Below are positions 1 to 64,000 of a DNA stretch of 64,000 nucleotides, piece after piece (the stretch's first letter is position 1; every line of letters starts with the position of its first letter). Under the pieces are notes generated by a model that saw nothing but the letters and a program-made list of their open reading frames with translations, did no database searches and was not told where the DNA came from. The DNA is from Cryptosporangium phraense (GTDB taxonomy: Bacteria > Actinomycetota > Actinomycetes > Mycobacteriales > Cryptosporangiaceae). A program made the translations under genes and the position numbers. Location: assembly GCF_006912135.1 (NCBI RefSeq), contig NZ_VIRS01000004.1, forward strand, positions 124,001 through 188,000. Direction: 5' to 3'.

Positions 1-1629
1 GTCCGGCGTCGTGTCGAACGTCGCCGAGAGGCCGTCCGGCGGCACCGGCCCGGTCAGCCGCGACAGCTCCTCCCGGAGCAGACGGCACGCCCCGTCGATC
101 GCCCAGCCCCACGATGCGCTGCCCGACGAGCCACCGGCGATCGACGCCCGCGTCAGGCCGCTGTCGCCGATCCGGACCGTGACGTTCTCCAGCGGCACGC
201 CCATCCCGTCGGCGGCGATCTGGTGCAGCACGGTCCGCGAGCCGGTCCCGATGTCGACCGCGGCCAGCGTCACCTCGACCCGGCGCTCCGGGTCGATCCG
301 CACGGTGGCCGTCGACGGCATGACCATCGACGGATAGGTCGCCCCGGCCATCCCGGTCCCGACCCACCAGCGGCCCTCCCGTCGCTGCCGCGGCTCGAGA
401 GAGCGCCCGGCCCAGCCGAATCGCGACGCACCCAGCCGCAGGCACTCCACGTAGTGCCGGCTGCTGAACGGCGTCCCGTCCTCCGGCTCCACGTCCGGCT
501 CGTTGCGTATCCGCAGCTCGATCGGGTCGATCCCCAGCGAAACCGCGAGCTCGTCCAGCGCACCCTCCAGCGCCACCATCCCCGGCGCCTCGCCCGGAGC
601 GCGCATCCACCGGGGCGTCGGCATGTCCAGCCGGGCCAGCCGGTGGGACGTCCGCCGGTTCGGGGCCGCGTACATGTGCCGGGTCACCACCGCGGTCTGC
701 TCGGCGAACTCGAACAGCCGGGACGTCTGCTCGACGACGTCGTGGGCGATCGCGGTCAGCTTCCCGTCCGCGCTCGCACCCAGCCGCACCCGCTGGATCG
801 TCGGCGTCCGGTGACCCACCATCGTGAACAGCGCCTGCCGGGGCAGCGCGAGGCGCACCGGCGTGCCCACCACCCGCGCCGCCATCGCGGCCAGGATCGC
901 GTTCGGCCGCGCGCTGCCCTTCGACCCGAACCCGCCGCCGACGTGCTCCGCGATCACGTGGATCTGCGAACGCTTCAGGCTGAATACTTTCGCGACCTGG
1001 GAAGCGATCGCCGACGGTCCCTGATTCGAGTCGTACAGCACGAGGTCGTCACCGACCCACATCGCCGTCGTGGCGTGCGGCTCCATCGGGTTGTTGTGCA
1101 GCGCGGGCGTCGAGTAGGTCACGTCCACGGTGGCCGCGGCCGCGGCCAGGGCCGCGTCCACGTCCCCGGCCGAGGTGTCCGACGGAAACGCCGGGTTGAC
1201 CTTCTCCGGCGTGTAGAGGCCGGGGTGGTCCGGCGTCAGCTCCGCGTCGTGCTCCTCCTCCACCAACTCCATTCGGACGCTCTGCGCTGCGCGCCTCGCG
1301 GCCTCGAGCGTGCGGGCGACGGCCAGCGCGACGACCTGACCCCGGTAGCTGATCCGGGGCGACTGGAGTACCTGCAGCTCCGGGTCGTCGCCGGACTCCA
1401 GGCGGGGCGCGTTCCCGTGCCACAGCAGCGCCAGCAGCCCGTCGTCGTCGCCGGGCTCGATCGAGACGACGTGGCCGCGCGCGATCGGCGCCTGCACCAC
1501 CCAGGCGTAGGCGACGTTCTCCACCGGGTACTCGACCGCGTACCGGGCCGTGCCGGTGACCTTCAGCGGTCCCTCGATCCGCGCCACCGGCGTTCCGATC
1601 GACGCGGTCCGGGTCGGTGTCATCGTCAT
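1..1629 (-). CDS. molybdopterin-binding subunit of xanthine/aldehyde oxidoreductase (C-terminus cut off)
   Basis: Large catalytic subunit of a three-component molybdenum hydroxylase (YagTSR/PaoABC type), which hydroxylates aldehydes or purines at the Mo cofactor and passes electrons to Fe-S and FAD partners. The frame is open from ATG 1629 to base 1 (543 codons), so the C-terminus lies outside. Seen: GGGFGSK near residue 232 and RAPGEAPG near residue 340, both hallmark cofactor-domain motifs, after an N-terminal Ald_Xan_dh_C-like domain. ATG 1629 overlaps the stop of the FAD gene, so translation is probably coupled. The substrate cannot be told from the sequence. Confidence 0.93.
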   Translation of the reverse strand, partial: MTMTPTRTASIGTPVARIEGPLKVTGTARYAVEYPVENVAYAWVVQAPIARGHVVSIEPGDDDGLLALLWHGNAPRLESGDDPELQVLQSPRISYRGQVVALAVARTLEAARRAAQSVRMELVEEEHDAELTPDHPGLYTPEKVNPAFPSDTSAGDVDAALAAAAATVDVTYSTPALHNNPMEPHATTAMWVGDDLVLYDSNQGPSAIASQVAKVFSLKRSQIHVIAEHVGGGFGSKGSARPNAILAAMAARVVGTPVRLALPRQALFTMVGHRTPTIQRVRLGASADGKLTAIAHDVVEQTSRLFEFAEQTAVVTRHMYAAPNRRTSHRLARLDMPTPRWMRAPGEAPGMVALEGALDELAVSLGIDPIELRIRNEPDVEPEDGTPFSSRHYVECLRLGASRFGWAGRSLEPRQRREGRWWVGTGMAGATYPSMVMPSTATVRIDPERRVEVTLAAVDIGTGSRTVLHQIAADGMGVPLENVTVRIGDSGLTRASIAGGSSGSASWGWAIDGACRLLREELSRLTGPVPPDGLSATFDTTPD

Positions 1630-2585
1630 CGCGAGACCTCTTCCAGCGTCGCGGCGACCAGGTTCCGGATCAGCGTCAGCTTGAACGCGTTGTCGGGCAG
1701 CGGTTCGGCCGCGGCCAGCTCGGCGTCGGCCGCGGCCAGGAACGCGTCGCGAGTGGCCGGGCCGCCGCGCAGAGCCGATTCGGCCACCCGCGCCCGCCAC
1801 GGCTTGTGCGCCACCGCCCCGAACGCCAGGCGCACGTCGTCCACCACGTCGTCCGTGATGCGGACCGCGGCGGCGACCGAACCGACCGCGAACGCGTACG
1901 AGGCCCGGTCGCGGGCCTTGCGGTAGGTACTCGGGAAGCCCAACGGCGGGACGTCGACCGCGGTGATCAACTCACCGGGCTGCAGCACCGTGTCGCGCGA
2001 CGGATCGTCTCCGGGCGCCCGGTACAGCTCCGAGACCGCGATCTCGCGCGAGCCGTCGGGACCGGTGACCTGACAGACGGCGTCCAGCGCCACCAGCGCG
2101 ACCGCCATGTCCGACGGGTGCGTGGCGATGCAGTGCTCGGACGCCCCCAGGATCGCCAGGTTCCGGTGGTCGCCGGTGCGGGCCGGGCAGCCGCTGCCCG
2201 GCGTCCGCTTGTTGCAGGCCTTGGTGACGTCGGTGAAGTACCGACAGCGGGTGCGTTGCAGCAGGTTGCCACCTGTGGTGGCCATGTTGCGCAGTTGGCC
2301 GGACGCGCCCGCGAGGAGCGCCTGACTGAGCACCGGGAAGTGCCGCCGGACGACCGGATGCGCGGCGAGCTCGCTGTTCCGGACGCCGGCGCCGATCCGG
2401 AGACCGCCGTCCGGCCGGCGGACGACGTCGTGGAGCGGCAGCTGGTTGATGTCGACCAGCGTGTCGGGCAGCGCGACGCCGAGTTTCATCAGATCGACGA
2501 GGTTCGTGCCGCCGGCGAGGTACGTGCCGCCCAGCGCGACGGCTTCGTCGATCTCGGTCACGGGCCGGTAGGCGAACGTCTTCAC
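1626..2585 (-). CDS. FAD-binding subunit of xanthine/aldehyde oxidoreductase
   Basis: Middle electron-transfer subunit (319 aa) of the molybdenum hydroxylase. The N-terminal half is an FAD_binding_5 domain with LAGGTNLVDLMKLGV near residues 19-33 and a TTGGNLLQRTRC segment, which contact FAD; the C-terminal third matches the CO-dehydrogenase flavoprotein C domain. The open frame extends further upstream, but GTG 2585 is chosen: it overlaps the 2Fe-2S stop (GTGA) and gives the normal family N-terminus beginning VKTFAYRP. Four-base overlaps on both sides mark a coupled operon. An extra Cys-rich stretch (RCRYF, KACNK) resembles the 4Fe-4S insertion of PaoB-type subunits. Confidence 0.93.
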   Translation of the reverse strand: MKTFAYRPVTEIDEAVALGGTYLAGGTNLVDLMKLGVALPDTLVDINQLPLHDVVRRPDGGLRIGAGVRNSELAAHPVVRRHFPVLSQALLAGASGQLRNMATTGGNLLQRTRCRYFTDVTKACNKRTPGSGCPARTGDHRNLAILGASEHCIATHPSDMAVALVALDAVCQVTGPDGSREIAVSELYRAPGDDPSRDTVLQPGELITAVDVPPLGFPSTYRKARDRASYAFAVGSVAAAVRITDDVVDDVRLAFGAVAHKPWRARVAESALRGGPATRDAFLAAADAELAAAEPLPDNAFKLTLIRNLVAATLEEVSR

Positions 2586-3079
2586 CGGGCCGCCTCCAGG
2601 ATCGCGTCGACGATGTTCGGGTAGGCGCCGCAGCGGCACAGGTTGCCGCTCATCCGTTCGCGGACCTCCTCGCGGTCGAGCGCCGGGGTCTCGCCCTCGG
2701 TGACCGCGCTGGGCCAGCCCTCGTCGAGCTCGCCGAGCATCCCGACCGCCGAACACACCTGGCCGGGCGTGCAGTAGCCGCACTGGAAGCCGTCGTGCTC
2801 GAGCATCTCGCGCTGCACCGGATGGAGGTCGTCCGGCGTGCCGAGCCCTTCGATCGTGGTGATCTGCGCCGACTGCTGGGAGATGGCCAGGATCAGGCAC
2901 GCGTTGACCCGCCGGCCGTCGAGCAGCACGGTGCACGCGCCGCACTGGCCGTGGTCGCAGCCTTTCTTCGCGCCGGTCAGCCCCAGGTGCTCGCGGAGCG
3001 CGTCGAGGAGCGTGGTCCGGGGGTCGGCGGTGAGATCGTGCGGTGTGCCGTTGACGGTCAGTCGAAAGGATTCGGACAT
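2582..3079 (-). CDS. 2Fe-2S subunit of xanthine/aldehyde oxidoreductase
   Basis: Small iron-sulfur subunit (165 aa), first gene of the Mo-hydroxylase operon. It has a plant-ferredoxin-like N-terminal domain with GCDHGQCGACTV (cluster cysteines, about residues 40-51) and a C-terminal [2Fe-2S]-binding domain with CGYCTPGQ and NLCRCGAYPN, so all eight cluster cysteines are present. It passes electrons from molybdopterin to FAD. The order Fe-S, FAD, Mo matches YagT-YagS-YagR. Unlike periplasmic PaoA, no Tat leader is seen, which suggests a cytoplasmic enzyme. Confidence 0.95.
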   Translation of the reverse strand: MSESFRLTVNGTPHDLTADPRTTLLDALREHLGLTGAKKGCDHGQCGACTVLLDGRRVNACLILAISQQSAQITTIEGLGTPDDLHPVQREMLEHDGFQCGYCTPGQVCSAVGMLGELDEGWPSAVTEGETPALDREEVRERMSGNLCRCGAYPNIVDAILEAAR

Positions 3080-3108
3080 ACCGCCGATCTACCCGGCCCG
3101 CTCGGCAT

Positions 3109-3942
3109 TTAACTCGCCAGCGTCGCCGTGTGGTCCGGGACGAACCGCTGGGTGTCGCGCGGCGGCCGCTTGTACCCCGAAGACTTCGGACGCTTCGGCA
3201 GCGCGATCTTCGGCTCGCTGACGTGCTGGTACGGCACCGTCGACAGCAGGTGCGCGATCATGTTGAGCCGGGCCGAGCGCTTGTCGTCGCTCTCGACGAC
3301 CCACCACGGCGCCTCGGGGATGTCGGTGTGCACGAACATCTCGTCCTTGGCCCGCGAGTAGTCCTCCCACCGGGCGATCGACTCGACGTCCATCGGCGAG
3401 AGCTTCCACCGGCGCAGGGGGTCGTCGAGCCGGGACTCGAACCGGCGCTGCTGCTCGGCGTCGCTCACCGAGAACCAGTACTTGCGCAGCAGGATCCCGT
3501 CCTCGACCAGCATCCGCTCGAAGAGCGGGCACTGGTGCAGGAAGCGGCGGTACTCGTCTTCGGTGCAGAAGCCCATGACCCGCTCGACGCCGGCCCGGTT
3601 GTACCAGGAGCGGTCGAACAGCACGGCCTCCCCGTGCGTCGGCAGGTGCTGGACGTACCGCTGGAAGTACCACTGGCCCTTCTCGCGCTCGGTCGGCGCG
3701 GGCAGCGCGACCGTGCGCGCGTAGCGGGGGTTGAGGTACTGGCTGACCCGGCTGATCGTGCCGCCCTTGCCGGCCGCGTCGCGCCCCTCGAAGATCACCA
3801 GCAGCCGGGTGCCGCTCTCGCGCAGCCAGGCCTGCATCGTGACCAGCTCGGTCTGCAACCGGAGCAGTTCGGCCTCGTAGTCCTTCTTCCCGATCCGGGC
3901 CGGCCGGGCCTCTTCATCGACGTCCACGCTGCGCTTAGCCAT
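3109..3942 (-). CDS. ppk2: polyphosphate kinase 2 family protein
   Basis: PPK2 phosphotransferase (277 aa) that moves phosphate between polyphosphate and a nucleotide. Seen: Walker A FEGRDAAGKGG (residues 51-61), the lid region around LPAPTEREKGQWYFQRY (about 80-96), and a Walker B-like VLFDRSWYNRAGVE with D110 and R111, all classic for the family. Length matches single-domain PPK2. Class I (polyphosphate-dependent NDP phosphorylation) is likely but not proven. It is followed on the same strand after 29 bp by the Mo-hydroxylase operon; a functional link is not evident. Confidence 0.95.
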   Translation of the reverse strand: MAKRSVDVDEEARPARIGKKDYEAELLRLQTELVTMQAWLRESGTRLLVIFEGRDAAGKGGTISRVSQYLNPRYARTVALPAPTEREKGQWYFQRYVQHLPTHGEAVLFDRSWYNRAGVERVMGFCTEDEYRRFLHQCPLFERMLVEDGILLRKYWFSVSDAEQQRRFESRLDDPLRRWKLSPMDVESIARWEDYSRAKDEMFVHTDIPEAPWWVVESDDKRSARLNMIAHLLSTVPYQHVSEPKIALPKRPKSSGYKRPPRDTQRFVPDHTATLAS

Positions 3943-4014
3943 CCGTGCGCCTCCTCTGCACCCTGCCCGACCCTACGTGCTGCGGCTGCGCGGGCCGGAA
4001 AGCACTCTGTGTGT

Positions 4015-4485
4015 CTATCGGAGAGTGGCGTCCAACCGGTCTCGGTGGGCGGCGGCGAGGAAGGCGCCCGGCTGCCATTGCCCGTCGGCCTGTCGGTAGA
4101 CGGTGTTCTTCGGCGACAGGTCGTTGTGGCAGACGACCTCCCCGCCGGCGGCCAGGACGCTCCCTGCGGTCAGATCGTGGAGTTCACGTACCAGGCGGGC
4201 CACGGCGACCAGGGAGGCGTTCGATCGGACCACTGTCTGACTCTCACGTTCCCAGGGCACGAAGCCGTCGAGGTAGGTCAGCATCTCCCGGCCGTGCTCG
4301 TCGAGGCCCAGCAAGCGCGGCGCGGCCGGCCAACTTCGGCTCTCGAGCAGGGACAACACCTGGTGGGTGTAGGCCGCCGAGGGCGGCGGGGACCGGCGCA
4401 CGACCTGGCCGGTCCGGACCACCGCGTTGACGAATCCACCGGGCAGCGGCTCCTCGATCGATGGGTCCGAACGGTCCTGCGTCAT
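4015..4485 (-). pseudogene. truncated aminoglycoside/choline-type phosphotransferase (APH fold)
   Basis: The product starts at ATG 4485 (GAGGAG ribosome site upstream) and is only 156 aa; APH-fold small-molecule kinases normally exceed 240. The Brenner-type catalytic loop CHNDLSPKN (H120 to N127) is intact and preceded by an LHDL helix. The frame then ends after AFLAAAHRDRLDATLR, exactly where the metal-binding DWD (family pattern AFLDWD) should follow. Without that aspartate and the C-terminal lobe it should be inactive, so I call it a pseudogene, though a short product could still be made. The native substrate is unknown. Confidence 0.7.
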
Positions 4486-5402
4486 CGCCCGCTCCTCAAC
4501 CCGTCCGCTCGACGACCCACCGCGATCCGAACGTAGCCACCCATGCCTCCTCGCCAACGACCGCACCGGCGCCGGGGTGGTTCGTCGACGAGGTCAGGAT
4601 CGCGTCGTTGTTACCGGTCAGCGCCGGTCGGGTGGCCGGTGGAAGGCTCACCGGCCGGTCTTGAACGCGGTCGTTCGGAAGCTGCGGACCGATGCGCCGG
4701 CGCGCGAGATTCCGCGGGAGACACGGGTCGTGAAATACCGCGTATGAGCGGCTGCGGACGGCCCCGGGGATCGGGTGCTGACCACGCGCGGGTTCACGAT
4801 GATGCGGTCGGGTAGATCGCGCGGACCTACCCCGAGGACTCGAGCGTCGTTCGGGCGCGCTAGCGCGCCGCCGGCGCCCGCGGGCGCGGGGCGGCATGAA
4901 GGGCTCCCCGCGTACGGGCGGCCCGGGGCGCTGCGGTCGCGGGTGAGGCGATCGGGTTATCTCGCGGAGGTCGGAGATGTCGGCGGCGGGGCCGGCCAAT
5001 GACCGTCTGGTCGACCGACGGTCAGTCCGCAGACAAGCCGCAACGGCTGCGGCCGCTCGACGACGCCCCGGTCGCCAGGCTGGGGCGAGGCCGGCTGCGG
5101 ACACGACCTGACCGCATCCCTCGCCGCCCTGCGTCGGCCCGCGATCGCCGCGACGATCCCGAACGCTCGAAACACCTCGCCCGGCGGGCGGCCACCGGGC
5201 AGCGCTTCGCTGTTCGCGGTCCGCCGGTCGAGGCCGGCGGTCGGCCTCGGTCGCGCGTCGCGTCATAGAACTGGCTTGTCCGCGCTTGCCCGGTGGGATC
5301 GATCGCGAGGTCGGTCCGGTCCGACCCGGGTGGGCCGGATACGCAGCCCCTTGACGGATCCGGCCGCGTGCTGGGGCCCGGACCAGCTTCGCCGACCTCT
5401 CG
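4486..5402. other. 917-bp stretch with no recognisable gene
   Basis: Several open frames cross this stretch on both strands, but their translations are Arg/Pro/Gly-rich, lack family motifs and have no convincing ribosome sites, as expected of GC-rich noncoding DNA. One notable feature is a perfect 16-bp palindrome at 4854-4869 (GGCGCGCTAGCGCGCC) in a GC-rich patch. It may be the eroded remainder of the region next to the truncated kinase gene. No RNA gene was recognised. Confidence 0.5.
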
Positions 5403-5846
5403 CTAATCCGGGGCCCGGTACGCGCCCTGGCCGTGTAGGACGACGACCACGCCCTCGAATTGGAGCTCCTGGTACGCCCGGCGAATCGTGTTGCGGGACA
5501 CCCCGTACTGCTCCATCAGCTTCGACTCGCTCGGTAGCCGATCAGCCGGACCGAACTCGCCCGCCAGGAGGCGCTCCCGCAAGCCGTCCATGACCACCCG
5601 GTACGCCGTCCGCTGGACGCCATTGCGGCGCTCGGGGGGCGCGACCCTGCGCCCGTGACCGGGGATCACCTCGATCGTTCCCTCTCGGGCCAGTAGCGCC
5701 AGGGCTTGGCGCATCGGGCCTCGTTGGGCTTCGAGCAGCTCGGCGAGCTTCGGCTCGGGCGGGAGCATGCTCCCGGGCGCGAACGCTCCCTTGCCGATGA
5801 GCTCCCGTAAGTCCACCGCGATCCGGCGGTAGGAATGCTCTGCCAC
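5403..5846 (-). CDS. tandem double-HTH GntR family regulator
   Basis: A 147-aa protein made almost wholly of two GntR-type winged helix domains. The first spans about residues 3-68 (YRRIAVDLRELI, LLPP-like wing start, then RGPMRQALALLAREG) and the second about residues 76-147 (VVMDGLRERLLAGEF, LPSESKLMEQYGVSRNTIRRAYQ, then GVVVVLHGQGAYR). There is no UTRA, FCD or aminotransferase effector domain. The second helix-turn-helix is canonical; the first is degenerate in its recognition helix. It is divergent from the EVE/flavoprotein pair and probably controls that intergenic region. Ligand unknown. Confidence 0.85.
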   Translation of the reverse strand: MAEHSYRRIAVDLRELIGKGAFAPGSMLPPEPKLAELLEAQRGPMRQALALLAREGTIEVIPGHGRRVAPPERRNGVQRTAYRVVMDGLRERLLAGEFGPADRLPSESKLMEQYGVSRNTIRRAYQELQFEGVVVVLHGQGAYRAPD

Positions 5847-5914
5847 GTCTCCCTCTCAAATTTGTCGCGACCCGGTGCTCTGATAGTACCTATGGTTGGG
5901 ACGAGTGTACAAGA

Positions 5915-5920
5915 TAGAAT
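5915..5920 (+). promoter_or_regulatory. candidate leaderless -10 box of the EVE gene
   Basis: TAGAAT is followed by seven bases and then GTG 5928. This geometry puts transcription initiation at or next to the start codon. No ribosome site precedes GTG 5928. The GntR gene starts 81 bp away on the other strand, so a repressor site is expected in this gap. Confidence 0.5.
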
Positions 5921-5927
5921 CGCGAAC

Positions 5928-6356
5928 GTGTCCCTCCGGAATCAACCTCTTGGCGCCTGGCTCCTCAAAGGCAACGCCGACCGCGCCGACCTGGCCGCCC
6001 GGTTCGCTGAAGAGCCGCGCGTCTCGCAGTGGTGCGTCCAGCCGAGCTACCGCACCCGTCTGATGCGCCCGGGCCAACCGGTCGTGTTCTGGGCCAGCGG
6101 CCGCGACGGCCGGCGCGTCGGGTTCTGGGGCCTCGGCGCCCTGGCCGGCGAGCCGGAGCTCGACCCGGACGACGGCCGCTGGCACGTCCCGCTCGACCTC
6201 ACGATCGCCCCCGAGCACGCCCGCGTCCCGCGCGACGAACTGCGCGCCGACCCCCGCCTGCACGACCTCGAGATCTTCCGCCAGCCGCAGGGCTCGAACC
6301 CGTCGTACCTCACCGTCGAGCAGCTCGAGGCCCTCCGCGAGCACTTCGATGAGTGA
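5928..6356 (+). CDS. EVE domain-containing protein
   Basis: EVE (PUA-like) domain protein, 142 aa from GTG 5928; an in-frame ATG at 5894-minus-2 (5892) would add 12 residues but has no ribosome site. Motifs typical of the family are GAWLLKGNAD at the start, QPVVFWASG and GFWGLGALAG in the middle, and NPSYLTVEQL at the end. EVE domains form an aromatic cage that binds modified bases such as 5-methyl- or 5-hydroxymethylcytosine, and are often linked to modification-dependent restriction or RNA modification. Here it stands alone, coupled to a flavoprotein gene by an 8-bp overlap and divergent from a double-HTH GntR regulator. Its substrate is not evident. Confidence 0.82.
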   Translation: MSLRNQPLGAWLLKGNADRADLAARFAEEPRVSQWCVQPSYRTRLMRPGQPVVFWASGRDGRRVGFWGLGALAGEPELDPDDGRWHVPLDLTIAPEHARVPRDELRADPRLHDLEIFRQPQGSNPSYLTVEQLEALREHFDE

Positions 6357-6861
6357 CTACCTGGCCGTCGTCGCCTGTGGATCGCCGCTGGCCGCGCGCG
6401 TCCACGAGTTCGCGACGGCGGCCCTCGACCGCGGCTGGCAGGTCCGCGTCGTCGCCACCCGGGAGGCGATGAACTGGGTCGACGCCGACGCGGTCGAGCG
6501 CGTCACCGGCGTCGCCCCGCTCGTCGAGCAGCGCCGCCCGGGCGAGCCGAAGCGCTTCCCGACGCCCGGCCGGGTCATCGTCTGCCCGGCCACGTTCAAC
6601 TCGATCAACAAGCTGGCCACCGGCATCATGGACAACTACGCCGCCGGGCTGGTCTGCGAGGCGCTCTCCAGCGGCACCCCGCTGACGATCGTCCCGCTGG
6701 TGAGCGGCGCGCTCTGGGGCCACCCGGCCTGGGCCGCGCACCTCGCGCTCCTGCAGAAGGCCGGGGTGACGCTCGTCGACGTCCGATCCGGACGGATCAA
6801 CGACCCCGCACCCTGCGACGACTTCAGCCGCGAGTTCGACCCGGCATGGCTGTTTCAGTAA
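6349..6861 (+). CDS. flavoprotein of the HFCD family (PPC decarboxylase-like)
   Basis: A 170-aa Rossmann-like flavoprotein. Seen: VVACGSPLAARV near the N-terminus, VVATREAMNWVD, then VCPATFNSINKLATGIMDN (about residues 83-101), the flavin-binding pattern of homo-oligomeric flavin-containing Cys decarboxylases, and PLVSGALWGHPAW. It is much shorter than CoaBC and lacks the synthetase half, so a pantothenate role is unlikely; a decarboxylase or peptide-modifying enzyme is possible. It overlaps the EVE gene by 8 bp (one transcript) and runs convergently 7 bp into the AraC gene. Confidence 0.8.
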   Translation: MSDYLAVVACGSPLAARVHEFATAALDRGWQVRVVATREAMNWVDADAVERVTGVAPLVEQRRPGEPKRFPTPGRVIVCPATFNSINKLATGIMDNYAAGLVCEALSSGTPLTIVPLVSGALWGHPAWAAHLALLQKAGVTLVDVRSGRINDPAPCDDFSREFDPAWLFQ

Positions 6862-7619
6862 CGCAGCGCGTACCGGCTCGGCGGCTCACCGAGGATCGCC
6901 GTGAAGTCCCGCGAGAAATGCGCCTGATCCGCGTACCCCAGCTCGGCCGCCAGCGCCGCCCAGTCCACCGCGGCCCCGTCAGCCAGCCGGGACGTCACCT
7001 CCAGCAGCCGGTACCGCCGGATGCACCACTTCGGCCCCACCCCGACGTACTCCGCGAACAGCCGCTGCAGAGACCGCACGCCGACGCCCAGCCGGGATGC
7101 CAGCGCGTCGACCCGGGTCAGCGCCGGGTCCGCGGCGATCACGTCCACCGCCGCCGACGCCTCCCGGCCCGCCGGGTCGACCGGCGGTCGGTCCGCGCGA
7201 AGGACCTGCTCGACCTCGTCCACCAATTGCTCGTCGGCCAGAGCGGACGGCAGCACCACCGCGCGGTCGAAGACCGCGTCCATCGGCACGGACCGGTCGG
7301 CGATCGCCGACACCGGCCCGCCGAGGTACGGCCGGAAGCCCCCCGGCCGGAACGCCACCCCGAGGGCGCGGCCCTCGCCGGCCAAGGTCCGATGATGGAA
7401 CCGGCGCAGCGGCCCGCGCACCTCTCCGGCCTCCTCGCCGACGAACGACAGGTGGACGCCGACGGTCGGCGGCAGAAGCTGCCGGTAAGGGGGCTGACCG
7501 CGGAGGTCCCAGCGCGCGATCCAGTAGTGGTCGACGAACGGCGCCAGGTCGGGCGACGGCGGCACCGACGAGTGCCGCTGGAACGACGCCCACCCGCCCC
7601 GGAGCCCACGCGCATCCAC
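6855..7619 (-). CDS. AraC family transcriptional regulator
   Basis: A 254-aa regulator. Residues about 15-130 form a DUF6597/cupin-like sensor half (PDLAPFVDHYWIARWDLRG, then FRPGGFRPYLGGP). Residues about 165-254 hold two helix-turn-helix units typical of AraC (LASRLGVGVRSLQRLFAEYVG and LAAELGYADQAHFSRDFTAILGEPPSRY). The start is GTG 7619, with a TAGGTT box six bases upstream, consistent with a leaderless transcript. It is divergent from the TIGR03086-type gene at 7683, its likely target. Confidence 0.92.
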   Translation of the reverse strand: MDARGLRGGWASFQRHSSVPPSPDLAPFVDHYWIARWDLRGQPPYRQLLPPTVGVHLSFVGEEAGEVRGPLRRFHHRTLAGEGRALGVAFRPGGFRPYLGGPVSAIADRSVPMDAVFDRAVVLPSALADEQLVDEVEQVLRADRPPVDPAGREASAAVDVIAADPALTRVDALASRLGVGVRSLQRLFAEYVGVGPKWCIRRYRLLEVTSRLADGAAVDWAALAAELGYADQAHFSRDFTAILGEPPSRYALRY

Positions 7620-7625
7620 ACGTCG

Positions 7626-7674
7626 AACCTAGTCGCGTTTGTTCAAGACAGCCCTGACCAGCGACTCCTACGGT
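7626..7674. promoter_or_regulatory. back-to-back leaderless promoters between the AraC and TIGR03086 genes
   Basis: On the minus strand TAGGTT (7631-7626) lies six bases before GTG 7619. On the plus strand TACGGT (7669-7674) lies eight bases before ATG 7683. Both genes lack a ribosome site, so both transcripts probably begin at their start codons within a 63-bp gap, leaving very little room for a shared AraC-type operator. Confidence 0.5.
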
Positions 7675-7682
7675 TGGCGACC

Positions 7683-8210
7683 ATGCACACCCTGGTATCC
7701 GCCGCGGTCGGCCCGACCGCCGAGATCATCGCCGCGATCGGCGACGAACAGCTCGACGCGCCGACGCCGTGCCGCGAGTACGACGTGCACGCGCTGCTGG
7801 AGCACCTGTCGTACTGGCGCCCGTCGCTGGTCGGAGCGGCCCGCAAGCAACTGGTCGAGCCCGGGAGCTCCGACGCGACCCTGGACGAACTCGTCGACGC
7901 CTGGAGCGAACCCGACGCCTGGGCCGGAACCACCCGGATGGGCGGCCCGATGGAGATGCCCGCGTCGCTGGTCGGCGAGATGGTGCTGGGCGAGCTCGTC
8001 GTGCACGGCTGGGACGTCGCGCGAGCGACCGGACAACCCGTGACCTGGGACGATGCCGTGCTGAAAGTCGTCCACCAAGGTCTCGGAGCGACCGCGAAGC
8101 AGGGCCGGGAGATGGACCTCTACGGTCCGGAGGTGCTGGTGGCGGCGGACGCGCCGCTGCTCGACCGGATCCTCGGCCTCACCGGCCGCGACCCGCGCTG
8201 GCCGGCCTGA
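7683..8210 (+). CDS. TIGR03086 / maleylpyruvate isomerase-like DinB-fold protein
   Basis: A 175-aa DinB-superfamily four-helix protein. Seen: LDAPTPCREYDVHALLEHL (about residues 27-45), with the His that starts the metal triad in this family, and GEMVLGELVVHGWDVARATGQP (about 98-119), whose HGWDVARATG is a hallmark of TIGR03086 and mycothiol-dependent isomerase-like proteins. Members bind a divalent metal and may use mycothiol; the reaction here is unknown. ATG 7683 is chosen because the upstream frame is only antisense to the AraC gene. It ends 2 bp from the convergent gene at 8213. Confidence 0.85.
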   Translation: MHTLVSAAVGPTAEIIAAIGDEQLDAPTPCREYDVHALLEHLSYWRPSLVGAARKQLVEPGSSDATLDELVDAWSEPDAWAGTTRMGGPMEMPASLVGEMVLGELVVHGWDVARATGQPVTWDDAVLKVVHQGLGATAKQGREMDLYGPEVLVAADAPLLDRILGLTGRDPRWPA

Positions 8211-8212
8211 CC

Positions 8213-8641
8213 TCAGCCGTGGCTGGTCGCGGCCGCGACCGCGATCATCGTCCGCTGCCGGCGGCGGGCCTGCGCGAGCACCGCGAAACACGCGGTCAGC
8301 ACGACCAGGTCGCGGTCGGCCCAGGCCCCGCTGACCTCGACCGTCGCCGTCTTCCGGAACCAGCCCGATTCGCGGACGACGATCCGCGCGCCGTCGCGGG
8401 TGAGCTCGGCCGAGTGGCGGCCGGGCTTCCACTGGGCGGGGCCGTCGGGGAGCATCGCGCCGGCCGGGTCGAGGCGGACCGAGTTGCCGGCCCGGACCGC
8501 GACGCCCCGGAACTTGGTGACCTCGACCGGCCAGGTGCCGGCCGGGGTCGTGATGTCGCCGTGGCGTGGCGAGCGGCCCAGGTGCAGGGTCGACGTCTTC
8601 GCGAGGTGGTAGGTGCGACCGTGCTTGGTGAGCGTGTCCAT
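8213..8641 (-). CDS. conserved hypothetical protein (142 aa)
   Basis: No family is recognised. From ATG 8641 the product is soluble-looking at first (MDTLTKHGRTYHLAKT, then alternating hydrophobic/charged stretches suggestive of beta strands up to about residue 105). It ends in a hydrophobic helix (DLVVLTACFAVLAQARRRQ, about residues 112-130) that could anchor it to the membrane. A GGAGA just upstream may be the ribosome site; longer in-frame starts would overlap the Fur gene. It shares strand with the Fur gene and begins 62 bp after it. Confidence 0.6.
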   Translation of the reverse strand: MDTLTKHGRTYHLAKTSTLHLGRSPRHGDITTPAGTWPVEVTKFRGVAVRAGNSVRLDPAGAMLPDGPAQWKPGRHSAELTRDGARIVVRESGWFRKTATVEVSGAWADRDLVVLTACFAVLAQARRRQRTMIAVAAATSHG

Positions 8642-8703
8642 GTCTCCACGATCGGCGTTCCCGGCCGTGGGCACATCGCTCGCAGGTCGCGGCCCGTTGC
8701 TAC

Positions 8704-9126
8704 TTAGGTCGGAATCTGACACGTGGGGCAGAGCCCCCAGAACACGACCTCGGCCTCGTCGACCGCGAACCCGTGGTTGTCCGACGGCATCAGGCACGCG
8801 GCCTCACCGACCACGCACTCGACGTCGACGATCACGCCGCAGGAGCGGCAGACCAGGTGGTGGTGGTTGTCGCCGACGCGGGTCTCGTAGACCGCGGGCG
8901 AGCCGGCGGGCTCGATCCGGCGGGTCAGCCCGGCCGCGGTGAGCGCGTCGAGCACGTCGTAGACGCCCTGGGTCGAGATCGCGACGCCCTCGCTCCGCAC
9001 CCGGCGCGCGACGACGTCGGCCGTCACGTGGGGCTCGACGCGGAGCGCCTCGAGCACGGAGGCGCGCTGCGCGGTCACGCGCAGACCGGATTCGCGCAGC
9101 AGGGCTCGCGTGTTGTCGTCGACCAC
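8704..9126 (-). CDS. Fur family metal-dependent regulator
   Basis: A 140-aa Fur-family repressor with an N-terminal winged helix (LRVTAQRASVLEALR, then ISTQGVYDVLDALTAAGLTRR, about residues 15-70) and a C-terminal dimerisation and metal domain with DNHHHLVCRSCG and a second CPTC pair near the end, giving the structural Zn CxxC...CxxC. Lengths and motifs match FurA/CatR-like peroxide- or iron-sensing members in actinomycetes. Such genes often precede katG, but no catalase lies nearby. A 2-hydroxyacid dehydrogenase gene begins 100 bp away on the other strand and could share its regulation. Confidence 0.93.
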   Translation of the reverse strand: MVDDNTRALLRESGLRVTAQRASVLEALRVEPHVTADVVARRVRSEGVAISTQGVYDVLDALTAAGLTRRIEPAGSPAVYETRVGDNHHHLVCRSCGVIVDVECVVGEAACLMPSDNHGFAVDEAEVVFWGLCPTCQIPT

Positions 9127-9226
9127 GGATCAAGCATCAGTCGGTATCTGGAACGAGTCAAGTCTGAGAAGTCGGGATTGCCCGCTGGTGACCGTCGGGC
9201 ACCGGACACCTGGTAAGCAAGGCGCC

Positions 9227-10183
9227 ATGAAGATCGTCGTCACGCAGCCGGTGCACGCGGACCAGGTGGAGCGGCTGCGGGCCGCCGGGCACGAGGTGGA
9301 GGAGCTCTCCTCGCCGCGCGGCCTGACGGCCGACGAGCTGCGCGACCGGACCGCGGGAGCCGACGCGCTGCTGTCGCAGCTCTCCGACCGGCTCTCCGCT
9401 TCGGTGTTCGAGGGCACGACGCTGAAGATCGTCGCGACGATCGCCACCGGGTTCGACAACATCGACGTCGCGGCCGCGTCGGCCGCCGGCGTGGTCGTGA
9501 CCCGGACGCCCGGTGTGCTCACCGACGCGACCGCCGACCTCACGATCGCGCTGATGCTCGCGGTGGCCCGGCACCTGCCGTCGTCGGACGCTTCGGTGCG
9601 GGCGTCCGGGAGCACGGGTCCGTTCCGGCTGCTGTACGAGCCGATGGGGATCGACATCTCGGGGACGACGATCGGGATCGTCGGCCTGGGCCGGATCGGC
9701 GAGGCGGTCGCCCGGCGGGCGCACCTGGGGTTCGGGATGAACGTCCTCTACACGGCGCGGTCATCGCACGAGGTGGGGTTCCCGGTGTCCCGGGTTCCGC
9801 TCGAGGAGCTGCTGGCCACGGCGGACGTCGTGAGCCTGCACGCTCCGCTGACCGACGAGACCCGGCACCTGATCAACCGGGACACGCTGGCGGCGATGAA
9901 GTCGTCGGCGATTCTGGTCAACACCGGCCGCGGTGGGTTGGTGAACGAGGTCGAGCTGGCTGCCGCCCTGCGGGCGGGCGAGATCGCGGGAGCGGGTCTC
10001 GACGTGTTCGAGAACGAGCCCGACGTGCATCCGGATCTGATCGCGTGCGGTGATCGGGTCGTGCTGACACCGCACGTGGGGAGCGCCACCGCGAAGACGC
10101 GCCGGGCCATGACGTCGCTGGCCGTCGACAACGTCCTGGCCGTCCTGGCCGGAGACGCGCCGATCACCGCCGTACCGAAGTAA
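9227..10183 (+). CDS. D-isomer-specific 2-hydroxyacid dehydrogenase
   Basis: NAD(P)-dependent D-2-hydroxyacid dehydrogenase (318 aa), glyoxylate/hydroxypyruvate or phosphoglycerate type. The nucleotide-binding fold contains GIVGLGRIGEAVARRA near residue 147. Catalytic residues are visible as Arg in NTGRGGLVNE, Glu in DVFENEPDV and His in LTPHVGSATAKTR. The start at ATG 9227 gives the usual MKIVVTQPV N-terminus; the 39 upstream codons overlap the Fur gene region and are not needed. It stands alone, divergent from fur. Substrate not assignable. Confidence 0.93.
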   Translation: MKIVVTQPVHADQVERLRAAGHEVEELSSPRGLTADELRDRTAGADALLSQLSDRLSASVFEGTTLKIVATIATGFDNIDVAAASAAGVVVTRTPGVLTDATADLTIALMLAVARHLPSSDASVRASGSTGPFRLLYEPMGIDISGTTIGIVGLGRIGEAVARRAHLGFGMNVLYTARSSHEVGFPVSRVPLEELLATADVVSLHAPLTDETRHLINRDTLAAMKSSAILVNTGRGGLVNEVELAAALRAGEIAGAGLDVFENEPDVHPDLIACGDRVVLTPHVGSATAKTRRAMTSLAVDNVLAVLAGDAPITAVPK

Positions 10184-10395
10184 CCGGCGCCGTCGGCGTC
10201 GTGCTCTAGCGAGGCGGAGATGTTGGGGGCTTGTGAATGGCTGGTCAGCTGGCGTTTGCGCTGGCTAATTCGGTCGGCCGGTTCCGGGCTCTCGGCCGGT
10301 AGCCCACGTCGTCGCAGGCAGGCTCAGTTGGCCCGGGATCGCCTCGGTCGTCGACCGGAACAGGGATGTGTCTCCGGCCTGTCCGGCGGTGCTCA

Positions 10396-10713
10396 TCAGC
10401 GCCAGTGGCGCTGCCCCTCCTCGGCCACCAAGCGAATCCCGGCAACGGTTTCGTCGGGACGGTGACCGCTGACATCGGTGAGCTGAACAGTCTGGTTGCC
10501 GGCGATGCCGACGAAGTACCCGGCCTCGCGTAGCTCGGCGAGGCACTCGCGCGCGTCTGGGTAGACGTCGAGGGCGTTGAGGTACTCGCCCATCCCGGCG
10601 TCAAGTCGTGCTCGACGTTCCTTCTCCAGGTCGAAGCGCGGCTTGGAGTGCTCGAACACAGTCCGGTAGTCCTCGCCGCGCGCCAAGGGCCGAGTGCAAT
10701 CTGCTGATCGCAC
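10396..10713 (-). pseudogene. fragment of a HAD-type hydrolase
   Basis: A 105-codon frame whose middle (EDYRTVFEHSKPRFDLEKE, then NALDVYPDARECLAELREAG followed by YFVGIAGNQT) reads like the centre of an actinobacterial HAD hydrolase, including the motif-II-like GIAGNQT. The DxD nucleophile segment before it and the lysine and acidic motifs after it are missing. After NQT the sequence (VQLTDVSGHRPDE) no longer follows the family, so it looks like a rearranged scrap rather than a working enzyme. It borders the decayed integrative element. Confidence 0.5.
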
Positions 10714-10818
10714 ACGCCGCTCCTTCGCTCGACTGCCGGCTCATTCTGGTCGACGGTCGGGGAGAGCCGCCAGCAGAAGGAGTTCGTCGGGATCGAGCAC
10801 AGGAACAGGGGCCCAGTT

Positions 10819-10971
10819 GACGACACCACGCTTGTCGTGTCGACCTGGGCCTTCGTCGGCTTCGGCCACCTCACTGACGGCGACGCCGCCCTCGCCGCGT
10901 CCGCAGCGGCGCGAGCGCGCGAACAGCGGGAGATCGCCCGCGAGCACATCAACTCCGACCAGAAGGGAGCC
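10819..10971 (+). pseudogene. C-terminal fragment of a RepSA-like replication initiator
   Basis: In the frame of GTG 10837 the sequence reads DDTTLVVSTWAFVGFGHLTD, then GDAALAASAAARAREQREIAREH. The W-x-F-x-G-x-G-x-L-T-x-GDAxLA pattern followed by an Arg-rich helix is how pSAM2-type RepSA initiators end, as I recall the family. Upstream sequence in this frame is not recognisable, so only the tail remains. Its position directly before xis and int is the order known from actinomycete integrative and conjugative elements. Confidence 0.55.
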
Positions 10972-10973
10972 GC

Positions 10974-11179
10974 ACGACACCTACCCCCATCACGCGCCTC
11001 GACCCGCACGCCGACCGGCTCTGGTCGATCACCGAGACCTCGACCCAACTCGGCGTTCCTGTCGGGACCCTCCACCAGTGGCACCACCGTCAGATCGGCC
11101 CGAAGCCCTACCGGGTGGTCGCTTCCTGAAGTACGACCCGGCCGACGTCCGTGCCTGGCTTGGAAAGCAGGTGGCCTGA
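10974..11179 (+). pseudogene. xis: excisionase (HTH_17 type), frameshifted
   Basis: A small MerR-like excisionase split between two frames. Frame one reads LWSITETSTQLGVPVGTLHQ, then WHHRQIGPKPYRV; frame two continues GRFLKYDPADVRAWLGKQVA and stops at 11179. One extra G in the run near 11125-11130 would rejoin them as YRVGRFLKYDPADV. No ATG or GTG is found where expected; ACG at 10974 follows a good AAGGGAG ribosome site by a normal gap, suggesting an ATG-to-ACG loss. The stop overlaps the integrase ATG, as in intact elements. Confidence 0.75.
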
Positions 11180-12025
11180 TGAGCGTCGAGAAACGTCCGA
11201 ACGGAAGGTGGCGGGCGAGGTACCGGGACGCCACCGGCGAGGAGCATGCCAAGCACTTCGACAGGAAGGCGGAGGCCGAGCGCTGGCTGTCGTCGATGCG
11301 GGCGGCGCCGTCCCGCGGCGACTGGATCGACCCGGCGCTCAGCGAAATTACTGTCGGCGAGTGTTCGGCCGGCTGGTTCGCTGCACAGGTTCAGCTCGAG
11401 CCGTCGACGCGTGAGCGGTACGCCTCGGTGCTGCGGAACCAGATTCATCCGCACTGGGAGCGCGTCCCACTCTCGGGTGTCAACCATGCGGATGTGGCGG
11501 CCTGGGGCGTCCGGCTGTCGAACGACGGGCTCGGCGCGCGGTCGGTGCATAAGGCGCACCGCGTTCTGAGCCAGATCCTCGACCTGGCGGTCCGGTACCG
11601 GCGGCTGTCCACGAACCCGGCCAAGGGCGTCCGGTTGCCGCGAGCGGACCGCCCGTCGAAGCGGTTCCTGACCGTGGTCCAGGTCCGCGACCTCGCCGAC
11701 GCGGCCGGCCCCGACAAGACACTCGTTCACGTCCTGGCCTACTGCGGGCTCCGGTTCGGGGAGCTGGCCGCGCTCCGGGTCCAGGACGTCGACCTCGCCC
11801 GGCGGCGCATCCACGTCGAGCGGTCGGTCGTCGACATCAACGGCCATATGGTGTCCGGCTCGCCGAAGTCCTCGTCTACGCGGGCCTGTTCGGCGACGAC
11901 CTTGACACCCTCGCGGACCGCCTCGACGACATCGCTGGTGCGGACCAGATGCGGACCGCCGACGTACGTGAACTGCAAGAACAGACGTGCCCTCGGGCAG
12001 ATTCGAACTGCCGGCACCCGCTTTA
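11179..12025 (+). pseudogene. int: tyrosine recombinase/integrase, internally deleted
   Basis: The N-terminal part is intact from ATG 11179: MSVEKRPNGRWRARYRDATG (AP2-like arm-binding domain), a SAM-like core-binding domain (LEPSTRERYASVLRNQIHPH), and the start of the catalytic domain (VLAYCGLRFGELAALRVQDV, which holds the first catalytic Arg). After VSGSPKS near 11865 the frame is lost and another frame resumes as LVYAGLFGDDLDTLADRLDD, the C-terminal helix with the nucleophilic Tyr (codon 11877-11879). The segment between, normally over 100 residues with the His-x-x-Arg motif, is gone. The last codons (CPRADSNCRHPL, stop at 12025) are read from the tRNA fragment. Confidence 0.85.
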
Positions 12026-12029
12026 GAAG
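11988..12029 (-). repeat. att-type duplicate: 3' half of a tRNA-Arg(UCU) gene
   Basis: On the minus strand, from 12029 to 11988, the sequence begins with the anticodon loop CTTCTAA, then 3' anticodon-stem bases AGCGG, a T arm with stem GGCAG/CTGCC around loop TTCGAAT, and an acceptor 3' strand CGAGGGC plus discriminator A. Bases upstream of the anticodon loop (GTGAT) do not pair with AGCGG, and no D arm or acceptor 5' strand follows, so only the 3' half is present. Such a segment at the end of an integrase gene is the identity block of a tRNA attachment site. Confidence 0.75.
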
Positions 12030-12361
12030 ATCACTGTCCGCAGTCCCCTGTTGCTGCGCGTACGCCTGCTGAGTTCCCGGAACAGGAAAGCGCAATAGAA
12101 GTGAATCGATAAATCGATCCATCTGGGACTTCTTCCAAACGAACTTCCGCTGGAAGCCAGAAAGGCGGACTCTGACTCGGGGGCGGGGTCAAAGTTAGGG
12201 ACTAGTATGTCGCCTTCGTTTAGGCGCCTAACAAGTCCGTGAACGTCAAAGTTAGTTCCGAAGTATGAAAGTGGCTCCAGGTTAGGAATCGAGTCGTGAT
12301 CCTCGCTCTCGTCGATAACCTGGACGTTCAGGGAATCGGAGTCCTGACTGTCGGCTGACAT
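12029..12361 (-). pseudogene. truncated, frameshifted DUF262 (GmrSD/DndB-like N-terminal) gene
   Basis: From ATG 12361 the frame reads FGTNFDVHGLVRRLNEGDIL then VPNF; another frame continues GFQRKFVWKKSQMDRFIDSL, LLRFPVPG. Together they give the DUF262 hallmark (FDVHGLVRRLxxGDIxVPxF, FQRxFVW, RFIxSLLLxxPVPG) found in GmrS-type subunits of type IV restriction enzymes and related defence proteins. One base is missing near 12158-12165. Sequence matching the family stops where the tRNA-Arg fragment begins, so the DGQQR motif and everything after it are lost. Base composition is visibly lower in GC than its neighbours, a sign of transfer. Confidence 0.72.
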
Positions 12362-12558
12362 CAGAGCTCACTTGGCTCCTGCAACGGGTAAGTAGCACAG
12401 TACAGAGCAAGACAGCCACTGGGCCTTGCTGCGTCGCCCTGGGGACCGGCCGCCAGGCCGCATGCTCCCGGGCGGCCGTGGCGACTTGACCATGTGGAGA
12501 AAGTTCTCACCTGGTTGAGGGCTGCCTCATCCAAGAAGACGTCAAACGCGCAGGGCCC

Positions 12559-12564
12559 TAGACT
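12559..12564 (+). promoter_or_regulatory. candidate leaderless -10 box of the zinc-ribbon protein
   Basis: TAGACT lies eight bases before the GTG at 12573 (ATG at 12576). No ribosome site is visible, so the transcript may start at the initiation codon. The 211-bp gap between this gene and the DUF262 remnant holds nothing else I can recognise. Confidence 0.4.
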
Positions 12565-12572
12565 GCTCCACC

Positions 12573-13175
12573 GTGATGAGTTGCCTCGACTGTGGCCAAA
12601 TGCTGGTTGACGTGCCCGTGGGTGGGCCGTGTCCCCAGTGCGGCGGCGGCCGGCGAGATGCGACGGTCTACGGCTCGGTCGTGATGGCAGCGTCCGCCGT
12701 ACTAACCGCCACCGCAAGCGTCGGTTATCACCCCGGACGGCCGTGGCAGCAAAAGTGGCGCGATACTCAGTCCGACCTTCGGCAACTGGAAGCGGTGTAT
12801 GCCGGGCCTGGCGTCAATAACGAGACAATGCGCCGATACGTCGAGGCCTTCTTCAAGGACTGCCAAGAGCTCGCAGACTGGCTCACCCATGGAGGTGGTT
12901 CGTCGAACGCCATGGATTTCGTCCACGAGGATGCAGATCTTCGCCTCTGCGATGGAATGGCGCAGACAACTAAGCACCATACGCGAGTAAGGGGAAAAGA
13001 CCCGGTTACCGCACAGGTCGCATGGATCCACGGCGGCCATCATCCCAGGGCCGAACTCGAATGGTCGACGCCGGCCGGGGAGGGTGGAAAGGTGGATGCG
13101 CTCGATCTGGCTCGCCGATGCATCGCAGCGTGGGAACGCTACTTTGCGCTTCACTCACTCGACGCGGCGGGTTGA
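12573..13175 (+). CDS. zinc-ribbon hypothetical protein of an accessory region
   Basis: A 200-aa protein of unknown function. The N-terminus has a zinc ribbon: CLDCG and CPQCG, two CxxC pairs about 14 residues apart. A short hydrophobic stretch follows (VVMAASAVLTATASVGY, about residues 36-52). The rest is alpha-helical, with WQQKWRDTQSDLRQLEAVY, FFKDCQELADWL, LRLCDGMAQTTKHHTRVRG and a C-terminal CIAAWERYF. The LRLCDG-x-x-x-x-KHH segment recalls a motif shared by many mobile, actinobacterial proteins. The reading frame is intact although both neighbours are broken, so it may still be functional. A defence role is only a guess. Confidence 0.7.
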   Translation: MMSCLDCGQMLVDVPVGGPCPQCGGGRRDATVYGSVVMAASAVLTATASVGYHPGRPWQQKWRDTQSDLRQLEAVYAGPGVNNETMRRYVEAFFKDCQELADWLTHGGGSSNAMDFVHEDADLRLCDGMAQTTKHHTRVRGKDPVTAQVAWIHGGHHPRAELEWSTPAGEGGKVDALDLARRCIAAWERYFALHSLDAAG

Positions 13176-13375
13176 GTGAGTGCCGCAGACCTATATGGCG
13201 CTGCGGATCGCCTCCCAAGGGCTACGAGCGTAGGTAGGCACAAGCTGGGCTCGACGTTGCGGAGCGCTGCAGGTATCGCAGGGTCTGCAGGTTGCTGAAC
13301 GTAACCCCAGGGACCTCGCCTAATCCAGACAGTGAATAAACCCCGGGCCCAGAACCCGGTGGCGGTCTCCTCCTT

Positions 13376-13530
13376 CTAGTTGGCGAGGATTTCGGTATAG
13401 GACAGGCGGGAGCGGTTGTCGATCGCGGTCGTGGCCTGCCGGTCGCGGTCGGCCCAGCGCGCGGCAGCGGTGGGTGAGGCCTGGAAACGGTCGGCGGCCC
13501 GCCGCACCGACCAGTGGAGACGAGCCACGC
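13376..13530 (-). mobile_element. remnant of an IS481 family transposase
   Basis: On the minus strand the frame reads WSVRRAADRFQASPTAAARW (N-terminal helix-turn-helix of IS481 transposases), then ADRDRQATTAIDNRSRLSYT and EILAN, then a stop at 13376. IDNRSRLSYTEIL corresponds to the DDE-domain stretch normally near residue 180. Over 100 residues are missing between the two parts, and the C-terminal half is absent. No terminal inverted repeats were found. Confidence 0.7.
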
Positions 13531-13540
13531 GAGCTGCCGC

Positions 13541-13882
13541 CTAAAGGCCGGACCTGGCGACCACGCTCTTGGGCGCGGTGGCTCGCCAGGCGTCGATCAG
13601 GTGCTCCCGCATCGCCGCGGGATCGACGCCCTCCAACCGAACCTGCACCCACCCGTGCCGCCCCACGTACCCCGGCACCCCGTAAACCTCCGGGTTCGAC
13701 GCCACCAGCGCTCCCTGCTCCCCCAACGTCGCCTTGAACGTGGCCGTCGGGTCGGCGCTCCCATCCGCCGAGCACGACGCGAACATCTTCTTCCGCACCC
13801 GGAACGTCGGATGCCCCCACGTCTCGACCTCGACCGCCTCCGGCAGCGCCAGCGCCAGCCCCCTCAGCTCGTCCACGTTCAT
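13541..13882 (-). CDS. MmcQ/YjbR family DNA-binding protein
   Basis: A 113-aa member of the MmcQ/YjbR (CyaY-like fold) family. The expected pattern is seen: LALALPEAVEVETWGHPTFR at the N-terminus, VRKKMFAS, KATLGEQGALVASNPEVY, and GWVQVRLEGVDPAAMREHLIDAW at the end. The family has a double-wing-like DNA-binding fold but no known specific target. ATG 13882 shares one base with the RskA stop, so it may be the last gene of the sigK-rskA transcript. Confidence 0.88.
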   Translation of the reverse strand: MNVDELRGLALALPEAVEVETWGHPTFRVRKKMFASCSADGSADPTATFKATLGEQGALVASNPEVYGVPGYVGRHGWVQVRLEGVDPAAMREHLIDAWRATAPKSVVARSGL

Positions 13883-14592
13883 CAGGCCACTCCCACGGTC
13901 GCGCGAATGTCGGTCGGCCCCTCGGCGCCGCCCTCATCCTCCAGGCTCACGGCCAGCGCATCCCCCGGTCCGAGGTTCCGCACGACCAGCGAACCGCTGC
14001 GCACCCCCGGCTTCAGCACCCCCAACGACGTCGCCGCCCCGCCGTCCACCCGCCACAGCTGGTACGTCTTCCCGTCCGGCGTGCGGGCCAGGTCGTCGTA
14101 CGTGAGCACGGCCGCTCGCTGCGACGCGGAGTACACGGCCGTGAAACGGCCGGTTCGAACGTCGGCCGACACCGCGCGCTTCGCGTCCGGCGCGGCCAGC
14201 ACCCTCGCGGTCTCCTCCTGCAGAGCCACCACCCGGGCCCGCTGGTCGTTCACCCGCTCCTGCTGCACCGCCCACGTCACCCCGACCGCCCCCGCCAACA
14301 CAGCGGCCGCCGCCGCCACCGCGACCAAGAAACGCCCACGCGGCCGCCGAGAGCCACCCGGTACCACCGCGGGAAGCTGACGCGTCGCCCTGGCCGACGC
14401 CAGCACCCGGTCCCGCATCCCGGCCGGCGGTACCGCTTCCGCTCCCAACCGAGCAGCAGCCTCGCGGAACTCGGCCACTTCCTCGGCGCACGCCTCGCAC
14501 GTCCGCAGGTGCCGCTCGACCGCCGCCCGCTCCACGTCGTCGACCGCGTCCAGCGCATAGGCGCCGTTCAGCAGGTCCGGGTGTTCGTTCAT
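13882..14592 (-). CDS. rskA: anti-sigma-K factor RskA
   Basis: Membrane anti-sigma factor (236 aa). The N-terminal zinc-binding anti-sigma domain carries H28-x3-C32-x2-C35 (HLRTCEAC); one transmembrane helix spans about residues 88-109 (RFLVAVAAAAAVLAGAVGV), and the extracytoplasmic C-terminal RskA domain has YSASQRAAVLTYDDLARTPD, YQLWRVDGG and a beta-rich end. It holds the sigma factor inactive until regulated proteolysis. The start overlaps the sigma gene stop (ATGA), so the pair is coupled. Confidence 0.93.
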   Translation of the reverse strand: MNEHPDLLNGAYALDAVDDVERAAVERHLRTCEACAEEVAEFREAAARLGAEAVPPAGMRDRVLASARATRQLPAVVPGGSRRPRGRFLVAVAAAAAVLAGAVGVTWAVQQERVNDQRARVVALQEETARVLAAPDAKRAVSADVRTGRFTAVYSASQRAAVLTYDDLARTPDGKTYQLWRVDGGAATSLGVLKPGVRSGSLVVRNLGPGDALAVSLEDEGGAEGPTDIRATVGVA

Positions 14593-15176
14593 CGGCCCAC
14601 TCCGAGGCAGTCGCGCAGCCGGATGAGCCCGTCACGCATTCGTGTCTTCACCGTCGGTACCGCGAGGTCGAGCGTCGCCGCCACCTCGCGGTACGTCTGC
14701 CCGCCGTAGTACGCGAGCGTGATCGCCTCCCGCTGCACGTCGGTCAGCCCGCGTAGGCACCGTCGCACCTGCTGGTGCTCCAGGCGACCGGCCACCTCGT
14801 CGGCCACCGCGTCGTAGGCCGGTGCCTCCGGCACCGCGGCCCGCTGTTCGCGGTCGGACGCGGCCTGGGCCGACCGCACCCGGTCGACGGCCCGCCGATG
14901 CGCCAACGTCAAGATCCAGGCGGACGCGGTCCCGCGCGCCGGATCGAACCGGGCCGCGGTGCGCCAGACCTCGACGAGCACCTCCTGGGCGACCTCCTCG
15001 GCCTGCGAGGGGTCGCGGACCACCCGCAGGACCAGCCCGTAGACGCGCGGAGCGACCTCGTCGTAGAGACGGGTGAATGCGTCGTCGTCGCCCCGCCCCA
15101 CCTCGATCAGCATCGACCCGAGCGCATCGGCCGGTGACTTCTCCGGCGCACCCTGAGCGCGCCGCCAGCGTTCCAT
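14589..15176 (-). CDS. sigK: ECF RNA polymerase sigma factor SigK
   Basis: ECF sigma factor (195 aa) of the SigK/ECF19 type. Region 2 is seen as FTRLYDEVAPRVYGLVLRVV, DPSQAEEVAQEVLVEVWRTA, FDPARGTASAWILTLAHRRA; region 4 as LTDVQREAITLAYYGGQTYR, EVAATLDLAVPTVKTRMRDG. ATG 15176 is preferred to frames starting upstream because it gives the standard length. It is followed with a 4-bp overlap by rskA. Targets are probably its own operon and cell-envelope or redox genes, as in relatives. Confidence 0.92.
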   Translation of the reverse strand: MERWRRAQGAPEKSPADALGSMLIEVGRGDDDAFTRLYDEVAPRVYGLVLRVVRDPSQAEEVAQEVLVEVWRTAARFDPARGTASAWILTLAHRRAVDRVRSAQAASDREQRAAVPEAPAYDAVADEVAGRLEHQQVRRCLRGLTDVQREAITLAYYGGQTYREVAATLDLAVPTVKTRMRDGLIRLRDCLGVGR

Positions 15177-15318
15177 GCCTGCGAGCCTCCTCGAATTCCG
15201 CCGCCGTCGGAAGCTATTCGGAGCCGCCCGCGCGCCGGATGGGTCGGTAGGCAGGGACAAAAGATCCCTGGATGATCGCGTCCTTACTGTTCACCGCGGC
15301 CGGGGGCATGCTGGAGCC

Positions 15319-16158
15319 ATGACGGACCGGGCACAGTTGGCGGAGTTCCTCCGGGCGCGCCGGGAGGCGCTCCAGCCGGAGGACGTCGGCCTTCCCCGCG
15401 GTTCCCGGCGGCGCACCGGCGGGCTCCGCCGCGAGGAGGTCGCCGCGCTGTGCGGGATGTCGACCGACTACTACACGCGGATCGAGCAGCAGCGCGGGCC
15501 GAACCCGTCCGAGCAGATGCTCGCGGCGATCGCCCGCGGCCTGCACCTGAGCCTCGACGAGCGGGACTACCTGTTCCAGCTCGCCGGGCACACCGCACCG
15601 CAGCGGGCGTTCCGGTCCGACCACATCAACCCCGGCATCATGCGCATCCTCGACCGGCTCGACGACACCCCGGCCCTGGTCCTGACCCGCCTCGGCGAGA
15701 CGCTCCGGCAGACCCGGCTGGCCACCGCGCTGCTCGGCGACCAGCTGAAGTTCACCGGGATGGCCCGGAGCACGGTCTACCGCTGGTACACCGATCCACG
15801 CTCGCGGCTGATCTACCCCGAGGAGGACCACCCGATGCACGGGCGGGCCTTCACCGCCAAGCTCCGGGACGCGTACCGGCTCGAGGGCCCAGGCTCGCGG
15901 TCCGCGGCGCTGGTGGAGACCCTCCTGAAAACCAGCCCGGAGTTCGCCGCGATCTGGGCCGAGCACGACATCACCGCCGGCTACCCCGAGTTCAAGCGGA
16001 TCAGCCATCCCGAACTCGGGATCCTCGAGGTCCAGTGCCAGACGCTGCTCGACCCCGACCAGTCCCAGACGCTGCTGGTCTTCACGGCCGCGCCGGGCAC
16101 CGAGAGCCACGAGAAGCTCCAGCTCCTCTCGGTCATCGGCGACCGCGTCGACGTCTGA
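15319..16158 (+). CDS. XRE family regulator with MmyB-like ligand domain
   Basis: A 279-aa regulator. The N-terminal helix-turn-helix runs about residues 5-85 (RREEVAALCGMSTDYYTRIE, QQRGPNPSEQMLAAIARGL). The C-terminal half is an MmyB-like PAS-related domain (LDDTPALVLTRLGETLRQTR, then NLL-like ALLGD and RWYTDPRSRLIYPEEDH; end with HPELGILEVQCQTLLDPDQS). MmyB domains bind fatty-acid-like ligands. Such regulators commonly control an adjacent SDR, and here an SDR gene follows after 33 bp. Confidence 0.93.
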   Translation: MTDRAQLAEFLRARREALQPEDVGLPRGSRRRTGGLRREEVAALCGMSTDYYTRIEQQRGPNPSEQMLAAIARGLHLSLDERDYLFQLAGHTAPQRAFRSDHINPGIMRILDRLDDTPALVLTRLGETLRQTRLATALLGDQLKFTGMARSTVYRWYTDPRSRLIYPEEDHPMHGRAFTAKLRDAYRLEGPGSRSAALVETLLKTSPEFAAIWAEHDITAGYPEFKRISHPELGILEVQCQTLLDPDQSQTLLVFTAAPGTESHEKLQLLSVIGDRVDV

Positions 16159-16191
16159 TTCACCCAAATGCACCACGAGATAGGGATACCC

Positions 16192-16947
16192 ATGTCCAAA
16201 ATCGCCCTGATCACCGGCGCCAACCGCGGCCTCGGCAAGAACACCGCGCTCGCGCTGGCCGAGGACGGCGTCGACCTGATCCTCACCTACCGGTCGAACG
16301 AGGCCGAGGCGGCCGCGGTCCTCGAGGCGGTCCAGAAGCTCGGCCGTACGGCCGTCGCCTTCCGGCTCGAGGTCGGTGCCCTCGAGACCTACGACGAGTT
16401 CACCGCCGACGTCCGGACCGCGCTCGAAGAGCACTGGGGACGGGAGAACTTCGACTACCTGGTGAACAACGCGGGCATCGGCATCTACGCGTCGATCGCC
16501 GACACCACGCCCCAGCAGTTCGACGAGCTGATGAACGTCCACCTGCGGGGCGCGTTCTTCCTGACCCAGGCGATGCTGCCGCTGATCGCCGACGGCGGCC
16601 GGATCGTCAACCTCTCGACCGGCCTGGCCCGGTTCACCAAGCCCGGGTACGCGGCCTACGCGCTGATGAAGGGCGGGGTCGAGGTGTTCACCCGGTACCT
16701 GGCGGCCGAGCTCGGCCCGCGCGGGATCACCGTCAACACGCTGGCGCCCGGCGTGATCGCGACCGACTTCGCCGGCGGCGCGGTCCGCGACACCCCGGCC
16801 ATCCAGGAGGCGCTGGCCCAGGAGATCGCGCTGGGCCGCGTCGGGCAGCCGGACGACATCGGCGGCATCGTGGCCGCGCTCCTCGACGACCGCACCGGCT
16901 TCATCACCGGCCAGCGCATCGAGGCCTCCGGAGGCACGCTCCTCTGA
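16192..16947 (+). CDS. short-chain dehydrogenase/reductase
   Basis: Classical SDR (251 aa), NAD(P)H-dependent. Cofactor motif ITGANRGLGKN (residues 7-17), structural VNNAGIG, catalytic Ser in VNLSTG and Tyr/Lys in YALMKGG; the C-terminal NTLAPGVIATDFAGG and ITGQRIEASGG are standard. ATG 16192 is chosen over the upstream in-frame ATG because it directly precedes the fold start. It follows the XRE regulator on the same strand and is its likely target. Substrate unknown. Confidence 0.93.
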   Translation: MSKIALITGANRGLGKNTALALAEDGVDLILTYRSNEAEAAAVLEAVQKLGRTAVAFRLEVGALETYDEFTADVRTALEEHWGRENFDYLVNNAGIGIYASIADTTPQQFDELMNVHLRGAFFLTQAMLPLIADGGRIVNLSTGLARFTKPGYAAYALMKGGVEVFTRYLAAELGPRGITVNTLAPGVIATDFAGGAVRDTPAIQEALAQEIALGRVGQPDDIGGIVAALLDDRTGFITGQRIEASGGTLL

Positions 16948-16990
16948 CGGCGCGGCCCAGCACGACCCTCGGGAACATGCGCGGCTGACA

Positions 16991-16996
16991 TACAGT
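16991..16996 (+). promoter_or_regulatory. candidate leaderless -10 box
   Basis: TACAGT is separated by seven bases from GTG 17004, with no ribosome site between. This fits a transcript starting at the GTG of the shortened hydrolase gene. Confidence 0.45.
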
Positions 16997-17003
16997 CCGG
17001 CCC

Positions 17004-17705
17004 GTGTCGAACCCGCGCCTACCGGTGGCCATCGCCCTGATCGCGGCGGTGGTCGCCGGCGTCGTGTGGGGGCCGGGTCTCGTCGTCCGCCTGGCGATCG
17101 TCCGCAGCCATCCGTACGCGCTCGACCGGTTCTACCGCCAGGACGTCGACTGGCACGCCTGCCGAGCCGAGTCGGACGACCTCGGCACGCGCTGCGCGGA
17201 GGTCACGGTGCCGCTGGACTACGACCGGCCACCGGGCCGGACGACCACCGTGTCAGTGGCCCGCCGTCTGGCCACCGACACGAAACACCGGGTCGGAACC
17301 CTGCTGCTCGACACGGGCAGCTCCCTCGACGGGATGAGCGAGGTCGTGGATCGCGCGCCGACGGTCGCGGCCCGGCACGACCTGGTGGCCGTCGATCCGC
17401 GGCTCTCCGGTCGCGGCCTGGTCGTCCAGGATCTCGACGTCCTGCGCAGCGCCCTGCTCGAGGAACGCGTGTCGTACCTCGGCTGGTCGTCGGGCGGGGC
17501 GCTCGGCGAGGCCTACGCCCGGACGTACCCCCGGCACGTACGCCGGGTGGTGAGCGACGGCGCCGGGCGGATCGCCGGGGATCCGCCCACCCTCCGGGTC
17601 ACCGGGAACTACCTCTTCGACGGCAACCGCTGCGTCGCCCAATTCGTCCAGCAGTACCTGGTGGAGAACCAGCTACCGCCGCGGGACGCGGTCTGCCCAC
17701 GCTGA
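17004..17705 (+). CDS. shortened TAP-like alpha/beta hydrolase, probably inactive
   Basis: A 233-aa relative of secreted tripeptidyl-aminopeptidase-like hydrolases, which normally have about 450-520 aa. The N-terminus has a hydrophobic signal/anchor (VAIALIAAVVAGVVWGPGLV), then CAEVTVPLDYDRPPGRT and HDLVAVDPRLSGRGL, the family lead-in. The nucleophile elbow GWSSGG is present, followed by ALGEAYARTYPRHVRRVVSDGA. It then jumps to the family C-terminal cap NYLFDGNRCVAQFVQQYLV. The lid and the acid and His catalytic segments (usual GxGHG before the last Cys) are absent. The frame is open, so a product may be made, but hydrolase activity is doubtful. Confidence 0.65.
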   Translation: MSNPRLPVAIALIAAVVAGVVWGPGLVVRLAIVRSHPYALDRFYRQDVDWHACRAESDDLGTRCAEVTVPLDYDRPPGRTTTVSVARRLATDTKHRVGTLLLDTGSSLDGMSEVVDRAPTVAARHDLVAVDPRLSGRGLVVQDLDVLRSALLEERVSYLGWSSGGALGEAYARTYPRHVRRVVSDGAGRIAGDPPTLRVTGNYLFDGNRCVAQFVQQYLVENQLPPRDAVCPR

Positions 17706-17725
17706 GCAGCAGCGTGGGCAGACCG
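17689..17725. terminator. bidirectional hairpin terminator
   Basis: A perfect 16-bp stem (17689-17704 with 17710-17725) encloses a five-base loop, AGCAG, between two convergent genes. The left arm is also the last five codons of the hydrolase gene. There is no long T run on either side, as is usual in GC-rich actinomycetes. Confidence 0.75.
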
Positions 17726-17735
17726 GTCACGGGCC

Positions 17736-18713
17736 TCAGGTGCCCTGCAGCCAGGCGTCCACCTTGGACTTGTTCGCCTCGACCCACTTCTTGGCCGCGG
17801 CCTCGTCGGACAGCTTGTCGACCGCGATCGACTTCGCGACCGCGTTCTGGTCCTCGGACGTCCACTTGAAGTTCTTGATCAGCGTGTACGCCGGGCTACC
17901 GGAGTCCGCGAACTTCTTCGCGACGATCTTGTTCAGGTCGTAGTCCGGGTAGTCGCACGCGACCTTCTTCGGGTCCGCGTCGCAGCCGGGCTTGTACGGA
18001 GGCAGCTTCACGTTCACGGCCGGGACCTCGTTGAGGAACCACTGCGGCGTGTAGAAGTACGCGAGCAGCCACTTCTTCTGCTGCTCGGCCTGCCGGAACG
18101 CGGTGATCAGCGCGGTCTCCGACCCCGAGTACACGACCTTGAAGTTCAGCTTCAGGTTCTGCACCAGCGCGGCGTCGTTCGTCACGTAGGACGGGTCGCC
18201 GTCGAGGAACTGCCCCTTGTCGCCGGACTCCGACGTTTTGAACTGGGCCGCGTACTTGTTCAGGTTCTTCCAGTCGAGGACGTCCGGGTGCTCCTTGGCC
18301 AGCCACGGCGGGACGAACCAGCCGATCTTGCCGGGCACGCCGGTCGAACCGGCGTCGACCGCGACCTTCTCGTCGGTGATGTACTTCTTGGTCAGGTCCG
18401 GGTGGCCCCAGTTCTCGACGATCGCGTCGACGACGCCGGTCGAGAAGCCCTGCCACGACACCTGCTCCAGCAGGTTCTTCTTGACGACCTTGCAGCCGAG
18501 CTGGGTCTGCGCGACGTAGGCGATGACCGCCGCGTTGGCCTCGTAGCCGACCCACGGGTTGACCGCGAGGTTGACCGTGCCGCACTTGCCCTTGCTACCG
18601 GCGTCGCTGCTGCCGGCGTCGTCGCCGACCTTGGCGCCCCCGCAGGCGGAGGTGACGAGCGCCAGCACCGCGAGCGGTACGACGAACTTGAGCCTTCGGA
18701 ACTTTCTGACCAC
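17736..18713 (-). CDS. proX: glycine betaine/choline ABC transporter substrate-binding lipoprotein
   Basis: OpuAC/ProX-type binding protein (325 aa). The lipoprotein signal peptide ends at the lipobox TSAC (FVVPLAVLALVTSACGG). The mature part shows VNLAVNPWVGYEANAAVIAY and VENWGHPDLTKKYI, the ligand-site motifs of quaternary-amine-binding proteins, and several Trp residues (GWFVPPWLAKEHPD, FYTPQWFL) suited to an aromatic cage around a trimethylammonium group. It ends the proV-proW-proX operon 39 bp after proW. Osmoprotectant uptake is the likely role. Confidence 0.92.
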   Translation of the reverse strand: MVRKFRRLKFVVPLAVLALVTSACGGAKVGDDAGSSDAGSKGKCGTVNLAVNPWVGYEANAAVIAYVAQTQLGCKVVKKNLLEQVSWQGFSTGVVDAIVENWGHPDLTKKYITDEKVAVDAGSTGVPGKIGWFVPPWLAKEHPDVLDWKNLNKYAAQFKTSESGDKGQFLDGDPSYVTNDAALVQNLKLNFKVVYSGSETALITAFRQAEQQKKWLLAYFYTPQWFLNEVPAVNVKLPPYKPGCDADPKKVACDYPDYDLNKIVAKKFADSGSPAYTLIKNFKWTSEDQNAVAKSIAVDKLSDEAAAKKWVEANKSKVDAWLQGT

Positions 18714-18752
18714 TACGGCTCCCTAGAGCTGGGGATTCGAGGGGAGTTGAAA

Positions 18753-20711
18753 TCAGCGTTCCCGGGCCGCGGCCCGGGAGATCCGGTCGAGCAGGATGCC
18801 GAGCAGGACGATCGCGAGGCCGGCGGCCAGGCCCTTGCCGAACAGGCTGGCCTGGGAGAAGCCCGCGACGACGTCGTAGCCGAGCGCGCCGGCGCCGACC
18901 AGCCCGCCGACGACGACCATCGCCAGCACGTAGATCAGCCCTTGGTTGACCGCCAGCGTGATGCCCCGGCGGGCCATCGGCACCTGGACCTTGGTGATGA
19001 TCTGCCAGCTGCTCGACCCGACGGCGGTGGCCGCTTCGACGGTCGTCGGGCTGACGCCGCGGATGGCGTCGGCGATGATCTTGATGCAGACCGGAGCGCC
19101 GTAGACGACCGCGGCCACGATCGCGGTGAAGCGGCTGGCCGCGAACAGGCCCAGGAACGGCACCAGGTAGACGAACGCGGGCATCGTCTGGGCCGCGTCA
19201 AGCACCGGCCGGATGACCGCGTCGGCGCGGCTGCTCCGTCCCATCCAGACGCCGATCGCCAGCCCGAGCAGCGCCACCACGACGGTGGCCACCAGCGTCG
19301 CGGCCAGCGTCACCATCGCGTCCGACCAGACGCCGGTGCCGATCAGCAGCGCGAGCAGGATCGCCGACAGCAGCGCGGTGCGCCAGGTGCCGAGCACGTA
19401 GGCCAGCGCGGTGATCGCGACGAAGACCAGCCACCAGGGCGACTGGCTGAGCAGCGACTCCAGCGGGTTGATCACGGCGGCGGTGAAGCCGTCCTTGAGG
19501 CCACCGGTGAAGCCGGACAGGTGCAGCGCACACCAGTCGCTCACCGAGGTCGCGGCCTTGATGATCGGTGACCCGAAGTTCGGACTGTCCGGGAACTCGG
19601 CCGCCCAGAGGTAGGTGTAGGAGAGGTAGGCGCAGATCAGCGCCACCACTCCCCCACCGGCCAGCGCGTAGCGCCGGACCGGCGAGGGTGGCGCGCCTGC
19701 GGCACGCTCCTGCTCCACGCGGACGCTCGCCGCCGTCGTGACCCGGTCGAGGATCACGGCCAGGACGACGATCGACAGCCCGGCGTTGAACGCGGTGCCG
19801 ACGTCGAGGGTCTGCAGTGCCCGGACCACGACCTGGCCGAGACCGGGCGCGTCGATCAGCGCGGCGATCGTGACCATCGAGAGCGCGGCCATGATCGTCT
19901 GGTTGATGCCGATGACGATGCTCGGCTTGGCCATCGGGAGCAGCACCTTGCGCAGCAGCTGGTTCCGGGTCGAACCGAGCGACTCACCGGCCTCGACGCT
20001 GTCGGTCGGGACCTCGCGGATGCCGTGCGCGGTCAGCCGGATCACCGGCGGAACCGCGTAGATCAGCGTCGCGATCGTGGCCGCGGCCGGGCCGATCAGG
20101 AACAGCAGCGTGAGCGGGGCCAGGTAGACGAACGTCGGCATCGTCTGCATCAGGTCGAGGACCGGGGTGACGACCGCGTTGAACCGGTCCGAGAGGCCGG
20201 CCCAGATGCCGAGCGGGATGCCGATCAGCAGCGACAGCAGCACCGCGGTGATCGTCAGCGCGAGCGTGTCCATGCTTTCCTGCCACAGGCCCTGCGTGCC
20301 GATGAACAGCAGGCCGACGACGGTCAGCAGCGCGACCCGCCAGTTGCCGAACGCCCAGGCCGCGTACGTGGCCAGCGCGACGACGCCGAGCCAGCCGACG
20401 TAGGGCAGCGGCCGGTCGCCGACCGGCTGGGAAATCAGGTGCTGCAGGAACACGACGATCTGGTCGATGCCGACCTTGATCTCGTTGAAGAAGTACAGGA
20501 ACAGCGGATTCGAATTCCGATTCGCGCCGACCGAGTCATTCAGGTCGTTGAGTGACGAATGGAAACCATTGATGTCGGCCGGTGCCAATGCCAGGGTTTG
20601 TTTACCGTGAAACGCCACGTACCCGATCAGCCAGACGACGATGATGCCGACGACGGTCCAGCCCTTGTTCGGCCGGACGGCCACCTGGGTGCGGGGAAGC
20701 GCGACGCTCAC
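18753..20711 (-). CDS. proW: glycine betaine ABC transporter permease with two fused permease domains
   Basis: A 652-aa protein, about twice the usual length, containing two complete binding-protein-dependent permease domains. Each has the EAA-loop region: [20 protein letters not shown] (about residue 235) and [20 protein letters not shown] (about residue 555). Each half starts with an extra N-terminal helix block ([20 protein letters not shown] and [18 protein letters not shown]). The halves may pair with each other, so a single chain could form the whole pore. ATG 20711 overlaps the proV stop by four bases. Confidence 0.92.
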
Positions 20712-21772
20712 GATTCGGCCACCACCCCGAGCACCTCCGGGTCCCCGACGACGCCCAGCAGCTCGCCGTCCGCGACGACCTTCACCGGGGCCGACGCCTC
20801 CAGCACCGCGCGCACCGCGTCCTTGACCAGGACGTCCGGGCCGAGCTCGTACTCGCCGAGCGTCTCGTCGGCCGTCGGCGGGCGCATGATCCAGCGCAGC
20901 GTGAGCACGTTCGCCTTCGGCACCTCCTGCACGAAGTCGCGGACGTAGTCGTCGGCCGGCGCCCCGACCAGCTCGGCGCCGGTGCCCATCTGGACCATCC
21001 GGCCGTCGCGCATGATCAGGATCCGGTCGCCGAGCTTGAGCGCCTCGGACAGGTCGTGGGTGATGAAGACCATCGTCTTGCCGACCTCGTGGTGCAGGCG
21101 GATGACCTCGTTCTGCATGTCCCGGCGGATCAGCGGGTCGAGCGCGGAGAACGGCTCGTCGAACAGCAGGACGCTGGGGTCGCCTGCCAGCGCACGGGCC
21201 AGCCCGACGCGCTGCTGCATGCCGCCGGAGAGCTGCTTGGGCAGCGACTTCTCGAACCCCGACAGCCCGACCAGGTCGATGACGTCCTGGGCGCGCTGGA
21301 GCCGCTCGGCCTTCTTCTCGCCGCGGATCTCCAGCCCGTAGGCCACGTTGTCGATGACCCGGCGGTGCGGTAAGAGCCCGAAGTGCTGGAACACCATCGA
21401 GACGGAGTGCCGTCGCAGCTCGCGCAGCGACTTGTCGTCGGCCTGGCGGATGTTGCGGCCCTGGATCAGCACGTCTCCGGCGGTGGGCTCGATCAGCCGG
21501 GTGAGGCAGCGGACGAGCGTCGACTTACCGGACCCGGAGAGTCCCATCACGACGAACACCTGGCCGGGCTCGACGTCGAAGCTGAGGTCACAGACCGCGG
21601 CCAGGCAGCCGGTCTTCTCCTTCAGCTCCGCGCGCGGGAGCGCGGCCAACTCGGGGTCGGCCGGAACGCGCTCGGCCCGGGGTCCGAAGACCTTCCACAG
21701 GTTGCGGACGCTGATGTCGGCGTCGGAACCGACGTCTGTATTCGGGGAAGCTTCAGCCGTCGATGCGGTCAC
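20708..21772 (-). CDS. proV: glycine betaine ABC transporter ATP-binding protein
   Basis: ProV/OpuAA-type ATPase (354 aa from GTG 21772). Walker [11 protein letters not shown]-loop [13 protein letters not shown], signature [16 protein letters not shown], Walker [13 protein letters not shown], switch His in [11 protein letters not shown]-terminal CBS-like regulatory region (about residues 285-354) is shorter than the usual CBS pair. GTG 21772 has a GTGAGGA ribosome site; ATG 21808, 36 bp upstream, has none. It is first in the operon, coupled to proW by a 4-bp overlap. Confidence 0.92.
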
Positions 21773-21834
21773 GTCGGAAATCCTCACGCCGAATCCGTTG
21801 CGCATCATGCAATCAGGCGCACTGAGTGCAACAC

Positions 21835-21863
21835 AGACTCTTGCGCAGGGCAGAGAGTGTCAA
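21835..21863 (-). promoter_or_regulatory. candidate promoter of the proVWX operon
   Basis: On the minus strand a consensus -35 TTGACA (21863-21858) is followed by 17 bases and GAGTCT (21840-21835). Initiation near 21828 would give a leader of about 56 bases before GTG 21772. The -35 is perfect but the -10 is weak, which would suit a regulated, perhaps osmotically controlled, promoter. Confidence 0.45.
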
Positions 21864-22010
21864 GCCTCTCCCGAACAGAAACAGCGAATTAACGGCTACG
21901 TCGTTATCCACCGGATATTCGCGCGCGCCGGACTGCCCGGCGAGGGTGATCTCCGAAGTCCCCACCCGGTCGGTCGACCGCGGATTCGGTCGACCGGCCG
22001 GGCGATCCGG

Positions 22011-23297
22011 CTATGGCAGACGCACGTACTGCAGCTGGGTCTGGATTCCGCTGTCGACCAGGTTGCCGTTCGCGTCGAAGGCCGCGGCCCCGTCGGTCAT
22101 CCCGAAGTCGTTGTCGTTGACGATCGCGATCGTCTTCCGGTCGACCAATGCGATCCCCTCGATCTTCTTCGGCACGCCCGGGGTGGCGCCGAGGTCGATG
22201 ACCAGCTTCTTCGGCGGCACCGGCACGCCGGTCGCCTCCTCGAGCGACGGCGACGTGGCCGGGTCGTCCCACTTCGAGCCGAGGATGTTCGTCGCCTTGC
22301 GCAGGTCGATGCGGTAGAGGCGGGCCGCGTTGTCGGTGCGCTCCTCGACCAGGACCGTGTGGTTGTCGATCCCGATCACCGCGGACGACTTCAGCGCGCT
22401 CGGGTCGTCCTCGCTCGGGTCGACGGTCGAGACCGCGTCGAACCCGTAGGCGTACTCGGCCACCACCTTCCTGGCGTGCGTCGAGAAGCGCACCAGGCGG
22501 GTGGTGCGGGACGCGTCGCCGGCGTCGCCGTCCGGGTTGGACAGCGGGCTCTGCAGGACGATCACCAGGTCACCGCCCGGCAGCAGGCCGAGGCCTTCGA
22601 ACCCCCGGTTGATCTTCCGCTTCGCGAAGATCGCCGGGAGCGACTCGACCACCGGATAGTCGGTTCCGGTCAGACCCAGACCCTTGGGGACGTAACGAGC
22701 GAGGACTTTTCCGCTCGGCGAGACGTGCACCAGCGAGGGGCCGTACTCGTCGGCGAGCCAGAACGAGCCGTCCTTGGCCCGGACGATGCCCTCGGTGTCG
22801 AGGCCCTCGGGGTCGTAGTTCAGCGGGGTCGCCGCCGCGTAGTCGTACGGGGCCTCGTCGTGCGTCTTCTGGTTCGGGAGGCCGGTGACGCCCTTGCCGT
22901 GCCGGTTCGTGATCGGGATCGCCTTGATCACCTGGATCGTCGAGCCCTTGACCCGGATCCGGACGATCGCCGGGTCGAACGACGGCACCGGGAACGTGCG
23001 CCGGTTCTTCCCGTCGACCTTGATCTGGCCGTTGGGGCCGCGGTCGGTGATCGCCCAGAACTCGCCCGGGACCCCGGTCGGGTACAGGTCGCTACCGATC
23101 CCGCCGAGGTCGACGTTCCGGTCGTTCGTGACGCTGCCCGGCAGCAGGGAGTTGCTGAACCGGGCGAGCGGGATGTCGGGCAACGTCGCCGTCTTCAGGA
23201 CGGTCCCGCCGGAGGTGGCCGCGCTGGCCGGCGTCCCGGTCGCTGTGAGCGCTGTGAGCGCCACGGCGCCTGCTACTGCCAACGAAAGGATTTTCAC
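22011..23297 (-). CDS. secreted esterase-like (phytase-like propeller) protein
   Basis: A 428-aa exported protein with a clear Sec signal peptide ([20 protein letters not shown], cleavage after ASA). The mature part belongs to the 'esterase-like activity of phytase' family: LGGIGSDLYPTG, FWAITDRGPNG, DPEGLDTEGIVRAKDGSFWL, ADEYGPSLVHV, and RGFEGLGLLPGG. These repeated acidic-loop blades suggest a beta-propeller that binds metal; substrate unknown, possibly a phosphoester. Single gene; its start lies 119 bp from the divergent CAP-domain gene. Confidence 0.88.
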   Translation of the reverse strand: MKILSLAVAGAVALTALTATGTPASAATSGGTVLKTATLPDIPLARFSNSLLPGSVTNDRNVDLGGIGSDLYPTGVPGEFWAITDRGPNGQIKVDGKNRRTFPVPSFDPAIVRIRVKGSTIQVIKAIPITNRHGKGVTGLPNQKTHDEAPYDYAAATPLNYDPEGLDTEGIVRAKDGSFWLADEYGPSLVHVSPSGKVLARYVPKGLGLTGTDYPVVESLPAIFAKRKINRGFEGLGLLPGGDLVIVLQSPLSNPDGDAGDASRTTRLVRFSTHARKVVAEYAYGFDAVSTVDPSEDDPSALKSSAVIGIDNHTVLVEERTDNAARLYRIDLRKATNILGSKWDDPATSPSLEEATGVPVPPKKLVIDLGATPGVPKKIEGIALVDRKTIAIVNDNDFGMTDGAAAFDANGNLVDSGIQTQLQYVRLP

Positions 23298-23416
23298 GCT
23301 CCGCAGCGTGGGCCGGGGACCGGGCGGCCGAGTTACGGCGGGATGAACTCCGGCACTTAGATCCCGCGCAAAGTTGCCTTAAGCGCGGCTGAACGCTGTT
23401 TCCGTGGCGAGTGTGA

Positions 23417-24226
23417 TTGGTGAGGCTGGACGTCGTGAGCCATCGCCGTGCCCCTTCTCGTGTCCGGCTCTGGGTGGGCGGTGTGGTCGTCGTGGCCGCC
23501 GTGGCTACGGCCGGTATCGCGGTGACGGGCCTGGTTCGGGCCGATGAAGGGTCGGGCGGCGACAAGGCGGCGATCGAGGCGGCCGAGACCGTGGCCCCGC
23601 CGGCGGTCGACGACCCCACGCCGTGTTGTGCGCCGACGTCGTCGGCGGGTTCGTCGGCTTCTTCCTCGGCGTCGCCGGGTTCGGTGCGGCCGCGCTTACC
23701 GGGCGGGTCGCCGACCGCGGCGACCGGGCGCGCGCCGAGCAGCCCGAAGCCGAGCCCGCGGCCCTCGGCCACGAGGAAGACCTCTCCGCCGTCGTCGACG
23801 ACGACGGGCTCGGCCGAGCAGCGCGTGTTGGCCGTCATCAACGCGGCCCGGGCCGAGAACGGCGCCGGACCCCTGTCGATGAGCAGCGGCCTGGTCGCCA
23901 GCGCGCACGATCACAACCTGGTGATGGCCGACGGGTGCGGGCTCTCCCACCAGTGCGACGGCGAGGGCGGCCTCGGAGACCGGATCTCCGCGGCCGGCGT
24001 GGACTGGCGCTCGGTGGCGGAGAACATCGGTACCGGCGGCCCGGTGGCCGACACCGAGAGCGCGCAGGGCGACATGGCGGTGCGGCTCACGAACGACATG
24101 CTGGCCGAGGTCCCCCCGGACGACGGTCACCGCAAGAACATCCTCAACCCGGACCTGTCGAGGATCGGAATCGACGTGATCATCGTCGACGGGACGGTCT
24201 GGCTCACCCACGACTTCGCGAACTGA
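23417..24226 (+). CDS. membrane-anchored CAP (SCP-like) domain protein
   Basis: A 269-aa protein with one N-terminal transmembrane anchor or signal (VWVGG-like WVGGVVVVAAVATAGIAVTG), a Ser/Pro/Thr-rich linker (about residues 55-130) and a C-terminal CAP domain. CAP hallmarks: AVINAARAENGAGPLSMSSG, AHDHNLVMADGC (His), ENIGTGGP (Glu) and HRKNILNPDLSRIGID (His). Cys pairs (CGLSHQC) may form disulfides. Probably a cell-wall-exposed protein. The start is GTG 23417 or GTG 23435; neither has a strong ribosome site. Confidence 0.88.
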   Translation: MVRLDVVSHRRAPSRVRLWVGGVVVVAAVATAGIAVTGLVRADEGSGGDKAAIEAAETVAPPAVDDPTPCCAPTSSAGSSASSSASPGSVRPRLPGGSPTAATGRAPSSPKPSPRPSATRKTSPPSSTTTGSAEQRVLAVINAARAENGAGPLSMSSGLVASAHDHNLVMADGCGLSHQCDGEGGLGDRISAAGVDWRSVAENIGTGGPVADTESAQGDMAVRLTNDMLAEVPPDDGHRKNILNPDLSRIGIDVIIVDGTVWLTHDFAN

Positions 24227-24234
24227 TCTGGCTC

Positions 24235-24240
24235 TACCAT
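24235..24240 (+). promoter_or_regulatory. candidate leaderless -10 box of the CHAT protein gene
   Basis: TACCAT is separated by exactly seven bases from GTG 24248, with no ribosome site. It lies just after the CAP gene stop (24226), so the CHAT gene probably has its own promoter. Confidence 0.5.
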
Positions 24241-24247
24241 CACGCCC

Positions 24248-27200
24248 GTGACCTCGGGGGGCGGGAATTTCGACGAGGCGTCCGATCTTCTCGATCGCGC
24301 GCAGGAGACGCCGGACGACACGGTCGTCGCGGCCGCTGTGGACGCGTGGAGCCGGTTGGCCGCGTCCTACCCGGATGACGCCGACACACTGCGAAGCTAC
24401 GGGCTCGCACTCGATGCCCGGTACGAGTTCGGCGGCGATCCGGACGATCTCGATACGTCGATCGAGATCTTCCGGACGGCGCTCGGCCGGGCCGGGGACG
24501 CGGACGATCGGCACCGGCTCCAAGTCCTGATCGGAATGGGTTTCGTCTCCCGAGCCCAGCTGACCGGAACACCGGCCGACTGGGACCGCGCCGTCGCCGA
24601 ACTCCGGACGGCCGCGTCCGAGGCGCTGGACGGCGGGCTGACGGCGGGGATGCTGGGCGGGGCGCTCCTGATGCGCACCGATCGCGTAGGCACCGACCTG
24701 GCGTCCTTGAACGAGGCCGTCGACTGGTTCCAGCGTGCCGTCCAGGCCGGGAGCGCCGACGGATGGCTACGCGTCGGCCTCGCTGAAGGCCTGTGGCGCC
24801 GGTACGAATTCGCCGGAGATCCATCGGACGTCGACGCGGCGATTTCGGCGGCCCGCGAGGCCCTCGGGGAGGATCCCTCGGCGGTCGGCGGAGCGTGGGG
24901 AGTCCTCGGGCTGGCCCTCCAATCGCGGTTCGAGCGCACGAGCGACCGCGCCGACCTGGAGGCGGCCGTCGAGGCGCTCCGAATCAGTCTCGACGGCGAT
25001 CCCGAGGACGCCGGTCGCCTGAGCGACCTCGGTCAGGCTCGAATGGCGCGGTACGTGGCCACCGGCGATCCCGCCGACCTGAATGCCGCCGTCAGCCTCA
25101 CCTCCCGGGCCCTCGAAGTCTCCGAGACCGGCCCCGCGGAGGTGACGAGCCGAGCGAACCGGCGATCCAATCTCGCCGCCGCTCTGATCCTCCGGCACAC
25201 GGTGGTCGGGAGGCCGCAGGACCGGGAGAACGCGATCGCGCTGCTGCGTCGATCGATCGCGGATCGGCCACCCGGCCATCCGGCCAACGTCACCGACCTG
25301 GCCAACCTCGGTAGCGCGCTCCTGCTGGCTTACCAGGAGAGCGGCGACCCGCGGCGACTCGAGGAAGCCCTCGCGGTTGGCGCGTCCGCGATGACGGTCC
25401 CCAGCAGTCCGGTGGAGATGGGCAGTCTGGCCGCCAACCTCTCGACCATGCGTCAGGCCGCGTTCGTCACCACGAGTTCCGACGACGACCTCGACGACGC
25501 GGTCGGCCGCGCGCGGGAGGCGCTGGCCGCCGTTCCCGACCGGCACTACCAGCGCGCCCGGCTCTGGTACGCGTTGGGCCTCTCGCTGTTGACCCGGTAC
25601 GAGCGTCGCGGCTCGGTCGCGGACCTCGACGAAGCCGTCCAGGCCGGCCGGAGCGCGGTCGGCGCCACCTGGCCCGGCCATGCGATGCGGCCGCTCGCCC
25701 TCTCCGCGCTGGGCTCCGCACTGCTCGTGCGGGGCACCGGGCTGGGCATCGGGGCCGACCTCGACGAAGCCGTCGTCGCTTCGCGCGGAGCCGTGACTCA
25801 GTCACCCGCCACCGCGCTGGACCTCGGTGTCTACCGCGGGCAACTGGCCGCGACCCTGCTGGCCCGAAACACCGCGCACGATCTCGACGAGGCCATCGAC
25901 GTGCTCCGCACCGCGACCGCCTCCAACCGCCTGCTGTTCAACCAGCCGATCCTCCTCACCCGACTGAGCACCGCGCTGGAGGGGCGGGCGCGTCGCACCG
26001 ATTCGCTCGCCGATCTCGACGAAGCCGCGGCCGCGCTGGACGACGCTCTCCGCCTGACGCCGGCCGACCATCGCTACCGAGCACTCGTGCACTCCGTCCG
26101 CAGCGACGTCGCCGCACGGCGGTACGCGCTGACGGAGACCCGCGCCGAGCTGGACCGAGCGATCGAACTCGCCCGGGACGCGGCCGGCACCGCTCGAGCC
26201 GACGATCCGTACCGCGCCCGGTATCTGGCCGAACTCGCCGTGCTGCTGCGCGAGAGAGAGGAGCCGACCGACCTCGACGAGGCTCGCGACGCCTACCTCG
26301 AGGCGGCCGCCATCCCCACGGCGACGCCCGCCCTGCGCGTCCGCGGCGCCCGGCACGGGGGTTTGATGCTCGCCGCCACCGATCCGGCGCGGGCCGCCGA
26401 ATTCCTCGAACAAGCGGTGCGGTTACTCCCCGAGGCGGTCCCCCGCCGGCTGGCCCGCAGCGATCAGCTGACCGCGATCGACCGGTATCCCGGCCTGGCC
26501 GGAGACGCGGCGGCGCTGGTCCTCGCCGATCCGACCCGTCCCGGGGCCGAGCGCGCGGCGCGGGCCCTCACGCTGCTGGAAGCCGGCCGAGCCGTCCTGC
26601 TGAGTCAGGCGCTGGACGTGCGAACCGACCTCGACGAATTGCGCCAGGCCGCGCCCGCACTCGCGACGCGATTCGGCGAGCTCCGCGAGCGGCTGGACGC
26701 GGTCCAGCACGAGCCGATGTCGACCGGCGACGGCGCGTCGGCGTCCGCGGCCGATTCCCGCCAGGAACTCGTCGAGCGCTACGCGGACGTCATGACTCGG
26801 ATTCGCGCGACGCCGGGATTCGCCGACTTCGGCTTACCGCCTCCGGTCGAGAAACTGCTGGCGGAGGCGTCGGAAGGACCCATCGTCACGTTCAACGTCG
26901 GCGGATCGCGCAGCGACGCTCTGATCGCGACTCCCGATGGGGTCCGTGTGGTGGCGCTGCCGGATCTGAGCCAGGACGAGGCCATCAACCAGGTCAACCG
27001 ATTCCGTGACGCGCTCCGGCTCGACGACCAGTCCCGGCTGGGGGAAATCCTCGAGTGGCTCTGGGATGTCGCGGTCGGGCCGGTGCTGGAGGTGATCGAC
27101 GCCCCGCGCGTCTGGTGGGCCACCGGAGGACTGCTCGCGCTGCTTCCCGTCCACGCGGCCGGGCGGGCCGACGGGTCCGTCTCCGCGCTGGACCTGGTCG

Positions 27201-27853
27201 TCTCTTCCTACACGCCGACCATCCGGGCCCTGGCGCATGCGCGCCGGCTGGCCGCCCGGCGCACCGGGCCGGCCGGGCGTTCGCTCGTCGTCGCGATGCC
27301 GACGACGCCCGGGCTCGGCTCCGTCGGTGATCTGCGCTACGCCGCCGAGGAGGCGCGACGGGTTGCGTCGCTGCTGCCCGCGCCGACGTTGCTCGACGAC
27401 GGACGCTCGGCCACCCGTGACGCGGTGCTCGACGCGTTGCGGACGTGTGGCATCGCGCACTTCGCCTGCCACGGCATCAGCGACTCGTCCGATCCGTCCC
27501 AGAGCCGGCTGCTCCTCGGCGACCACCCACTGACGGTCGCGGACCTGTCGGCCGCGGATTCCGGCGAAGCCCGGCTGGCTTTCCTCTCGACGTGCGACAG
27601 CGCGCTGGCCGGGCGTCTCTTCGACGAGGGCATCCACCTCGCGTCCGCACTCCAACTGGCCGGCTTCCCGCAGGTCGTGGCCACGCTCTGGGAGGTCTCC
27701 GACCGGGTCGCGGCCAGGTTGGCCGAGCACTTCTACCAGGAGCTGCCCGGACGCGGCGGCGCGCACGCCCTGCACACCGCGGTCACGGCGCTGCGCCGAC
27801 GCTACCCGGCGACGCCGTCGCTCTGGGCCTCCTACGTCCACGCCGGTGTCTGA
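24248..27853 (+). CDS. TPR-repeat CHAT domain caspase-like protease
   Basis: A 1201-aa protein. Residues about 10-870 are a long alpha solenoid of degenerate tetratricopeptide-like repeats, many with the period marker 'DDLDxAIxxxRxAL' (for example DLEAAVEALRISLDGDPEDA, DLDEAVQAGRSAVGATWPGH). The C-terminal CHAT domain (about 960-1201) keeps the caspase-like dyad: His1075 in HFACHG and Cys1116 in LSTCDSA, followed by GFPQVVATLWEVSD. CHAT proteases are known in caspase-like conflict systems (for example Craspase and gasdermin-cleaving proteases); the repeat arm may sense a trigger. No gasdermin or CRISPR effector is adjacent. A PrsW-type protease follows after a hairpin. Confidence 0.92.
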   Translation: MTSGGGNFDEASDLLDRAQETPDDTVVAAAVDAWSRLAASYPDDADTLRSYGLALDARYEFGGDPDDLDTSIEIFRTALGRAGDADDRHRLQVLIGMGFVSRAQLTGTPADWDRAVAELRTAASEALDGGLTAGMLGGALLMRTDRVGTDLASLNEAVDWFQRAVQAGSADGWLRVGLAEGLWRRYEFAGDPSDVDAAISAAREALGEDPSAVGGAWGVLGLALQSRFERTSDRADLEAAVEALRISLDGDPEDAGRLSDLGQARMARYVATGDPADLNAAVSLTSRALEVSETGPAEVTSRANRRSNLAAALILRHTVVGRPQDRENAIALLRRSIADRPPGHPANVTDLANLGSALLLAYQESGDPRRLEEALAVGASAMTVPSSPVEMGSLAANLSTMRQAAFVTTSSDDDLDDAVGRAREALAAVPDRHYQRARLWYALGLSLLTRYERRGSVADLDEAVQAGRSAVGATWPGHAMRPLALSALGSALLVRGTGLGIGADLDEAVVASRGAVTQSPATALDLGVYRGQLAATLLARNTAHDLDEAIDVLRTATASNRLLFNQPILLTRLSTALEGRARRTDSLADLDEAAAALDDALRLTPADHRYRALVHSVRSDVAARRYALTETRAELDRAIELARDAAGTARADDPYRARYLAELAVLLREREEPTDLDEARDAYLEAAAIPTATPALRVRGARHGGLMLAATDPARAAEFLEQAVRLLPEAVPRRLARSDQLTAIDRYPGLAGDAAALVLADPTRPGAERAARALTLLEAGRAVLLSQALDVRTDLDELRQAAPALATRFGELRERLDAVQHEPMSTGDGASASAADSRQELVERYADVMTRIRATPGFADFGLPPPVEKLLAEASEGPIVTFNVGGSRSDALIATPDGVRVVALPDLSQDEAINQVNRFRDALRLDDQSRLGEILEWLWDVAVGPVLEVIDAPRVWWATGGLLALLPVHAAGRADGSVSALDLVVSSYTPTIRALAHARRLAARRTGPAGRSLVVAMPTTPGLGSVGDLRYAAEEARRVASLLPAPTLLDDGRSATRDAVLDALRTCGIAHFACHGISDSSDPSQSRLLLGDHPLTVADLSAADSGEARLAFLSTCDSALAGRLFDEGIHLASALQLAGFPQVVATLWEVSDRVAARLAEHFYQELPGRGGAHALHTAVTALRRRYPATPSLWASYVHAGV

Positions 27854-27856
27854 CGA

Positions 27857-27882
27857 CCCGATGTCTTCTGTGCGACATCGGG
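27857..27882 (+). terminator. hairpin terminator after the CHAT gene
   Basis: CCCGATGTC (27857-27865) pairs perfectly with GACATCGGG (27874-27882) across an eight-base loop, four bases after the CHAT stop codon. It suggests the CHAT transcript ends before the next gene. Confidence 0.6.
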
Positions 27883-27918
27883 CCATGATCTGATACTTGC
27901 CGGGGAAGGGAGCGGGTC

Positions 27919-28716
27919 ATGGAGCACGCGCGTCGCTGGTCTTGGGTGGGCGTTCTGGTCGTCGGGCTGGCGTTGTTCTGGCTCGTCCGCCGAGCCACGC
28001 TGCACACCGACAACCCGAACCTGATCCCCTCCCTCATCCTGCTCGGCGCAGCCGTCATCCCGGTCACGTTCGTCGCGTTCATCGCCGGACGTCGGATCGC
28101 CTACGGGGTGTCCGGCGGGACGCTGGCCCTGACCGCGCTGATCGGCGGGGTCATCGGCGTCGTCACGGCCGGCGTGCTGGAGTTCGACACGCTGCACGAC
28201 CTGGGCATGCTGCCGATGGTCGCGGTCGGGCTGATCGAGGAGTCGGCGAAGCTGATCGCGCCGCTCGCGCTGGTGTTCTTCCTGAAGCCCCGGCGCCCGG
28301 CCGACGGGTTGCTGATCGGCGTCGCGTCCGGGGCCGGGTTCGCGACGCTGGAGACGATGGGCTACGGGTTCGTCGAGCTGATCCGGTCGAACGGCAGCAT
28401 CTCCGCCCTCGACGACGTGCTGTTCCTGCGCGGGGTGCTCAGCCCGGCGGCGCACATGGCGTGGACGGGCCTGACCGCGGCCGCACTCTGGTACGCCGCC
28501 GAGCGCGGCTGGCAGACGTCGGCCGTCCTGCGTTTCGTCGGAGTGTTCGCAGTGGCGGTCGCGTTGCACGCGACCTGGGATTCGTTGGCGAACACCGTCG
28601 CCTACCTGATCCTGGCGATCATCAGCCTCGGCCTCCTCGGGGTCACCACCCACCGGGCGTCGGTCGAGTCCCGGTCGACTCTGCTGTCGCCGATCGCTCG
28701 CGAGAAGCACGCATAG
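27919..28716 (+). CDS. PrsW family intramembrane metalloprotease
   Basis: A 265-aa polytopic membrane protein with about eight hydrophobic helices. PrsW/PF13367 active-site motifs are present: GLIEESAKL (EExxK, about residues 102-110), FATLETMGYG (about 135-144), SPAAHMAWTG and ALHATWDSLAN. Relatives cleave membrane anti-sigma factors or other single-span proteins. A good ribosome site (GGAAGGGAG) precedes ATG 27919, with a GATACT box at 27892. It lies 66 bp after the CHAT gene; whether they act together is unknown. Confidence 0.88.
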   Translation: MEHARRWSWVGVLVVGLALFWLVRRATLHTDNPNLIPSLILLGAAVIPVTFVAFIAGRRIAYGVSGGTLALTALIGGVIGVVTAGVLEFDTLHDLGMLPMVAVGLIEESAKLIAPLALVFFLKPRRPADGLLIGVASGAGFATLETMGYGFVELIRSNGSISALDDVLFLRGVLSPAAHMAWTGLTAAALWYAAERGWQTSAVLRFVGVFAVAVALHATWDSLANTVAYLILAIISLGLLGVTTHRASVESRSTLLSPIAREKHA

Positions 28717-28760
28717 GTCCGACCTCTCCGGGCACGTCAGGGCCCGAGGAGGTGACCGAC

Positions 28761-29561
28761 ATGGCGGAACAAAACCCCTTTGCGGTCGTGACCGGGGCAT
28801 CGAGCGGAATCGGCTACGAACTGGCCCGGCTGTTCGCGGCCCACGACTTCGACCTGTTGCTCGCGGCCGAGGACGAGGACATCGTCGCGGCAGCGATCGA
28901 CCTGCGCCGGGACGACGCCCACACGGTCGAGGCCGTCCGGGTCGATCTGGCGACCGAGACCGGCGTCGAGCAGCTGTACCGGGCGATCGAGTCGTCCGGG
29001 CGAGCGGTGGACGCGATCGCGCTCAACGCGGGGCGGGGAGCCGGCGGGGACTTCACGCGGGAGACCGACCTGCGTGACGAGTTGGAGATCATCGACGTCA
29101 ACGTCCGGTCGACCGTGCACCTGGCCAAGCGGGTGCTGCCGGGCATGGTGCGGCGGGGCGCGGGCCGGGTGTTGTTCACGTCGTCGATCGCCTCGACGAT
29201 GCCGGGCACCTATCAGGCGGTCTACAACGCCTCGAAGTCGTTCGTGCAGTCGTTCGCCGAGGCGATCCAGGCCGAGCTGAAGGACACCGGGGTGACGGTC
29301 ACGTCGCTCATGCCGGGGCCGACCGACACGAACTTCTTCGAGCGCGCCGACATGATGGACACGAAGGTCGGGGCCAGCGACAGCAAGGACGACCCGGCCG
29401 ACGTGGCCAAGCAGGGCTTCGAGGCGCTGATGGCCGGCAAGCCCCGGGTGGTGGCGGCGAGCTTCTCCACCAAGGCCCAGGAAGCCGCGGCGAAGGTGAT
29501 GCCCGACCGGCTCAAGGCCGAACTGCACCGCAAGATGGCCGAGCCCGGCTCGGCCGAGTGA
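28761..29561 (+). CDS. short-chain dehydrogenase/reductase
   Basis: SDR (266 aa). Cofactor motif VTGASSGIGYELARLF (residues about 9-24), ALNAGRG in place of NNAG, catalytic Ser in FTSSIAS, Tyr/Lys in YNASKSF, and C-terminal LMPGPTDTNFFERA. ATG 28761 follows a GAGGAGGTGACC ribosome site. The C-terminal extension (KVGASDSKDDPADVAKQGFE, KAELHRKMAEPG) is typical of a DltE-like subgroup common in stress-linked loci. Single gene, ending at a strong hairpin shared with the convergent dehydrogenase gene. Confidence 0.92.
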   Translation: MAEQNPFAVVTGASSGIGYELARLFAAHDFDLLLAAEDEDIVAAAIDLRRDDAHTVEAVRVDLATETGVEQLYRAIESSGRAVDAIALNAGRGAGGDFTRETDLRDELEIIDVNVRSTVHLAKRVLPGMVRRGAGRVLFTSSIASTMPGTYQAVYNASKSFVQSFAEAIQAELKDTGVTVTSLMPGPTDTNFFERADMMDTKVGASDSKDDPADVAKQGFEALMAGKPRVVAASFSTKAQEAAAKVMPDRLKAELHRKMAEPGSAE

Positions 29562-29567
29562 TCCGGC

Positions 29568-29593
29568 GGCCGGGCCGCGTTCGCGGCCCGGCC
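29568..29593. terminator. GC-rich bidirectional hairpin terminator
   Basis: GGCCGGGCCGC (29568-29578) pairs with GCGGCCCGGCC (29583-29593) around a GTTC tetraloop, between the convergent SDR and alcohol dehydrogenase genes. Confidence 0.7.
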
Positions 29594-29645
29594 GGCCCGA
29601 TCAGGGCTTGAGGACGACCCGGCCCGATCAGGGCTTGAGGACGAC
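29593..29645. repeat. 27-bp tandem duplication at the 3' end of the alcohol dehydrogenase gene
   Basis: Two copies of a 26-base unit starting CGGCCCGATCAGGGCTTGAG lie at 29593-29618 and 29620-29645, separated by one base. On the minus strand the unit encodes the final codons (VVLKP and stop). The second copy on the genome is the real gene end; the first is an untranslated echo. Confidence 0.9.
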
Positions 29646-30812
29646 CTTGATGCAGCCGTCCTTCTTCTCCTTGAACATCTCGTAGGCCTGCGGCGCCTGC
29701 TCCAGCGGCACCGCGTGGGTCCGCAGGTCCTCGGTGCCGAGCGGGTCGCCGTCGCCGGTGAGCGCGGGCATGATCTCGTCGACCCAGCGCTTCACGTGGG
29801 CCTGTCCCATCCGGAGCGTCACGCCCTTGTCGAACAGGTCCATCATCGGGAACGGGTCGGCCTGACCACCGTAGACGCCGATGATCGAGACGGTTCCGGC
29901 CCGCCGCACCGAGGCGAACGCGGTCCGCAGCGCGGCCATCCGGTCGACCCCGACCTTGTCGATGGCCTTCTTCGCGAGCGCGTCCGGCAGCAGGCCGGCC
30001 GACCGCTGGGCGAACTCCTGGAACGGCGTCCCGTGTGCCTCCATCCCGACCGCTTCGATGACGCCGTCCGCGCCGCGTCCGTCGGTGAGGTCGGCGATCG
30101 CGGCCGGGACGTCGTCGCACTCCCGCTCGTCGATGACCGTGATGCCGTGCCGACGGGCCATCTCCAGCCGCTCCGGGACGTTGTCCACGGCGATGACCTG
30201 GTCGGCGTTGAGGTAGCGGGCGATCCGGGCCGACATCTGGCCGATCGGACCGAGCCCGATCACCGCGATCGTCTGCCCGGGCTGGAGGTCGGCGTAGCGG
30301 ACGGCCTGCCAGGACGTCGTCAGCACGTCGGACAGGTAGAGGAACCGCTCGTCCGGGTGCTCGTCGGGCACCTTGATCGGGCCGAAGTGCGCCTGCGGGA
30401 CCCGCAGGTACTCGGCCTGGCCGCCCGGGACCTGCCCGTACAGCTTCGTGTAGCCGAACAGCGAGGCGCCCTTGCCCTGGTCGACGTTCTGCGTCGTCTC
30501 GCACTGGGCGTAGAACCCGCGGCTGCACATCCAGCAGGACCCGCACGAGATGTTGAACGGGACCACGACCCGGTCGCCGGGCTTGATGTGGGTGACCCCG
30601 GACCCGACCTCTTCGACGATCCCCATCGGCTCGTGCCCGAGGATGTCCCCCGGGTCCAGGTACATCCCGAGGACGTCGTAAAGGTGCAGGTCGGAGCCGC
30701 AAATGGCGGTGGAGGTCATCCGGACGATCGCGTCCGTGGGTTCCTGGATCGTGGGGTCCGGAACCGTTTCGACCGAGACCTTCTCCGTGCCCTGCCAGGT
30801 CAAAGCGCGCAT
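29628..30812 (-). CDS. zinc-dependent alcohol dehydrogenase (formaldehyde dehydrogenase-like)
   Basis: Medium-chain dehydrogenase (394 aa). Catalytic zinc ligands: Cys in TAICGSDLHLYD and the GHEPMGIVEEVG segment; structural zinc cysteines in ISCGSCWMCSRGFYAQC. Rossmann motif IGLGPIGQMSARIARY, then VIAVDNVPERLEMAR. The long insertion after QCETTQNVDQGKGASLFGY and the C-terminal KEKKDGCIKVVLKP match the glutathione-independent formaldehyde dehydrogenase-like actinobacterial subgroup. ATG 30812 is chosen because it starts the conserved MRALTWQG. Likely acts on short aldehydes or alcohols. Confidence 0.92.
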   Translation of the reverse strand: MRALTWQGTEKVSVETVPDPTIQEPTDAIVRMTSTAICGSDLHLYDVLGMYLDPGDILGHEPMGIVEEVGSGVTHIKPGDRVVVPFNISCGSCWMCSRGFYAQCETTQNVDQGKGASLFGYTKLYGQVPGGQAEYLRVPQAHFGPIKVPDEHPDERFLYLSDVLTTSWQAVRYADLQPGQTIAVIGLGPIGQMSARIARYLNADQVIAVDNVPERLEMARRHGITVIDERECDDVPAAIADLTDGRGADGVIEAVGMEAHGTPFQEFAQRSAGLLPDALAKKAIDKVGVDRMAALRTAFASVRRAGTVSIIGVYGGQADPFPMMDLFDKGVTLRMGQAHVKRWVDEIMPALTGDGDPLGTEDLRTHAVPLEQAPQAYEMFKEKKDGCIKVVLKP

Positions 30813-30868
30813 CGTGGCACCTTCCCGTCCGGTTGTCGTCCGGGGCGTGATGCCCGATCGAGCCTTAC

Positions 30869-32050
30869 CTATTCGGTGAGGGCGCGCACGGTCATCGGCA
30901 GCGGACCCGGCTTGGCCATCAGGTAGCCCTGCCCGAGTTCGACGCCGAGTGCCAGCAGCATCTCCCGCTCGGCCGGCACCTCGATGCCCTCGGCGATCAG
31001 CGCGGCGCCGATGTCCCGGGTGAAGGCGACCAGCGAGCGGGTGAGCGCCTGCCGCACCGGGTCGGTGTCGATGCCCCGGATCAGCTCGATGTCGAGCTTG
31101 ATGGCGTCCGGCCGCAGCTTGAGGATGTGACGCAGGCTGGCGAACCCGGCCCCGGCGTCGTCGACCGCGATGTGGACGCCGGAGCGCTGCAGGCGCTCGG
31201 TCACCGCGGTCAGCGCCGCGTAGTCGCTGACCTGGGTGTGCTCGGTCAGCTCGACCGCCAGCCGCTTGCTCGCCCGCTCGATCAGCACGTCCTGCACGGC
31301 CGGCGTCAGCAGCGCCTCGGCCGACAGGTTGACGCCCATCCCGATGTCGTCCGGCAGGTCGTCCAGGCGCTCCAGCGCCCGCTGGACCGCCAGCAGCTCC
31401 AGTTCGACGCCGAGACCGGCCCGGTCGGCCGCCGCGAACGCGTGCGCCGGGGTCGGCAGCGCCGGGTCGTCGAATCGGGCCAGCGCCTCGAACGCGACCA
31501 CCTTGCCGGTGCTCAGCTCGACGATCGGCTGGAACACCATCCGCACGGCCCCGGCGTCGAGGATCGACCGGATCCGCTCGGCGTCGTCGCACGGCGCCTT
31601 CTGCGCCGGCTCCAGCGGGCTGCCGACGTGCTCGCTGATCAGGTCGGCGATCAGGGCCAGGAAGCGCTCGGACTGCTTGTCGAGATCCGGGTTGGGAGAC
31701 CGGTTGAGCACGCAGAGCATGCCGCCGACCTGCCCGTCCCGCTGCCGCCAGGGCACGCCGACGTAGGCGCCGATGCCGTGCTGCGCGGTGGCGGTGAGGT
31801 CGCGGGTCACCGGGTGCCGACGGGTGTCGGGAATCACCGGAGGGAGCTGCCCGGACACCACCCGCATGCAGTACGAGCCGTCCAGCGACAACCGCTCGTC
31901 GAGCGTCACCTTCATCGCGGCCGCGTCGCCGCTGGCCGCCCGGACGATCTGGTCACCCGCGCTGAACTCGGACATCCAGGCGAGGTCCATGCCGAGGTGG
32001 CGGCGCGCCAGGCTCAGCAGCCGCTCGACCTGCTCCCAGTCCCCGGACAT
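30869..32050 (-). CDS. GAF-EAL cyclic-di-GMP phosphodiesterase
   Basis: A 393-aa signalling protein with an N-terminal GAF sensor (about residues 8-145; GAYVGVPWRQRDGQVGGMLC) and a C-terminal EAL domain (about 155-390). Catalytic EAL residues appear intact: FEALARF (EAL), VNLS, ELTEHT, IAVDDAGAGFASL (DD), IKLD and AEGIEV; hydrolysis of c-di-GMP to pGpG is expected. It is divergent from a GGDEF protein 116 bp away, giving a synthesis/degradation pair that probably shares a control region. Confidence 0.93.
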   Translation of the reverse strand: MSGDWEQVERLLSLARRHLGMDLAWMSEFSAGDQIVRAASGDAAAMKVTLDERLSLDGSYCMRVVSGQLPPVIPDTRRHPVTRDLTATAQHGIGAYVGVPWRQRDGQVGGMLCVLNRSPNPDLDKQSERFLALIADLISEHVGSPLEPAQKAPCDDAERIRSILDAGAVRMVFQPIVELSTGKVVAFEALARFDDPALPTPAHAFAAADRAGLGVELELLAVQRALERLDDLPDDIGMGVNLSAEALLTPAVQDVLIERASKRLAVELTEHTQVSDYAALTAVTERLQRSGVHIAVDDAGAGFASLRHILKLRPDAIKLDIELIRGIDTDPVRQALTRSLVAFTRDIGAALIAEGIEVPAEREMLLALGVELGQGYLMAKPGPLPMTVRALTE

Positions 32051-32166
32051 CCAGCCCCTTCCGGATCACGCGTGACGCCTGGCTCCGGCGGAGTACGGTT
32101 CCAGCGGCCACCTGATTTCCATCGGCGTCCATCACCGCCGGCTGAGCAGAACGGGCGGAGGAGGGC

Positions 32167-34032
32167 GTGATGCGGCGTTCTGGCTTACTCGGAGCCGCAT
32201 CCACCGACGTCGTTTTGCTAGCACTCGTACTGGGTTGGGTGCTGGTCTCGGCCTGGCTGATCTTCGCCGGCGCGGACGAGCCCGGCCGGACGACGGTGTT
32301 CTGGGCGGTCCAGTTCCCCGGCGACTCAGTGTTCTTCCTCAGCGCCCGGCGCCTCACCCGGCACTACCGCGGAGACCGGAAGGCGCACCGGTTCTGGCGG
32401 CTGATGGCCGTCGCGGCGGCCGCGTTCATGGTCGCCGACCTGCTCCGGGCGATCGAGGGCGTCGTCGGGCTGGAGTCCACCGCGCCCGGCCCGGTGCAGC
32501 TGACCTGCTTCTCGGTGGGCCAGGCGGTGTTCGTCGCCGCGCTGATCGCCTACCCGATGGTGAACGGCGACCGGAGACGGTTCCTGCTCGACGCGGTGAT
32601 CGTGTTCTTCGGTGTCGGGGCGATCATCTGGTTCCTGCTCACCGACCCGCGGGCCGCGTCCGCGAACAGCCTCGACGTGTTCAGCGCGCTGCTGATCGGG
32701 GCCGAGGTCACGCTGGTCGGCTTCCTCGCGGTGAAGCTCGTGCTCAGCGGGCACAGCCCGGTGTCGCTGCCGGCCGCGACGCTGATGATCTCGTCGGCGA
32801 TCGTGCAGATGCTCCAGACCTCGGTGCTCCCGATCTATGCTGCCCCGCTGAGCGACGGGGCGTCGCTGGCCATCCAGTTGCTGCCGACCGTGCTGATCGC
32901 GGCCGGGCCGCGCCTGGAGGTGCTGCGGGTCGGGATCGAACCGGCTCCGCGGCCACCCGAGCCCGGCCGCCCGTACAGCCTGCTGCCGTACGCGGTGGTG
33001 GCGGTCGTCCAGTTGCTGCTGATCGGGACGCTGCTCGTCGACCCGGTCGTCAACCTGCGGCTGTGGGGCATGGTCGTGGCGACGGCGCTGGTCAGCACGC
33101 TGGTCGTCGTCCGGCAGCTGCTGTCGATGAGCGACAACGAGCGGCTGATCGGCCAGCTCGGGCGGCAGAAGGAATGGTTCGGCTCGCTGGTCGCCCACTC
33201 GTCCGACATGACGCTGGTCGTCGACGACCGGGACGTCGTCACGTACGTGTCGCCGGCCGCCGAGCGGGTGCTCGGGATCCGTCCGGAGCGGCTGGTCGGC
33301 GTGAAGCTCAGCCAGTCGCTGCACGTCGAGGACTTCGACCGGCTGCAGGTGGGGTGGGCCGCGCTGCGAGCGGCGCCGGGCGCCGCCTGGACCGTGCAGG
33401 TCCGCCTACGTACGGCCGGCCGCGGCTGGCGCTGGCTGGAGACCATCAACACGAACCTGCTCGAGGTCCCGGCGATCCGCGGGATCGTCTGCAACTGCCG
33501 TGACGTCACCGACGCCCGTGAACTGCAGGAACAGCTCCGCTTCCAGGCCGAGCACGACGTTCTGACCCAGCTGGCGAACCGGCGGCTGTTCACCGAGCGG
33601 CTGGCCGGGGCGGGCTCGCCGGTCGGCCTGCTGGCGATCGATCTCGACGGGTTCAAGCCGATCAACGACACCCACGGCCACCACGTCGGGGACGCCGTGC
33701 TGGTGGCCGTCGCCGAGCGGATCCGGCGCTGCGTCCGGCCGACCGACACCCCGGCGCGGCTCGGCGGCGACGAGTTCGCGGTACTCATGCCGGGCGCGGC
33801 GGCGGCGAACGCGGAGCGGATCGCGACCCGGGTCCGGGCCGTGCTGGCCGAGCCGATCGTGATCGGTGCGCTGCGGCTCTCGGTCGGAGCGAGCATCGGC
33901 GTGGCCGTCGGCACCGGCGACGACCCCGACAGCCTGATGCGTCAGGCCGACGCGGCGATGTACCGGATGAAACGCCGGGCCCGGTTCTCGGATGCAACGT
34001 GGCCGGCCGAGCCGGCGACGGACGGGGTGTGA
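32167..34032 (+). CDS. membrane PAS-GGDEF diguanylate cyclase
   Basis: A 621-aa membrane protein with about eight or nine N-terminal transmembrane helices (residues about 10-315), a PAS domain (about 335-445; LVAHSSDMTLVVDDRDVVTY with a PAC tail ending IVCNCRDVTDARELQ) and a GGDEF domain (about 450-610) whose active site is intact: RLGGDEFAVLMPG, preceded by FKPINDTHGHHVGDAVL. It should make c-di-GMP in response to a membrane or PAS cue. An inhibitory RxxD is not obvious. The start is GTG 32167 or ATG 32170. Confidence 0.93.
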   Translation: MMRRSGLLGAASTDVVLLALVLGWVLVSAWLIFAGADEPGRTTVFWAVQFPGDSVFFLSARRLTRHYRGDRKAHRFWRLMAVAAAAFMVADLLRAIEGVVGLESTAPGPVQLTCFSVGQAVFVAALIAYPMVNGDRRRFLLDAVIVFFGVGAIIWFLLTDPRAASANSLDVFSALLIGAEVTLVGFLAVKLVLSGHSPVSLPAATLMISSAIVQMLQTSVLPIYAAPLSDGASLAIQLLPTVLIAAGPRLEVLRVGIEPAPRPPEPGRPYSLLPYAVVAVVQLLLIGTLLVDPVVNLRLWGMVVATALVSTLVVVRQLLSMSDNERLIGQLGRQKEWFGSLVAHSSDMTLVVDDRDVVTYVSPAAERVLGIRPERLVGVKLSQSLHVEDFDRLQVGWAALRAAPGAAWTVQVRLRTAGRGWRWLETINTNLLEVPAIRGIVCNCRDVTDARELQEQLRFQAEHDVLTQLANRRLFTERLAGAGSPVGLLAIDLDGFKPINDTHGHHVGDAVLVAVAERIRRCVRPTDTPARLGGDEFAVLMPGAAAANAERIATRVRAVLAEPIVIGALRLSVGASIGVAVGTGDDPDSLMRQADAAMYRMKRRARFSDATWPAEPATDGV

Positions 34033-34033
34033 C

Positions 34034-34747
34034 TGGCCCGCGACTCGGCGCTGCCCTGGCTGCTGGCCGTCGCCACCAACGTCAGCCAGCACCAGCAGCG
34101 GTCGGCCCGGCGTCGGGTGGCGCTGGCCGGTCGTCTGGTCGCCGACCCGCCGGAGGTCGACCACGCCGACGACGTCGCCGCCCGGCTCGACGACCAGCGG
34201 CAGATGGCCAAGGTCCTGCGGGTGGTCCGGCTGGCTGGCGCCGGTCGCCGCGGCCGTCGCGGTGCTCGTCGTGCTGGGCGTCGTCGTCACCGTGCTGCGC
34301 GGCCGGGGGGACGACCGTGTCGTGCCCGCCACCAGCACCCCGAGCGCGGTGCCGTCGTTCATCGGGCCGCCACCGACCGGACGGATCGAGTCGATCGTGC
34401 CGGAGTGCGCGAAAATGTACGGGAACGGCGTTCCGGTGGCAGCCTGCTCGACCTGCACTGGATCTCGGCCCCCTAGCTACGGCGGGCGGGTGGCCGCGAA
34501 CGTCGCCAAGATGACGCTGACCGTGGGCGACGACACCGTCGACGTGCACCTGCAGGACCACACGTTCGCGGTCCGGTACGACTACCAGGGCAAGCGGCCG
34601 GATCCGGTGCTGAAGGCCTTCGACGCGAACGGGAACGCCCTGCCGGGCCCGGGCTACGCCGGGTGCCTGACGCTGCCCAGCGGCGAGCGGCTCAGCGACG
34701 CCCCGCCGAGCGGCGGCACGTGCCCCCAGGCGGTCGCCTGGCCCTGA
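34034..34747 (+). pseudogene. fusion remnant: ECF sigma-factor piece joined to a membrane/extracytoplasmic protein
   Basis: Just after the GGDEF gene one frame reads LARDSALPWLLAVATNVSQH and DHADDVAARLDDQRQMAKVL, which looks like the region 2-4 linker of an ECF sigma factor without its core regions. At about 34229-34236 sense moves to another frame, giving a transmembrane helix (WLAPVAAAVAVLVVLGVVVTV), a Pro/Ser-rich stretch and a C-terminal extracytoplasmic part (IVPECAKMYGN, KMTLTVGDDTVDVHLQDH, DPVLKAFDANGNALPGPGYAG). The second part resembles proteins encoded after such sigma genes. Deletion has probably joined two neighbours. No good start codon is seen. Confidence 0.55.
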
Positions 34748-34748
34748 G

Positions 34749-34754
34749 TAGCGT
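34749..34754 (+). promoter_or_regulatory. candidate leaderless -10 box of an SDR gene
   Basis: TAGCGT is separated by seven bases (GAGGGCC) from ATG 34762. A GAGGG lies between, so a short-leader alternative cannot be excluded. Confidence 0.35.
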
Positions 34755-34761
34755 GAGGGCC

Positions 34762-35454
34762 ATGGATCTCGACGGGGCGGTAGTGCTGGTCACGGGGGCG
34801 TCGGCCGGTATCGGGGCGGCGACGGCCCGGCTGGCGGCGAAGGCGGGTGCCCGGGTGGTGCTCGCCGCTCGTCGCGTCGATCGGATCGAGGCGCTGGCCG
34901 ACGAGCTGCCGGACGCGATCGCGATCCCGACCGACCTGGCCGACTCCGGCCAGATCCCGACCGCGGTGCAGGTCGCGCTCGACACCTACGGCCGGATCGA
35001 CGTGCTGGTCAACAACGCCGGGCAGGGCCTGCACGTGCCGCTGGAGGAGGTCGAGGCGGACGACTTCCGGGCCGTGCTGGAGCTGAACGTCGTGGCCCCG
35101 CTGATCGCGATGCAGGCGGTGCTCCCGGCCATGCGCCGCCAGGGCGCCGGCGCGATCGTCAACGTCAGTTCGGGGACGTCACGCCGGGTCTTTCCCGGGC
35201 TCGGCGCGTACGCGGCGACGAAGTCCGCGTTGAACATGCTTTCGGCGGTGGCGCGGGCCGAGTGGGCCGCCGACGGCGTCGTCGTCTCGACGGTCTACCC
35301 GGTGATCACCGCCACCGAGTTCCACGACGTGCTGCGGGCCGGGTCGCTGACCGCGCGGCCGGGCATGCCCCCGGCGCAGTCGCCCGAGCAGGTCGCCGAG
35401 GTGATCCTCGAGCTGATCCGGTCGGGCGAGGAGGAGGCTGTTCTCTCGTACTGA
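34762..35454 (+). CDS. short-chain dehydrogenase/reductase
   Basis: SDR (230 aa). VTGASAGIGAATARLAAKAG binds the dinucleotide, followed by VLAARRVDRI (NADP-type Arg-Arg), VNNAGQG, catalytic Ser in VNVSSGTSR and Tyr/Lys in YAATKSALN. The C-terminus is short, ending EAVLSY. ATG 34762 directly precedes the fold, so no other start is needed. Single gene; substrate unknown. Confidence 0.92.
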   Translation: MDLDGAVVLVTGASAGIGAATARLAAKAGARVVLAARRVDRIEALADELPDAIAIPTDLADSGQIPTAVQVALDTYGRIDVLVNNAGQGLHVPLEEVEADDFRAVLELNVVAPLIAMQAVLPAMRRQGAGAIVNVSSGTSRRVFPGLGAYAATKSALNMLSAVARAEWAADGVVVSTVYPVITATEFHDVLRAGSLTARPGMPPAQSPEQVAEVILELIRSGEEEAVLSY

Positions 35455-35569
35455 ACCGCTTCTGTTCGGACCGTGACGGTACGACCGTCCGGCGCGGCAC
35501 GGGGTGATCACGCCCGCGCCTCGACCATGGCGTTACCGATTCCAGGTCCGAGAGGAGCGAGGTAACACC

Positions 35570-36349
35570 ATGAGCTACGACCACTACCAGGACCCGAGCC
35601 AAGGGGGCTGGTCCGGGCCGCCGTACGCGGTGAGCCCCGCCGGGCCGGTGGAGAACCCGTACCCGCCGGCTCCGAACCGGCCCAACACCGTGCTGATCGT
35701 CGTCGTCACCGTGCTCACGACACTGGTCGTGAGCGCGCTCGTCGTCTGTGGGCTGGGGACGTTCGGCGTCGTGCTGATCGGGGCGTCGGCCGACTCGTCG
35801 ACCTCGGCGTCCCCGTCGTCGTCATCCTCGTCGGCATCGCCGAAGCCGAGCGCGACCGCGTCGCCCGGCGGGGAGCTCGTGCGGCCGGCCGGAGCGCCGT
35901 TCAGCTACCGGATGCCGGTCGGCTTCCACTCCCAGCCGGCGCCGACCTCCAGCGGCGGTCCGACCCCCACCGACGGGGCGAGCCCGCAGGCCGAGCCGCT
36001 GACCGAGTACTACGAGACGTGGTCGGCCCCGACCGGCGGATCGGTGTGGGACTACCTCTACGTGGCCTCGTTCCCGCTCACCGAGAACGCGAGCGACGGA
36101 GCCTTGACGACCCGGCTCGACACGTGGGTCACCCAGATCGGCCAGGACCCCAGCACCCGCGCGGCCGTGAAGGTGGGCAAGTACTCCGCGTACAAGTACT
36201 CGTTCGCCGACGCGGCCAAGGGCGCCTGGGACTACTTCGTCTACGACGGGCGGACCGTCGTCGACGTGACCTGCTCGTGGTCGTCCGACCAGGTCGACAT
36301 CCAGCGCGGCTGCCAGGAGCTGCTGAAGACGCTGACGGTCACCGGCTAG
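35570..36349 (+). CDS. membrane-anchored secreted protein of unknown function
   Basis: A 259-aa protein starting at ATG 35570 after an AGCGAGG ribosome site. The cytoplasmic N-terminus is Pro/Tyr/Gly-rich (DHYQDPSQGGWSGPPYAVSP), followed by one transmembrane helix (about residues 42-67, VLIVVVTVLTTLVVSALVVC), a Ser/Pro-rich stalk and a folded C-terminal domain (about 105-259; PFSYRMPVGFHSQP, SVWDYLYVASFPL, YSFADAAKGAWDYFVYDGRT, with a CSW...C pair). The shape matches actinobacterial proteins that display a small lipid- or sugar-binding domain outside the membrane, but no named family is recognised. Confidence 0.8.
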   Translation: MSYDHYQDPSQGGWSGPPYAVSPAGPVENPYPPAPNRPNTVLIVVVTVLTTLVVSALVVCGLGTFGVVLIGASADSSTSASPSSSSSSASPKPSATASPGGELVRPAGAPFSYRMPVGFHSQPAPTSSGGPTPTDGASPQAEPLTEYYETWSAPTGGSVWDYLYVASFPLTENASDGALTTRLDTWVTQIGQDPSTRAAVKVGKYSAYKYSFADAAKGAWDYFVYDGRTVVDVTCSWSSDQVDIQRGCQELLKTLTVTG

Positions 36350-36352
36350 AGA

Positions 36353-36358
36353 TACGGT
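36353..36358 (+). promoter_or_regulatory. candidate leaderless -10 box of an SDR gene
   Basis: TACGGT lies six bases before ATG 36365 and overlaps no ribosome site. It follows the stop of the previous gene by only a few bases, so the SDR can be expressed independently. Confidence 0.4.
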
Positions 36359-36364
36359 CGAGCC

Positions 36365-37189
36365 ATGACGTCAAAGGTCTGGTTCATCACCGGTTCGTCC
36401 CGCGGGTTCGGGCGCGAGTGGGCGATCGCCGCGCTCGACCGCGGTGACCGCGTCGCGGCCACCGCCCGGAACACGTCCTCGCTCGACGACCTGGTCGCAC
36501 AGTACGGCGAGAACATCCTGCCGCTCGAGCTCGACGTCACCGACCGGGCGGCGGCGTTCGCGACCGTCAAGACCGCGCACGACCACTTCGGGCGCCTGGA
36601 CGTCGTCGTGAACAACGCCGGCTACGGGCAGTTCGGGATGATCGAGGAGATCTCCGAGGAGGAGGCGCGGGCGCAGTTCGAGACGAACGTGTTCGGGGCG
36701 CTCTGGGTGACGCAGGGCGCCCTGCCGTTCCTGCGGGAGCAGGGCAGCGGGCACATCATCCAGGTCTCGTCGATCGGCGGGATCTCGGCTTTCATGAACA
36801 TCGGCATCTACAACGGCTCGAAGTGGGCGCTCGAGGGGTTCAGCCAGTCGCTGGCGCTGGAGGTGGCTCCGCTCGGCATCCACGTGACGCTGGTCGAGCC
36901 GGCCGCGTACTCCACCGACTGGGGCGGCTCGTCGGCCCAGCACGCCACGCCGATGCCGGCCTACGAGAAGGTGCGCGAGATCTCGGCCGAGAACCGGAAG
37001 AAGCGCGTGTCGTCCCCCGGGCATCCGGAGGCCAGCCGGGCGGCGATCCTCAAGGTCGTCGACGCCGAGAAGCCTCCGCTGCGCATCTTCTTCGGCGACG
37101 GCCCGCTGGCGATCGCGACCGCCGACTACGAGTCACGCCTGGCCGAGTGGCGCGAATGGGAGCCGGTGAGCATCGAGGCCCACGGCTGA
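36365..37189 (+). CDS. short-chain dehydrogenase/reductase
   Basis: SDR (274 aa) of the subgroup starting MTSKVWFITGSSRGFGREWA, common in bacteria and often annotated as an NADP-dependent oxidoreductase. VNNAGYGQFGMIEEISEEEA, catalytic Ser in QVSSIGG and Tyr/Lys in YNGSKWALEGFSQ are present. The C-terminal LRIFFGDGPLAIATADYESRL is typical of this subgroup. It ends at a hairpin before the convergent exporter genes. Confidence 0.93.
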   Translation: MTSKVWFITGSSRGFGREWAIAALDRGDRVAATARNTSSLDDLVAQYGENILPLELDVTDRAAAFATVKTAHDHFGRLDVVVNNAGYGQFGMIEEISEEEARAQFETNVFGALWVTQGALPFLREQGSGHIIQVSSIGGISAFMNIGIYNGSKWALEGFSQSLALEVAPLGIHVTLVEPAAYSTDWGGSSAQHATPMPAYEKVREISAENRKKRVSSPGHPEASRAAILKVVDAEKPPLRIFFGDGPLAIATADYESRLAEWREWEPVSIEAHG

Positions 37190-37194
37190 GTTGT

Positions 37195-37218
37195 CGGGGG
37201 CGCAGGAGTGCGCCCCCG
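37195..37218. terminator. bidirectional hairpin terminator
   Basis: CGGGGGCGCA (37195-37204) pairs perfectly with TGCGCCCCCG (37209-37218) around a GGAG tetraloop, between the convergent SDR and ABC permease genes. Confidence 0.72.
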
Positions 37219-37226
37219 GCACCACC

Positions 37227-37955
37227 TCAGTCCCGGGCCATCGCCCGCACCCCGATGAGCAGCCCGCCCGCGGCGACCAGCACCGCGGCCAGCGCGCCCC
37301 GCGCGACCGTCTCCGAGAACACTTCCCCGTCGAACAGCACCCGCTCCGCGTCGACGACGTACGTCAGCGGGTTGAAGTGCGAGAGCAGCCGAAGCCACCC
37401 CGGGCCACCCTCGAGCGGCAGCAGGATGCCGGCGATCAGCAGCAGCGGGAACAGCAGCGTCTGCTGGACCGTCCAGAAGATCCACTCCTGCCCCCGGCTG
37501 GCCAGCGCCAACGCGTACGACAGGGCCCCGATCCCGACGCAGAACCCGGTCAGGATCACCAGCCCGACGACCACGCCGGCGACGTGCAGCTCGAAACCGA
37601 ACGGCACGGTCACCAGGATCAGCACCACGGTCTGGGCCAGCATCGGCACGATCTCCTTGAGCGCCCGTCCGATCAGCAGCGACGGACGGCTCAGCGGCGA
37701 GACCAGCATCCGTTCGTGCGAGCCGCTCTGCATCTCCAGCTGCAGATTCGAGCCGGTGACCGACGTCCCGAACAGACACGACATGACGACGACGCCGGGC
37801 ACGAACCACTGCAGGCTCCCGACGTCGTCGGGCAGGAGCGGCGCGAACAGGGCCAGGAAGAACACCGGCTGGACCATCGTGAAGACCAGCGAGAACGGGC
37901 TACGCAGCACCGGCCGCAGCTCCCGGCTGAAGACGATCGTCGTGTCGCGGATCAT
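37227..37955 (-). CDS. ABC-2 type exporter permease (DrrB-like)
   Basis: A 242-aa membrane protein with six hydrophobic helices. It has the ABC-2 pattern: [20 protein letters not shown] at the N-terminus, FLALFAPLL, VPGVVVMSCLFGTS, RMLVSPLSRPSLLIGRALKE (the cytoplasmic coupling loop), and FNPLTYVVDAERVLFDGE near the end. It is coupled to the ATPase by a 4-bp overlap. DrrAB-like exporters remove drugs or move lipids; substrate not known. Confidence 0.92.
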   Translation of the reverse strand: MIRDTTIVFSRELRPVLRSPFSLVFTMVQPVFFLALFAPLLPDDVGSLQWFVPGVVVMSCLFGTSVTGSNLQLEMQSGSHERMLVSPLSRPSLLIGRALKEIVPMLAQTVVLILVTVPFGFELHVAGVVVGLVILTGFCVGIGALSYALALASRGQEWIFWTVQQTLLFPLLLIAGILLPLEGGPGWLRLLSHFNPLTYVVDAERVLFDGEVFSETVARGALAAVLVAAGGLLIGVRAMARD

Positions 37956-38905
37956 GCCGCGGCCCCTTCCCGGAGGCTACGGCCGGTGAGTTCGAGGAAG
38001 ACGTCGTCGAGTGTCGGGCGCTGGACCTCGACCGCGGTCACCGGAACGTCGGCTTCGTCGAGGCTGCGCAGCAGCTTGGGCACCAGCCGGGTGCCCTCGG
38101 GGACCCGGATCGTGACGGTCCGGTCGTCGGTGGAGATCCGGCCGTCGAGGACCGAGGCCCGGGCGGCCGCCCGGGCCGCCTCCTCGGCGGTGCCCAGCGT
38201 CAGCGTGATCCGATCCCCCACCTGCGACGACTTGAGCCGGGCCGGGGTGTCGTCGGCGATCAGCTCGCCGTGGTCGATGACCACGATCCGCTCGGCCAGC
38301 GCGTCGGCCTCGTCCAGGTAGTGGGTGGTGAGGACGATCGTCGTCCCGTACTCCTCGCGCAGCCGCCGGATGTGCTCCTGCAGGTTCACCCGGTTCTGCG
38401 GGTCGAGCCCGGTCGACGGTTCGTCGAGGAACAGCAGCGGCGGGGTGTGGATCAGCCCCATCGCGATGTCCAGCCGTCGCCGCTGGCCGCCGGAGAGCGA
38501 GGAGACCAGCCGGTCGGCGACCGCCTCGAGCCCGAGCGACTCGATCAGCTCGGCCGCCCTCGCGCGGGCTGCGGGCCGGTCGAGCCCGTAGGCGCGGCCC
38601 TGGCTGATCAGCTCGTCGCGGCCGCGCTGGCTGTGGCCGGCGCCGTTGCCCTGGCCGATGTAGCCGATGCGCTTGCGCACCTCGCGCGGTTCGCGGGCCA
38701 CGTCGAACCCCGCTACCTCCGCGGTGCCCGAGGTCGGCGCCAGCAGCGTGGTGAGCATCCGGAGCGTCGTCGACTTGCCGGCGCCGTTCGGGCCCAGCAG
38801 CGCGACGAGTTCGCCGGCCCGCACCTCGAGGTCGAGCTTCTTCACTGCTTCCACGGTCTTCTTCTTCACCGTGAAATTCCTGGTCAGTGCCGTCGTCTTG
38901 ATCAT
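37952..38905 (-). CDS. DrrA-like ABC exporter ATP-binding protein
   Basis: ATPase (317 aa from ATG 38905). Walker [13 protein letters not shown], signature [17 protein letters not shown], Walker [14 protein letters not shown], switch His in [16 protein letters not shown], and a C-terminal DrrA extension (about residues 225-317; [20 protein letters not shown]). An unusual [19 protein letters not shown]-loop region is seen. ATG 38935 would add ten residues, but [11 protein letters not shown] is the usual start. It forms an operon with the DrrB-like gene and is divergent from a WYL regulator. Confidence 0.92.
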
Positions 38906-38967
38906 GGGACCTACGCTAGGAGCCATTCCGGCCACTTTCTGACCGCAATGTTCGGGAGTCTGGAGCC

Positions 38968-39996
38968 ATGGCCAACACCAGCGAGCGGACCCTCCGGTTG
39001 CTCTCCCTGCTTCAGAACCACCGGTACTGGCCGGGTGGCGAACTGGCCGACCGCCTCGGGATCAGCGAGCGCACGCTGCGCCGGGACATCGACCGGCTGC
39101 GCGAGCTCGGCTACCCGGTCGACGCCAGCCGGGGCGTCGCCGGTGGCTACCAACTGCGGTCGGGTGCGGCGATGCCGCCGCTGCTGCTCGACGACGAGGA
39201 GGCGGTCGCGATCGCGGTCGGCCTCCGTACGGCGGCCGGTGGCGCGGTGGAGGGCATCGAGGAGACGTCGGTCCGCGCGCTCACCAAGGTGATCCAGGTG
39301 ATGCCGCCCCGGCTCCGCCGGCGCGTCGAGGCCCTGCGGACGTACACGGTCCCGGGTGTCTTCTCCACCGGCCCCACGGTGGACGCCACGGCGCTGGCCG
39401 TCATCGCCAGCGCGTGCCGGGACGACGAGCGGCTGCGCTTCGACTACACGGCCCGGGGCGCCGATCGCACGACCCGGCTGGTCGAGCCGCACCGTCTGGT
39501 CTCGCTCGGACGCCGCTGGTACCTCGTCGCCTGGGACACCGAGCGCGGGGACTGGCGGACGTTCCGGATCGACCGGCTGAGCGACCCGCGCCCGACCGGA
39601 GCGCGCTTCCGGCCGCGGGACCTGCCGGCCGCGGACGCGGTCGCGTTCGTCCGGCGAGGGTTCGCCGACCGGCCGCACCGGTACCTGATCGACGTGCTGG
39701 TGCACGCGCCGGAGCCGGCCGTGCGGGCCGCGTTCGGGCGTGAGGCCGACGTGCGTGAGGTGGCGCCGGAGCGGTGCCGGGTGCTCGTCCGCAGCGACTA
39801 CCTGGAGTGGCCGGTGGCCGCGCTGGGGTGGCTCGGCGCCGATTTCGAGGTGGCCGGGCCACCCGAGTTCGCCGCCGCGCTGGCCCGGATCGGTGAGCGT
39901 TTCACCCGCGCCGCCGCGGGCGCTGCCGCCGTGGGCGCAGACGCGGGCGCGGGCGCCGGACGCGGATCAGGCCAGGCCGGCGTCGTGGGCCAGTAG
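38968..39996 (+). CDS. HTH/WYL-domain transcriptional regulator
   Basis: A 342-aa regulator with an N-terminal DeoR-like helix-turn-helix (about residues 5-60; GELADRLGISERTLRRDIDR, LRELGYPVDASRGVAGGYQL) and a WYL domain (about 140-240), in which the WYL motif itself appears as RRWYLVAWD. A WCX-like C-terminal part follows. The last 30 residues are Ala/Gly-rich and overlap the convergent response-regulator gene by 30 bp. It begins 62 bp from the divergent drrAB-like operon, its likely target. Confidence 0.92.
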   Translation: MANTSERTLRLLSLLQNHRYWPGGELADRLGISERTLRRDIDRLRELGYPVDASRGVAGGYQLRSGAAMPPLLLDDEEAVAIAVGLRTAAGGAVEGIEETSVRALTKVIQVMPPRLRRRVEALRTYTVPGVFSTGPTVDATALAVIASACRDDERLRFDYTARGADRTTRLVEPHRLVSLGRRWYLVAWDTERGDWRTFRIDRLSDPRPTGARFRPRDLPAADAVAFVRRGFADRPHRYLIDVLVHAPEPAVRAAFGREADVREVAPERCRVLVRSDYLEWPVAALGWLGADFEVAGPPEFAAALARIGERFTRAAAGAAAVGADAGAGAGRGSGQAGVVGQ

Positions 39997-40632
39997 CGCG
40001 ACCTGGGTGCGGTTGTCGAGGCCCAGCTTCACCAGCACCCGGGTCAGGTGCGACTTGACCGTCGCGACGCTCACGAACAGCTCGGACGCGATCTGCGCGT
40101 TGGTCTTCCCGGTCGCGACCGCCAGCACGATGTCGTACTCGCGCGGGCTCAGCGTCGCCAGCGCCGTCCGGGCCTTCTCGTAGGCGCCGGCCTCGACCGC
40201 GACCCGGTCGATCAGCTTGCGGGTGACCTGCGGCGAGAGGATCGGGTCGCCCGAGCTCACCCGGAGCACCGCCTCGACGAGCTGGTCGGGCGGGGTGTCC
40301 TTGAGCAGGAACCCGCTGGCCCCCGCGCGCAACGCCCGCAGCACGTTCTCGTCGCTGTCGAACGTCGTCAGCACGATGACGTCGGGAGGCTGCGGACGCG
40401 CGCGCAGACGGCGGGTCGCGGTCACGCCGTCGATGCGGGGCATCCGGATGTCCATCAGCACGATGTCGGGCGAGTGCGCGCTGACCGCCTCCGGCACGTC
40501 GACGCCGTCCGCGACCGCCCCGACCACCGCGATCGTCCGGTCGTTCTTGGCGACGCCGTCGAGCATCATCGTCAGACCGGCCCGCACCATCGCGTCGTCG
40601 TCGACGATGAGCACGCGGATCACGTCGGCCAC
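39967..40632 (-). CDS. NarL/FixJ-family response regulator
   Basis: A 221-aa response regulator. The receiver (about residues 4-125) has the acidic DDD near residue 11, the phospho-acceptor D61 in VLMDIRMP, Thr in VIVLTTFD and Lys in FLLKDTPP. The LuxR-type helix-turn-helix (about 150-215) has LSPREYDIVLAVATGKTNAQ, IASELFVSVATVKSHLTRVL. It overlaps the kinase gene by 13 bp, forming a coupled two-component system. The stimulus is not known. Confidence 0.94.
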   Translation of the reverse strand: MADVIRVLIVDDDAMVRAGLTMMLDGVAKNDRTIAVVGAVADGVDVPEAVSAHSPDIVLMDIRMPRIDGVTATRRLRARPQPPDVIVLTTFDSDENVLRALRAGASGFLLKDTPPDQLVEAVLRVSSGDPILSPQVTRKLIDRVAVEAGAYEKARTALATLSPREYDIVLAVATGKTNAQIASELFVSVATVKSHLTRVLVKLGLDNRTQVALLAHDAGLA

Positions 40633-41786
40633 GGCAACTCGACCCGGAGCCGGAAGTCGCCGCTCGGACCGGCGGGGCCGTGCTCGATCTCGCCCCCGGC
40701 CAGCTGGACCCGCTCGGCCAGCCCGAGCAGCCCCATCCCCGCGCCGGGGACGCCGGAACCGACGACCGCAGGCACCGGGTTGCGCAGCTCGATCCGCAGG
40801 CCGTCGCCGGGCGCCCCGTCGAGGACGAGCGTCACCGGGACACCGGGCGCGTGCTTGCGCGCGTTCGTCAGTCCCTCCTGGACGATCCGATAGGCGGTTC
40901 GCCCGGTGGCGGCGGGCAGTTCCGCGTCAGCGTGCCGATCGTCCACCGAGACCGGAGTGCCCGCGTCCCGCGACTCGGCGATCAGCCGGTCGAGGTCGTG
41001 CAGGCCCGGTTGCGGACGGGTCTCCGGATATCCCACCGGGTCATCGTCCCGGAGAACCGTGATCACCGCACGCAGTTCCTCCAGGGCCTCGTGCACGCCG
41101 GCCCGGATCACGCCGGCCGCGGCCGAGAGCTTCTCCGGGGCCGCGTCCGGGCGGTACTCCAGCGCACCGGCGTACGTGGCCAGCAGCGACAGCCGGTGGG
41201 CCAGCACGTCGTGCATCTCCCGGGCGATCAGCGTCCGCTCGGCCAGCCGGGCCTCGGCGATCCGGCGCTCCTGGTCGGCCTCCGCCCGCCGGGCGCGTTC
41301 GCGCAGCGAGATGAGCAGCTCGCGGCGGACCCGCATCACCGTGCCCCAGCCGATCAACGCGGCCCAGGCCACCGTGATCAGCGCCAGCCACCACCAGTAC
41401 CCGATGCTCGGCGTCGGCCGCCAGGCCGCCTGCACGGCCTGACAGGCCACGCTGCCGACGCCGATCAGCGCGGCCAGCCGGAACGGCCGGGACTGCGCGA
41501 CCAGCATCGTCGCGGCCGACGCGCTGGGCGTCGCGGCCGGTGAGACCAGCGTCAGCACGGCCAGCCCGATCGCGGCCGGCACCGGCCACCGCAGCATCAC
41601 CGGCGTCAGCGCGACGCCGACGACCCCGACCGCGATGTCGACGACCAACAGGTCGCGGGCGGCCTCCGGGAGGCCGAAGATCGTGACGCCGACGATGAAC
41701 GTCAGCGCCACCATGATCGGGATCGCGACCCGCGGCCCGGGCACGCGCTCCCGGCCGTACGGGGCGCAGTCGTCGTCGGTAGGCAT
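40620..41786 (-). CDS. NarL-type sensor histidine kinase
   Basis: A 388-aa membrane kinase with four to five N-terminal transmembrane helices (residues about 20-155) and almost no extracytoplasmic sensor. The HisKA_3 dimerisation domain contains the phospho-acceptor His in IAREMHDVLAHRLSLL (about residue 195). A short HATPase follows with AYRIVQEGLTNARKHAPG (N box) and GMGLLGLAERVQLAGG (G2 box). It acts with the downstream response regulator. Such kinases in actinomycetes often sense membrane stress. Confidence 0.93.
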   Translation of the reverse strand: MPTDDDCAPYGRERVPGPRVAIPIMVALTFIVGVTIFGLPEAARDLLVVDIAVGVVGVALTPVMLRWPVPAAIGLAVLTLVSPAATPSASAATMLVAQSRPFRLAALIGVGSVACQAVQAAWRPTPSIGYWWWLALITVAWAALIGWGTVMRVRRELLISLRERARRAEADQERRIAEARLAERTLIAREMHDVLAHRLSLLATYAGALEYRPDAAPEKLSAAAGVIRAGVHEALEELRAVITVLRDDDPVGYPETRPQPGLHDLDRLIAESRDAGTPVSVDDRHADAELPAATGRTAYRIVQEGLTNARKHAPGVPVTLVLDGAPGDGLRIELRNPVPAVVGSGVPGAGMGLLGLAERVQLAGGEIEHGPAGPSGDFRLRVELPWPT

Positions 41787-41943
41787 GGCGTCAGGCTAGG
41801 TCGGGGTCTGCGGCGGCGATACCGACCAAGGTCGAAGTCGGCTGCGACCGCGGTGGGAGCGGGTCTCGCCGGGTTGGCGATGTGAGTCCCCGGGCCCGCG
41901 CCCGACTCTGATCGGGACGTTACGACGCCTTCAGGAGGCCACG

Positions 41944-42360
41944 ATGTCCCGTTCGATCCTCTCCCGTTCCGCCGCCGTCGGGGCGGCCGCGCTCTCCGCG
42001 CTCGTGCTCTTCGCCGCCTCCGGTGCCCACCCGATGGTCGGCGAGCCCGCGCAGGCCGTCGACGCCGGCGCGGTGCTCGTCACCAGCGTGCTGGCCGGGC
42101 TGGCCGGGTGGGCGGTGCTGGCGATCCTCGAGCGCACGACGAAGCGCGCATTCCGCAACTGGACCGTGGTCTCGATCGCGGTCTTCGCGCTGTCGCTGCT
42201 CGGCCCACTGGGGTCGGCCGCCGACACGCACAGCACCTGGGTCCTCGTCGCGCTGCACTTCGTCGTCTTCGGCGTCCTGTACGCCGGGCTCGCCCGGACG
42301 GCGCGCGCCCGCGACTGCGCTCAGGTCAACGTCCCCCAGCGGGCGAAGCCGCTCGTCTGA
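41944..42360 (+). CDS. small four-helix membrane protein (DUF6069-like)
   Basis: A 138-aa integral membrane protein with four predicted helices (about residues 8-28, 42-62, 72-90, 98-118). ATG 41944 follows a clear AGGAGG ribosome site. The GWAVLAILERTTKRAFRNWT and DTHSTWVLVALHFVVFGVLY segments resemble DUF6069 proteins, whose function is unknown; this assignment is from memory of the pattern. It is divergent from the two-component system, 157 bp away. Its 3' end overlaps the convergent apbE gene by 40 bp. Confidence 0.75.
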   Translation: MSRSILSRSAAVGAAALSALVLFAASGAHPMVGEPAQAVDAGAVLVTSVLAGLAGWAVLAILERTTKRAFRNWTVVSIAVFALSLLGPLGSAADTHSTWVLVALHFVVFGVLYAGLARTARARDCAQVNVPQRAKPLV

Positions 42361-43127
42361 CGGGTGCGTCCGCTGGTGGTGACGGCGAGGGCTTCGAGGT
42401 CGGCTTGGGCTTCCGCCCAGGCCAGACCCCGTTCCGGGCCCATCGCGAACGCGGCCGTCGCGGCCGCGTCCACCCAGGCCAGGCGACGGCCGACGACGGT
42501 GATGCTGGCCAGGCCCTCCGGTGGTGCACCGCGGTGCGGGTCGACGATGTGCCGTCCGCGTTCGGCGGTGCCGGACGTCGCGACGGCGGCGTCCTCGGCC
42601 GTCACCACCGCCACGAGACGGCGGGGACGCAACGGGTGCGCGATCCCGACCCGCCAGGGTCGGGCCGGACCGACCGTCCCGACGAGCTGGACGTCACCGC
42701 CGCCGTTGACCGAGTGCGCGGACGACCCGGCCGCGGCCAGTAGGTCGCTGGCCCGCTCGATCGCCCAGCCCTTGACGATGCCGGTCGGGTCGAGAATGCC
42801 GTGCGGCGCCTCGGTGAAGTACCCGTCGGTCTTGGCGGAGGCCTCCCGGACCAGCGCGAGCACCTCCCGGACCTCGGGCGGGCACTCGTCCGGGGTGAGC
42901 TCGCCCCGGCTCAGCCGGCTGACCACGCTGCCGGGCTGGTAGGTCGAGAACGTGCTGTCGACCCAGTGCAGCCAGGCGATCACGTCGTCGAGCGCGGCGA
43001 CGCTGACCCCGGACCGGACGTCGATCGAGAAGACCGTGCCCATGCACTCCTCGACCCGGCGGACCGGGGCACTGGGGAGCGCCTCGAAGAGGGCGGCGCT
43101 TGCCGGGGCGTCGGCGGTGAGCGTCAC
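42321..43127 (-). CDS. apbE: FAD:protein FMN transferase ApbE
   Basis: ApbE (268 aa) attaches FMN from FAD to a Thr/Ser of a partner protein. Family motifs seen: CMGTVFSIDVRSG, DSTFSTYQPGSVVSRLSRGE, ILDPTGIVKGWAIERAS, SVNGGGDVQLVG (FAD/Mg site), and ATSGTAERGRHIVDPHRGAP (metal and FAD). The N-terminal Cys is not in a lipobox, so it may be cytoplasmic or a non-lipidated form. It follows the FMN-binding protein gene with a 4-bp overlap; that protein is the obvious substrate. Confidence 0.93.
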   Translation of the reverse strand: MTLTADAPASAALFEALPSAPVRRVEECMGTVFSIDVRSGVSVAALDDVIAWLHWVDSTFSTYQPGSVVSRLSRGELTPDECPPEVREVLALVREASAKTDGYFTEAPHGILDPTGIVKGWAIERASDLLAAAGSSAHSVNGGGDVQLVGTVGPARPWRVGIAHPLRPRRLVAVVTAEDAAVATSGTAERGRHIVDPHRGAPPEGLASITVVGRRLAWVDAAATAAFAMGPERGLAWAEAQADLEALAVTTSGRTRQTSGFARWGTLT

Positions 43128-43582
43128 AGGCCGGCCTGGTCCAGGGCGCTCTGCAGCGACTCCTTGTAGCTCTTGGTCGTGAACGTGGCCCCGGAGACCG
43201 TGTCGACGTCGGCGCTGTTCGCGGCCAGCGTCGCCTGCTGCAGTTTCGGTAGCGCGCCACCGCCGATCGACTTCGACTGGGCGTCCTTGGGGGCGAACTT
43301 CGCGATCTCCACCTTGGTGATCTTCTTGCCCGAGACCGTGACCTTGACCTGGACGGACTCGTACGGGTTGGTCGACTCCTTCCCCGTCGCCGTCTTGGCC
43401 GGCTGCCCGGCTGTTTGCCCCGCGGGTTGCTTGGCGGCGTCCGCGGAGGGTTCGACGGCGGCCGCCGGAGGCGGGGCCGCCGCCTGCGCGGTCGTGTCGG
43501 CCGGGGCCAGGTTGGCCTTGAGCCCCAGCAGACCGCCGAGGCCGGCGATCGTCCCCAGCAGGGCGTAGATGGCTTTCCGCAC
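43124..43582 (-). CDS. FMN-binding domain protein, ApbE substrate
   Basis: A 152-aa protein: signal anchor (VRKAIYALLGTIAGLGGLLG), Ala/Pro/Thr-rich linker (about residues 30-70), and a C-terminal FMN-binding domain (about 75-150). The flavinylation motif SGATFTTKSY is present near the end (the Thr in SGAT-x-T accepts FMN). GTG 43582 is chosen because a GAGGAG ribosome site precedes it; the upstream open frame is inside the reductase gene. It sits between the reductase and apbE, so it probably carries electrons outside the membrane. Confidence 0.9.
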   Translation of the reverse strand: MRKAIYALLGTIAGLGGLLGLKANLAPADTTAQAAAPPPAAAVEPSADAAKQPAGQTAGQPAKTATGKESTNPYESVQVKVTVSGKKITKVEIAKFAPKDAQSKSIGGGALPKLQQATLAANSADVDTVSGATFTTKSYKESLQSALDQAGL

Positions 43583-43593
43583 GAACGGGCTCC

Positions 43594-44979
43594 TCAGAAC
43601 TCGAACGACTCGTGATGGATCCGCCGCCGGGCGACGCCGGCCTCGCGGAGCGAGTCCCGGGTGGCGGCGGTCAGCGACTCCGGCCCGCACAGGTAGACGT
43701 CGTGGTGCTTCAGGTTGGGGACGAGGTACTCGAGCTGCTCGGCGGCGAGCGGGTCACCGCCGAGCTGTTCCCGGGTACCGACCAGGTAGTGGACGCGGGC
43801 CCCGCGGTCGAACGCGATCTCCTCGATCTCGGCCCGGAGCACCAGGTCGGACATGTGCCGGGCGCGGTAGATCAGCGTGATGTCGCCCGGTCGGCCGGGA
43901 AGCGTCTCCAGAAGCGTCCGCAAAGGAGTGATGCCGACGCCGGCGCCGATCAGCAGCACCTTGCGGCGGCGGCGGACGCCGCCGGTGAAGGCCCCGTAGG
44001 GGCCGCTGGCCATCACCTTCGTGCCGGGCCGCAGCTGGGCGAGCGACGCGCTGTGGCCGCCGGCCTCCTTGACCGTGATCCGCAGCCGGCCGCCGGAGAC
44101 CGGAGCCGAGAGCGAGTACGGGTTGGACGCCCACCAGCTGTCCGGGGTGAGGAACCGCCAGCGGAAGAACTGGCCGGGCTCGGCCTTGAGTTCGTCCAGG
44201 TAGCGGCCGGAGAGGTAGACCGAGACGACGTCCGGACCCTCCTGGCGGACGCCCTCGACGCGCAACCGGTGCCGGGCCGCGACGCGCAGAGGGGTGACCA
44301 CGCGGTACCAGACGAGCAGCAGCGTGACCACGCCGTACAGCGTCGACCAGGCGATCTGTGCGGGCTTGTTGCCGGCGAAGTCGGCGCCGGTGGAGAACTG
44401 GTGCAGGAACGCGAGCGCGATCGCCAGGTACGTGCCGAGGTGGATGAGGTGCCAGACCTCGTAGCTCATCCGCTTGCGGGCCGCGCGGGCCGAGACGATG
44501 CCGATGATCACGAACAGGACGGCGCCGATCGTCGCGTAGAGGACGTCGGGGTAGCCGCGGACGAGCGAGAGGCCCTGGCCGACGACCGAGGTGCGCGCGG
44601 TGACCGCGTAGCCCCAGGTGATCAGCAGCGCGTGGGCGGTGAGCATCGTGACCGTGTACCGGCCGCCCATCGCGTGCCAGCGGGTCAGGCGGTCGGTGCC
44701 GATACCGCGCTCCAGCGCGGGCACGCGGGCCATCAGGCCGAGCAGGATGATGACGCCGTAGCCGGCCAGCAGGCCGGTGATGCGGCCCGCGTTCGTGAGG
44801 TAGTCGCCGAGGGTGGAGATCGTCGTGGTGTTCGTCCACCACAGGGCGAGGACGGCGGCGGCTCCGACGCCGATGCCGGCCAGGACCGGGGTGGGGCCGA
44901 TGCGGAGTGAGGGGGCGCGTCCGGCCGGTGCTCTGACCCCGTGCGCCGGCACGTACTGCTGATTCAGCGTGGCGGTCAT
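43594..44979 (-). CDS. ferric reductase-like transmembrane ferredoxin reductase
   Basis: A 461-aa membrane flavoprotein. The N-terminal half has six helices of the ferric-reductase-like domain with haem-type histidines (RWHAMGGRYTVTMLTAHALL, WHLIHLGTYLAIALAFLHQF). The C-terminal half (about 235-461) is an FNR-type FAD/NAD module: FFRWRFLTPDSWWASNPYSL (FAD site), GPYGAFTGG, LLIGAGVGITPLRTLLE (NAD site) and VYLCGPESLTAA. AGGAGG precedes ATG 44979. It is first gene of the operon with the FMN-binding protein and apbE, forming an extracytoplasmic electron-transfer chain. Confidence 0.93.
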   Translation of the reverse strand: MTATLNQQYVPAHGVRAPAGRAPSLRIGPTPVLAGIGVGAAAVLALWWTNTTTISTLGDYLTNAGRITGLLAGYGVIILLGLMARVPALERGIGTDRLTRWHAMGGRYTVTMLTAHALLITWGYAVTARTSVVGQGLSLVRGYPDVLYATIGAVLFVIIGIVSARAARKRMSYEVWHLIHLGTYLAIALAFLHQFSTGADFAGNKPAQIAWSTLYGVVTLLLVWYRVVTPLRVAARHRLRVEGVRQEGPDVVSVYLSGRYLDELKAEPGQFFRWRFLTPDSWWASNPYSLSAPVSGGRLRITVKEAGGHSASLAQLRPGTKVMASGPYGAFTGGVRRRRKVLLIGAGVGITPLRTLLETLPGRPGDITLIYRARHMSDLVLRAEIEEIAFDRGARVHYLVGTREQLGGDPLAAEQLEYLVPNLKHHDVYLCGPESLTAATRDSLREAGVARRRIHHESFEF

Positions 44980-45059
44980 GGTTTGGCCTCCTGTGCCGTC
45001 CTTGTAAGAGAGGCACGGGGCTCTTCCGGGCCGAGTTCACGTCGGCTCCGATGAAATGG

Positions 45060-46055
45060 TTAAGAAAACCTTCCGTTGCAGGATTCGCGTTCGACCAGGC
45101 GCACCGGGAGCACGGTGAGCCGCTTGAGGCGGCGGCCCGGGTCGTCGATGCGGTCGAAGAGGCGGGTGGCCGCGAAGCGACCGAGTTCCTCGGGGTCCTG
45201 ATCGACGACGGTGAGGGCGGGTCGCAGGGAACTGGCGAGGGGGAAGTCGCCGAAGCTGACCAGAGCGACGTCGGTGCGCTCGAGCCTCTGCAGGGCGGGG
45301 ACGATCGCGATCGAGCACTTGGGGTTGCTGGAGAGGATCGCGGTGGGCGGGTTCGGTGCGTCCAGGAGCTCCTCGGCCTGTTCGCCCGCTGCGGTTCCGC
45401 CGGCGCCGGCGAAGCGGATGAGGGCTTCGTCCACCTCGATGTCGGCCTCTTCGAGGGCGGCTCGGTAACCCGCGAGGCGGCGGCGGGTCGTGGCGATCCG
45501 GACCTCGTCGCCGATGTAGGCGATGCGCCGGTGGCCGTGGCCGATCAGGTGTGCGGTGGCCTGGTGCGCGCCGCCGACGTCGTCCTCGACCACCGTGTCG
45601 GCGGTCAGCTTGCGGGGTGGCCGGTCGATGAAGACCAGGCTCGTGCGCGCCTTCCACGGTTCGAGGTAGGACTGGTCGCCGCTGACCGGCGTCGAGATGA
45701 GACCGGCGACCTGACGGCCGAGCAGGGCCTCGACCGCGGCGCGCTCCAGGCTTCCGTCGGTACCGAGGCTGGTGACGAACGTGGCGACGCCGCGGCCGCG
45801 GGCGACCTGCTCGACGGTGTGCGTGACCGCGGCGAAGAACGGGTCGGAGATGTCGGGGACGGCCAGGCCGATCGCCGGGTCGCGTCCGAACCGGAACGTG
45901 CGGGCCAGCAGGTTCGGCGTGTACTGCAGGTCGGCGATGGCCTGCTCCACGCGGGCCCGGACTTCGTCGGAGACGTACCTGTCCTTGTTGACCACGCGCG
46001 AGACCGTCTTCGCGCTCACTCCGGCACGTTCGGCGACCTGCCGCATCGTGGCCAA
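45060..46055 (-). CDS. LacI family transcriptional repressor
   Basis: A 331-aa LacI-type repressor with an N-terminal HTH (MRQVAERAGVSAKTVSRVVN, then VSDEVRARVEQAIADLQYTP) and a periplasmic-binding-like ligand domain (IGLAVPDISDPFFAAVTHTV, VFIDRPPRKLTADTVVEDDV, GHRRIAYIGDE). The start is TTG 46055, with a ribosome site AAGGAGA at the right distance; ATG 46046 lies too far. It is divergent from the sugar transporter, and two palindromic operator copies lie in the gap, so it probably represses the transporter and itself. Confidence 0.93.
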   Translation of the reverse strand: MATMRQVAERAGVSAKTVSRVVNKDRYVSDEVRARVEQAIADLQYTPNLLARTFRFGRDPAIGLAVPDISDPFFAAVTHTVEQVARGRGVATFVTSLGTDGSLERAAVEALLGRQVAGLISTPVSGDQSYLEPWKARTSLVFIDRPPRKLTADTVVEDDVGGAHQATAHLIGHGHRRIAYIGDEVRIATTRRRLAGYRAALEEADIEVDEALIRFAGAGGTAAGEQAEELLDAPNPPTAILSSNPKCSIAIVPALQRLERTDVALVSFGDFPLASSLRPALTVVDQDPEELGRFAATRLFDRIDDPGRRLKRLTVLPVRLVERESCNGRFS

Positions 46056-46090
46056 CGGCGTCTCCTTTGTCGAGTGAGCGGATGGTACCC

Positions 46091-46144
46091 GTTATCTGAC
46101 ACCGGTGACATCCGATGCCGATTCGTTACCTGACACCGGTGACA
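46091..46144. promoter_or_regulatory. two LacI-type operators
   Basis: Two near-identical 20-base copies, GTTA(T/C)CTGACACCGGTGACA, lie at 46091-46110 and 46125-46144, with starts 34 bp apart. Their core CACCGGTG is a perfect palindrome with the central CG typical of LacI-family sites. The second copy overlaps the -35 of the transporter promoter; the first lies closer to the repressor gene. Confidence 0.8.
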
Positions 46145-46167
46145 GTGAGCTGTGACACGCTTAGGGT
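46139..46167 (+). promoter_or_regulatory. promoter of the sugar ABC operon
   Basis: GTGACA (46139-46144) and TAGGGT (46162-46167) are separated by 17 bp, matching a vegetative promoter. Initiation near 46174 would be just upstream of the first start codons. The -35 box is contained in the second operator, so repression by steric block is expected. Confidence 0.6.
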
Positions 46168-46180
46168 GCGTTACCACCGG

Positions 46181-46957
46181 ATGAACGGGGTGATCCGCTT
46201 GACCACACCGCTTCTCGAGGCGCGGGGCTTGAACCGCAGCTTCGGACATGTGCGAGCACTCCGAGACGTCGATTTCGAGGTGTATCCCGGCGAGGTCACG
46301 GCGCTGATCGGCGACAACGGGGCCGGCAAGTCGACGCTGGTGAAGGCGCTGTCGGGAAACCTGGAGCTGGACTCGGGTTCGCTGTTCTTCGACGGCTCGC
46401 CGGTGACGATCTCGACGCCCCAGCAGGCCACCGCGCTGGGGATGGAGGTCGTGTACCAGGACCTGGCGCTGGCCCCGCACCTCAACCCGGTGCAGAACAT
46501 GTTCCTGGGCCGGGAGATTCCTCGGCGAGGACCACTGGGCTTGTTCGGTTTTCTGGACGAGAAAGCGATGCGCGCGCGAGCGGTGGCGGGGTTCGCCGAG
46601 CTGGGCGGGACGGTGCGGGCGTTGAACGCCCCGGTCGGGTCGATGTCGGGTGGGCAGCGGCAGCAGATCGCGATCGTGCGGGCGATCACCTGGGCGGCCA
46701 GGCTCGTCTTTCTGGACGAGCCGACGGCGGCGCTGGGCGTCGTGCAGACGAGGAACGTGCTCGACACGATCAAGCGGGTGCGCGACAAGGGGGTCGCGGT
46801 GGTGTTGATTTCGCACTCGATGCCCGAGGTGATCGAGGTGGCGGATCGGGTGCAGGTGCTGCGGTTGGGGACGAGGGTGGCGACGTTCGATGCGGAGCGG
46901 ACGTCGGTGGATCAGCTGGTCGGAGCGATGACGGGTTCCCTGGAGACGACCCGATGA
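46181..46957 (+). CDS. sugar ABC transporter ATP-binding protein (single NBD)
   Basis: ATPase of the ribose/xylose-type importers (258 aa from ATG 46181). Walker A LIGDNGAGKSTLVKALSG, Q-loop VYQDLALAPHLN, signature MSGGQRQQIAIVRAITW, Walker B LVFLDEPTAALG, His in LISHSMPEV. It has one nucleotide-binding domain rather than the usual two, so it should dimerise, as in XylG-like or FrcA types. The start could also be GTG 46190 or TTG 46199; the last has the best ribosome site (GGGGTGA). It overlaps the permease by four bases. Confidence 0.92.
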   Translation: MNGVIRLTTPLLEARGLNRSFGHVRALRDVDFEVYPGEVTALIGDNGAGKSTLVKALSGNLELDSGSLFFDGSPVTISTPQQATALGMEVVYQDLALAPHLNPVQNMFLGREIPRRGPLGLFGFLDEKAMRARAVAGFAELGGTVRALNAPVGSMSGGQRQQIAIVRAITWAARLVFLDEPTAALGVVQTRNVLDTIKRVRDKGVAVVLISHSMPEVIEVADRVQVLRLGTRVATFDAERTSVDQLVGAMTGSLETTR

Positions 46958-48723
46958 CGAGCTCTTCTCCCGGTCCGGCCGCCGACCAGCCGAACCCCAC
47001 CCGCGTGACCTCCGCCGAGGGCGCAGACCCGGCCCACGCCACGGCCCCGGCCCCGGCCTCAGCCGGAGCAGGCACGGGCACCGCCGCAGACGCGGGCACC
47101 ACCGCGGACGCGGGCACCACCGCGGGCGCGGGCACCACCGCGGACGCGGGCACCACCGCGGACGCGGGCACCACCGCGGACGCGGGCACCGCCGCGGGCG
47201 CGGGCACCGCCGCGGGCGGGCCGGGCGAATCCACCGCCCTGGGTGGCCCGGCAAGCCTCCGCGCCACCGCTGCGGACGGCAGAGCGAGCGCGCGGCCGAC
47301 CGCCTCGAACGGCACCTCTCCGGACCCGATGTCCGCGAACAGCGCTTCCGCCCATCCGCACGCTGCGTCCATCACCAATGCGGACGCCGGGCGTACCGCG
47401 GGTGGCGCGCCGACCAACCCCGCCGCCGACGGAGGCGGCGCGGCCGAGGAGCCCGCGGGAGACCCGGCCGACGAGTCCACCACCGCGCCAGCTACCGCGG
47501 AGACCAACCCGATCACCTCTGAAGGCGGCGCCACGCCGGGCACGACCGGAGCGACCACTCACGCCGTCGCCGCCGACGACGTAACCGCAAACCCCACCGC
47601 CGCCGCCGGGGCCGCAGCCACCAACCCAACTGCCTCCGCAGGCGGAGCGGGGCGGCTCGGGGAGGGCGGGAACGGGGGGTCGGACGACTGGGACGAACAG
47701 GAGCAGTCGTTGCTCCGGCGGCTGGGGCAGACCCAATCGGTCTGGATTCTCGGCGTCCTCGTCGTCATCGTGCTGTTCTTCTCGATCGTCGCCGGCGACC
47801 GCTTCCTCTCCGCCAACAACTTCTCGCTCATCTCGCAGAACATCGCCGTCTGGGCGGTGATCGCGGTCGGCATGACGTTCGTGATCGTCACGTCGGGCAT
47901 CGACCTCTCGGTCGGGTCCGTGCTCGTCTTCTCGTCGGTGATCGCCGCCAAAACGATGGACGCCGCCGGCGGCGAGGGCTACGGCGTCGCCGCTCTCGGG
48001 CTGCTCGCGGCCCTCGTTTCCGGCCTGGCCTGGGGCGTCGTCAACGGTTTCCTGGTCGCGAAGGCCAAGGTGCCGCCGCTGATCGTCACGCTCGGGTCGT
48101 TGTCGGTGGCGCTGGGCCTGGCCCAGGTGATCACCGACGGGATCGACATCCGCTCGGTACCGGAGGTGATGACCGACTACAACACGTACATCAAGATCGC
48201 CGGCATCCCGGCCCTGCCGTTCACCGCGTTCATCGTCGTCGTGATCGGAGGCGTCGTCCTGCACCGGACGAAGTTCGGCCGGTACACCTACGCGGTCGGC
48301 TCGAACGAGCTGGCCGCCCGGCGGGTCGGCGTTCGCGTGGACCGGCACCTGATCTCGGTGTACGGGCTGGCCGGACTGCTGTCGGGGTTCGCCGCCGTCC
48401 TCGCGCTCTCGCAGTACGGCACGACGACGATCGCCGGGCAGTCGCTGACCAACCTCAACGTGATCGCGGCCGTCGTCATCGGTGGCACCTCGATCTTCGG
48501 CGGCGAGGGGTCGATCTTCGGCACCGTCGTCGGACTGTTCATCCCGGCCGTGTTGCAGGCCGGGTTCGTGATCATCGGCGTCGAGCCCTTCTGGCAGGGT
48601 GTCGCCGTCGGAACCGTCCTGGTCGCGGCCGTCTACTTCGATCAGAGTCGCCGTCGTGCCGCCACCCGCGGCGCCGGCGCCAAGCGCTCCTCCCTGCGGT
48701 CAGTGTTGCTCCGCTCCCGATAG
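46954..48723 (+). CDS. sugar ABC transporter permease with long repetitive N-terminal arm
   Basis: A 589-aa permease; RbsC-like relatives have about 320-360 aa. Residues 1 to about 245 are low-complexity Ala/Thr/Gly/Pro/Asp, including a run of six-residue repeats (ADAGTT/AGAGTT) at about residues 44-88. The permease proper starts near LLRRLGQTQSVWILGVLVVI and has eight or nine helices with the hallmark GMTFVIVTSGIDLSVGSVLV, KAKVPPLIVTLG, and AAVVIGGTSIFGGEGSIFGT. ATG 46954 overlaps the ATPase stop (ATGA), so the arm is translated. It is predicted cytoplasmic and disordered. Confidence 0.92.
   Translation: MTSSSPGPAADQPNPTRVTSAEGADPAHATAPAPASAGAGTGTAADAGTTADAGTTAGAGTTADAGTTADAGTTADAGTAAGAGTAAGGPGESTALGGPASLRATAADGRASARPTASNGTSPDPMSANSASAHPHAASITNADAGRTAGGAPTNPAADGGGAAEEPAGDPADESTTAPATAETNPITSEGGATPGTTGATTHAVAADDVTANPTAAAGAAATNPTASAGGAGRLGEGGNGGSDDWDEQEQSLLRRLGQTQSVWILGVLVVIVLFFSIVAGDRFLSANNFSLISQNIAVWAVIAVGMTFVIVTSGIDLSVGSVLVFSSVIAAKTMDAAGGEGYGVAALGLLAALVSGLAWGVVNGFLVAKAKVPPLIVTLGSLSVALGLAQVITDGIDIRSVPEVMTDYNTYIKIAGIPALPFTAFIVVVIGGVVLHRTKFGRYTYAVGSNELAARRVGVRVDRHLISVYGLAGLLSGFAAVLALSQYGTTTIAGQSLTNLNVIAAVVIGGTSIFGGEGSIFGTVVGLFIPAVLQAGFVIIGVEPFWQGVAVGTVLVAAVYFDQSRRRAATRGAGAKRSSLRSVLLRSR
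47083..47219 (+). repeat. 18-bp coding tandem repeat
   Basis: About seven or eight direct copies of GCGGACGCGGGCACCACC, some with GGC for GAC or GCC for ACC, encode the hexapeptide (A)DAGTT in the arm of the sugar permease. All copies stay in frame. Copy number is likely to vary by slippage. Confidence 0.9.
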
Positions 48724-48766
48724 GTCCGTCTCTTCGCCCCCACAATCGGAATCAAGGACGCTTCCT

Positions 48767-49786
48767 ATGAAAAAAGCCCCCTTCGCCGTAGTCTGCGTCG
48801 CTGCCCTCGCCCTGGCGGCCTGCTCCTCGTCGAAGCCCGACGAGGACAAGAGCGCGGCCTCCGACAACGCTTCGGCGGCGTCGTCCCAGGCCGCGGTGGA
48901 CAAGGCCAGCAAGAACTACGACCTCCAGTTCGTCCAGGGCGTCCAAGGCGACGAGTTCTACATCACGATGCAGTGCGGCATCGAGGAGGAGGCGCGCAAG
49001 CTCGGCGTCACCGTGCACACCCAGGGACCGACGAAGTTCGACCCGACGCTGCAGAAGCCGATCGTCGACTCGGTCGTGTCGGCGAAGCCGGACGCGCTGC
49101 TGGTCGCCCCGACCGACGTGAAAGCGATGCAGGGGCCGTTGAACCAGGCCAAGGCGGCCGGGGTCAAGGTCGTGCTCGTGGATACGACCGTCGACGACCC
49201 GTCGGTCGCGGTGTCCGCGATCGCGTCGGACAACCTCGGCGGCGGCAAAGCCGCCTTCGAGGCGATCCAGAAACTGGCTCCGCAGGGTGGCAAGGTGCTG
49301 GCCATGGGCGTCACGCCCGGTATTTCGACGACCGACCTGCGGGCCAAGGGGTTCGAGGACGCGGTCAAGGCCGATTCGAAGTTCAAGTACGTCGGCATCC
49401 AGTACTCGAACAACGACCCGGCGACGGCGTCGCAGCTGATCAGCGCCGCGCTGCAGAAGGACCCGGACATCGTCGGGGTGTTCGCGCTGAACCTGTTCTC
49501 GGCCGAGGGTACGGCGACCGGGATCAAGCAGTCGGGTAAGTCGGGCAAGATCCAGGTCGTCGGGTTCGACGCCGGGCCGAACCAGGTCGCGGCGCTGCGC
49601 GCCGGCACCGTGCAGGCGTTGATCGCCCAGCAGCCGGCCGAGATCGGCAAGTTCGGCGTCGACGCGGCGGTCGCTTCGCTGGATGGTGGCCAGGTGACGG
49701 CGAAGGTGCAGACCGGGTTCACGATCCTGACGAAGGACAACATCGACGGGGACGGCGCGAAGGCGATCTACAAGTCCAAGTGCTGA
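48767..49786 (+). CDS. sugar ABC transporter substrate-binding lipoprotein
   Basis: RbsB/Peripla_BP_4-type binding protein (339 aa). Signal peptide with lipobox ALAAC (VVCVAALALAACSS), then a short Ser/Ala linker and the mature domain: YDLQFVQGVQGDEFYITMQC, VAPTDVKAMQGPLNQAKAAG, VVLVDTTVDD, VVGFDAGPNQVAALRAGTVQ, and LIAQQPAEIGKFGVDAA. Ligand probably a monosaccharide. ATG 48767 is preferred because it starts the signal peptide. It is the last gene of the operon, 43 bp after the permease. Confidence 0.93.
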   Translation: MKKAPFAVVCVAALALAACSSSKPDEDKSAASDNASAASSQAAVDKASKNYDLQFVQGVQGDEFYITMQCGIEEEARKLGVTVHTQGPTKFDPTLQKPIVDSVVSAKPDALLVAPTDVKAMQGPLNQAKAAGVKVVLVDTTVDDPSVAVSAIASDNLGGGKAAFEAIQKLAPQGGKVLAMGVTPGISTTDLRAKGFEDAVKADSKFKYVGIQYSNNDPATASQLISAALQKDPDIVGVFALNLFSAEGTATGIKQSGKSGKIQVVGFDAGPNQVAALRAGTVQALIAQQPAEIGKFGVDAAVASLDGGQVTAKVQTGFTILTKDNIDGDGAKAIYKSKC

Positions 49787-50072
49787 GCTAGCGCGTTTCC
49801 TCTCCACGCGACGGGCCCCGCCGCTCCCTGGCGGGCTCGTTTCGCGTGCGCCGCACGCCGGCGGTCAGCCCGCTCCGGCGCGACCGGGGCGGACGCCGGC
49901 CGGCGCACGCGCACCCCCGTGCCCGGGTGGCCGAATTACCGCCGCCCCAGGCCGGCACCTCCGCCGCCGCCCAGCCCCCGCCGCTCCGCGGCCCAGCCAC
50001 CGCCGCACGGCGGCCGCCACGGCTGAGGACCGGCGGCCACCGCCAAAACCCCCGCGGCCACCACGTCCCAGC
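49787..50072. terminator. intergenic gap with a hairpin terminator
   Basis: CCCGCC (49817-49822) pairs with GGCGGG (49830-49835) about 30 bp after the binding-protein stop codon, a likely terminator for the sugar operon. The remaining bases up to the convergent AfsR-like gene are GC-rich with open frames on both strands that lack any recognisable family or ribosome site; I see no gene there. Confidence 0.5.
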
Positions 50073-52919
50073 TCACCTGGCCGAAAAGGACTCCAGTTCC
50101 TTGCGGACCGTCTCGGCCTCCGCCGACCCCAGCTCCACGTACAAAGCCAAAGCCTCCCGCAACCGCCCCCGGGCAGACTCCGGCTCCGCACGCGCCAGCC
50201 CCACGCACGCCCGAGCCTGCTCCGCCCGCTCCCCGATCGTCGTCGCCAGCGCCAGCGCCTCGGTGAACATCACCGCGCCCGTGCTGGCGCACCCTCGGCC
50301 CACTTCCGCCTCCCCCAACCCGTTGAGCGCGCACGTCTGGCCGTACCGCTCGCCGATCGTGGCGAACAGCCTGACCGCCTCGCGGAGGTACTCCGCGGCC
50401 TCGGCCGGCCGATCCAGGCTCAGGTGAACCTCGCCCAGGTTCGTCAGCGCGGTCGCCTCACCGCCTTGGTGACCCAGCTCGCGGAAGCGCTCCAGCGCCT
50501 CCCGGAGCATGCCGATCGCCTGCTCGTTCCGGCCCACCCGCATGAGGATGTCGCCGAGGTTGGTCTGCGTGTTGGCCTCCCCGACCCGATCGCCGAGCTC
50601 GCCGAACAGCGCCAGCGCGGCTCGGTGGTAACGCTCGGCGTCGTCGTAGCGGCCGATCTGCTGGCTGATCACGCCGAGGTTCCCCACGGCCCTCGCCTCC
50701 CCGGTGCGGTCCCCCAGCTCCCGGAAGACCGCGAGCGCCCGGGTCAGGTGCTCCATCCCCTCCGGATACCTCCCGATCTGCCAGTACACGACCCCGAGGT
50801 GGGAGAGCGCGGCCGCGACCCCGGCCCGGTCTCCGGTCCGCTCCGCGGCCGTCAACGCGAGCGTGTGGACGGTCAGCGCGTCCGCCGAGTGCCCCCCGTT
50901 GTCCAGGTACACGTAGAGCGTCGACGCCAATGCCGACGCCACTGAGCCCGGCCCGCGCGACGCCGTGTACTCGCACACCGCGAGAAAGGCCGGACGGTGC
51001 CGGTCGAGCCAGGCCCGCGCGTCCTCCGGGGTGGGGAACGTCGGCAGCGGGGAGCTGATCGGCTCCACCGGGGGGCGCCGGTGTCGCTCGGCCGGGTACA
51101 GGACGTCCATCGCGGCGCCGGCCGCGGCCAGGTAGTACGCGAAGAGCCGGGCCCGGGCGGCGTCGCGGGCGGCCGGCGGGTCCTCGGCGTCCGACTGGGC
51201 CAGCGCGTAGGCCCGCAGCAGGTCGTGCAGGCTCGCGGCCCCGCGGATCAGGTGCGCCCGGCTCAGGACGGTCAGCGCCTGCCGGGCGTCGGCCAGGCTC
51301 TCGGACGCGAGCGCGGCGGCCGCGTGGGCGTCGAACTCCGGACCGGGGTGCAGTCCCAGGCGCCGGAACATCCGCGCGGCCGGCCCCGGCAGGCGCTGGT
51401 AGGACCAGCTGAACACCGCGCGGACGTCGGCCCGCGGGTCACCGCCCGCGTCGAGCAGGTCCAGGCGGGCCCGGTGGTCCTCCAGTTCCGCGACCAGGTC
51501 GGCGAGCGTGCTGTCCGGACGTCCACCGGCGAGTTCGGCGGCGACGCGCAGCGCGAGCGGGAGGCGTCCGCACTGTTCGGCCAGGGCACGCGCGGCCTCC
51601 GGTTCGGCGTCGACCCGCGGGCCGATCAGCGAGCGCAGCAGCGAGACGGCCTCGGCCGGATCCAGCAGGTCGAGGATCAGCCGGTGCGCGCCGTGCACGG
51701 CGACCAGCCCGGCCAGCGTGTCCCGGCTGGTGACGAGCGTGGCGCAGGTCGGCGAGCCCGGTAACAGCGGCCGGACCTGCTCCACCGACGACGCATTGTC
51801 GAGCACCACGAGCAGCCGCCGCCCGGACAGTTCGGTGCGGTAGCGGGCGGCGCGCTCGTCGACGTCCAGAGGAAGGTCTCGGGCGGAGACGCCGAGCGCG
51901 GTGAGGAAGCCCGCGAGGGCGGCCGACGGGGTCACCGGAGGCTCGGTGCCGTAGCCACGGAGGTCGAGGTAGAGCTGACCGTCGGGGAAGCGGTCGCGGA
52001 CCTCGTGCGCCCAGCGGATCGCGAGCGCGGTCTTCCCGACGCCCGCGGTGCCCGACACCGCGGACACCACGACGGCGCCCGAGCCGTCGACGAGGCTCGC
52101 GGAGAGTTCGGCGAGCGCGGAGGCGCGGCCGGTGAAGGCCGGAACGTCGGCCGGCAGCTGAGCGGGCACGGGTCTCCGGAGGGGTTCCGGCTCCGGGACG
52201 CCCCGGAGCACGGCCTCGTGCGCCGCCCGCAGCTCCGGGCCCGGGTCGACCCCCAGCTCCTCGATCAGCCGGGCCCGCGCCCGCGCGTACGTGTCGAGCG
52301 CCTCGGCCGTGCGGCCGGCCAGGTGCAACGCCCGGACGAGCTCGACCAACAGCGGCTCGGCCAGCGGCTCGGCCGCCACGAGCTCCTGGAGCCGGTCGAC
52401 GACCGCGCTCGCGTGCCCGAGCGCGCTCTCGGTGCGGGCCCAGAGCGCGACCGCACTGCGCCGCTGCTGCTCGAGCCCCTCGCGGACGGCCGTGGCCCAG
52501 ATCCCGGGGACGTCGGCCAGCGGCGTCGACTGCCAGAGATCGAGCGCCTCGCCGAGCAGGGCCGCCCGGCGGGCGTCCGGGCAGTCGTCGGACCGGGCGT
52601 CGGCCACCAGGGACCGGAACCGGTGCAGGTCGATCACGTCGCGGTCGACCAGCAACGCGTAGCCGCCGGAACGGCGCTCGACCACCGCGGAGTCGGCCAG
52701 CAGCCGTCGGATCCGGGCGATGTGGGCGTAGAGGACCTCGCGGGCCTTGGCCGGCGGGTCGTCACCCCAGACCCGGTCGATCAGCGCCTCCACCGGCACC
52801 GGTCGACCGACGTCGACCAGCAGCGCGGCGAGCACCGTCCGACGCTTCACCGGCCCGAGGTCCATCGGACGACCGTCGACGGTCATCTCCAACGGGCCGA
52901 GCAGCCGGAACTGCGGCAT
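50073..52919 (-). CDS. AfsR/SARP family regulator (BTAD, NB-ARC, TPR)
   Basis: A 948-aa regulator. N-terminal OmpR-like DNA-binding domain (about residues 1-90; LLGPLEMTVDGRPMDLGPVK, LIDRVWGDDPP), bacterial transcriptional activator domain (about 95-240), NB-ARC ATPase (about 260-560; P-loop SGTAGVGKTALAIRWAHE, RRLLVVLDNASSVEQVRPLL) and seven or so C-terminal TPRs (about 660-935; YPEGMEHLTRALAVFRELGD, RTGEARAVGNLGVISQQIGR). ATG 52919 follows AGGAGGAG. Such proteins are STAND-type switches controlling secondary metabolism or development. A possible target is the module encoded next to it. Confidence 0.94.
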   Translation of the reverse strand: MPQFRLLGPLEMTVDGRPMDLGPVKRRTVLAALLVDVGRPVPVEALIDRVWGDDPPAKAREVLYAHIARIRRLLADSAVVERRSGGYALLVDRDVIDLHRFRSLVADARSDDCPDARRAALLGEALDLWQSTPLADVPGIWATAVREGLEQQRRSAVALWARTESALGHASAVVDRLQELVAAEPLAEPLLVELVRALHLAGRTAEALDTYARARARLIEELGVDPGPELRAAHEAVLRGVPEPEPLRRPVPAQLPADVPAFTGRASALAELSASLVDGSGAVVVSAVSGTAGVGKTALAIRWAHEVRDRFPDGQLYLDLRGYGTEPPVTPSAALAGFLTALGVSARDLPLDVDERAARYRTELSGRRLLVVLDNASSVEQVRPLLPGSPTCATLVTSRDTLAGLVAVHGAHRLILDLLDPAEAVSLLRSLIGPRVDAEPEAARALAEQCGRLPLALRVAAELAGGRPDSTLADLVAELEDHRARLDLLDAGGDPRADVRAVFSWSYQRLPGPAARMFRRLGLHPGPEFDAHAAAALASESLADARQALTVLSRAHLIRGAASLHDLLRAYALAQSDAEDPPAARDAARARLFAYYLAAAGAAMDVLYPAERHRRPPVEPISSPLPTFPTPEDARAWLDRHRPAFLAVCEYTASRGPGSVASALASTLYVYLDNGGHSADALTVHTLALTAAERTGDRAGVAAALSHLGVVYWQIGRYPEGMEHLTRALAVFRELGDRTGEARAVGNLGVISQQIGRYDDAERYHRAALALFGELGDRVGEANTQTNLGDILMRVGRNEQAIGMLREALERFRELGHQGGEATALTNLGEVHLSLDRPAEAAEYLREAVRLFATIGERYGQTCALNGLGEAEVGRGCASTGAVMFTEALALATTIGERAEQARACVGLARAEPESARGRLREALALYVELGSAEAETVRKELESFSAR

Positions 52920-53083
52920 CTATCTCCTCCTGCGCCGTCTTGCACCGAACCCTGCCCATACATCACACAAGATTTGCGCAAGATTTCCGCTGGATCGGTC
53001 AGAGAAGGTGGAGAAAGCCCGGGGTTCCGCGCCGGCACGGGGCAGCGCGGGATCGACGGACCAGCTGGCGGCGTCCTGCTCCA

Positions 53084-53938
53084 CTACCCCTCCGGAGCAG
53101 GGCGCCCCTGGCTAGACAGATCGTCCACCAGCGACACCACGCTCTCGTCGAGCGCCGCTCGGCGGCGGTTGACGGCCGTGCGCAGGTACCGCAGCTCGGT
53201 CGCCGCCTCGACCGGACGGCCCGCGGCCAGCAGCGCCTGCACGTGCAGCACCTGCGCGCGCACGGCCGGCGCCGAGAACCGCCCGTACCGGGCCCGGCGC
53301 ACCCGGACCAACCCCTCGGCCAGCTCCACCGCCGCCGCCTCGCCGGCCCGGATCAGCGCCACCGCCAACAGCCCCCGGGCGTTCCAGGTGAACGGGGCGT
53401 TCTCGCCGTAGTGACGCGCGCGGTGCGCGACCTCCTCGTCGAGAAGCTGCCGAGCGTCCGCCAGATCCGTCCCTTGCCGACGTTCGAGCAGCGCGAACGC
53501 GTAGTTGGCCCGGGCGATGCGGGTGCGGTAGTCGTCGCCGCCGAGCGCACGCCGCCGCTGGTTCCACTCGGCTTCGTACCGGCCCAGATCGGCGGCATCC
53601 CCGCCCCGCCGCTCGTACTGCGCGGCAAAGGCCCGGACGCTCATCAGCGTCGTGTCGTCCCAGGACAGCGCCCGCTCGGCCCGCCGGAGCAGCCCGCGCC
53701 AGGCGACTCGGGACTCCTCCGGCGGTCGGTGCCGGGACAGCGCCTCCTCCAGCGCGCACTCGACGAACAGCGAGACCTCGTGCTCGGGCCCGAGCAGCGC
53801 GACCGACTCCTGGTGCAGCGTCCGGACCGGGGCCGCGTCGCCCACCTCGTCGGTGTGGTGCAGGACGACCTGCAGGCGGGCTCGTAGAACGGCGACCACA
53901 TCGCCCTCCGGGGACTCGTCGGCGGCCGCGGCCGTCAT
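53084..53938 (-). CDS. helical-repeat (TPR-like) protein of unknown function
   Basis: A 284-aa soluble protein from ATG 53938. No named family is recognised. It looks all-helical with TPR-like repeats: LRARLQVVLHHTDEVGDAAP, ARANYAFALLERRQGTDLAD, ARQLLDEEVAHRARHYGENA, FTWNARGLLAVALIRAGEAA, and VLHVQALLAAGRPVEAATEL. Similar bacterial-transcription-activator/kinesin-light-chain-like repeats occur in NB-ARC and CHAT sensors, so a protein-binding role is likely. ATG 53938 overlaps the stop of the upstream gene (ATGA); the two should be made together. Confidence 0.78.
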   Translation of the reverse strand: MTAAAADESPEGDVVAVLRARLQVVLHHTDEVGDAAPVRTLHQESVALLGPEHEVSLFVECALEEALSRHRPPEESRVAWRGLLRRAERALSWDDTTLMSVRAFAAQYERRGGDAADLGRYEAEWNQRRRALGGDDYRTRIARANYAFALLERRQGTDLADARQLLDEEVAHRARHYGENAPFTWNARGLLAVALIRAGEAAAVELAEGLVRVRRARYGRFSAPAVRAQVLHVQALLAAGRPVEAATELRYLRTAVNRRRAALDESVVSLVDDLSSQGRPAPEG

Positions 53939-54768
53939 TTCTCGCCCCGCAGCAGCAGGAGGACGTCCCGCAGCTGTGGGACCAGGTGGTCGGCCAGGTT
54001 CTCGCGGTCCGCGGTGGAGAGCTGCGGCACCAGGTACTCGACCGCGGCCAGCCCCTCGGACACCTCGGTGAGCAGCGTCTCCAGCGGCTCGCCGCGGACG
54101 AAGCCGAGCGTCATCAGCTCGTCGTGGACCGCGTCGAGCGTCCCCAGCGGGGACAGCCCGCGCGGGCTGTGGGCCAGCTCGACCACCCGGGTGAGCAGCG
54201 CGACGACCGCCCCGACCGGCGGGTCGCCCGGGCTGACCAGCCGCAGGTCCTCCACCGCGCAGACCGGTGGGGCCGAGCGTCGCACGGCGGCCAGCGGGCG
54301 GTTGGCCGACGCCCATTCGGCGAGCACCCGGACCAGCGTCTCGGCCGCGAACTGCCGATCGTCCCGGCTCAGCGCCCCGAGCGTGGACGCCCAGGCCTCC
54401 CGGCACGGCCAGAAGCTCACGGCCTTGGCTTCGAAGATCAGGGCGTCGACCGGGCCGGGGTGCCTGCGGGCGACGTACGGGCTGCCGGCGTAGTGCGCGG
54501 CCAGGGAGCGGGCCCGCTGGCCGAACAGAGAGTAGAGCGTCGAGGTGGCCTTGGCGCCGGCCAGCGTGGCCAGGTCGGCCCGGTCGATTCGCGCCTCGCT
54601 CCACTGCGCGGTGGAGTCGTCAAAAGGTTCGAGGTGATCGAGATGGGTCGACAACGCCCGGTAGTACCGCGTCCTGGTCTGGCCGGTGACGCTCTGCCGT
54701 TCGGAGAGCACCGACGAGTACCACCGCGCGCTGATCGTGCGACGAAGTTCCTCGGAAAGGTGCGCCAT
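53935..54768 (-). CDS. unknown protein with a TetR-like helix-turn-helix segment
   Basis: A 277-aa protein, first gene of a coupled pair. No family is recognised. Residues about 62-95 (RIDRADLATLAGAKATSTLY, SLFGQRARSLAAHYAG) strongly resemble the helix-turn-helix and following helix of TetR-type repressors (xxDLAxxAGxxxxTxYxxFG), though in an unusual position. The rest is helical and hydrophobic-rich without membrane spans (VGAVVALLTRVVELAHSPRG). A TAAGAT box at 54812-54807 on the minus strand is a plausible -10. A DNA-binding role is inference. Confidence 0.75.
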   Translation of the reverse strand: MAHLSEELRRTISARWYSSVLSERQSVTGQTRTRYYRALSTHLDHLEPFDDSTAQWSEARIDRADLATLAGAKATSTLYSLFGQRARSLAAHYAGSPYVARRHPGPVDALIFEAKAVSFWPCREAWASTLGALSRDDRQFAAETLVRVLAEWASANRPLAAVRRSAPPVCAVEDLRLVSPGDPPVGAVVALLTRVVELAHSPRGLSPLGTLDAVHDELMTLGFVRGEPLETLLTEVSEGLAAVEYLVPQLSTADRENLADHLVPQLRDVLLLLRGEK

Positions 54769-54859
54769 CCCCCACCCCGACGACGAGCCCGTGATTTAGG
54801 CGATCATCTTAGGCGGTGATTGGGAGGATTCGCGCTCTGCTGCAGGTCGGCGGTTACCG

Positions 54860-54889
54860 TTGTCGCGATCAGACCGTCCCGTCTAGACA
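54860..54889 (+). promoter_or_regulatory. promoter of the divergent 308-aa gene
   Basis: TTGTCG (54860-54865) and TAGACA (54884-54889) are 18 bp apart, with initiation expected near 54896 and an AGGAGG ribosome site before GTG 54912. On the other strand TAAGAT (54812-54807) may drive the coupled pair, so both promoters lie in the same 143-bp gap. Confidence 0.5.
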
Positions 54890-54911
54890 GTGGCGAGCGG
54901 CAGGAGGTGCC

Positions 54912-55838
54912 GTGGACGAGCGGGAAGAGCTGCGCCAGGAGCTGCGCCGGCTCTGCCGTGGCCGCGGCGTCCTGGCCCCTGACCTCGCCCAGCGCGTCGG
55001 CCCCCGGGTGGCGGCGCTGGTCAGCGACGCCGGCGATCGCTCCGCGATCGTCGACTGGCTGCGCGATCACGTCCGGCGGCTCCCCGGCGACCTGCGGCTG
55101 GCCGCCGCCGTCGGGCTGGGGCTGCATCCCCCGGCCGACGCCCGCTTCCTGGGCGAGCGCCTCGACTGGCTGGCGACCGATCTCGGACGCGAGCAACGCA
55201 CGGTCCGGCGTCGGCTGGACGAGGCCCTGGCCCTGCTCGCGGAGGCGGTGACCGGCTCGGCGACCCCGCCGGCCGAGACCGCCGACCCCAGCGGCACCGG
55301 CTGGTACAACCACTCGGTCCGCTCGCTGGTGATGCTCGACCGGGACGACCCCGAGGTGTTCGAGGAGCGGACGATCGCCGCCACCGGCGCCCCGATCGAC
55401 GTCATCCGGGTGGCGATCAGCGTTCCCCGGCAGCCCGACGGGGAGCCGCCCGACCTGTTCGTCGACGTCCTCTACGGCGGGTTGCTGCTGAGCAGCGAGC
55501 GGCCGAGCACCAGCCACTTCCGGTCCGAGATCGCGTTACCGCGCACGGTCGGGCCGGACGACGCCCACCGGGTGGGGTTCCGGTACCGGCTCGCGCCCGG
55601 CCAGCGGATGGCGCCGCACTACGCGCTGACGCCGCTGAGCCGCTGCGACCGGTTCGCGCTGCGCGTCCGCTTCCCGATTCCGACGCCGACGACGTACCTG
55701 CTGCGGGGCGTGCCTCCGCGGAGCCTGGACGATCCGCCGGGCGCGCTGACGCGGGTCGAGCCCGACCGGGCCGGCGAGGCCACCGCCCGCTTCGAGGCGC
55801 TGACGCCCGGCCTCGGCTACGGCCTGCGCTGGGTTTGA
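54912..55838 (+). CDS. actinobacterial protein of unknown function with an N-terminal helical domain
   Basis: A 308-aa protein starting at GTG 54912, which has a perfect AGGAGG ribosome site; the longer frame from 54816 would cross the promoter. Residues 1-110 (REELRQELRRLCRGRGVLAP, LRLAAAVGLGLHPPADARFL, LATDLGREQRTVRRRLDEAL) form a helical domain seen at the start of many actinobacterial regulatory proteins, ending in a helix-turn-helix-like RTVRRRLDEAL. The C-terminal 190 residues are beta-rich (ITVSVPRQPDG-like runs; VDVLYGGLLLSSERPSTSHF, YALTPLSRCDRFALRVRFPI). Function unknown. It is divergent from the coupled pair and may form a module with it. Confidence 0.75.
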   Translation: MDEREELRQELRRLCRGRGVLAPDLAQRVGPRVAALVSDAGDRSAIVDWLRDHVRRLPGDLRLAAAVGLGLHPPADARFLGERLDWLATDLGREQRTVRRRLDEALALLAEAVTGSATPPAETADPSGTGWYNHSVRSLVMLDRDDPEVFEERTIAATGAPIDVIRVAISVPRQPDGEPPDLFVDVLYGGLLLSSERPSTSHFRSEIALPRTVGPDDAHRVGFRYRLAPGQRMAPHYALTPLSRCDRFALRVRFPIPTPTTYLLRGVPPRSLDDPPGALTRVEPDRAGEATARFEALTPGLGYGLRWV

Positions 55839-55987
55839 CCGGTAATTGTCCGGCCCATCGCTGACTGACCCACATCTGGAATAGAGGTCGGGAGCGGCGG
55901 ATCGCAGGCTCGGGAGCGTCCACTTCGTACGCTTACCGAGGAGCCCGCGATGGGAGACGGTCCGCCGGACGGCGAGGGCGAAGGCCC

Positions 55988-56752
55988 TTAGGAAACAGGT
56001 ATCAAAGTCAGGTAGGCCATGTTGAGGATGCCCCGGTAGCCGCGCAGCCAGCTCGCCCGGTGGCTGTCGGCGTTGTGCCGGAGTTCCGCCGCCCGCGGGT
56101 GCTGGGGATTCGCGGCCAACCACTCCTCGACGTCGGCCTGGAAGCCGGACTCGAACTGCTCCCACTCGTCCGGCCCGGCGGTCTCGACCCAGAGCGGACG
56201 GAATCCGGCCTCCACCGCGAGATCGGTCAGCCGCGCGAGGTCGCAGTGGTCGTGGGCGGCGGCGTCGGGCCACATCCGGGAGAGTTCGAGGACGGTCGGC
56301 GGGCGCTCCCAGAAGCCCTCGGCGTACAGCACGCGGCCGCCCGGGTTGACCAGCCGGCGCAGCTCGCGGAGCGCGCCGATCAGGTGGTCGGGCGGGGCCG
56401 CGTCGGTCAGCGCGTGCCCCGACCCGACGCACAGGACGACGTCGGCCGGCCCGCGCCGGGTGCCGATGCCCGACTCCTCGACGAACTGCACCCGGTCGGC
56501 CAGCCCGCGCCAGGCCGCGGTGCTCCGCCCCCGGGCCAGGTCTTCCCGGTTCAGATCGACGCCGACGCCGTGCGCGCCCGGGACGGCGTCCACGAGCCGG
56601 AGCAGCAGCTCACCCCAGCCGCAGCCGATGTCGAGGACGGTCGCGGGCTTGGCCGCGGCGAGCCGTACCACCAGACGGTTGGCACGAGCGGCCGACAGCG
56701 GGCCGTGGAACTCCAGGCTGTGCAACCTGGTCGGTGACGATGCGTCAGGCAC
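55988..56752 (-). CDS. class I SAM-dependent methyltransferase
   Basis: A 254-aa methyltransferase. The SAM-binding motif I is VLDIGCGWGELLLRLVD (about residues 39-55), motif II GVGVDLNREDLARGR, then VVLCVGSGHALTD and LRELRRLVNPGGRVLYAEGF. C-terminal residues form a lid (FQADVEEWLAANPQHPRAAE). Substrate unknown. It overlaps the Nudix gene start region by eight bases, so the two are co-transcribed from the minus strand. Confidence 0.93.
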   Translation of the reverse strand: MPDASSPTRLHSLEFHGPLSAARANRLVVRLAAAKPATVLDIGCGWGELLLRLVDAVPGAHGVGVDLNREDLARGRSTAAWRGLADRVQFVEESGIGTRRGPADVVLCVGSGHALTDAAPPDHLIGALRELRRLVNPGGRVLYAEGFWERPPTVLELSRMWPDAAAHDHCDLARLTDLAVEAGFRPLWVETAGPDEWEQFESGFQADVEEWLAANPQHPRAAELRHNADSHRASWLRGYRGILNMAYLTLIPVS

Positions 56753-57227
56753 GCCTCACCGTACTGAATCCGAACGTCGTGACGGCCGGAATATCGCCGT
56801 CCCGCCAGTTCTCCAGCACCCACCGCTCGTGGGGCACGACCGGCGTCGGCAGTTCGTCGGGCGAGACCCAGCGCAGCTCGGCCGCGCGGTCGGGTTCGCG
56901 CCGCTCGGGCTCGCCGGTCCAGCGGCGGCACTCGAAGAAGAAGTCGACGCGCTGGTCGATGCGGGCGGTGCCCACGGTCCGGTGCATGACCGTGATCGGG
57001 CGCAGGTCGTCGACCGCGATGCCGAGCTCCTCCTGGGCCTCGCGACGGGCCGCGTCCAGGACCGACTCACCAGCTTCGACGTGTCCGGCCGCGCCGACGG
57101 CCCAGTGCCCGTCGAGATAGCCGGTGTTCTGCCGGCGCTGCAGCAGGATCCGCCCGTCGTCCCGGCGCAGCACCACGTAGGCCGCCGGAACGACCGCGAA
57201 CCGCCGGAACGCCCTCACGGGCCTCAC
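56745..57227 (-). CDS. Nudix hydrolase
   Basis: A 160-aa Nudix protein that cleaves nucleoside diphosphates linked to another moiety. The Nudix box is complete: GHVEAGESVLDAARREAQEE followed by LG (GX5EX7REUXEEXGU, about residues 48-70). Flanking strands (AAYVVLRRDDGRILLQRRQN, and FFFECRRWTGEPERREPDRA) are family-typical. Substrate not predicted. It shares the transcript with the downstream methyltransferase. Confidence 0.92.
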   Translation of the reverse strand: MRPVRAFRRFAVVPAAYVVLRRDDGRILLQRRQNTGYLDGHWAVGAAGHVEAGESVLDAARREAQEELGIAVDDLRPITVMHRTVGTARIDQRVDFFFECRRWTGEPERREPDRAAELRWVSPDELPTPVVPHERWVLENWRDGDIPAVTTFGFSTVRRA

Positions 57228-57286
57228 CCTAGGCGCTCGGCGGGACCCGGCGCGTCCGAGATGAATTGCTACCTATCACCCTAATA

Positions 57287-57778
57287 ATGCGGTTTATGGC
57301 GTCCACCAGACTCGCAGCGCTCATCGTCGGGACGGCCGTGATGCTGGCCGGGTGCGAATCCACGCCCGAGGCGGCCGGAGCACCCGACGCGCCCGAGGCG
57401 GGCCTCGCCGCCGAGGCCATCGCGCCTGATCAGGGCGGCCCCGAGCCCGCGTTGACCGGCAACACCTGGCAGCCCGTCGACTTCACCGGCTGTCAGGTCC
57501 CGTGGGGCCTCGCGGTGATGGTCGAGGACACCGGGATCACCCAGCGCGAGTTCACCTTCAATTCCGGCGGGTCGATCGCGGTCCGCCAGGTGCAGTCGCC
57601 CCGCAACCCGAACAACGTGAGCACGTACTCGCTGGCCTACCACCGCCGCGGCCCGAAGCTCGACATCCGCGCCGGCCTCGGCACCGACACCTGGACGATC
57701 AAGGAGCTCACGACCGCCCGGCTCCTGCTCGAGGACGACAGCAGCGGCTCCCAGTGCTGGCTCCGCCGAGTCGGTTGA
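57287..57778 (+). CDS. small secreted lipoprotein of unknown function
   Basis: A 163-aa lipoprotein from ATG 57287. The signal peptide (STRLAALIVGTAVMLAGCES) has the lipobox LAGC. After an Ala/Pro/Glu linker (about residues 25-55) comes a compact domain with TGNTWQPVDFTGCQVPWGLA, VQSPRNPNNVSTYSLAYHRR and GSQCWLRRVG; two Cys residues (in FTGCQVP and SQCWL) may form a disulfide. The sequence recalls DUF domains in actinobacterial exoproteins, but no family is named. Single gene, eight bp before the next gene. Confidence 0.75.
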   Translation: MRFMASTRLAALIVGTAVMLAGCESTPEAAGAPDAPEAGLAAEAIAPDQGGPEPALTGNTWQPVDFTGCQVPWGLAVMVEDTGITQREFTFNSGGSIAVRQVQSPRNPNNVSTYSLAYHRRGPKLDIRAGLGTDTWTIKELTTARLLLEDDSSGSQCWLRRVG

Positions 57779-57785
57779 GCCGGGA

Positions 57786-58487
57786 ATGTCTACCGCACCT
57801 ACCGAGTTGCCGCCGTACATGACGACTGTGGGATTCATCGGCAGCGGACACATCGGCGGCACCGTCGCCCGGCTCGCGGTAGCGGCCGGCTACGACGTGG
57901 TGCTCAGCAACTCGCGCGGGCCGGAAACACTGAAAGACCTGGTCGACGAAATCGGCCCGAAGGCGCGCGCGGCGACCGCGGCCGAGGCGGCCGAGGCCGG
58001 CGACCTCGTCGTCGTCTCGGTGCCGCTCAAGGCCTACCAGGCCGCGCCGGTCGAGCCGCTGGCCGGCAAGACCGTCATCGACACGAACAACTACTACCCG
58101 CAGCGCGACGGCCAGGTCGCCGCGCTCGACGACGGCTCCACGACGAGCAGCGAGTTGCTCCAGCAGCACCTGCCGACGTCGCACGTCGTGAAGCTGTTCA
58201 ACAACATCTTCTGGGGCGCGCTCCGCGACCTCCCGCGGCCGTCCGGCGCGCCGGACCGCTCCGCTCTGGCGATCGCCGGCGACGACGCCGACGCGAAGGC
58301 GCAGGTCACCGCATTCCTGGACGCGATCGGCTACGACACCGTGGACGCCGGGCCGCTGGCCGAGGGGTGGCGCTACCAGCCCGACACGCCCGCGTACGGC
58401 GCGGCCTACGCGAACGGCTCGCTGGACAACCCCGTCCCGGGCGACGCCGAGACCGTGCGCAAGCTGCTGGCCGAGGCGACCCGCTAA
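57786..58487 (+). CDS. NAD(P)-binding oxidoreductase, F420-dependent NADP reductase-like
   Basis: A 233-aa protein with a Rossmann fold (TVGFIGSGHIGGTVARLAVA, about residues 14-33) and the F420_oxidored/NADP reductase pattern: DVVLSNSRGPETLKDLVDEI, VVVSVPLKAYQ, TVIDTNNYYPQRDG, HVVKLFNNIFWGALRDL. Members reduce NADP with F420H2 or act as other reductases. The start could be ATG 57786 or ATG 57819; the second begins the conserved MTTVGFIGSG and may be correct. It converges with the PNPOx-like gene, overlapping four bases. Confidence 0.9.
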   Translation: MSTAPTELPPYMTTVGFIGSGHIGGTVARLAVAAGYDVVLSNSRGPETLKDLVDEIGPKARAATAAEAAEAGDLVVVSVPLKAYQAAPVEPLAGKTVIDTNNYYPQRDGQVAALDDGSTTSSELLQQHLPTSHVVKLFNNIFWGALRDLPRPSGAPDRSALAIAGDDADAKAQVTAFLDAIGYDTVDAGPLAEGWRYQPDTPAYGAAYANGSLDNPVPGDAETVRKLLAEATR

Positions 58488-58954
58488 GAGCGCTGGGCGG
58501 GCACGGGCTGGCGCGGCTGATCCGGGTAGTACTGCTCGTCGAAGAGCACCCAGCGCGAGACCGTGATCTCGTACAGGTGGTGGCCGTCGGGGTCGGCGGC
58601 CATCGCCACCGGGTCGATCGCGTCCGGCCAGCGGCTCGTGTAGCCCGCGATCTGCTCGTCGATGCCGGTGGTCGGCAGCTCGCGCGCCTGCCCGCTGAAC
58701 GTCACCCCGCGGACGTCCTGCTCGATGCCTTCGAGCTCGATCGCGAGGATCGCGCCGGCCACTCGAGGGTCTGACCGGAGGTTCACGCAGTGCTCGCGGT
58801 TGGGCCGGGACATGAACCAGATCCGGTCCGGCCCGAACTCGCTCGCGAACCAGAGGTTGCACACCACCGGCGCCCCGGTCGCGTCCAGCGTCGCCAACTG
58901 GATCACCTTGCCGGACCGGACGTAGTCCTCCAGTAGGGTGCGCGCGTCCTCCAC
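58484..58954 (-). CDS. pyridoxamine 5'-phosphate oxidase-like flavin protein
   Basis: A 156-aa split-barrel protein. Seen: MEDARTLLEDYVRSGKVIQL, ATLDATGAPVVCNLWFAS (FMN/F420-site strand), IWFMSRPNREHCVNLRSDPR, VRGVTFSGQARELP and the C-terminal LYEITVSRWVLFDEQYYPDQ. The size and end resemble PNPOx-like heme- or F420-binding proteins more than true PdxH (about 210 aa). Single gene on the minus strand; cofactor inferred only. Confidence 0.88.
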   Translation of the reverse strand: MEDARTLLEDYVRSGKVIQLATLDATGAPVVCNLWFASEFGPDRIWFMSRPNREHCVNLRSDPRVAGAILAIELEGIEQDVRGVTFSGQARELPTTGIDEQIAGYTSRWPDAIDPVAMAADPDGHHLYEITVSRWVLFDEQYYPDQPRQPVPAQRS

Positions 58955-59007
58955 CGTGACTCCTCAGGGTCGTGGGCGAGCTACTCATTGTGGTGTATTG
59001 ATCGATC

Positions 59008-59013
59008 TAGGGT
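59008..59013 (+). promoter_or_regulatory. candidate leaderless -10 box of the NmrA-like gene
   Basis: TAGGGT is separated by seven bases from ATG 59021. No ribosome site is seen, so a leaderless transcript is likely. Confidence 0.45.
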
Positions 59014-59020
59014 GGTCCGA

Positions 59021-59875
59021 ATGAGTGATCTGATCGGCATTACTGGCGTTTCCGGACAGGTCGGCGGTCGGGTGGCCGCCCGTCTCTCCGCGGCCGGTGC
59101 GCCGGTCCGGCTGCTCGCCCGCGCCGGGTCGCGGGTCCCGGACTTCACCTCGCTCGGCGCCGGCTACGCCGACTCCGCCGCCGTGCGGAACGCTCTCGAC
59201 GGCGTCTCCTCGCTCTTCCTCGTCAGCGGACGTGAGTCGGCGGACCGTCTCGACGAACACCGGAGCGTGGTGGACGCCGCAGCCGAAGCCGGCGTGCAGC
59301 GGATCGTCTACCTCTCGTTCCTGGGTGCGGCCCCGGAGTGCACGTTCACGTTCGGCCGCGACCATTGGCACACGGAGCAGCACATCCAGGGCACCGGGCT
59401 CGCGTTCACGTTCCTGCGCGACTCGTTCTACGCGTCGATGCTGCCCGCGCTGGTCGGGCCGGACGGGGTGCTGCGCGGCCCCGGCGGCGACGGCCGGGTG
59501 AGCGCGGTCGACCCCGACGACGTGGCCGAGGTCGCCGCCACCGTGCTGCTCGACCCGTCAGCCCACGACGGGCAGTCCTACGGGCTCACCGGACCTTCGG
59601 CGATCTCGCTGGCCGAGGCGGCCGCCGAGCTCGATCGGCGGGTGGAACGGCCGGTCGTCTACCAGCCGGAGACGCTCGAGGAGGCTTACGCCTCGCGGGC
59701 GGTGTACGACGCGCCGGAGTTCGAGGTGGCCGGGTGGGTCACCTCGTACCAGGCCATCGCCGAGGGCGAGTTGAGCGCGGTCACCGACGCTGTGCCGCAG
59801 ATCACCGGGCACCCGGCCCGCACGTTCGCGCAGTTCCTGGACGCGAACCCGGAAAGCTACGCCCACCTGCGCTGA
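59021..59875 (+). CDS. NmrA/SDR-like NAD(P)-binding protein
   Basis: An atypical SDR (284 aa) of the NmrA/QOR2 type. GITGVSGQVGGRVAARLSAA carries the GxxGxxG nucleotide-binding motif; VRLLARAGSR follows strand two; VQRIVYLSFLGAAP and TFLRDSFYASMLP are typical. C-terminal AVTDAVPQITGHPARTFAQF and FLDANPE match NAD(P)H-binding quinone-reductase-like regulators. It may be a reductase or a redox sensor. It begins 66 bp from the divergent PNPOx-like gene. Confidence 0.9.
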   Translation: MSDLIGITGVSGQVGGRVAARLSAAGAPVRLLARAGSRVPDFTSLGAGYADSAAVRNALDGVSSLFLVSGRESADRLDEHRSVVDAAAEAGVQRIVYLSFLGAAPECTFTFGRDHWHTEQHIQGTGLAFTFLRDSFYASMLPALVGPDGVLRGPGGDGRVSAVDPDDVAEVAATVLLDPSAHDGQSYGLTGPSAISLAEAAAELDRRVERPVVYQPETLEEAYASRAVYDAPEFEVAGWVTSYQAIAEGELSAVTDAVPQITGHPARTFAQFLDANPESYAHLR

Positions 59876-59889
59876 GTGATACTTCGGCC

Positions 59890-61098
59890 ATGCGCGATAC
59901 CTCGACCGACGCCCCCCACTCCGCTGCCCACGACCGCTGGGTGGCGGTCGCCGAGGACGTCGCCACCCAGCTCGCGACCGACGTGGTCGCCCGGGACCGG
60001 GCCGGGGCGGCGCCGCACAAGGAGGTCGAGCTCATCCGGAGCTCGGGGCTGCTGCCGCTGCTGGTCCCGTCCGCTGTCGGCGGGCCCGGCGGGAGCTGGC
60101 TGACCGCGTTCGAGGTCGTCGCCCGGGTCGCCCGGATCGACACGTCGATCGGCCACGTGCTCGGGTACCACTACCTGCACAGCTGGCGGACGAACCTGGG
60201 CCGGCGCACCGAGGTGATCGAGCGGCTCGCGGCCGGCACCGCGGCGAACAACTGGCTCTGGGGTGGCGCGGGCAACCCGCGGGACGCCGGCCTCGAGCTG
60301 ACCCGCACCGACGGCGGTTACCTGGTCCGCGGCAAGAAGTTCTTCGCGACCGGCGCCGAGGTGTCGGACCGGGTGATCGCGTCCGGCACCGACGTCGAGA
60401 CCGGGCAGAAGTACGGGTTCGCGCTGCCGACCCGCACCGACGGCGTCGTGCACGGCGAGGACTGGGACTCGCTCGGCCAGCGGGCGTCGGCGTCCGGGTC
60501 GATCGCGTTCGAGGACGCGTTCCTGTCCGAGGACGACATCCTCGGGCCGGGCGAGCAGACCGACCCGGACGCTCCGGCCTACCCGAGCCTCTCGGCCCTC
60601 GGGTTCCAGGTGCTGCTGGGGTTGCTGGCGGTGGCGACCGCCGAGGGCGCGCTGCGGTTCGGCGCCGAGTACACCCGGACGAAGTCGCGGGCCTGGGCGA
60701 CATCAGGGGTCTCCGAGGCGGCCGACGACCCGCTGGTGCGAGTTCGCTACGGGGAGCTGGAGTCGCAGGTGCGCGCCGCTCGGGCGCTCACCGACCGCGC
60801 GGCGGCGGCCTGGGTGGCGGCGGCTTCCCGTGGGTGGGAGCTCACCCATGCCGAGCGGGGAGAGGTATCGGTCGAGCTGTCGGCGGTGAAGGTCGTCACC
60901 ACGCAGGCCGCGCTGGCTGCGACGAACGGGGTCTTCGAGCTGACCGGCGCCCGGGCGACCAAGACCGGCACCGGCCTCGACCGCTTCTGGCGAGACGTCC
61001 GCACGCTCACCCTCCACGACCCGGTGTCCCACAAGGCAATCGAGGTAGGCGACCACCTGCTCCGCGGATCGTTCCCCACCCCAAGCGGCTACAGCTAG
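59890..61098 (+). CDS. acyl-CoA dehydrogenase-like flavin monooxygenase (SfnB/DszC type)
   Basis: A 402-aa flavoprotein of the acyl-CoA dehydrogenase fold. The pattern DRWVAVAEDVATQLATDVVA, LPLLVPSAVGGPGGSWLTAF, IGHVLGYHYLHSW, then NNWLWGGAGNPRDAGLELTR, RGKKFFATGAEVSDRVIASG and WDSLGQRASASGS resembles SfnB and DszC, FMNH2-dependent monooxygenases for sulfones and dibenzothiophene. The catalytic Glu of true acyl-CoA dehydrogenases is not evident. ATG 59890 lies six bases after a GATACT box. No reductase partner is next to it. Confidence 0.9.
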   Translation: MRDTSTDAPHSAAHDRWVAVAEDVATQLATDVVARDRAGAAPHKEVELIRSSGLLPLLVPSAVGGPGGSWLTAFEVVARVARIDTSIGHVLGYHYLHSWRTNLGRRTEVIERLAAGTAANNWLWGGAGNPRDAGLELTRTDGGYLVRGKKFFATGAEVSDRVIASGTDVETGQKYGFALPTRTDGVVHGEDWDSLGQRASASGSIAFEDAFLSEDDILGPGEQTDPDAPAYPSLSALGFQVLLGLLAVATAEGALRFGAEYTRTKSRAWATSGVSEAADDPLVRVRYGELESQVRAARALTDRAAAAWVAAASRGWELTHAERGEVSVELSAVKVVTTQAALAATNGVFELTGARATKTGTGLDRFWRDVRTLTLHDPVSHKAIEVGDHLLRGSFPTPSGYS

Positions 61099-61490
61099 CC
61101 CGACCGCCGGCGTTCACCGACGCCGAGCTGCTGACCGCCGCGACGGCCCAGGCTTTTGCTGCAGGTCAGCTCCGAACGCCGCTGGCTGCGCCTGATCAAC
61201 GGCCGCCTGCCCGGCACGTTCGCCTCCCTGCCCCGCCAGCCCGGCGACACCACGTTCTGGCACGACGACGTGTGGCTGGCCGACCCCACCCCGGTCGGGG
61301 GTGGTGCCTCCCGCGAAACCGTTCGCTCCTGCGCGTTGGCCGAATACGCCCAGTACGGCTCCTGCGCATCGCATCCCCGCTGGTTCTGGTTCCCGCGTCT
61401 GCACCTGGTCGCCACCCCCGCCGGACTGCCGATCACGGGGGTTCTGACCGCCGCGAGATCCGACGAACGTGATGTCCTGCTCAACCTGAC
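61095..61490 (+). mobile_element. remnant of an IS982-like DDE transposase
   Basis: Sense is spread over two plus-strand frames: PAFTDAELLTAATAQA, then QVSSERRWLRLINGRLPGTF and FWHDDVWLADPTPVGGG, ASRETVRSCALAEYAQYGSC, ASHPRWFWFPRLHLVATPAG, LPITGVLTAARSDERDVLL. This is the order of an IS982-family transposase, but the middle (between FASLPRQPG and FWHDDVW) and the C-terminal DDE end are missing, and a frameshift lies near 61160. The DDVW-x-x-D first acid remains. No terminal repeats were found. Confidence 0.72.
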
Positions 61491-61505
61491 AAACACCGAA
61501 CCCGG

Positions 61506-61559
61506 ATTGGCGCCTTTCCGGGGTTCTGAGCGGCTCGGTAACCCCGGAAAGGCGTCAAT
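61506..61559. terminator. long inverted repeat, bidirectional terminator
   Basis: A 15-bp perfect stem (61511-61525 with 61540-61554) extends to 20 bp with one G-T pair, around a 14-base loop. It sits between the IS982 remnant and the end of the convergent dioxygenase gene. The arms read CGCCTTTCCGGGGTT and AACCCCGGAAAGGCG. Confidence 0.65.
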
Positions 61560-61575
61560 TCGCGTCGCAGGGAGC

Positions 61576-62148
61576 TCAGCGGGTGGCGGCGAGTTCGTCG
61601 TACGTCGGGAAGTTCTGCGAGATCGTCGAGCCGGTGAAGTTGCCTACCCAGCCGTCGTCGTCGTGGAAGAAGCGCACGGACTTGTACTGCGGGTTCGTCC
61701 CCATGTCGAACCAGTGCGTCGTGCCGCCCGGCACGGACAGCAAATCGCCGTCCTCGCAGAACACCGCGTGCACCTTGCCGCCGACGTGCAGGTAGAACAC
61801 GCCCGAGCCGGACGCGAAGAAGCGGTCCTCGTCGTCGTCGTGGGTGTGCTCGTTGAGGAACTTCGCCCGGGCCGCCTGCACCTGCGACGGCCACGAGGGG
61901 TCGTCGCTGGGCCGCATCTGGACCACGTCGACCATCACGTAGCCCTCCTGCTTCGAGACGGCATCGATCCGGTCCTGATATGCGGCCAGGATCTCCTCGT
62001 TGGTCGAATCATCCGGAAGATCCCGGAGCGGCCACTGCTCGTACCGGACGCCGTGTTCCTTCAGCACGGCCGCGATCTCGGCCGGCTCCTCGGTCCGCAG
62101 CGTCGGCTCGCCCGGGGCATCGTCGACCCAAACAGTCAGTAATGTCAT
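61576..62148 (-). CDS. mtnD: acireductone dioxygenase
   Basis: ARD (190 aa) of the methionine salvage pathway, which oxidises acireductone to the keto acid precursor of methionine (Fe form) or to methylthiopropionate and CO (Ni form). The cupin metal ligands are H101, H103 and E107 in [12 protein letters not shown] and H145 in [24 protein letters not shown] and [17 protein letters not shown] also match. No other mtn gene lies in the window, so other pathway genes may be elsewhere. It is divergent from a sugar-type ABC binding protein. Confidence 0.93.
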
Positions 62149-62177
62149 GACAACCTCCGGGTTGCTGAGTACCGCAT

Positions 62178-62197
62178 GCTGAGATTCCTATCTCAGC
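62178..62197. promoter_or_regulatory. inverted repeat between mtnD and the ABC binding-protein gene
   Basis: GCTGAGA and TCTCAGC form a perfect 7-bp inverted repeat around TTCCTA. It lies about 30 bp before mtnD and 40 bp before the GTG of the binding-protein gene, so it may be an operator acting on both, but no regulator gene lies nearby and no riboswitch fold was recognised. Confidence 0.4.
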
Positions 62198-62236
62198 GGT
62201 AGGAGTAATTCCTAGTTGACGTTCATACTCGTCAGC

Positions 62237-63355
62237 GTGCCAATCACGAACCACATCCGACGCTCCCGTCGGACCATGCTGTTCGCGACCAGCGCTGTTG
62301 CTGCGCTGCTCGCCGTCGCTTCCTGCTCGCAGAGCGACTCGACGGAGAGTGACGCATCGTCCTCGCCGTCCACCGGGCCGACCGCCAGTGCGCCCCGCCC
62401 GAAGCCGTTCGACGCTTCCCCTGTCACGGTAGCTCTCGTTCGGCAGAGCGGGGCCGGGGACTACTTCGAGGCCTGGGGTCAAGGCGCGCAGAAGCAGGCG
62501 ACCGCGGCGAACATCAAGCTGACGATCACCGACGCGCGGAACGACAACGCCAAGCAGGCCTCCGACCTGCAGCAGGCGATCGACGCCAAGCCCGCGGCGA
62601 TCATCGTCGACCACGGTCAGACCGACACGATCGCCCCGCTGGTGAAGAAGGCCGTCGCGGCCGGCATCCCGACGATCGTGTACGACGTCGCGCTGCCCGC
62701 CGACGTCACCGGGTACATCGCCACCAGCCAGTCCGACGAGAGCCTGGCCGAGCAGGTCCTCGGCCAGATGATCAAGGACATCGGCCAGGGTCAGAAGGTC
62801 GGCCTGGTCTCGGCCACCGGCTTCGCCCCGCTCGACCGGCGCGGCGCGGTCTGGAAGAAAGTCGTCGCCGACAACAAACTCCAGCAGGTGTTCTTCACCG
62901 GCAAGGTCACCGAGTCGACCGCGACCGACAACATCCCGCTGGTGGACGCGGCGCTCAAGCAGCACCCGGACGTCAAGGCGATCTTCGCGCCGTACGACGA
63001 GATCACCAAGGGCGTCGTCCAGGCCGTCAAGCAGAACAACCTGCAAGACAAGGTCAAGGTCTACGGCATCGACATCTCGAACGCCGACCTCCAGGTCATG
63101 ACCGAGAGCGGCAGCCCGTGGGTCGCCACCGCGGCCACCGACCCGGGTCAGATCGGCGCGGCGGTCGTCCGCACGATCGCGCTGAAGCTGGCCGGTCAGT
63201 TCAACGAGGCCTCGGTGCAGTTCCCCGGCGTGCTGATCACGCAGAAGGTGCTCCAGGACCAGAAGATCACGACCGTCGGTGACGTGGTCAAGGCCGAGCC
63301 CAAGCTGAAGCTCGACACGACCTCGGTGGCAGACTGGCTCCCGAACGCCGCCTAA
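62237..63355 (+). CDS. sugar ABC transporter substrate-binding lipoprotein
   Basis: Peripla_BP_4/RbsB-type binding protein (372 aa from GTG 62237). N-terminal signal with lipobox VASC (MLFATSAVAALLAVASCSQS), a Ser/Thr/Pro linker and the mature domain: VTVALVRQSGAGDYFEAWGQ, AIDAKPAAIIVDHGQTDTIA, PTIVYDVALPADVTGYIATS, VKAIFAPYDEITKGVVQAVK, KVYGIDISNADLQVMTESGS. Ligand unknown. The ATP-binding gene starts 11 bp later, so they are one operon running off the right edge. Confidence 0.92.
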   Translation: MPITNHIRRSRRTMLFATSAVAALLAVASCSQSDSTESDASSSPSTGPTASAPRPKPFDASPVTVALVRQSGAGDYFEAWGQGAQKQATAANIKLTITDARNDNAKQASDLQQAIDAKPAAIIVDHGQTDTIAPLVKKAVAAGIPTIVYDVALPADVTGYIATSQSDESLAEQVLGQMIKDIGQGQKVGLVSATGFAPLDRRGAVWKKVVADNKLQQVFFTGKVTESTATDNIPLVDAALKQHPDVKAIFAPYDEITKGVVQAVKQNNLQDKVKVYGIDISNADLQVMTESGSPWVATAATDPGQIGAAVVRTIALKLAGQFNEASVQFPGVLITQKVLQDQKITTVGDVVKAEPKLKLDTTSVADWLPNAA

Positions 63356-63366
63356 CCTGGAAAAAC

Positions 63367-64000
63367 ATGACTCCGCCGTTAACTGCCGAACCGCGTACCG
63401 AGGCTGTCGTCTCGGTGCGCGGCGTCGGTAAATCCTTCGGGCCGAACGTCGTCCTCAAGGGCGTCGACCTGGAGATCTCGAGCGGCGAGGTCGTCGCTCT
63501 GCTCGGCGCCAACGGCGCCGGGAAGTCGACGCTGATCAAGATCCTGGCCGGCGCGCACCCCGATCACACCGGCGAGGTGCTGATCGGGGGCGAGCCGGCC
63601 CGGCTCTCCTCCCCCACCGCGGCCCGCGCGCTCGGGATCGCCACCGTTCACCAGCGCGTCCGCGAAGGAATCGTCCCCGGCCTCACGGTCGCCGAGAACC
63701 TCGCCTTCGACGAGCTCGCCGGGGGCGGAGCCTCCTGGCTCCTCCGTCGGCGGGAGGTCATGTCCGTCGCCCGGCGCGCGGTCGAGGTCCTCGACCTCGG
63801 TTGGTCGGACGCCGTCCTGCGCCGGGACGTCGCCACGCTGGGTATTTCCGACGCTCAGCTGCTGGTCGTCGCCCGCACGCTGCTGCAGCGGCCGCGGCTG
63901 CTGATCCTCGACGAGCCGACGTCGGCGCTGTCGTCGGCGGAGGCCGATCGGCTGTTCGGGGTCGTCCGGCAGTTGCGCGCCGACGGGTTGGCCGTCGTGC
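63367..64000 (+). CDS. sugar ABC transporter ATP-binding protein (partial)
   Basis: N-terminal 211 residues of an RbsA/MglA-like ATPase, cut by the window edge. Walker A LLGANGAGKSTLIKILAG, Q-loop TVHQRVREGIVPGLT, Walker B LLILDEPTSALSS, and LGISDAQLLVVARTLLQRPR at the place of the signature, which lacks the standard LSGGQ. This degenerate signature is normal for one domain of such proteins. It follows the binding-protein gene by 11 bp. Confidence 0.93.
   Translation, partial: MTPPLTAEPRTEAVVSVRGVGKSFGPNVVLKGVDLEISSGEVVALLGANGAGKSTLIKILAGAHPDHTGEVLIGGEPARLSSPTAARALGIATVHQRVREGIVPGLTVAENLAFDELAGGGASWLLRRREVMSVARRAVEVLDLGWSDAVLRRDVATLGISDAQLLVVARTLLQRPRLLILDEPTSALSSAEADRLFGVVRQLRADGLAVV

Follow-up and report, generated by a model that had tools for sequence, protein, structure and literature searches.

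A candidate accessory module of signalling or conflict type beside an AfsR-like gene in Cryptosporangium phraense

Introduction

The locus studied here is best compared with two kinds of described systems. AfsR, as presented in the available part of its description, is a SARP activator that is held back by its own NOD and TPR domains (PMC10936776). The actinobacterial CATRA/caspase-TPR and MoxR-vWA ternary systems, as far as the available parts of the two sources go, bring together small non-catalytic parts, TPR scaffolds, STAND NTPases and TIR or caspase-like effectors (PMC7159879; PMC8195603). We herein analyse a 64,000-nucleotide stretch of the Cryptosporangium phraense genome (the window), in which a first-pass annotation had pointed to three adjoining genes of no nameable family, here called A, B and C, and had suggested that they form a signalling or conflict module.

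Results

Gene A (53935-54768, 277 aa) and gene B (53084-53938, 284 aa) are encoded on the minus strand, and the ATG of B overlaps the TGA of A by 4 bp (GCGAGAAATGACGGC), so the overlapping pair is present as first described. Gene C (54912-55838, plus strand, 308 aa), which has a GTG start preceded by AGGAGG, is divergent from A-B across a 143-bp gap (54769-54911), and here too the coordinates match the earlier description. Searches of Pfam, NCBIfam, PADLOC and PHROGs returned no family for A, for C or for B (queried with its first 276 aa), which agrees with the view that all three families are unnamed; in PADLOC-DB none of the three matched a family at E 1. The G+C content at third codon positions is 0.92-0.94 in A, B, C and the neighbouring AfsR-like gene.

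A gene-neighbourhood survey revealed that the three-gene arrangement recurs in another order, among only distantly related bacteria of soil type: the full layout, with C divergent from A-B and the 4-bp A/B overlap, was found in seven genomes of one genus (g108), where identity to the window's proteins is 38-41% for A, 37-41% for B and 39-44% for C. Since the homologues keep order, orientation and overlap in these seven genomes, the arrangement is more than a chance neighbourhood. B adjoins A in 16 of the 19 A loci (counted without L069, which shares genome and site with L018), and 8 of these 16 A-B loci have no adjoining C. A-B without C beside it occurs in Herbidospora, in one Actinomadura and in a single other genome. 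Within the class, A is present in at least 10 of 394 genomes, a count that omits G428, whose candidate (L079) is a TetR protein, and it was not found in three other genomes of the window's genus. Of the 10 genomes that carry a true A, 9 match the C profile (G294 by a fragment), vs at least 22 of 394 overall, single-domain matches included; these genomes are related, which would inflate any p-value. The genome counts are lower bounds, as few candidates were scored per genome, and gene calls in the other genomes come from a simple caller, with approximate starts. A and C were not found among 72,556 plasmids, nor C among 50,697 phage records, and a pattern scan of IMG/VR gave no confirmed relative of either A or C.

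The first-pass reading would suffer if homologues occurred apart and in unrelated settings, and this is partly what we observed: C often occurs without A-B, and in Herbidospora sakaeratensis (L012) A-B lies amid MFS, SnoaL, Ricin_B and ThuA genes. In the tree of C proteins, the nearest relative of the window's C is that of L116 (support 96/89), which is without A-B. The A-B-linked C genes do not form one clade in the best tree, although a single clade was not rejected (p-AU 0.079). L116 itself, with a divergent C, a coupled gene pair and a CHAT gene, was considered as a module member and dropped, since its pair is not A-B and the second gene encodes a RES domain.

The AlphaFold2 model of B (pLDDT 87, 13 helices) is a predicted TPR alpha-solenoid, and Foldseek against the PDB gave 14 matches at E <=0.001, all of them kinesin-light-chain TPR entries (best 4y6c, E 2.1e-4). 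The TPR-like character proposed earlier is thus supported by the predicted fold, while the sequence families are silent: 15 B members had no Pfam TPR match. A profile of B did not match the window's AfsR-like protein.

Gene A encodes a protein predicted to be mostly helical, in which the motif P-P-x-x-A-V-E-D-L at residues 167-175 is invariant among 19 relatives. The TetR-type helix-turn-helix (HTH) that had been read into A is a possible feature of residues ~28-94. A PDB profile search (profile A1) gave a weak match of residues 28-94 to the TetR structure 5ydp (E 0.044), which disappeared with a 19-sequence A profile (A11; nothing at E 1). A stronger TetR match (E 3.7e-8, profile A4) was discarded as circular, because A4 included L079, a genuine TetR protein; all Pfam HTH matches in the 20-member A set belong to this protein, and none of the 19 true A proteins matched TetR_N. 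The A model is of low confidence (pLDDT 59, mostly <50 in the region of the putative HTH), and Foldseek with it returned no matches.

The C protein is modular, and both of its domains are also found apart. The N-terminal domain (residues ~5-113) bears an RTxRRR motif, and the C-terminal domain (~129-308), which appears beta-rich from its sequence, ends in YGxRW. The latter is present in at least 39 of 394 genomes of the class, roughly a tenth. In one protein of the C. phraense genome itself it is preceded by TIR_2 (E 3.2e-16); among 30 C-set proteins, Pfam found TIR_2 in one (L054). In L118 it follows an XRE-type HTH_31 (E 3e-11; E 1.2e-66 with the profile of the C-terminal domain), and this gene adjoins genes for HTH-NB-ARC-TPR, CATRA-N + GT4-conflict and CHAT proteins. 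The N-terminal domain of C matched no HTH family, L118, which lacks that domain, being the lone HTH protein among 30 C-type members. Other proteins with a C-type C-terminal domain (e.g., L150 and L157) look HTH-like by eye only, and Pfam names no HTH in them. A macro-like reading of the protein L120 comes from sequence inspection and a weak PDB match (E 0.098) to TTHA0132, a macro protein.

The 143-bp region between A and C is a candidate regulatory region. It contains a near-direct repeat, TTAGGCGATCAT (54796) and TTAGGCGGTGAT (54809), with 13-bp spacing, which is not evident in seven aligned g108 A/C regions. A block near TTTCATTATGCTG is, with small changes, common to these seven (eight loci were compared); a common operator for all eight A/C regions was rejected, as the window is without the TTTCATTATGCTG-like block. 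The promoter of its own earlier ascribed to C was not confirmed: a search for a sigma-70-type site in 52800-56000 found none.

The AfsR-like gene (50073-52919, minus strand, 948 aa) lies 164 bp downstream of B. Its product shows a SARP/BTAD - NB-ARC - TPR architecture (Pfam Trans_reg_C; BTAD, E 4.9e-32; NB-ARC, E 5.7e-8; TPR_12, E 1.8e-32), and as it scores below the NCBIfam AfsR equivalog cut-off (555.5 vs 1430 bits), we regard it on its domains as an AfsR relative, without equating it with AfsR. Three PADLOC models matched the gene, each TPR-type or weak. Its position directly downstream of the pair, as first reported, is correct for the window, but no such gene was found near 18 other A loci (mostly ~8 kb per side, some shorter), so it is a neighbour and not a constant part of the module. 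NB-ARC genes lie near C at all six loci of family f14 vs 1 of 19 f14 control regions.

Genes of conflict type were found near several A/C loci. Of 40 A/C loci, 4 that lie in four genomes have a CHAT gene within 8 kb (0.40 expected, P 7e-4), vs none of 40 control regions; with 48 loci 0.48 were expected (P 0.0015), and without the single-domain locus of G440 the count is 3 of 39 (P 0.007). TIR genes within 10 kb numbered 5 among the matches listed vs 1.54 expected (P 0.02), with the TIR fusion of L054 not scored as a match. Both tests used 30 hand-chosen genomes, in which G440 was kept even though its CHAT gene had already been seen; the selection excluded the MAG of L019 and seven genomes with a weak or single-domain C (G132, G183, G260, G328, G386, G424 and G436). 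No CHAT gene was found in the stretches of L019 and L121-L128, which were added for the 48-locus test, or within 8 kb of the seven g108 A-B-C loci. The CHAT profile used for that test and for the control regions derives from L016, L116, L120 and the window, and three of its four loci are therefore found by construction. In L016 a CHAT gene lies 382 bp before A, in L076 a TIR-NACHT gene directly follows A, and some TIR, STAND, RES and CATRA/GT4-conflict genes also lie near A/C loci. Because conflict genes are abundant and clustered in these genomes, we consider the enrichment moderate evidence.

Discussion

Judging from sequence, A-B-C is most likely a regulated accessory module of signalling or conflict type. 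The first-pass proposal to this effect gains from the genes that lie beside, or are fused to, C and A at other loci (CHAT, TIR, STAND, RES and CATRA-GT4), and loses from the several A-B loci that sit amid ordinary metabolic genes. More specifically, we tentatively favour, as somewhat short of an even bet, a real and patchily distributed actinobacterial module that adjusts an NLR-like response of signalling or conflict type. C would be a regulator or sensor, whose N-terminal domain may bind DNA in the 143-bp region shared with A, whose C-terminal domain may sense a ligand or partner, and which would thus control A-B. A and B might form a complex, with the TPR of B docking A onto a partner, probably a STAND (NB-ARC-TPR), CHAT or TIR protein at loci that have such a gene close by; in the window the nearest candidate is the AfsR-like protein.

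About a one-in-three prospect, in our estimate, is ordinary regulation of development or secondary metabolism, in which C, and A perhaps as well, would act as transcription regulators, B as a TPR adaptor and the AfsR-like activator as a downstream target or partner, with no conflict role. The restraint of AfsR by its NOD and TPR domains, as far as the available part of PMC10936776 describes it, is in line with this, as are the XRE fusion in L118, an ECF-type sigma gene near the A-B locus of L078, and the surroundings of L012, of L070 (SpoIIE, acyl-CoA thioesterase and oxidoreductase genes adjoining A-B-C) and of the window (transport, methyltransferase and NUDIX genes). However, it accounts poorly for the CHAT genes near four A/C loci in four genomes, the TIR-NACHT gene of L076 and the TIR fusion in the C. 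phraense genome, and the AfsR-like gene was not found around the 18 other A loci. That A-B could instead be a toxin-antitoxin-like or defence pair under C, with A or B toxic, we consider improbable: the pair is small and overlapping, has a divergent partner gene and is patchy in distribution, but neither protein matches a toxin family or a PADLOC model, B resembles an ordinary TPR solenoid in its predicted structure, and the searches described above, of plasmids and IMG/VR with A and C and of phages with C, yielded no confirmed relative. Slightly less probable still is the reading that A-B is real while C and the AfsR-like gene merely adjoin it here. The spread of C without A-B and the eight A-B loci lacking an adjoining C are what it would predict, but the divergent C-A-B of seven genomes in another order disfavours it as to C; this evidence does not extend to the AfsR-like gene.

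A bolder version of the favoured module reading, which we regard as rather unlikely, is that A-B-C forms the core, so far undescribed, of an NLR-like network for immunity or cell death in actinobacteria, in which the C-terminal domain of C serves as a portable sensor common to TIR, XRE and RTxRRR proteins and A-B as a portable adaptor for a nearby STAND, CHAT or TIR effector. If the signalling or conflict reading is true, three unnamed actinobacterial families would gain a shared function, a C-terminal domain found in at least 39 of 394 genomes would be tied to TIR/CHAT/STAND biology, and there would be a small entry point to the control of NLR-like responses in multicellular bacteria. Should the module be a regulator unit only, the conserved arrangement would still deserve annotation.

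With regard to known systems, residues 28-94 of A weakly resemble a TetR protein (5ydp) with one profile and not with the 19-sequence profile, and the 19 true A proteins have no TetR_N match in Pfam. C shares its C-terminal domain with the XRE-HTH protein L118, but its N-terminal domain is of the RTxRRR type, with no Pfam match. Since no Pfam family matched, A, B and C are neither CATRA nor an effector-associated domain represented in Pfam; CATRA, effector-associated, MoxR, vWA and protease domains had no Pfam match in the 20 A-set, 15 B and 30 C-set members. As far as the available parts of PMC7159879 and PMC8195603 allow comparison, the likeness to the CATRA and MoxR-vWA ternary systems lies in the make-up of several small parts, in the actinobacterial occurrence, in the predicted TPR scaffold and in the CATRA-N + GT4-conflict, HTH-NB-ARC-TPR and CHAT genes beside L118, whereas the constant core of A-B-C is without MoxR, vWA, STAND or protease. 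Compared with the AfsR/SARP-NB-ARC-TPR regulators, as the available part of PMC10936776 presents them, B has neither their SARP nor their NB-ARC domain, but the gene after B shares their architecture and B itself shares the predicted TPR fold.

Gene arrangement and protein families

Genes A (window positions 53935-54768, minus strand, 277 aa) and B (53084-53938, minus, 284 aa, 3' of A) overlap by 4 bp (ATGA), and C (54912-55838, 308 aa, GTG start with AGGAGG upstream) runs in the opposite direction across a gap of 143 bp, just as the first-pass annotation had placed this three-gene module. The AfsR-like gene that it put downstream of the pair is also present (50073-52919, minus, 948 aa, BTAD-NB-ARC-TPR), 164 bp past B on the same strand; all four genes share a G+C content of 0.92-0.94 at the third codon position. 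Between the divergent A and C lies a near-direct repeat, TTAGGCGATCAT / TTAGGCGGTGAT, with a spacing of 13 bp (54796-54820). A block close to TTTCATTATGCTG, a candidate operator, recurs in the A/C intergenic regions of all seven A-B-C loci of g108, a genus of another order (L070-L075, L077), and was not seen in the window's A/C intergenic region.

None of the three proteins matched Pfam, NCBIfam, PADLOC or PHROGs, which bears out the claim that they lie outside named families. The proposal that B is TPR-like is supported by its predicted structure, a thirteen-helix model built from B and six relatives (pLDDT 87), for which Foldseek returned TPR domains from the PDB (best 4y6c, E 2.1e-4; 14 matches at E 0.001 or better). 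A had been credited with a TetR-like HTH, a possible but weakly supported feature. Its model is poor (pLDDT 59, the first 130 residues mostly below 50), and a fold search with it gave no match; the A profile A1 found the TetR 5ydp weakly (E 0.044, positions 28-94) and also picks L079 of genome G428, a true TetR, at E 3e-4. A TetR match at E 3.7e-8 from a bigger A profile was discounted, since that profile contained L079; once rebuilt without it, the profile found no TetR at E 1. Likewise, every HTH-type Pfam match within the A set belongs to L079 and none to true A proteins, all 19 of which share an invariant P-P-x-x-A-V-E-D-L (167-175).

Distribution and linkage of A, B and C

Of 394 genomes sampled from the class, 10 carry A (an eleventh match, in G428, is a TetR and was left out of the count), and A was absent from all 100 searched relatives of the window's genome, including three of the same genus. 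The C profile matches 22 of the 394 genomes, some through one domain only, the C-terminal domain 39 and the N-terminal domain 19; C is also matched in nine of the ten genomes with a true A, the match in G294 being a fragment. The neighbourhood survey that the first-pass annotation had named as a check was run, and B adjoins A at 16 of the 19 distinct A loci (the window, L012-L020 and L070-L078). The remaining three are L018, which a contig end cuts, and L019 and L076, where no B match was found; L019 comes from a MAG, and its A is short. Besides the window, the seven g108 genomes have the full divergent C-A-B layout. With start choices approximate throughout, the window and each of the seven g108 loci have the 4-bp A/B overlap. 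The overlap measures 26 bp at five Herbidospora loci (at L020 the gene calls leave a gap of 13 bp instead), 8 bp in Actinomadura and 19 bp in L078.

In the C tree, the window's protein pairs with that of L116 (96/89), and both then join the seven g108 proteins (88/73); the A-B-linked C proteins do not form one clade in the best tree, a single clade being not rejected (p-AU 0.079). In the A tree, the window's protein groups with those of g108 with weak support (74/58) and long branches. The A-B-C linkage may be ancient and have been lost by the L116 lineage, or it may have arisen twice.

C is modular and recurs with NB-ARC proteins

C is built of modules, its domains occurring in other combinations as well. 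In its paralogue in the window's own genome (L054:9454-10572, minus, about 27453-28571 of contig C14), TIR_2 (E 3.2e-16) precedes the C-terminal domain, and the L118 protein joins HTH_31 (E 3e-11) to the same domain. Several C-terminal-domain relatives resemble HTH proteins by eye; a Pfam scan of 41 proteins named HTH_31 and HTH_3 in one, that of L118, and a repeated scan of L150 and L157 gave no match. The N-terminal RTxRRR domain is joined to a weakly macro-like region in L120 (7917-9068). In L123 (8283-9497) and L125 (7632-9233) it is fused to an unnamed domain.

With phmmer at E 1e-20 or better, AfsR-like proteins were found in 7 of 48 A/C stretches versus 2 of 40 control regions, and none of them stands beside another A locus, all seven stretches being non-A. 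In family f14, such a match accompanies all six C loci and is present in 1 of 19 control regions. Of the six, three (L049-L051) resemble one another and come from a single genus, and two of the partners are at distances of about 4 and 7 kb. The matches span the NB-ARC-TPR part only (NB-ARC only in L052, where the stretch end cuts the gene), except in L053, whose partner also has the SARP part and stands divergent to C; in L118 an XRE-type HTH lies ahead of the NB-ARC. Since the matches all lie away from other A loci and mostly cover the NB-ARC-TPR part, the theme that recurs is C with NB-ARC(-TPR), rather than A-B with AfsR.

Discussion

The module had been read as a possible signalling or conflict system, and its neighbours bear on this in both directions. 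A CHAT gene lies 382 bp before A-B in L016 (Actinomadura), and CHAT is found near C-type genes at L116, L118 and L120. Judged by each genome's own CHAT density, CHAT was present within 8 kb at 4 of 40 A/C loci, drawn from 30 genomes that we picked (0.40 expected, P 7e-4), within 10 kb at 4 (0.48 expected, P 0.0015) and within 15 kb at 7 (0.69 expected). Adding 8 further loci, all without CHAT, gave 4 versus 0.48 expected within 8 kb (P 0.0015), and removing the single-domain G440 locus left 3 of 39 (P 0.007). A local CHAT profile, built partly from three of the four loci that it matches, found CHAT in 4 of 48 A/C stretches versus 0 of 40 control regions. A TIR-NACHT protein directly follows A at L076, a TIR-TPR protein adjoins C at L115 and three further TIR proteins lie within 10 kb of A/C loci (5 versus 1.54 expected among the matches listed, P 0.02). 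C also adjoins an nSTAND1-WD40 gene at L111, a weak nSTAND6/AAA match at L049, and kinases with PASTA and NPCBM domains at L110 and L111. In L118 (1162-17001), Pfam names a conflict locus of CHAT, HTH plus C's C-terminal domain, HTH-NB-ARC-TPR and CATRA-N plus GT4-conflict genes (GT4-conflict E 3.4e-121).

Against a conflict role, A-B in L012 (Herbidospora sakaeratensis) is flanked by MFS/SnoaL and Ricin_B/ThuA genes, and the remaining Herbidospora loci have similar gene lengths, the domain scan covering L012 alone. In L070, the one g108 locus scanned, A-B-C adjoins SpoIIE-phosphatase, thioesterase and oxidoreductase genes, and no CHAT gene lies within 8 kb of any of the seven g108 loci. The window's module is flanked by transport permease and binding-protein, methyltransferase and NUDIX genes; moreover, conflict genes are frequent and clustered in the genomes examined.

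Some further observations concern the same domains. At L116 (10951-16969), a RES-domain gene and a 1746-aa CHAT protein stand divergent to the nearest relative of the window's C. The window itself has a CHAT-domain (caspase-like) stretch at about 27044-27847, plus strand (G000:C4:151044-151847); the open frame that contains it is 1208 aa long, and the module lies 26 kb away. At L115, a C copy (G204:C1:3009057-3010028) adjoins a TIR-TPR gene with one TGA and one TAG in its frame, apparently a gene in decay; the single 10-Mb genome of G204 has 18 CHAT and 26 TIR_2 matches.

We tentatively propose, giving it slightly less than an even chance, that C works as a sensor-regulator at the promoter region it shares with A, and that A-B is an adaptor complex. 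C would act on the A/C promoter region through DNA binding, A and B would form a complex, and its TPR might dock a putative STAND, CHAT or TIR partner. A keyword search of a full-text literature library found no description of the A-B-C arrangement, which is weak evidence of absence because the three families lack names. For the neighbouring regulator, an excerpt of PMC10936776 describes AfsR as restrained by its NOD and TPR domains, with ATP binding lifting the restraint. NPCBM-kinase fusions in neighbourhoods with AP-ATPase-TPR and caspase genes are described in extracts of PMC8195603, which also place GT4 in caspase-dependent CATRA systems.
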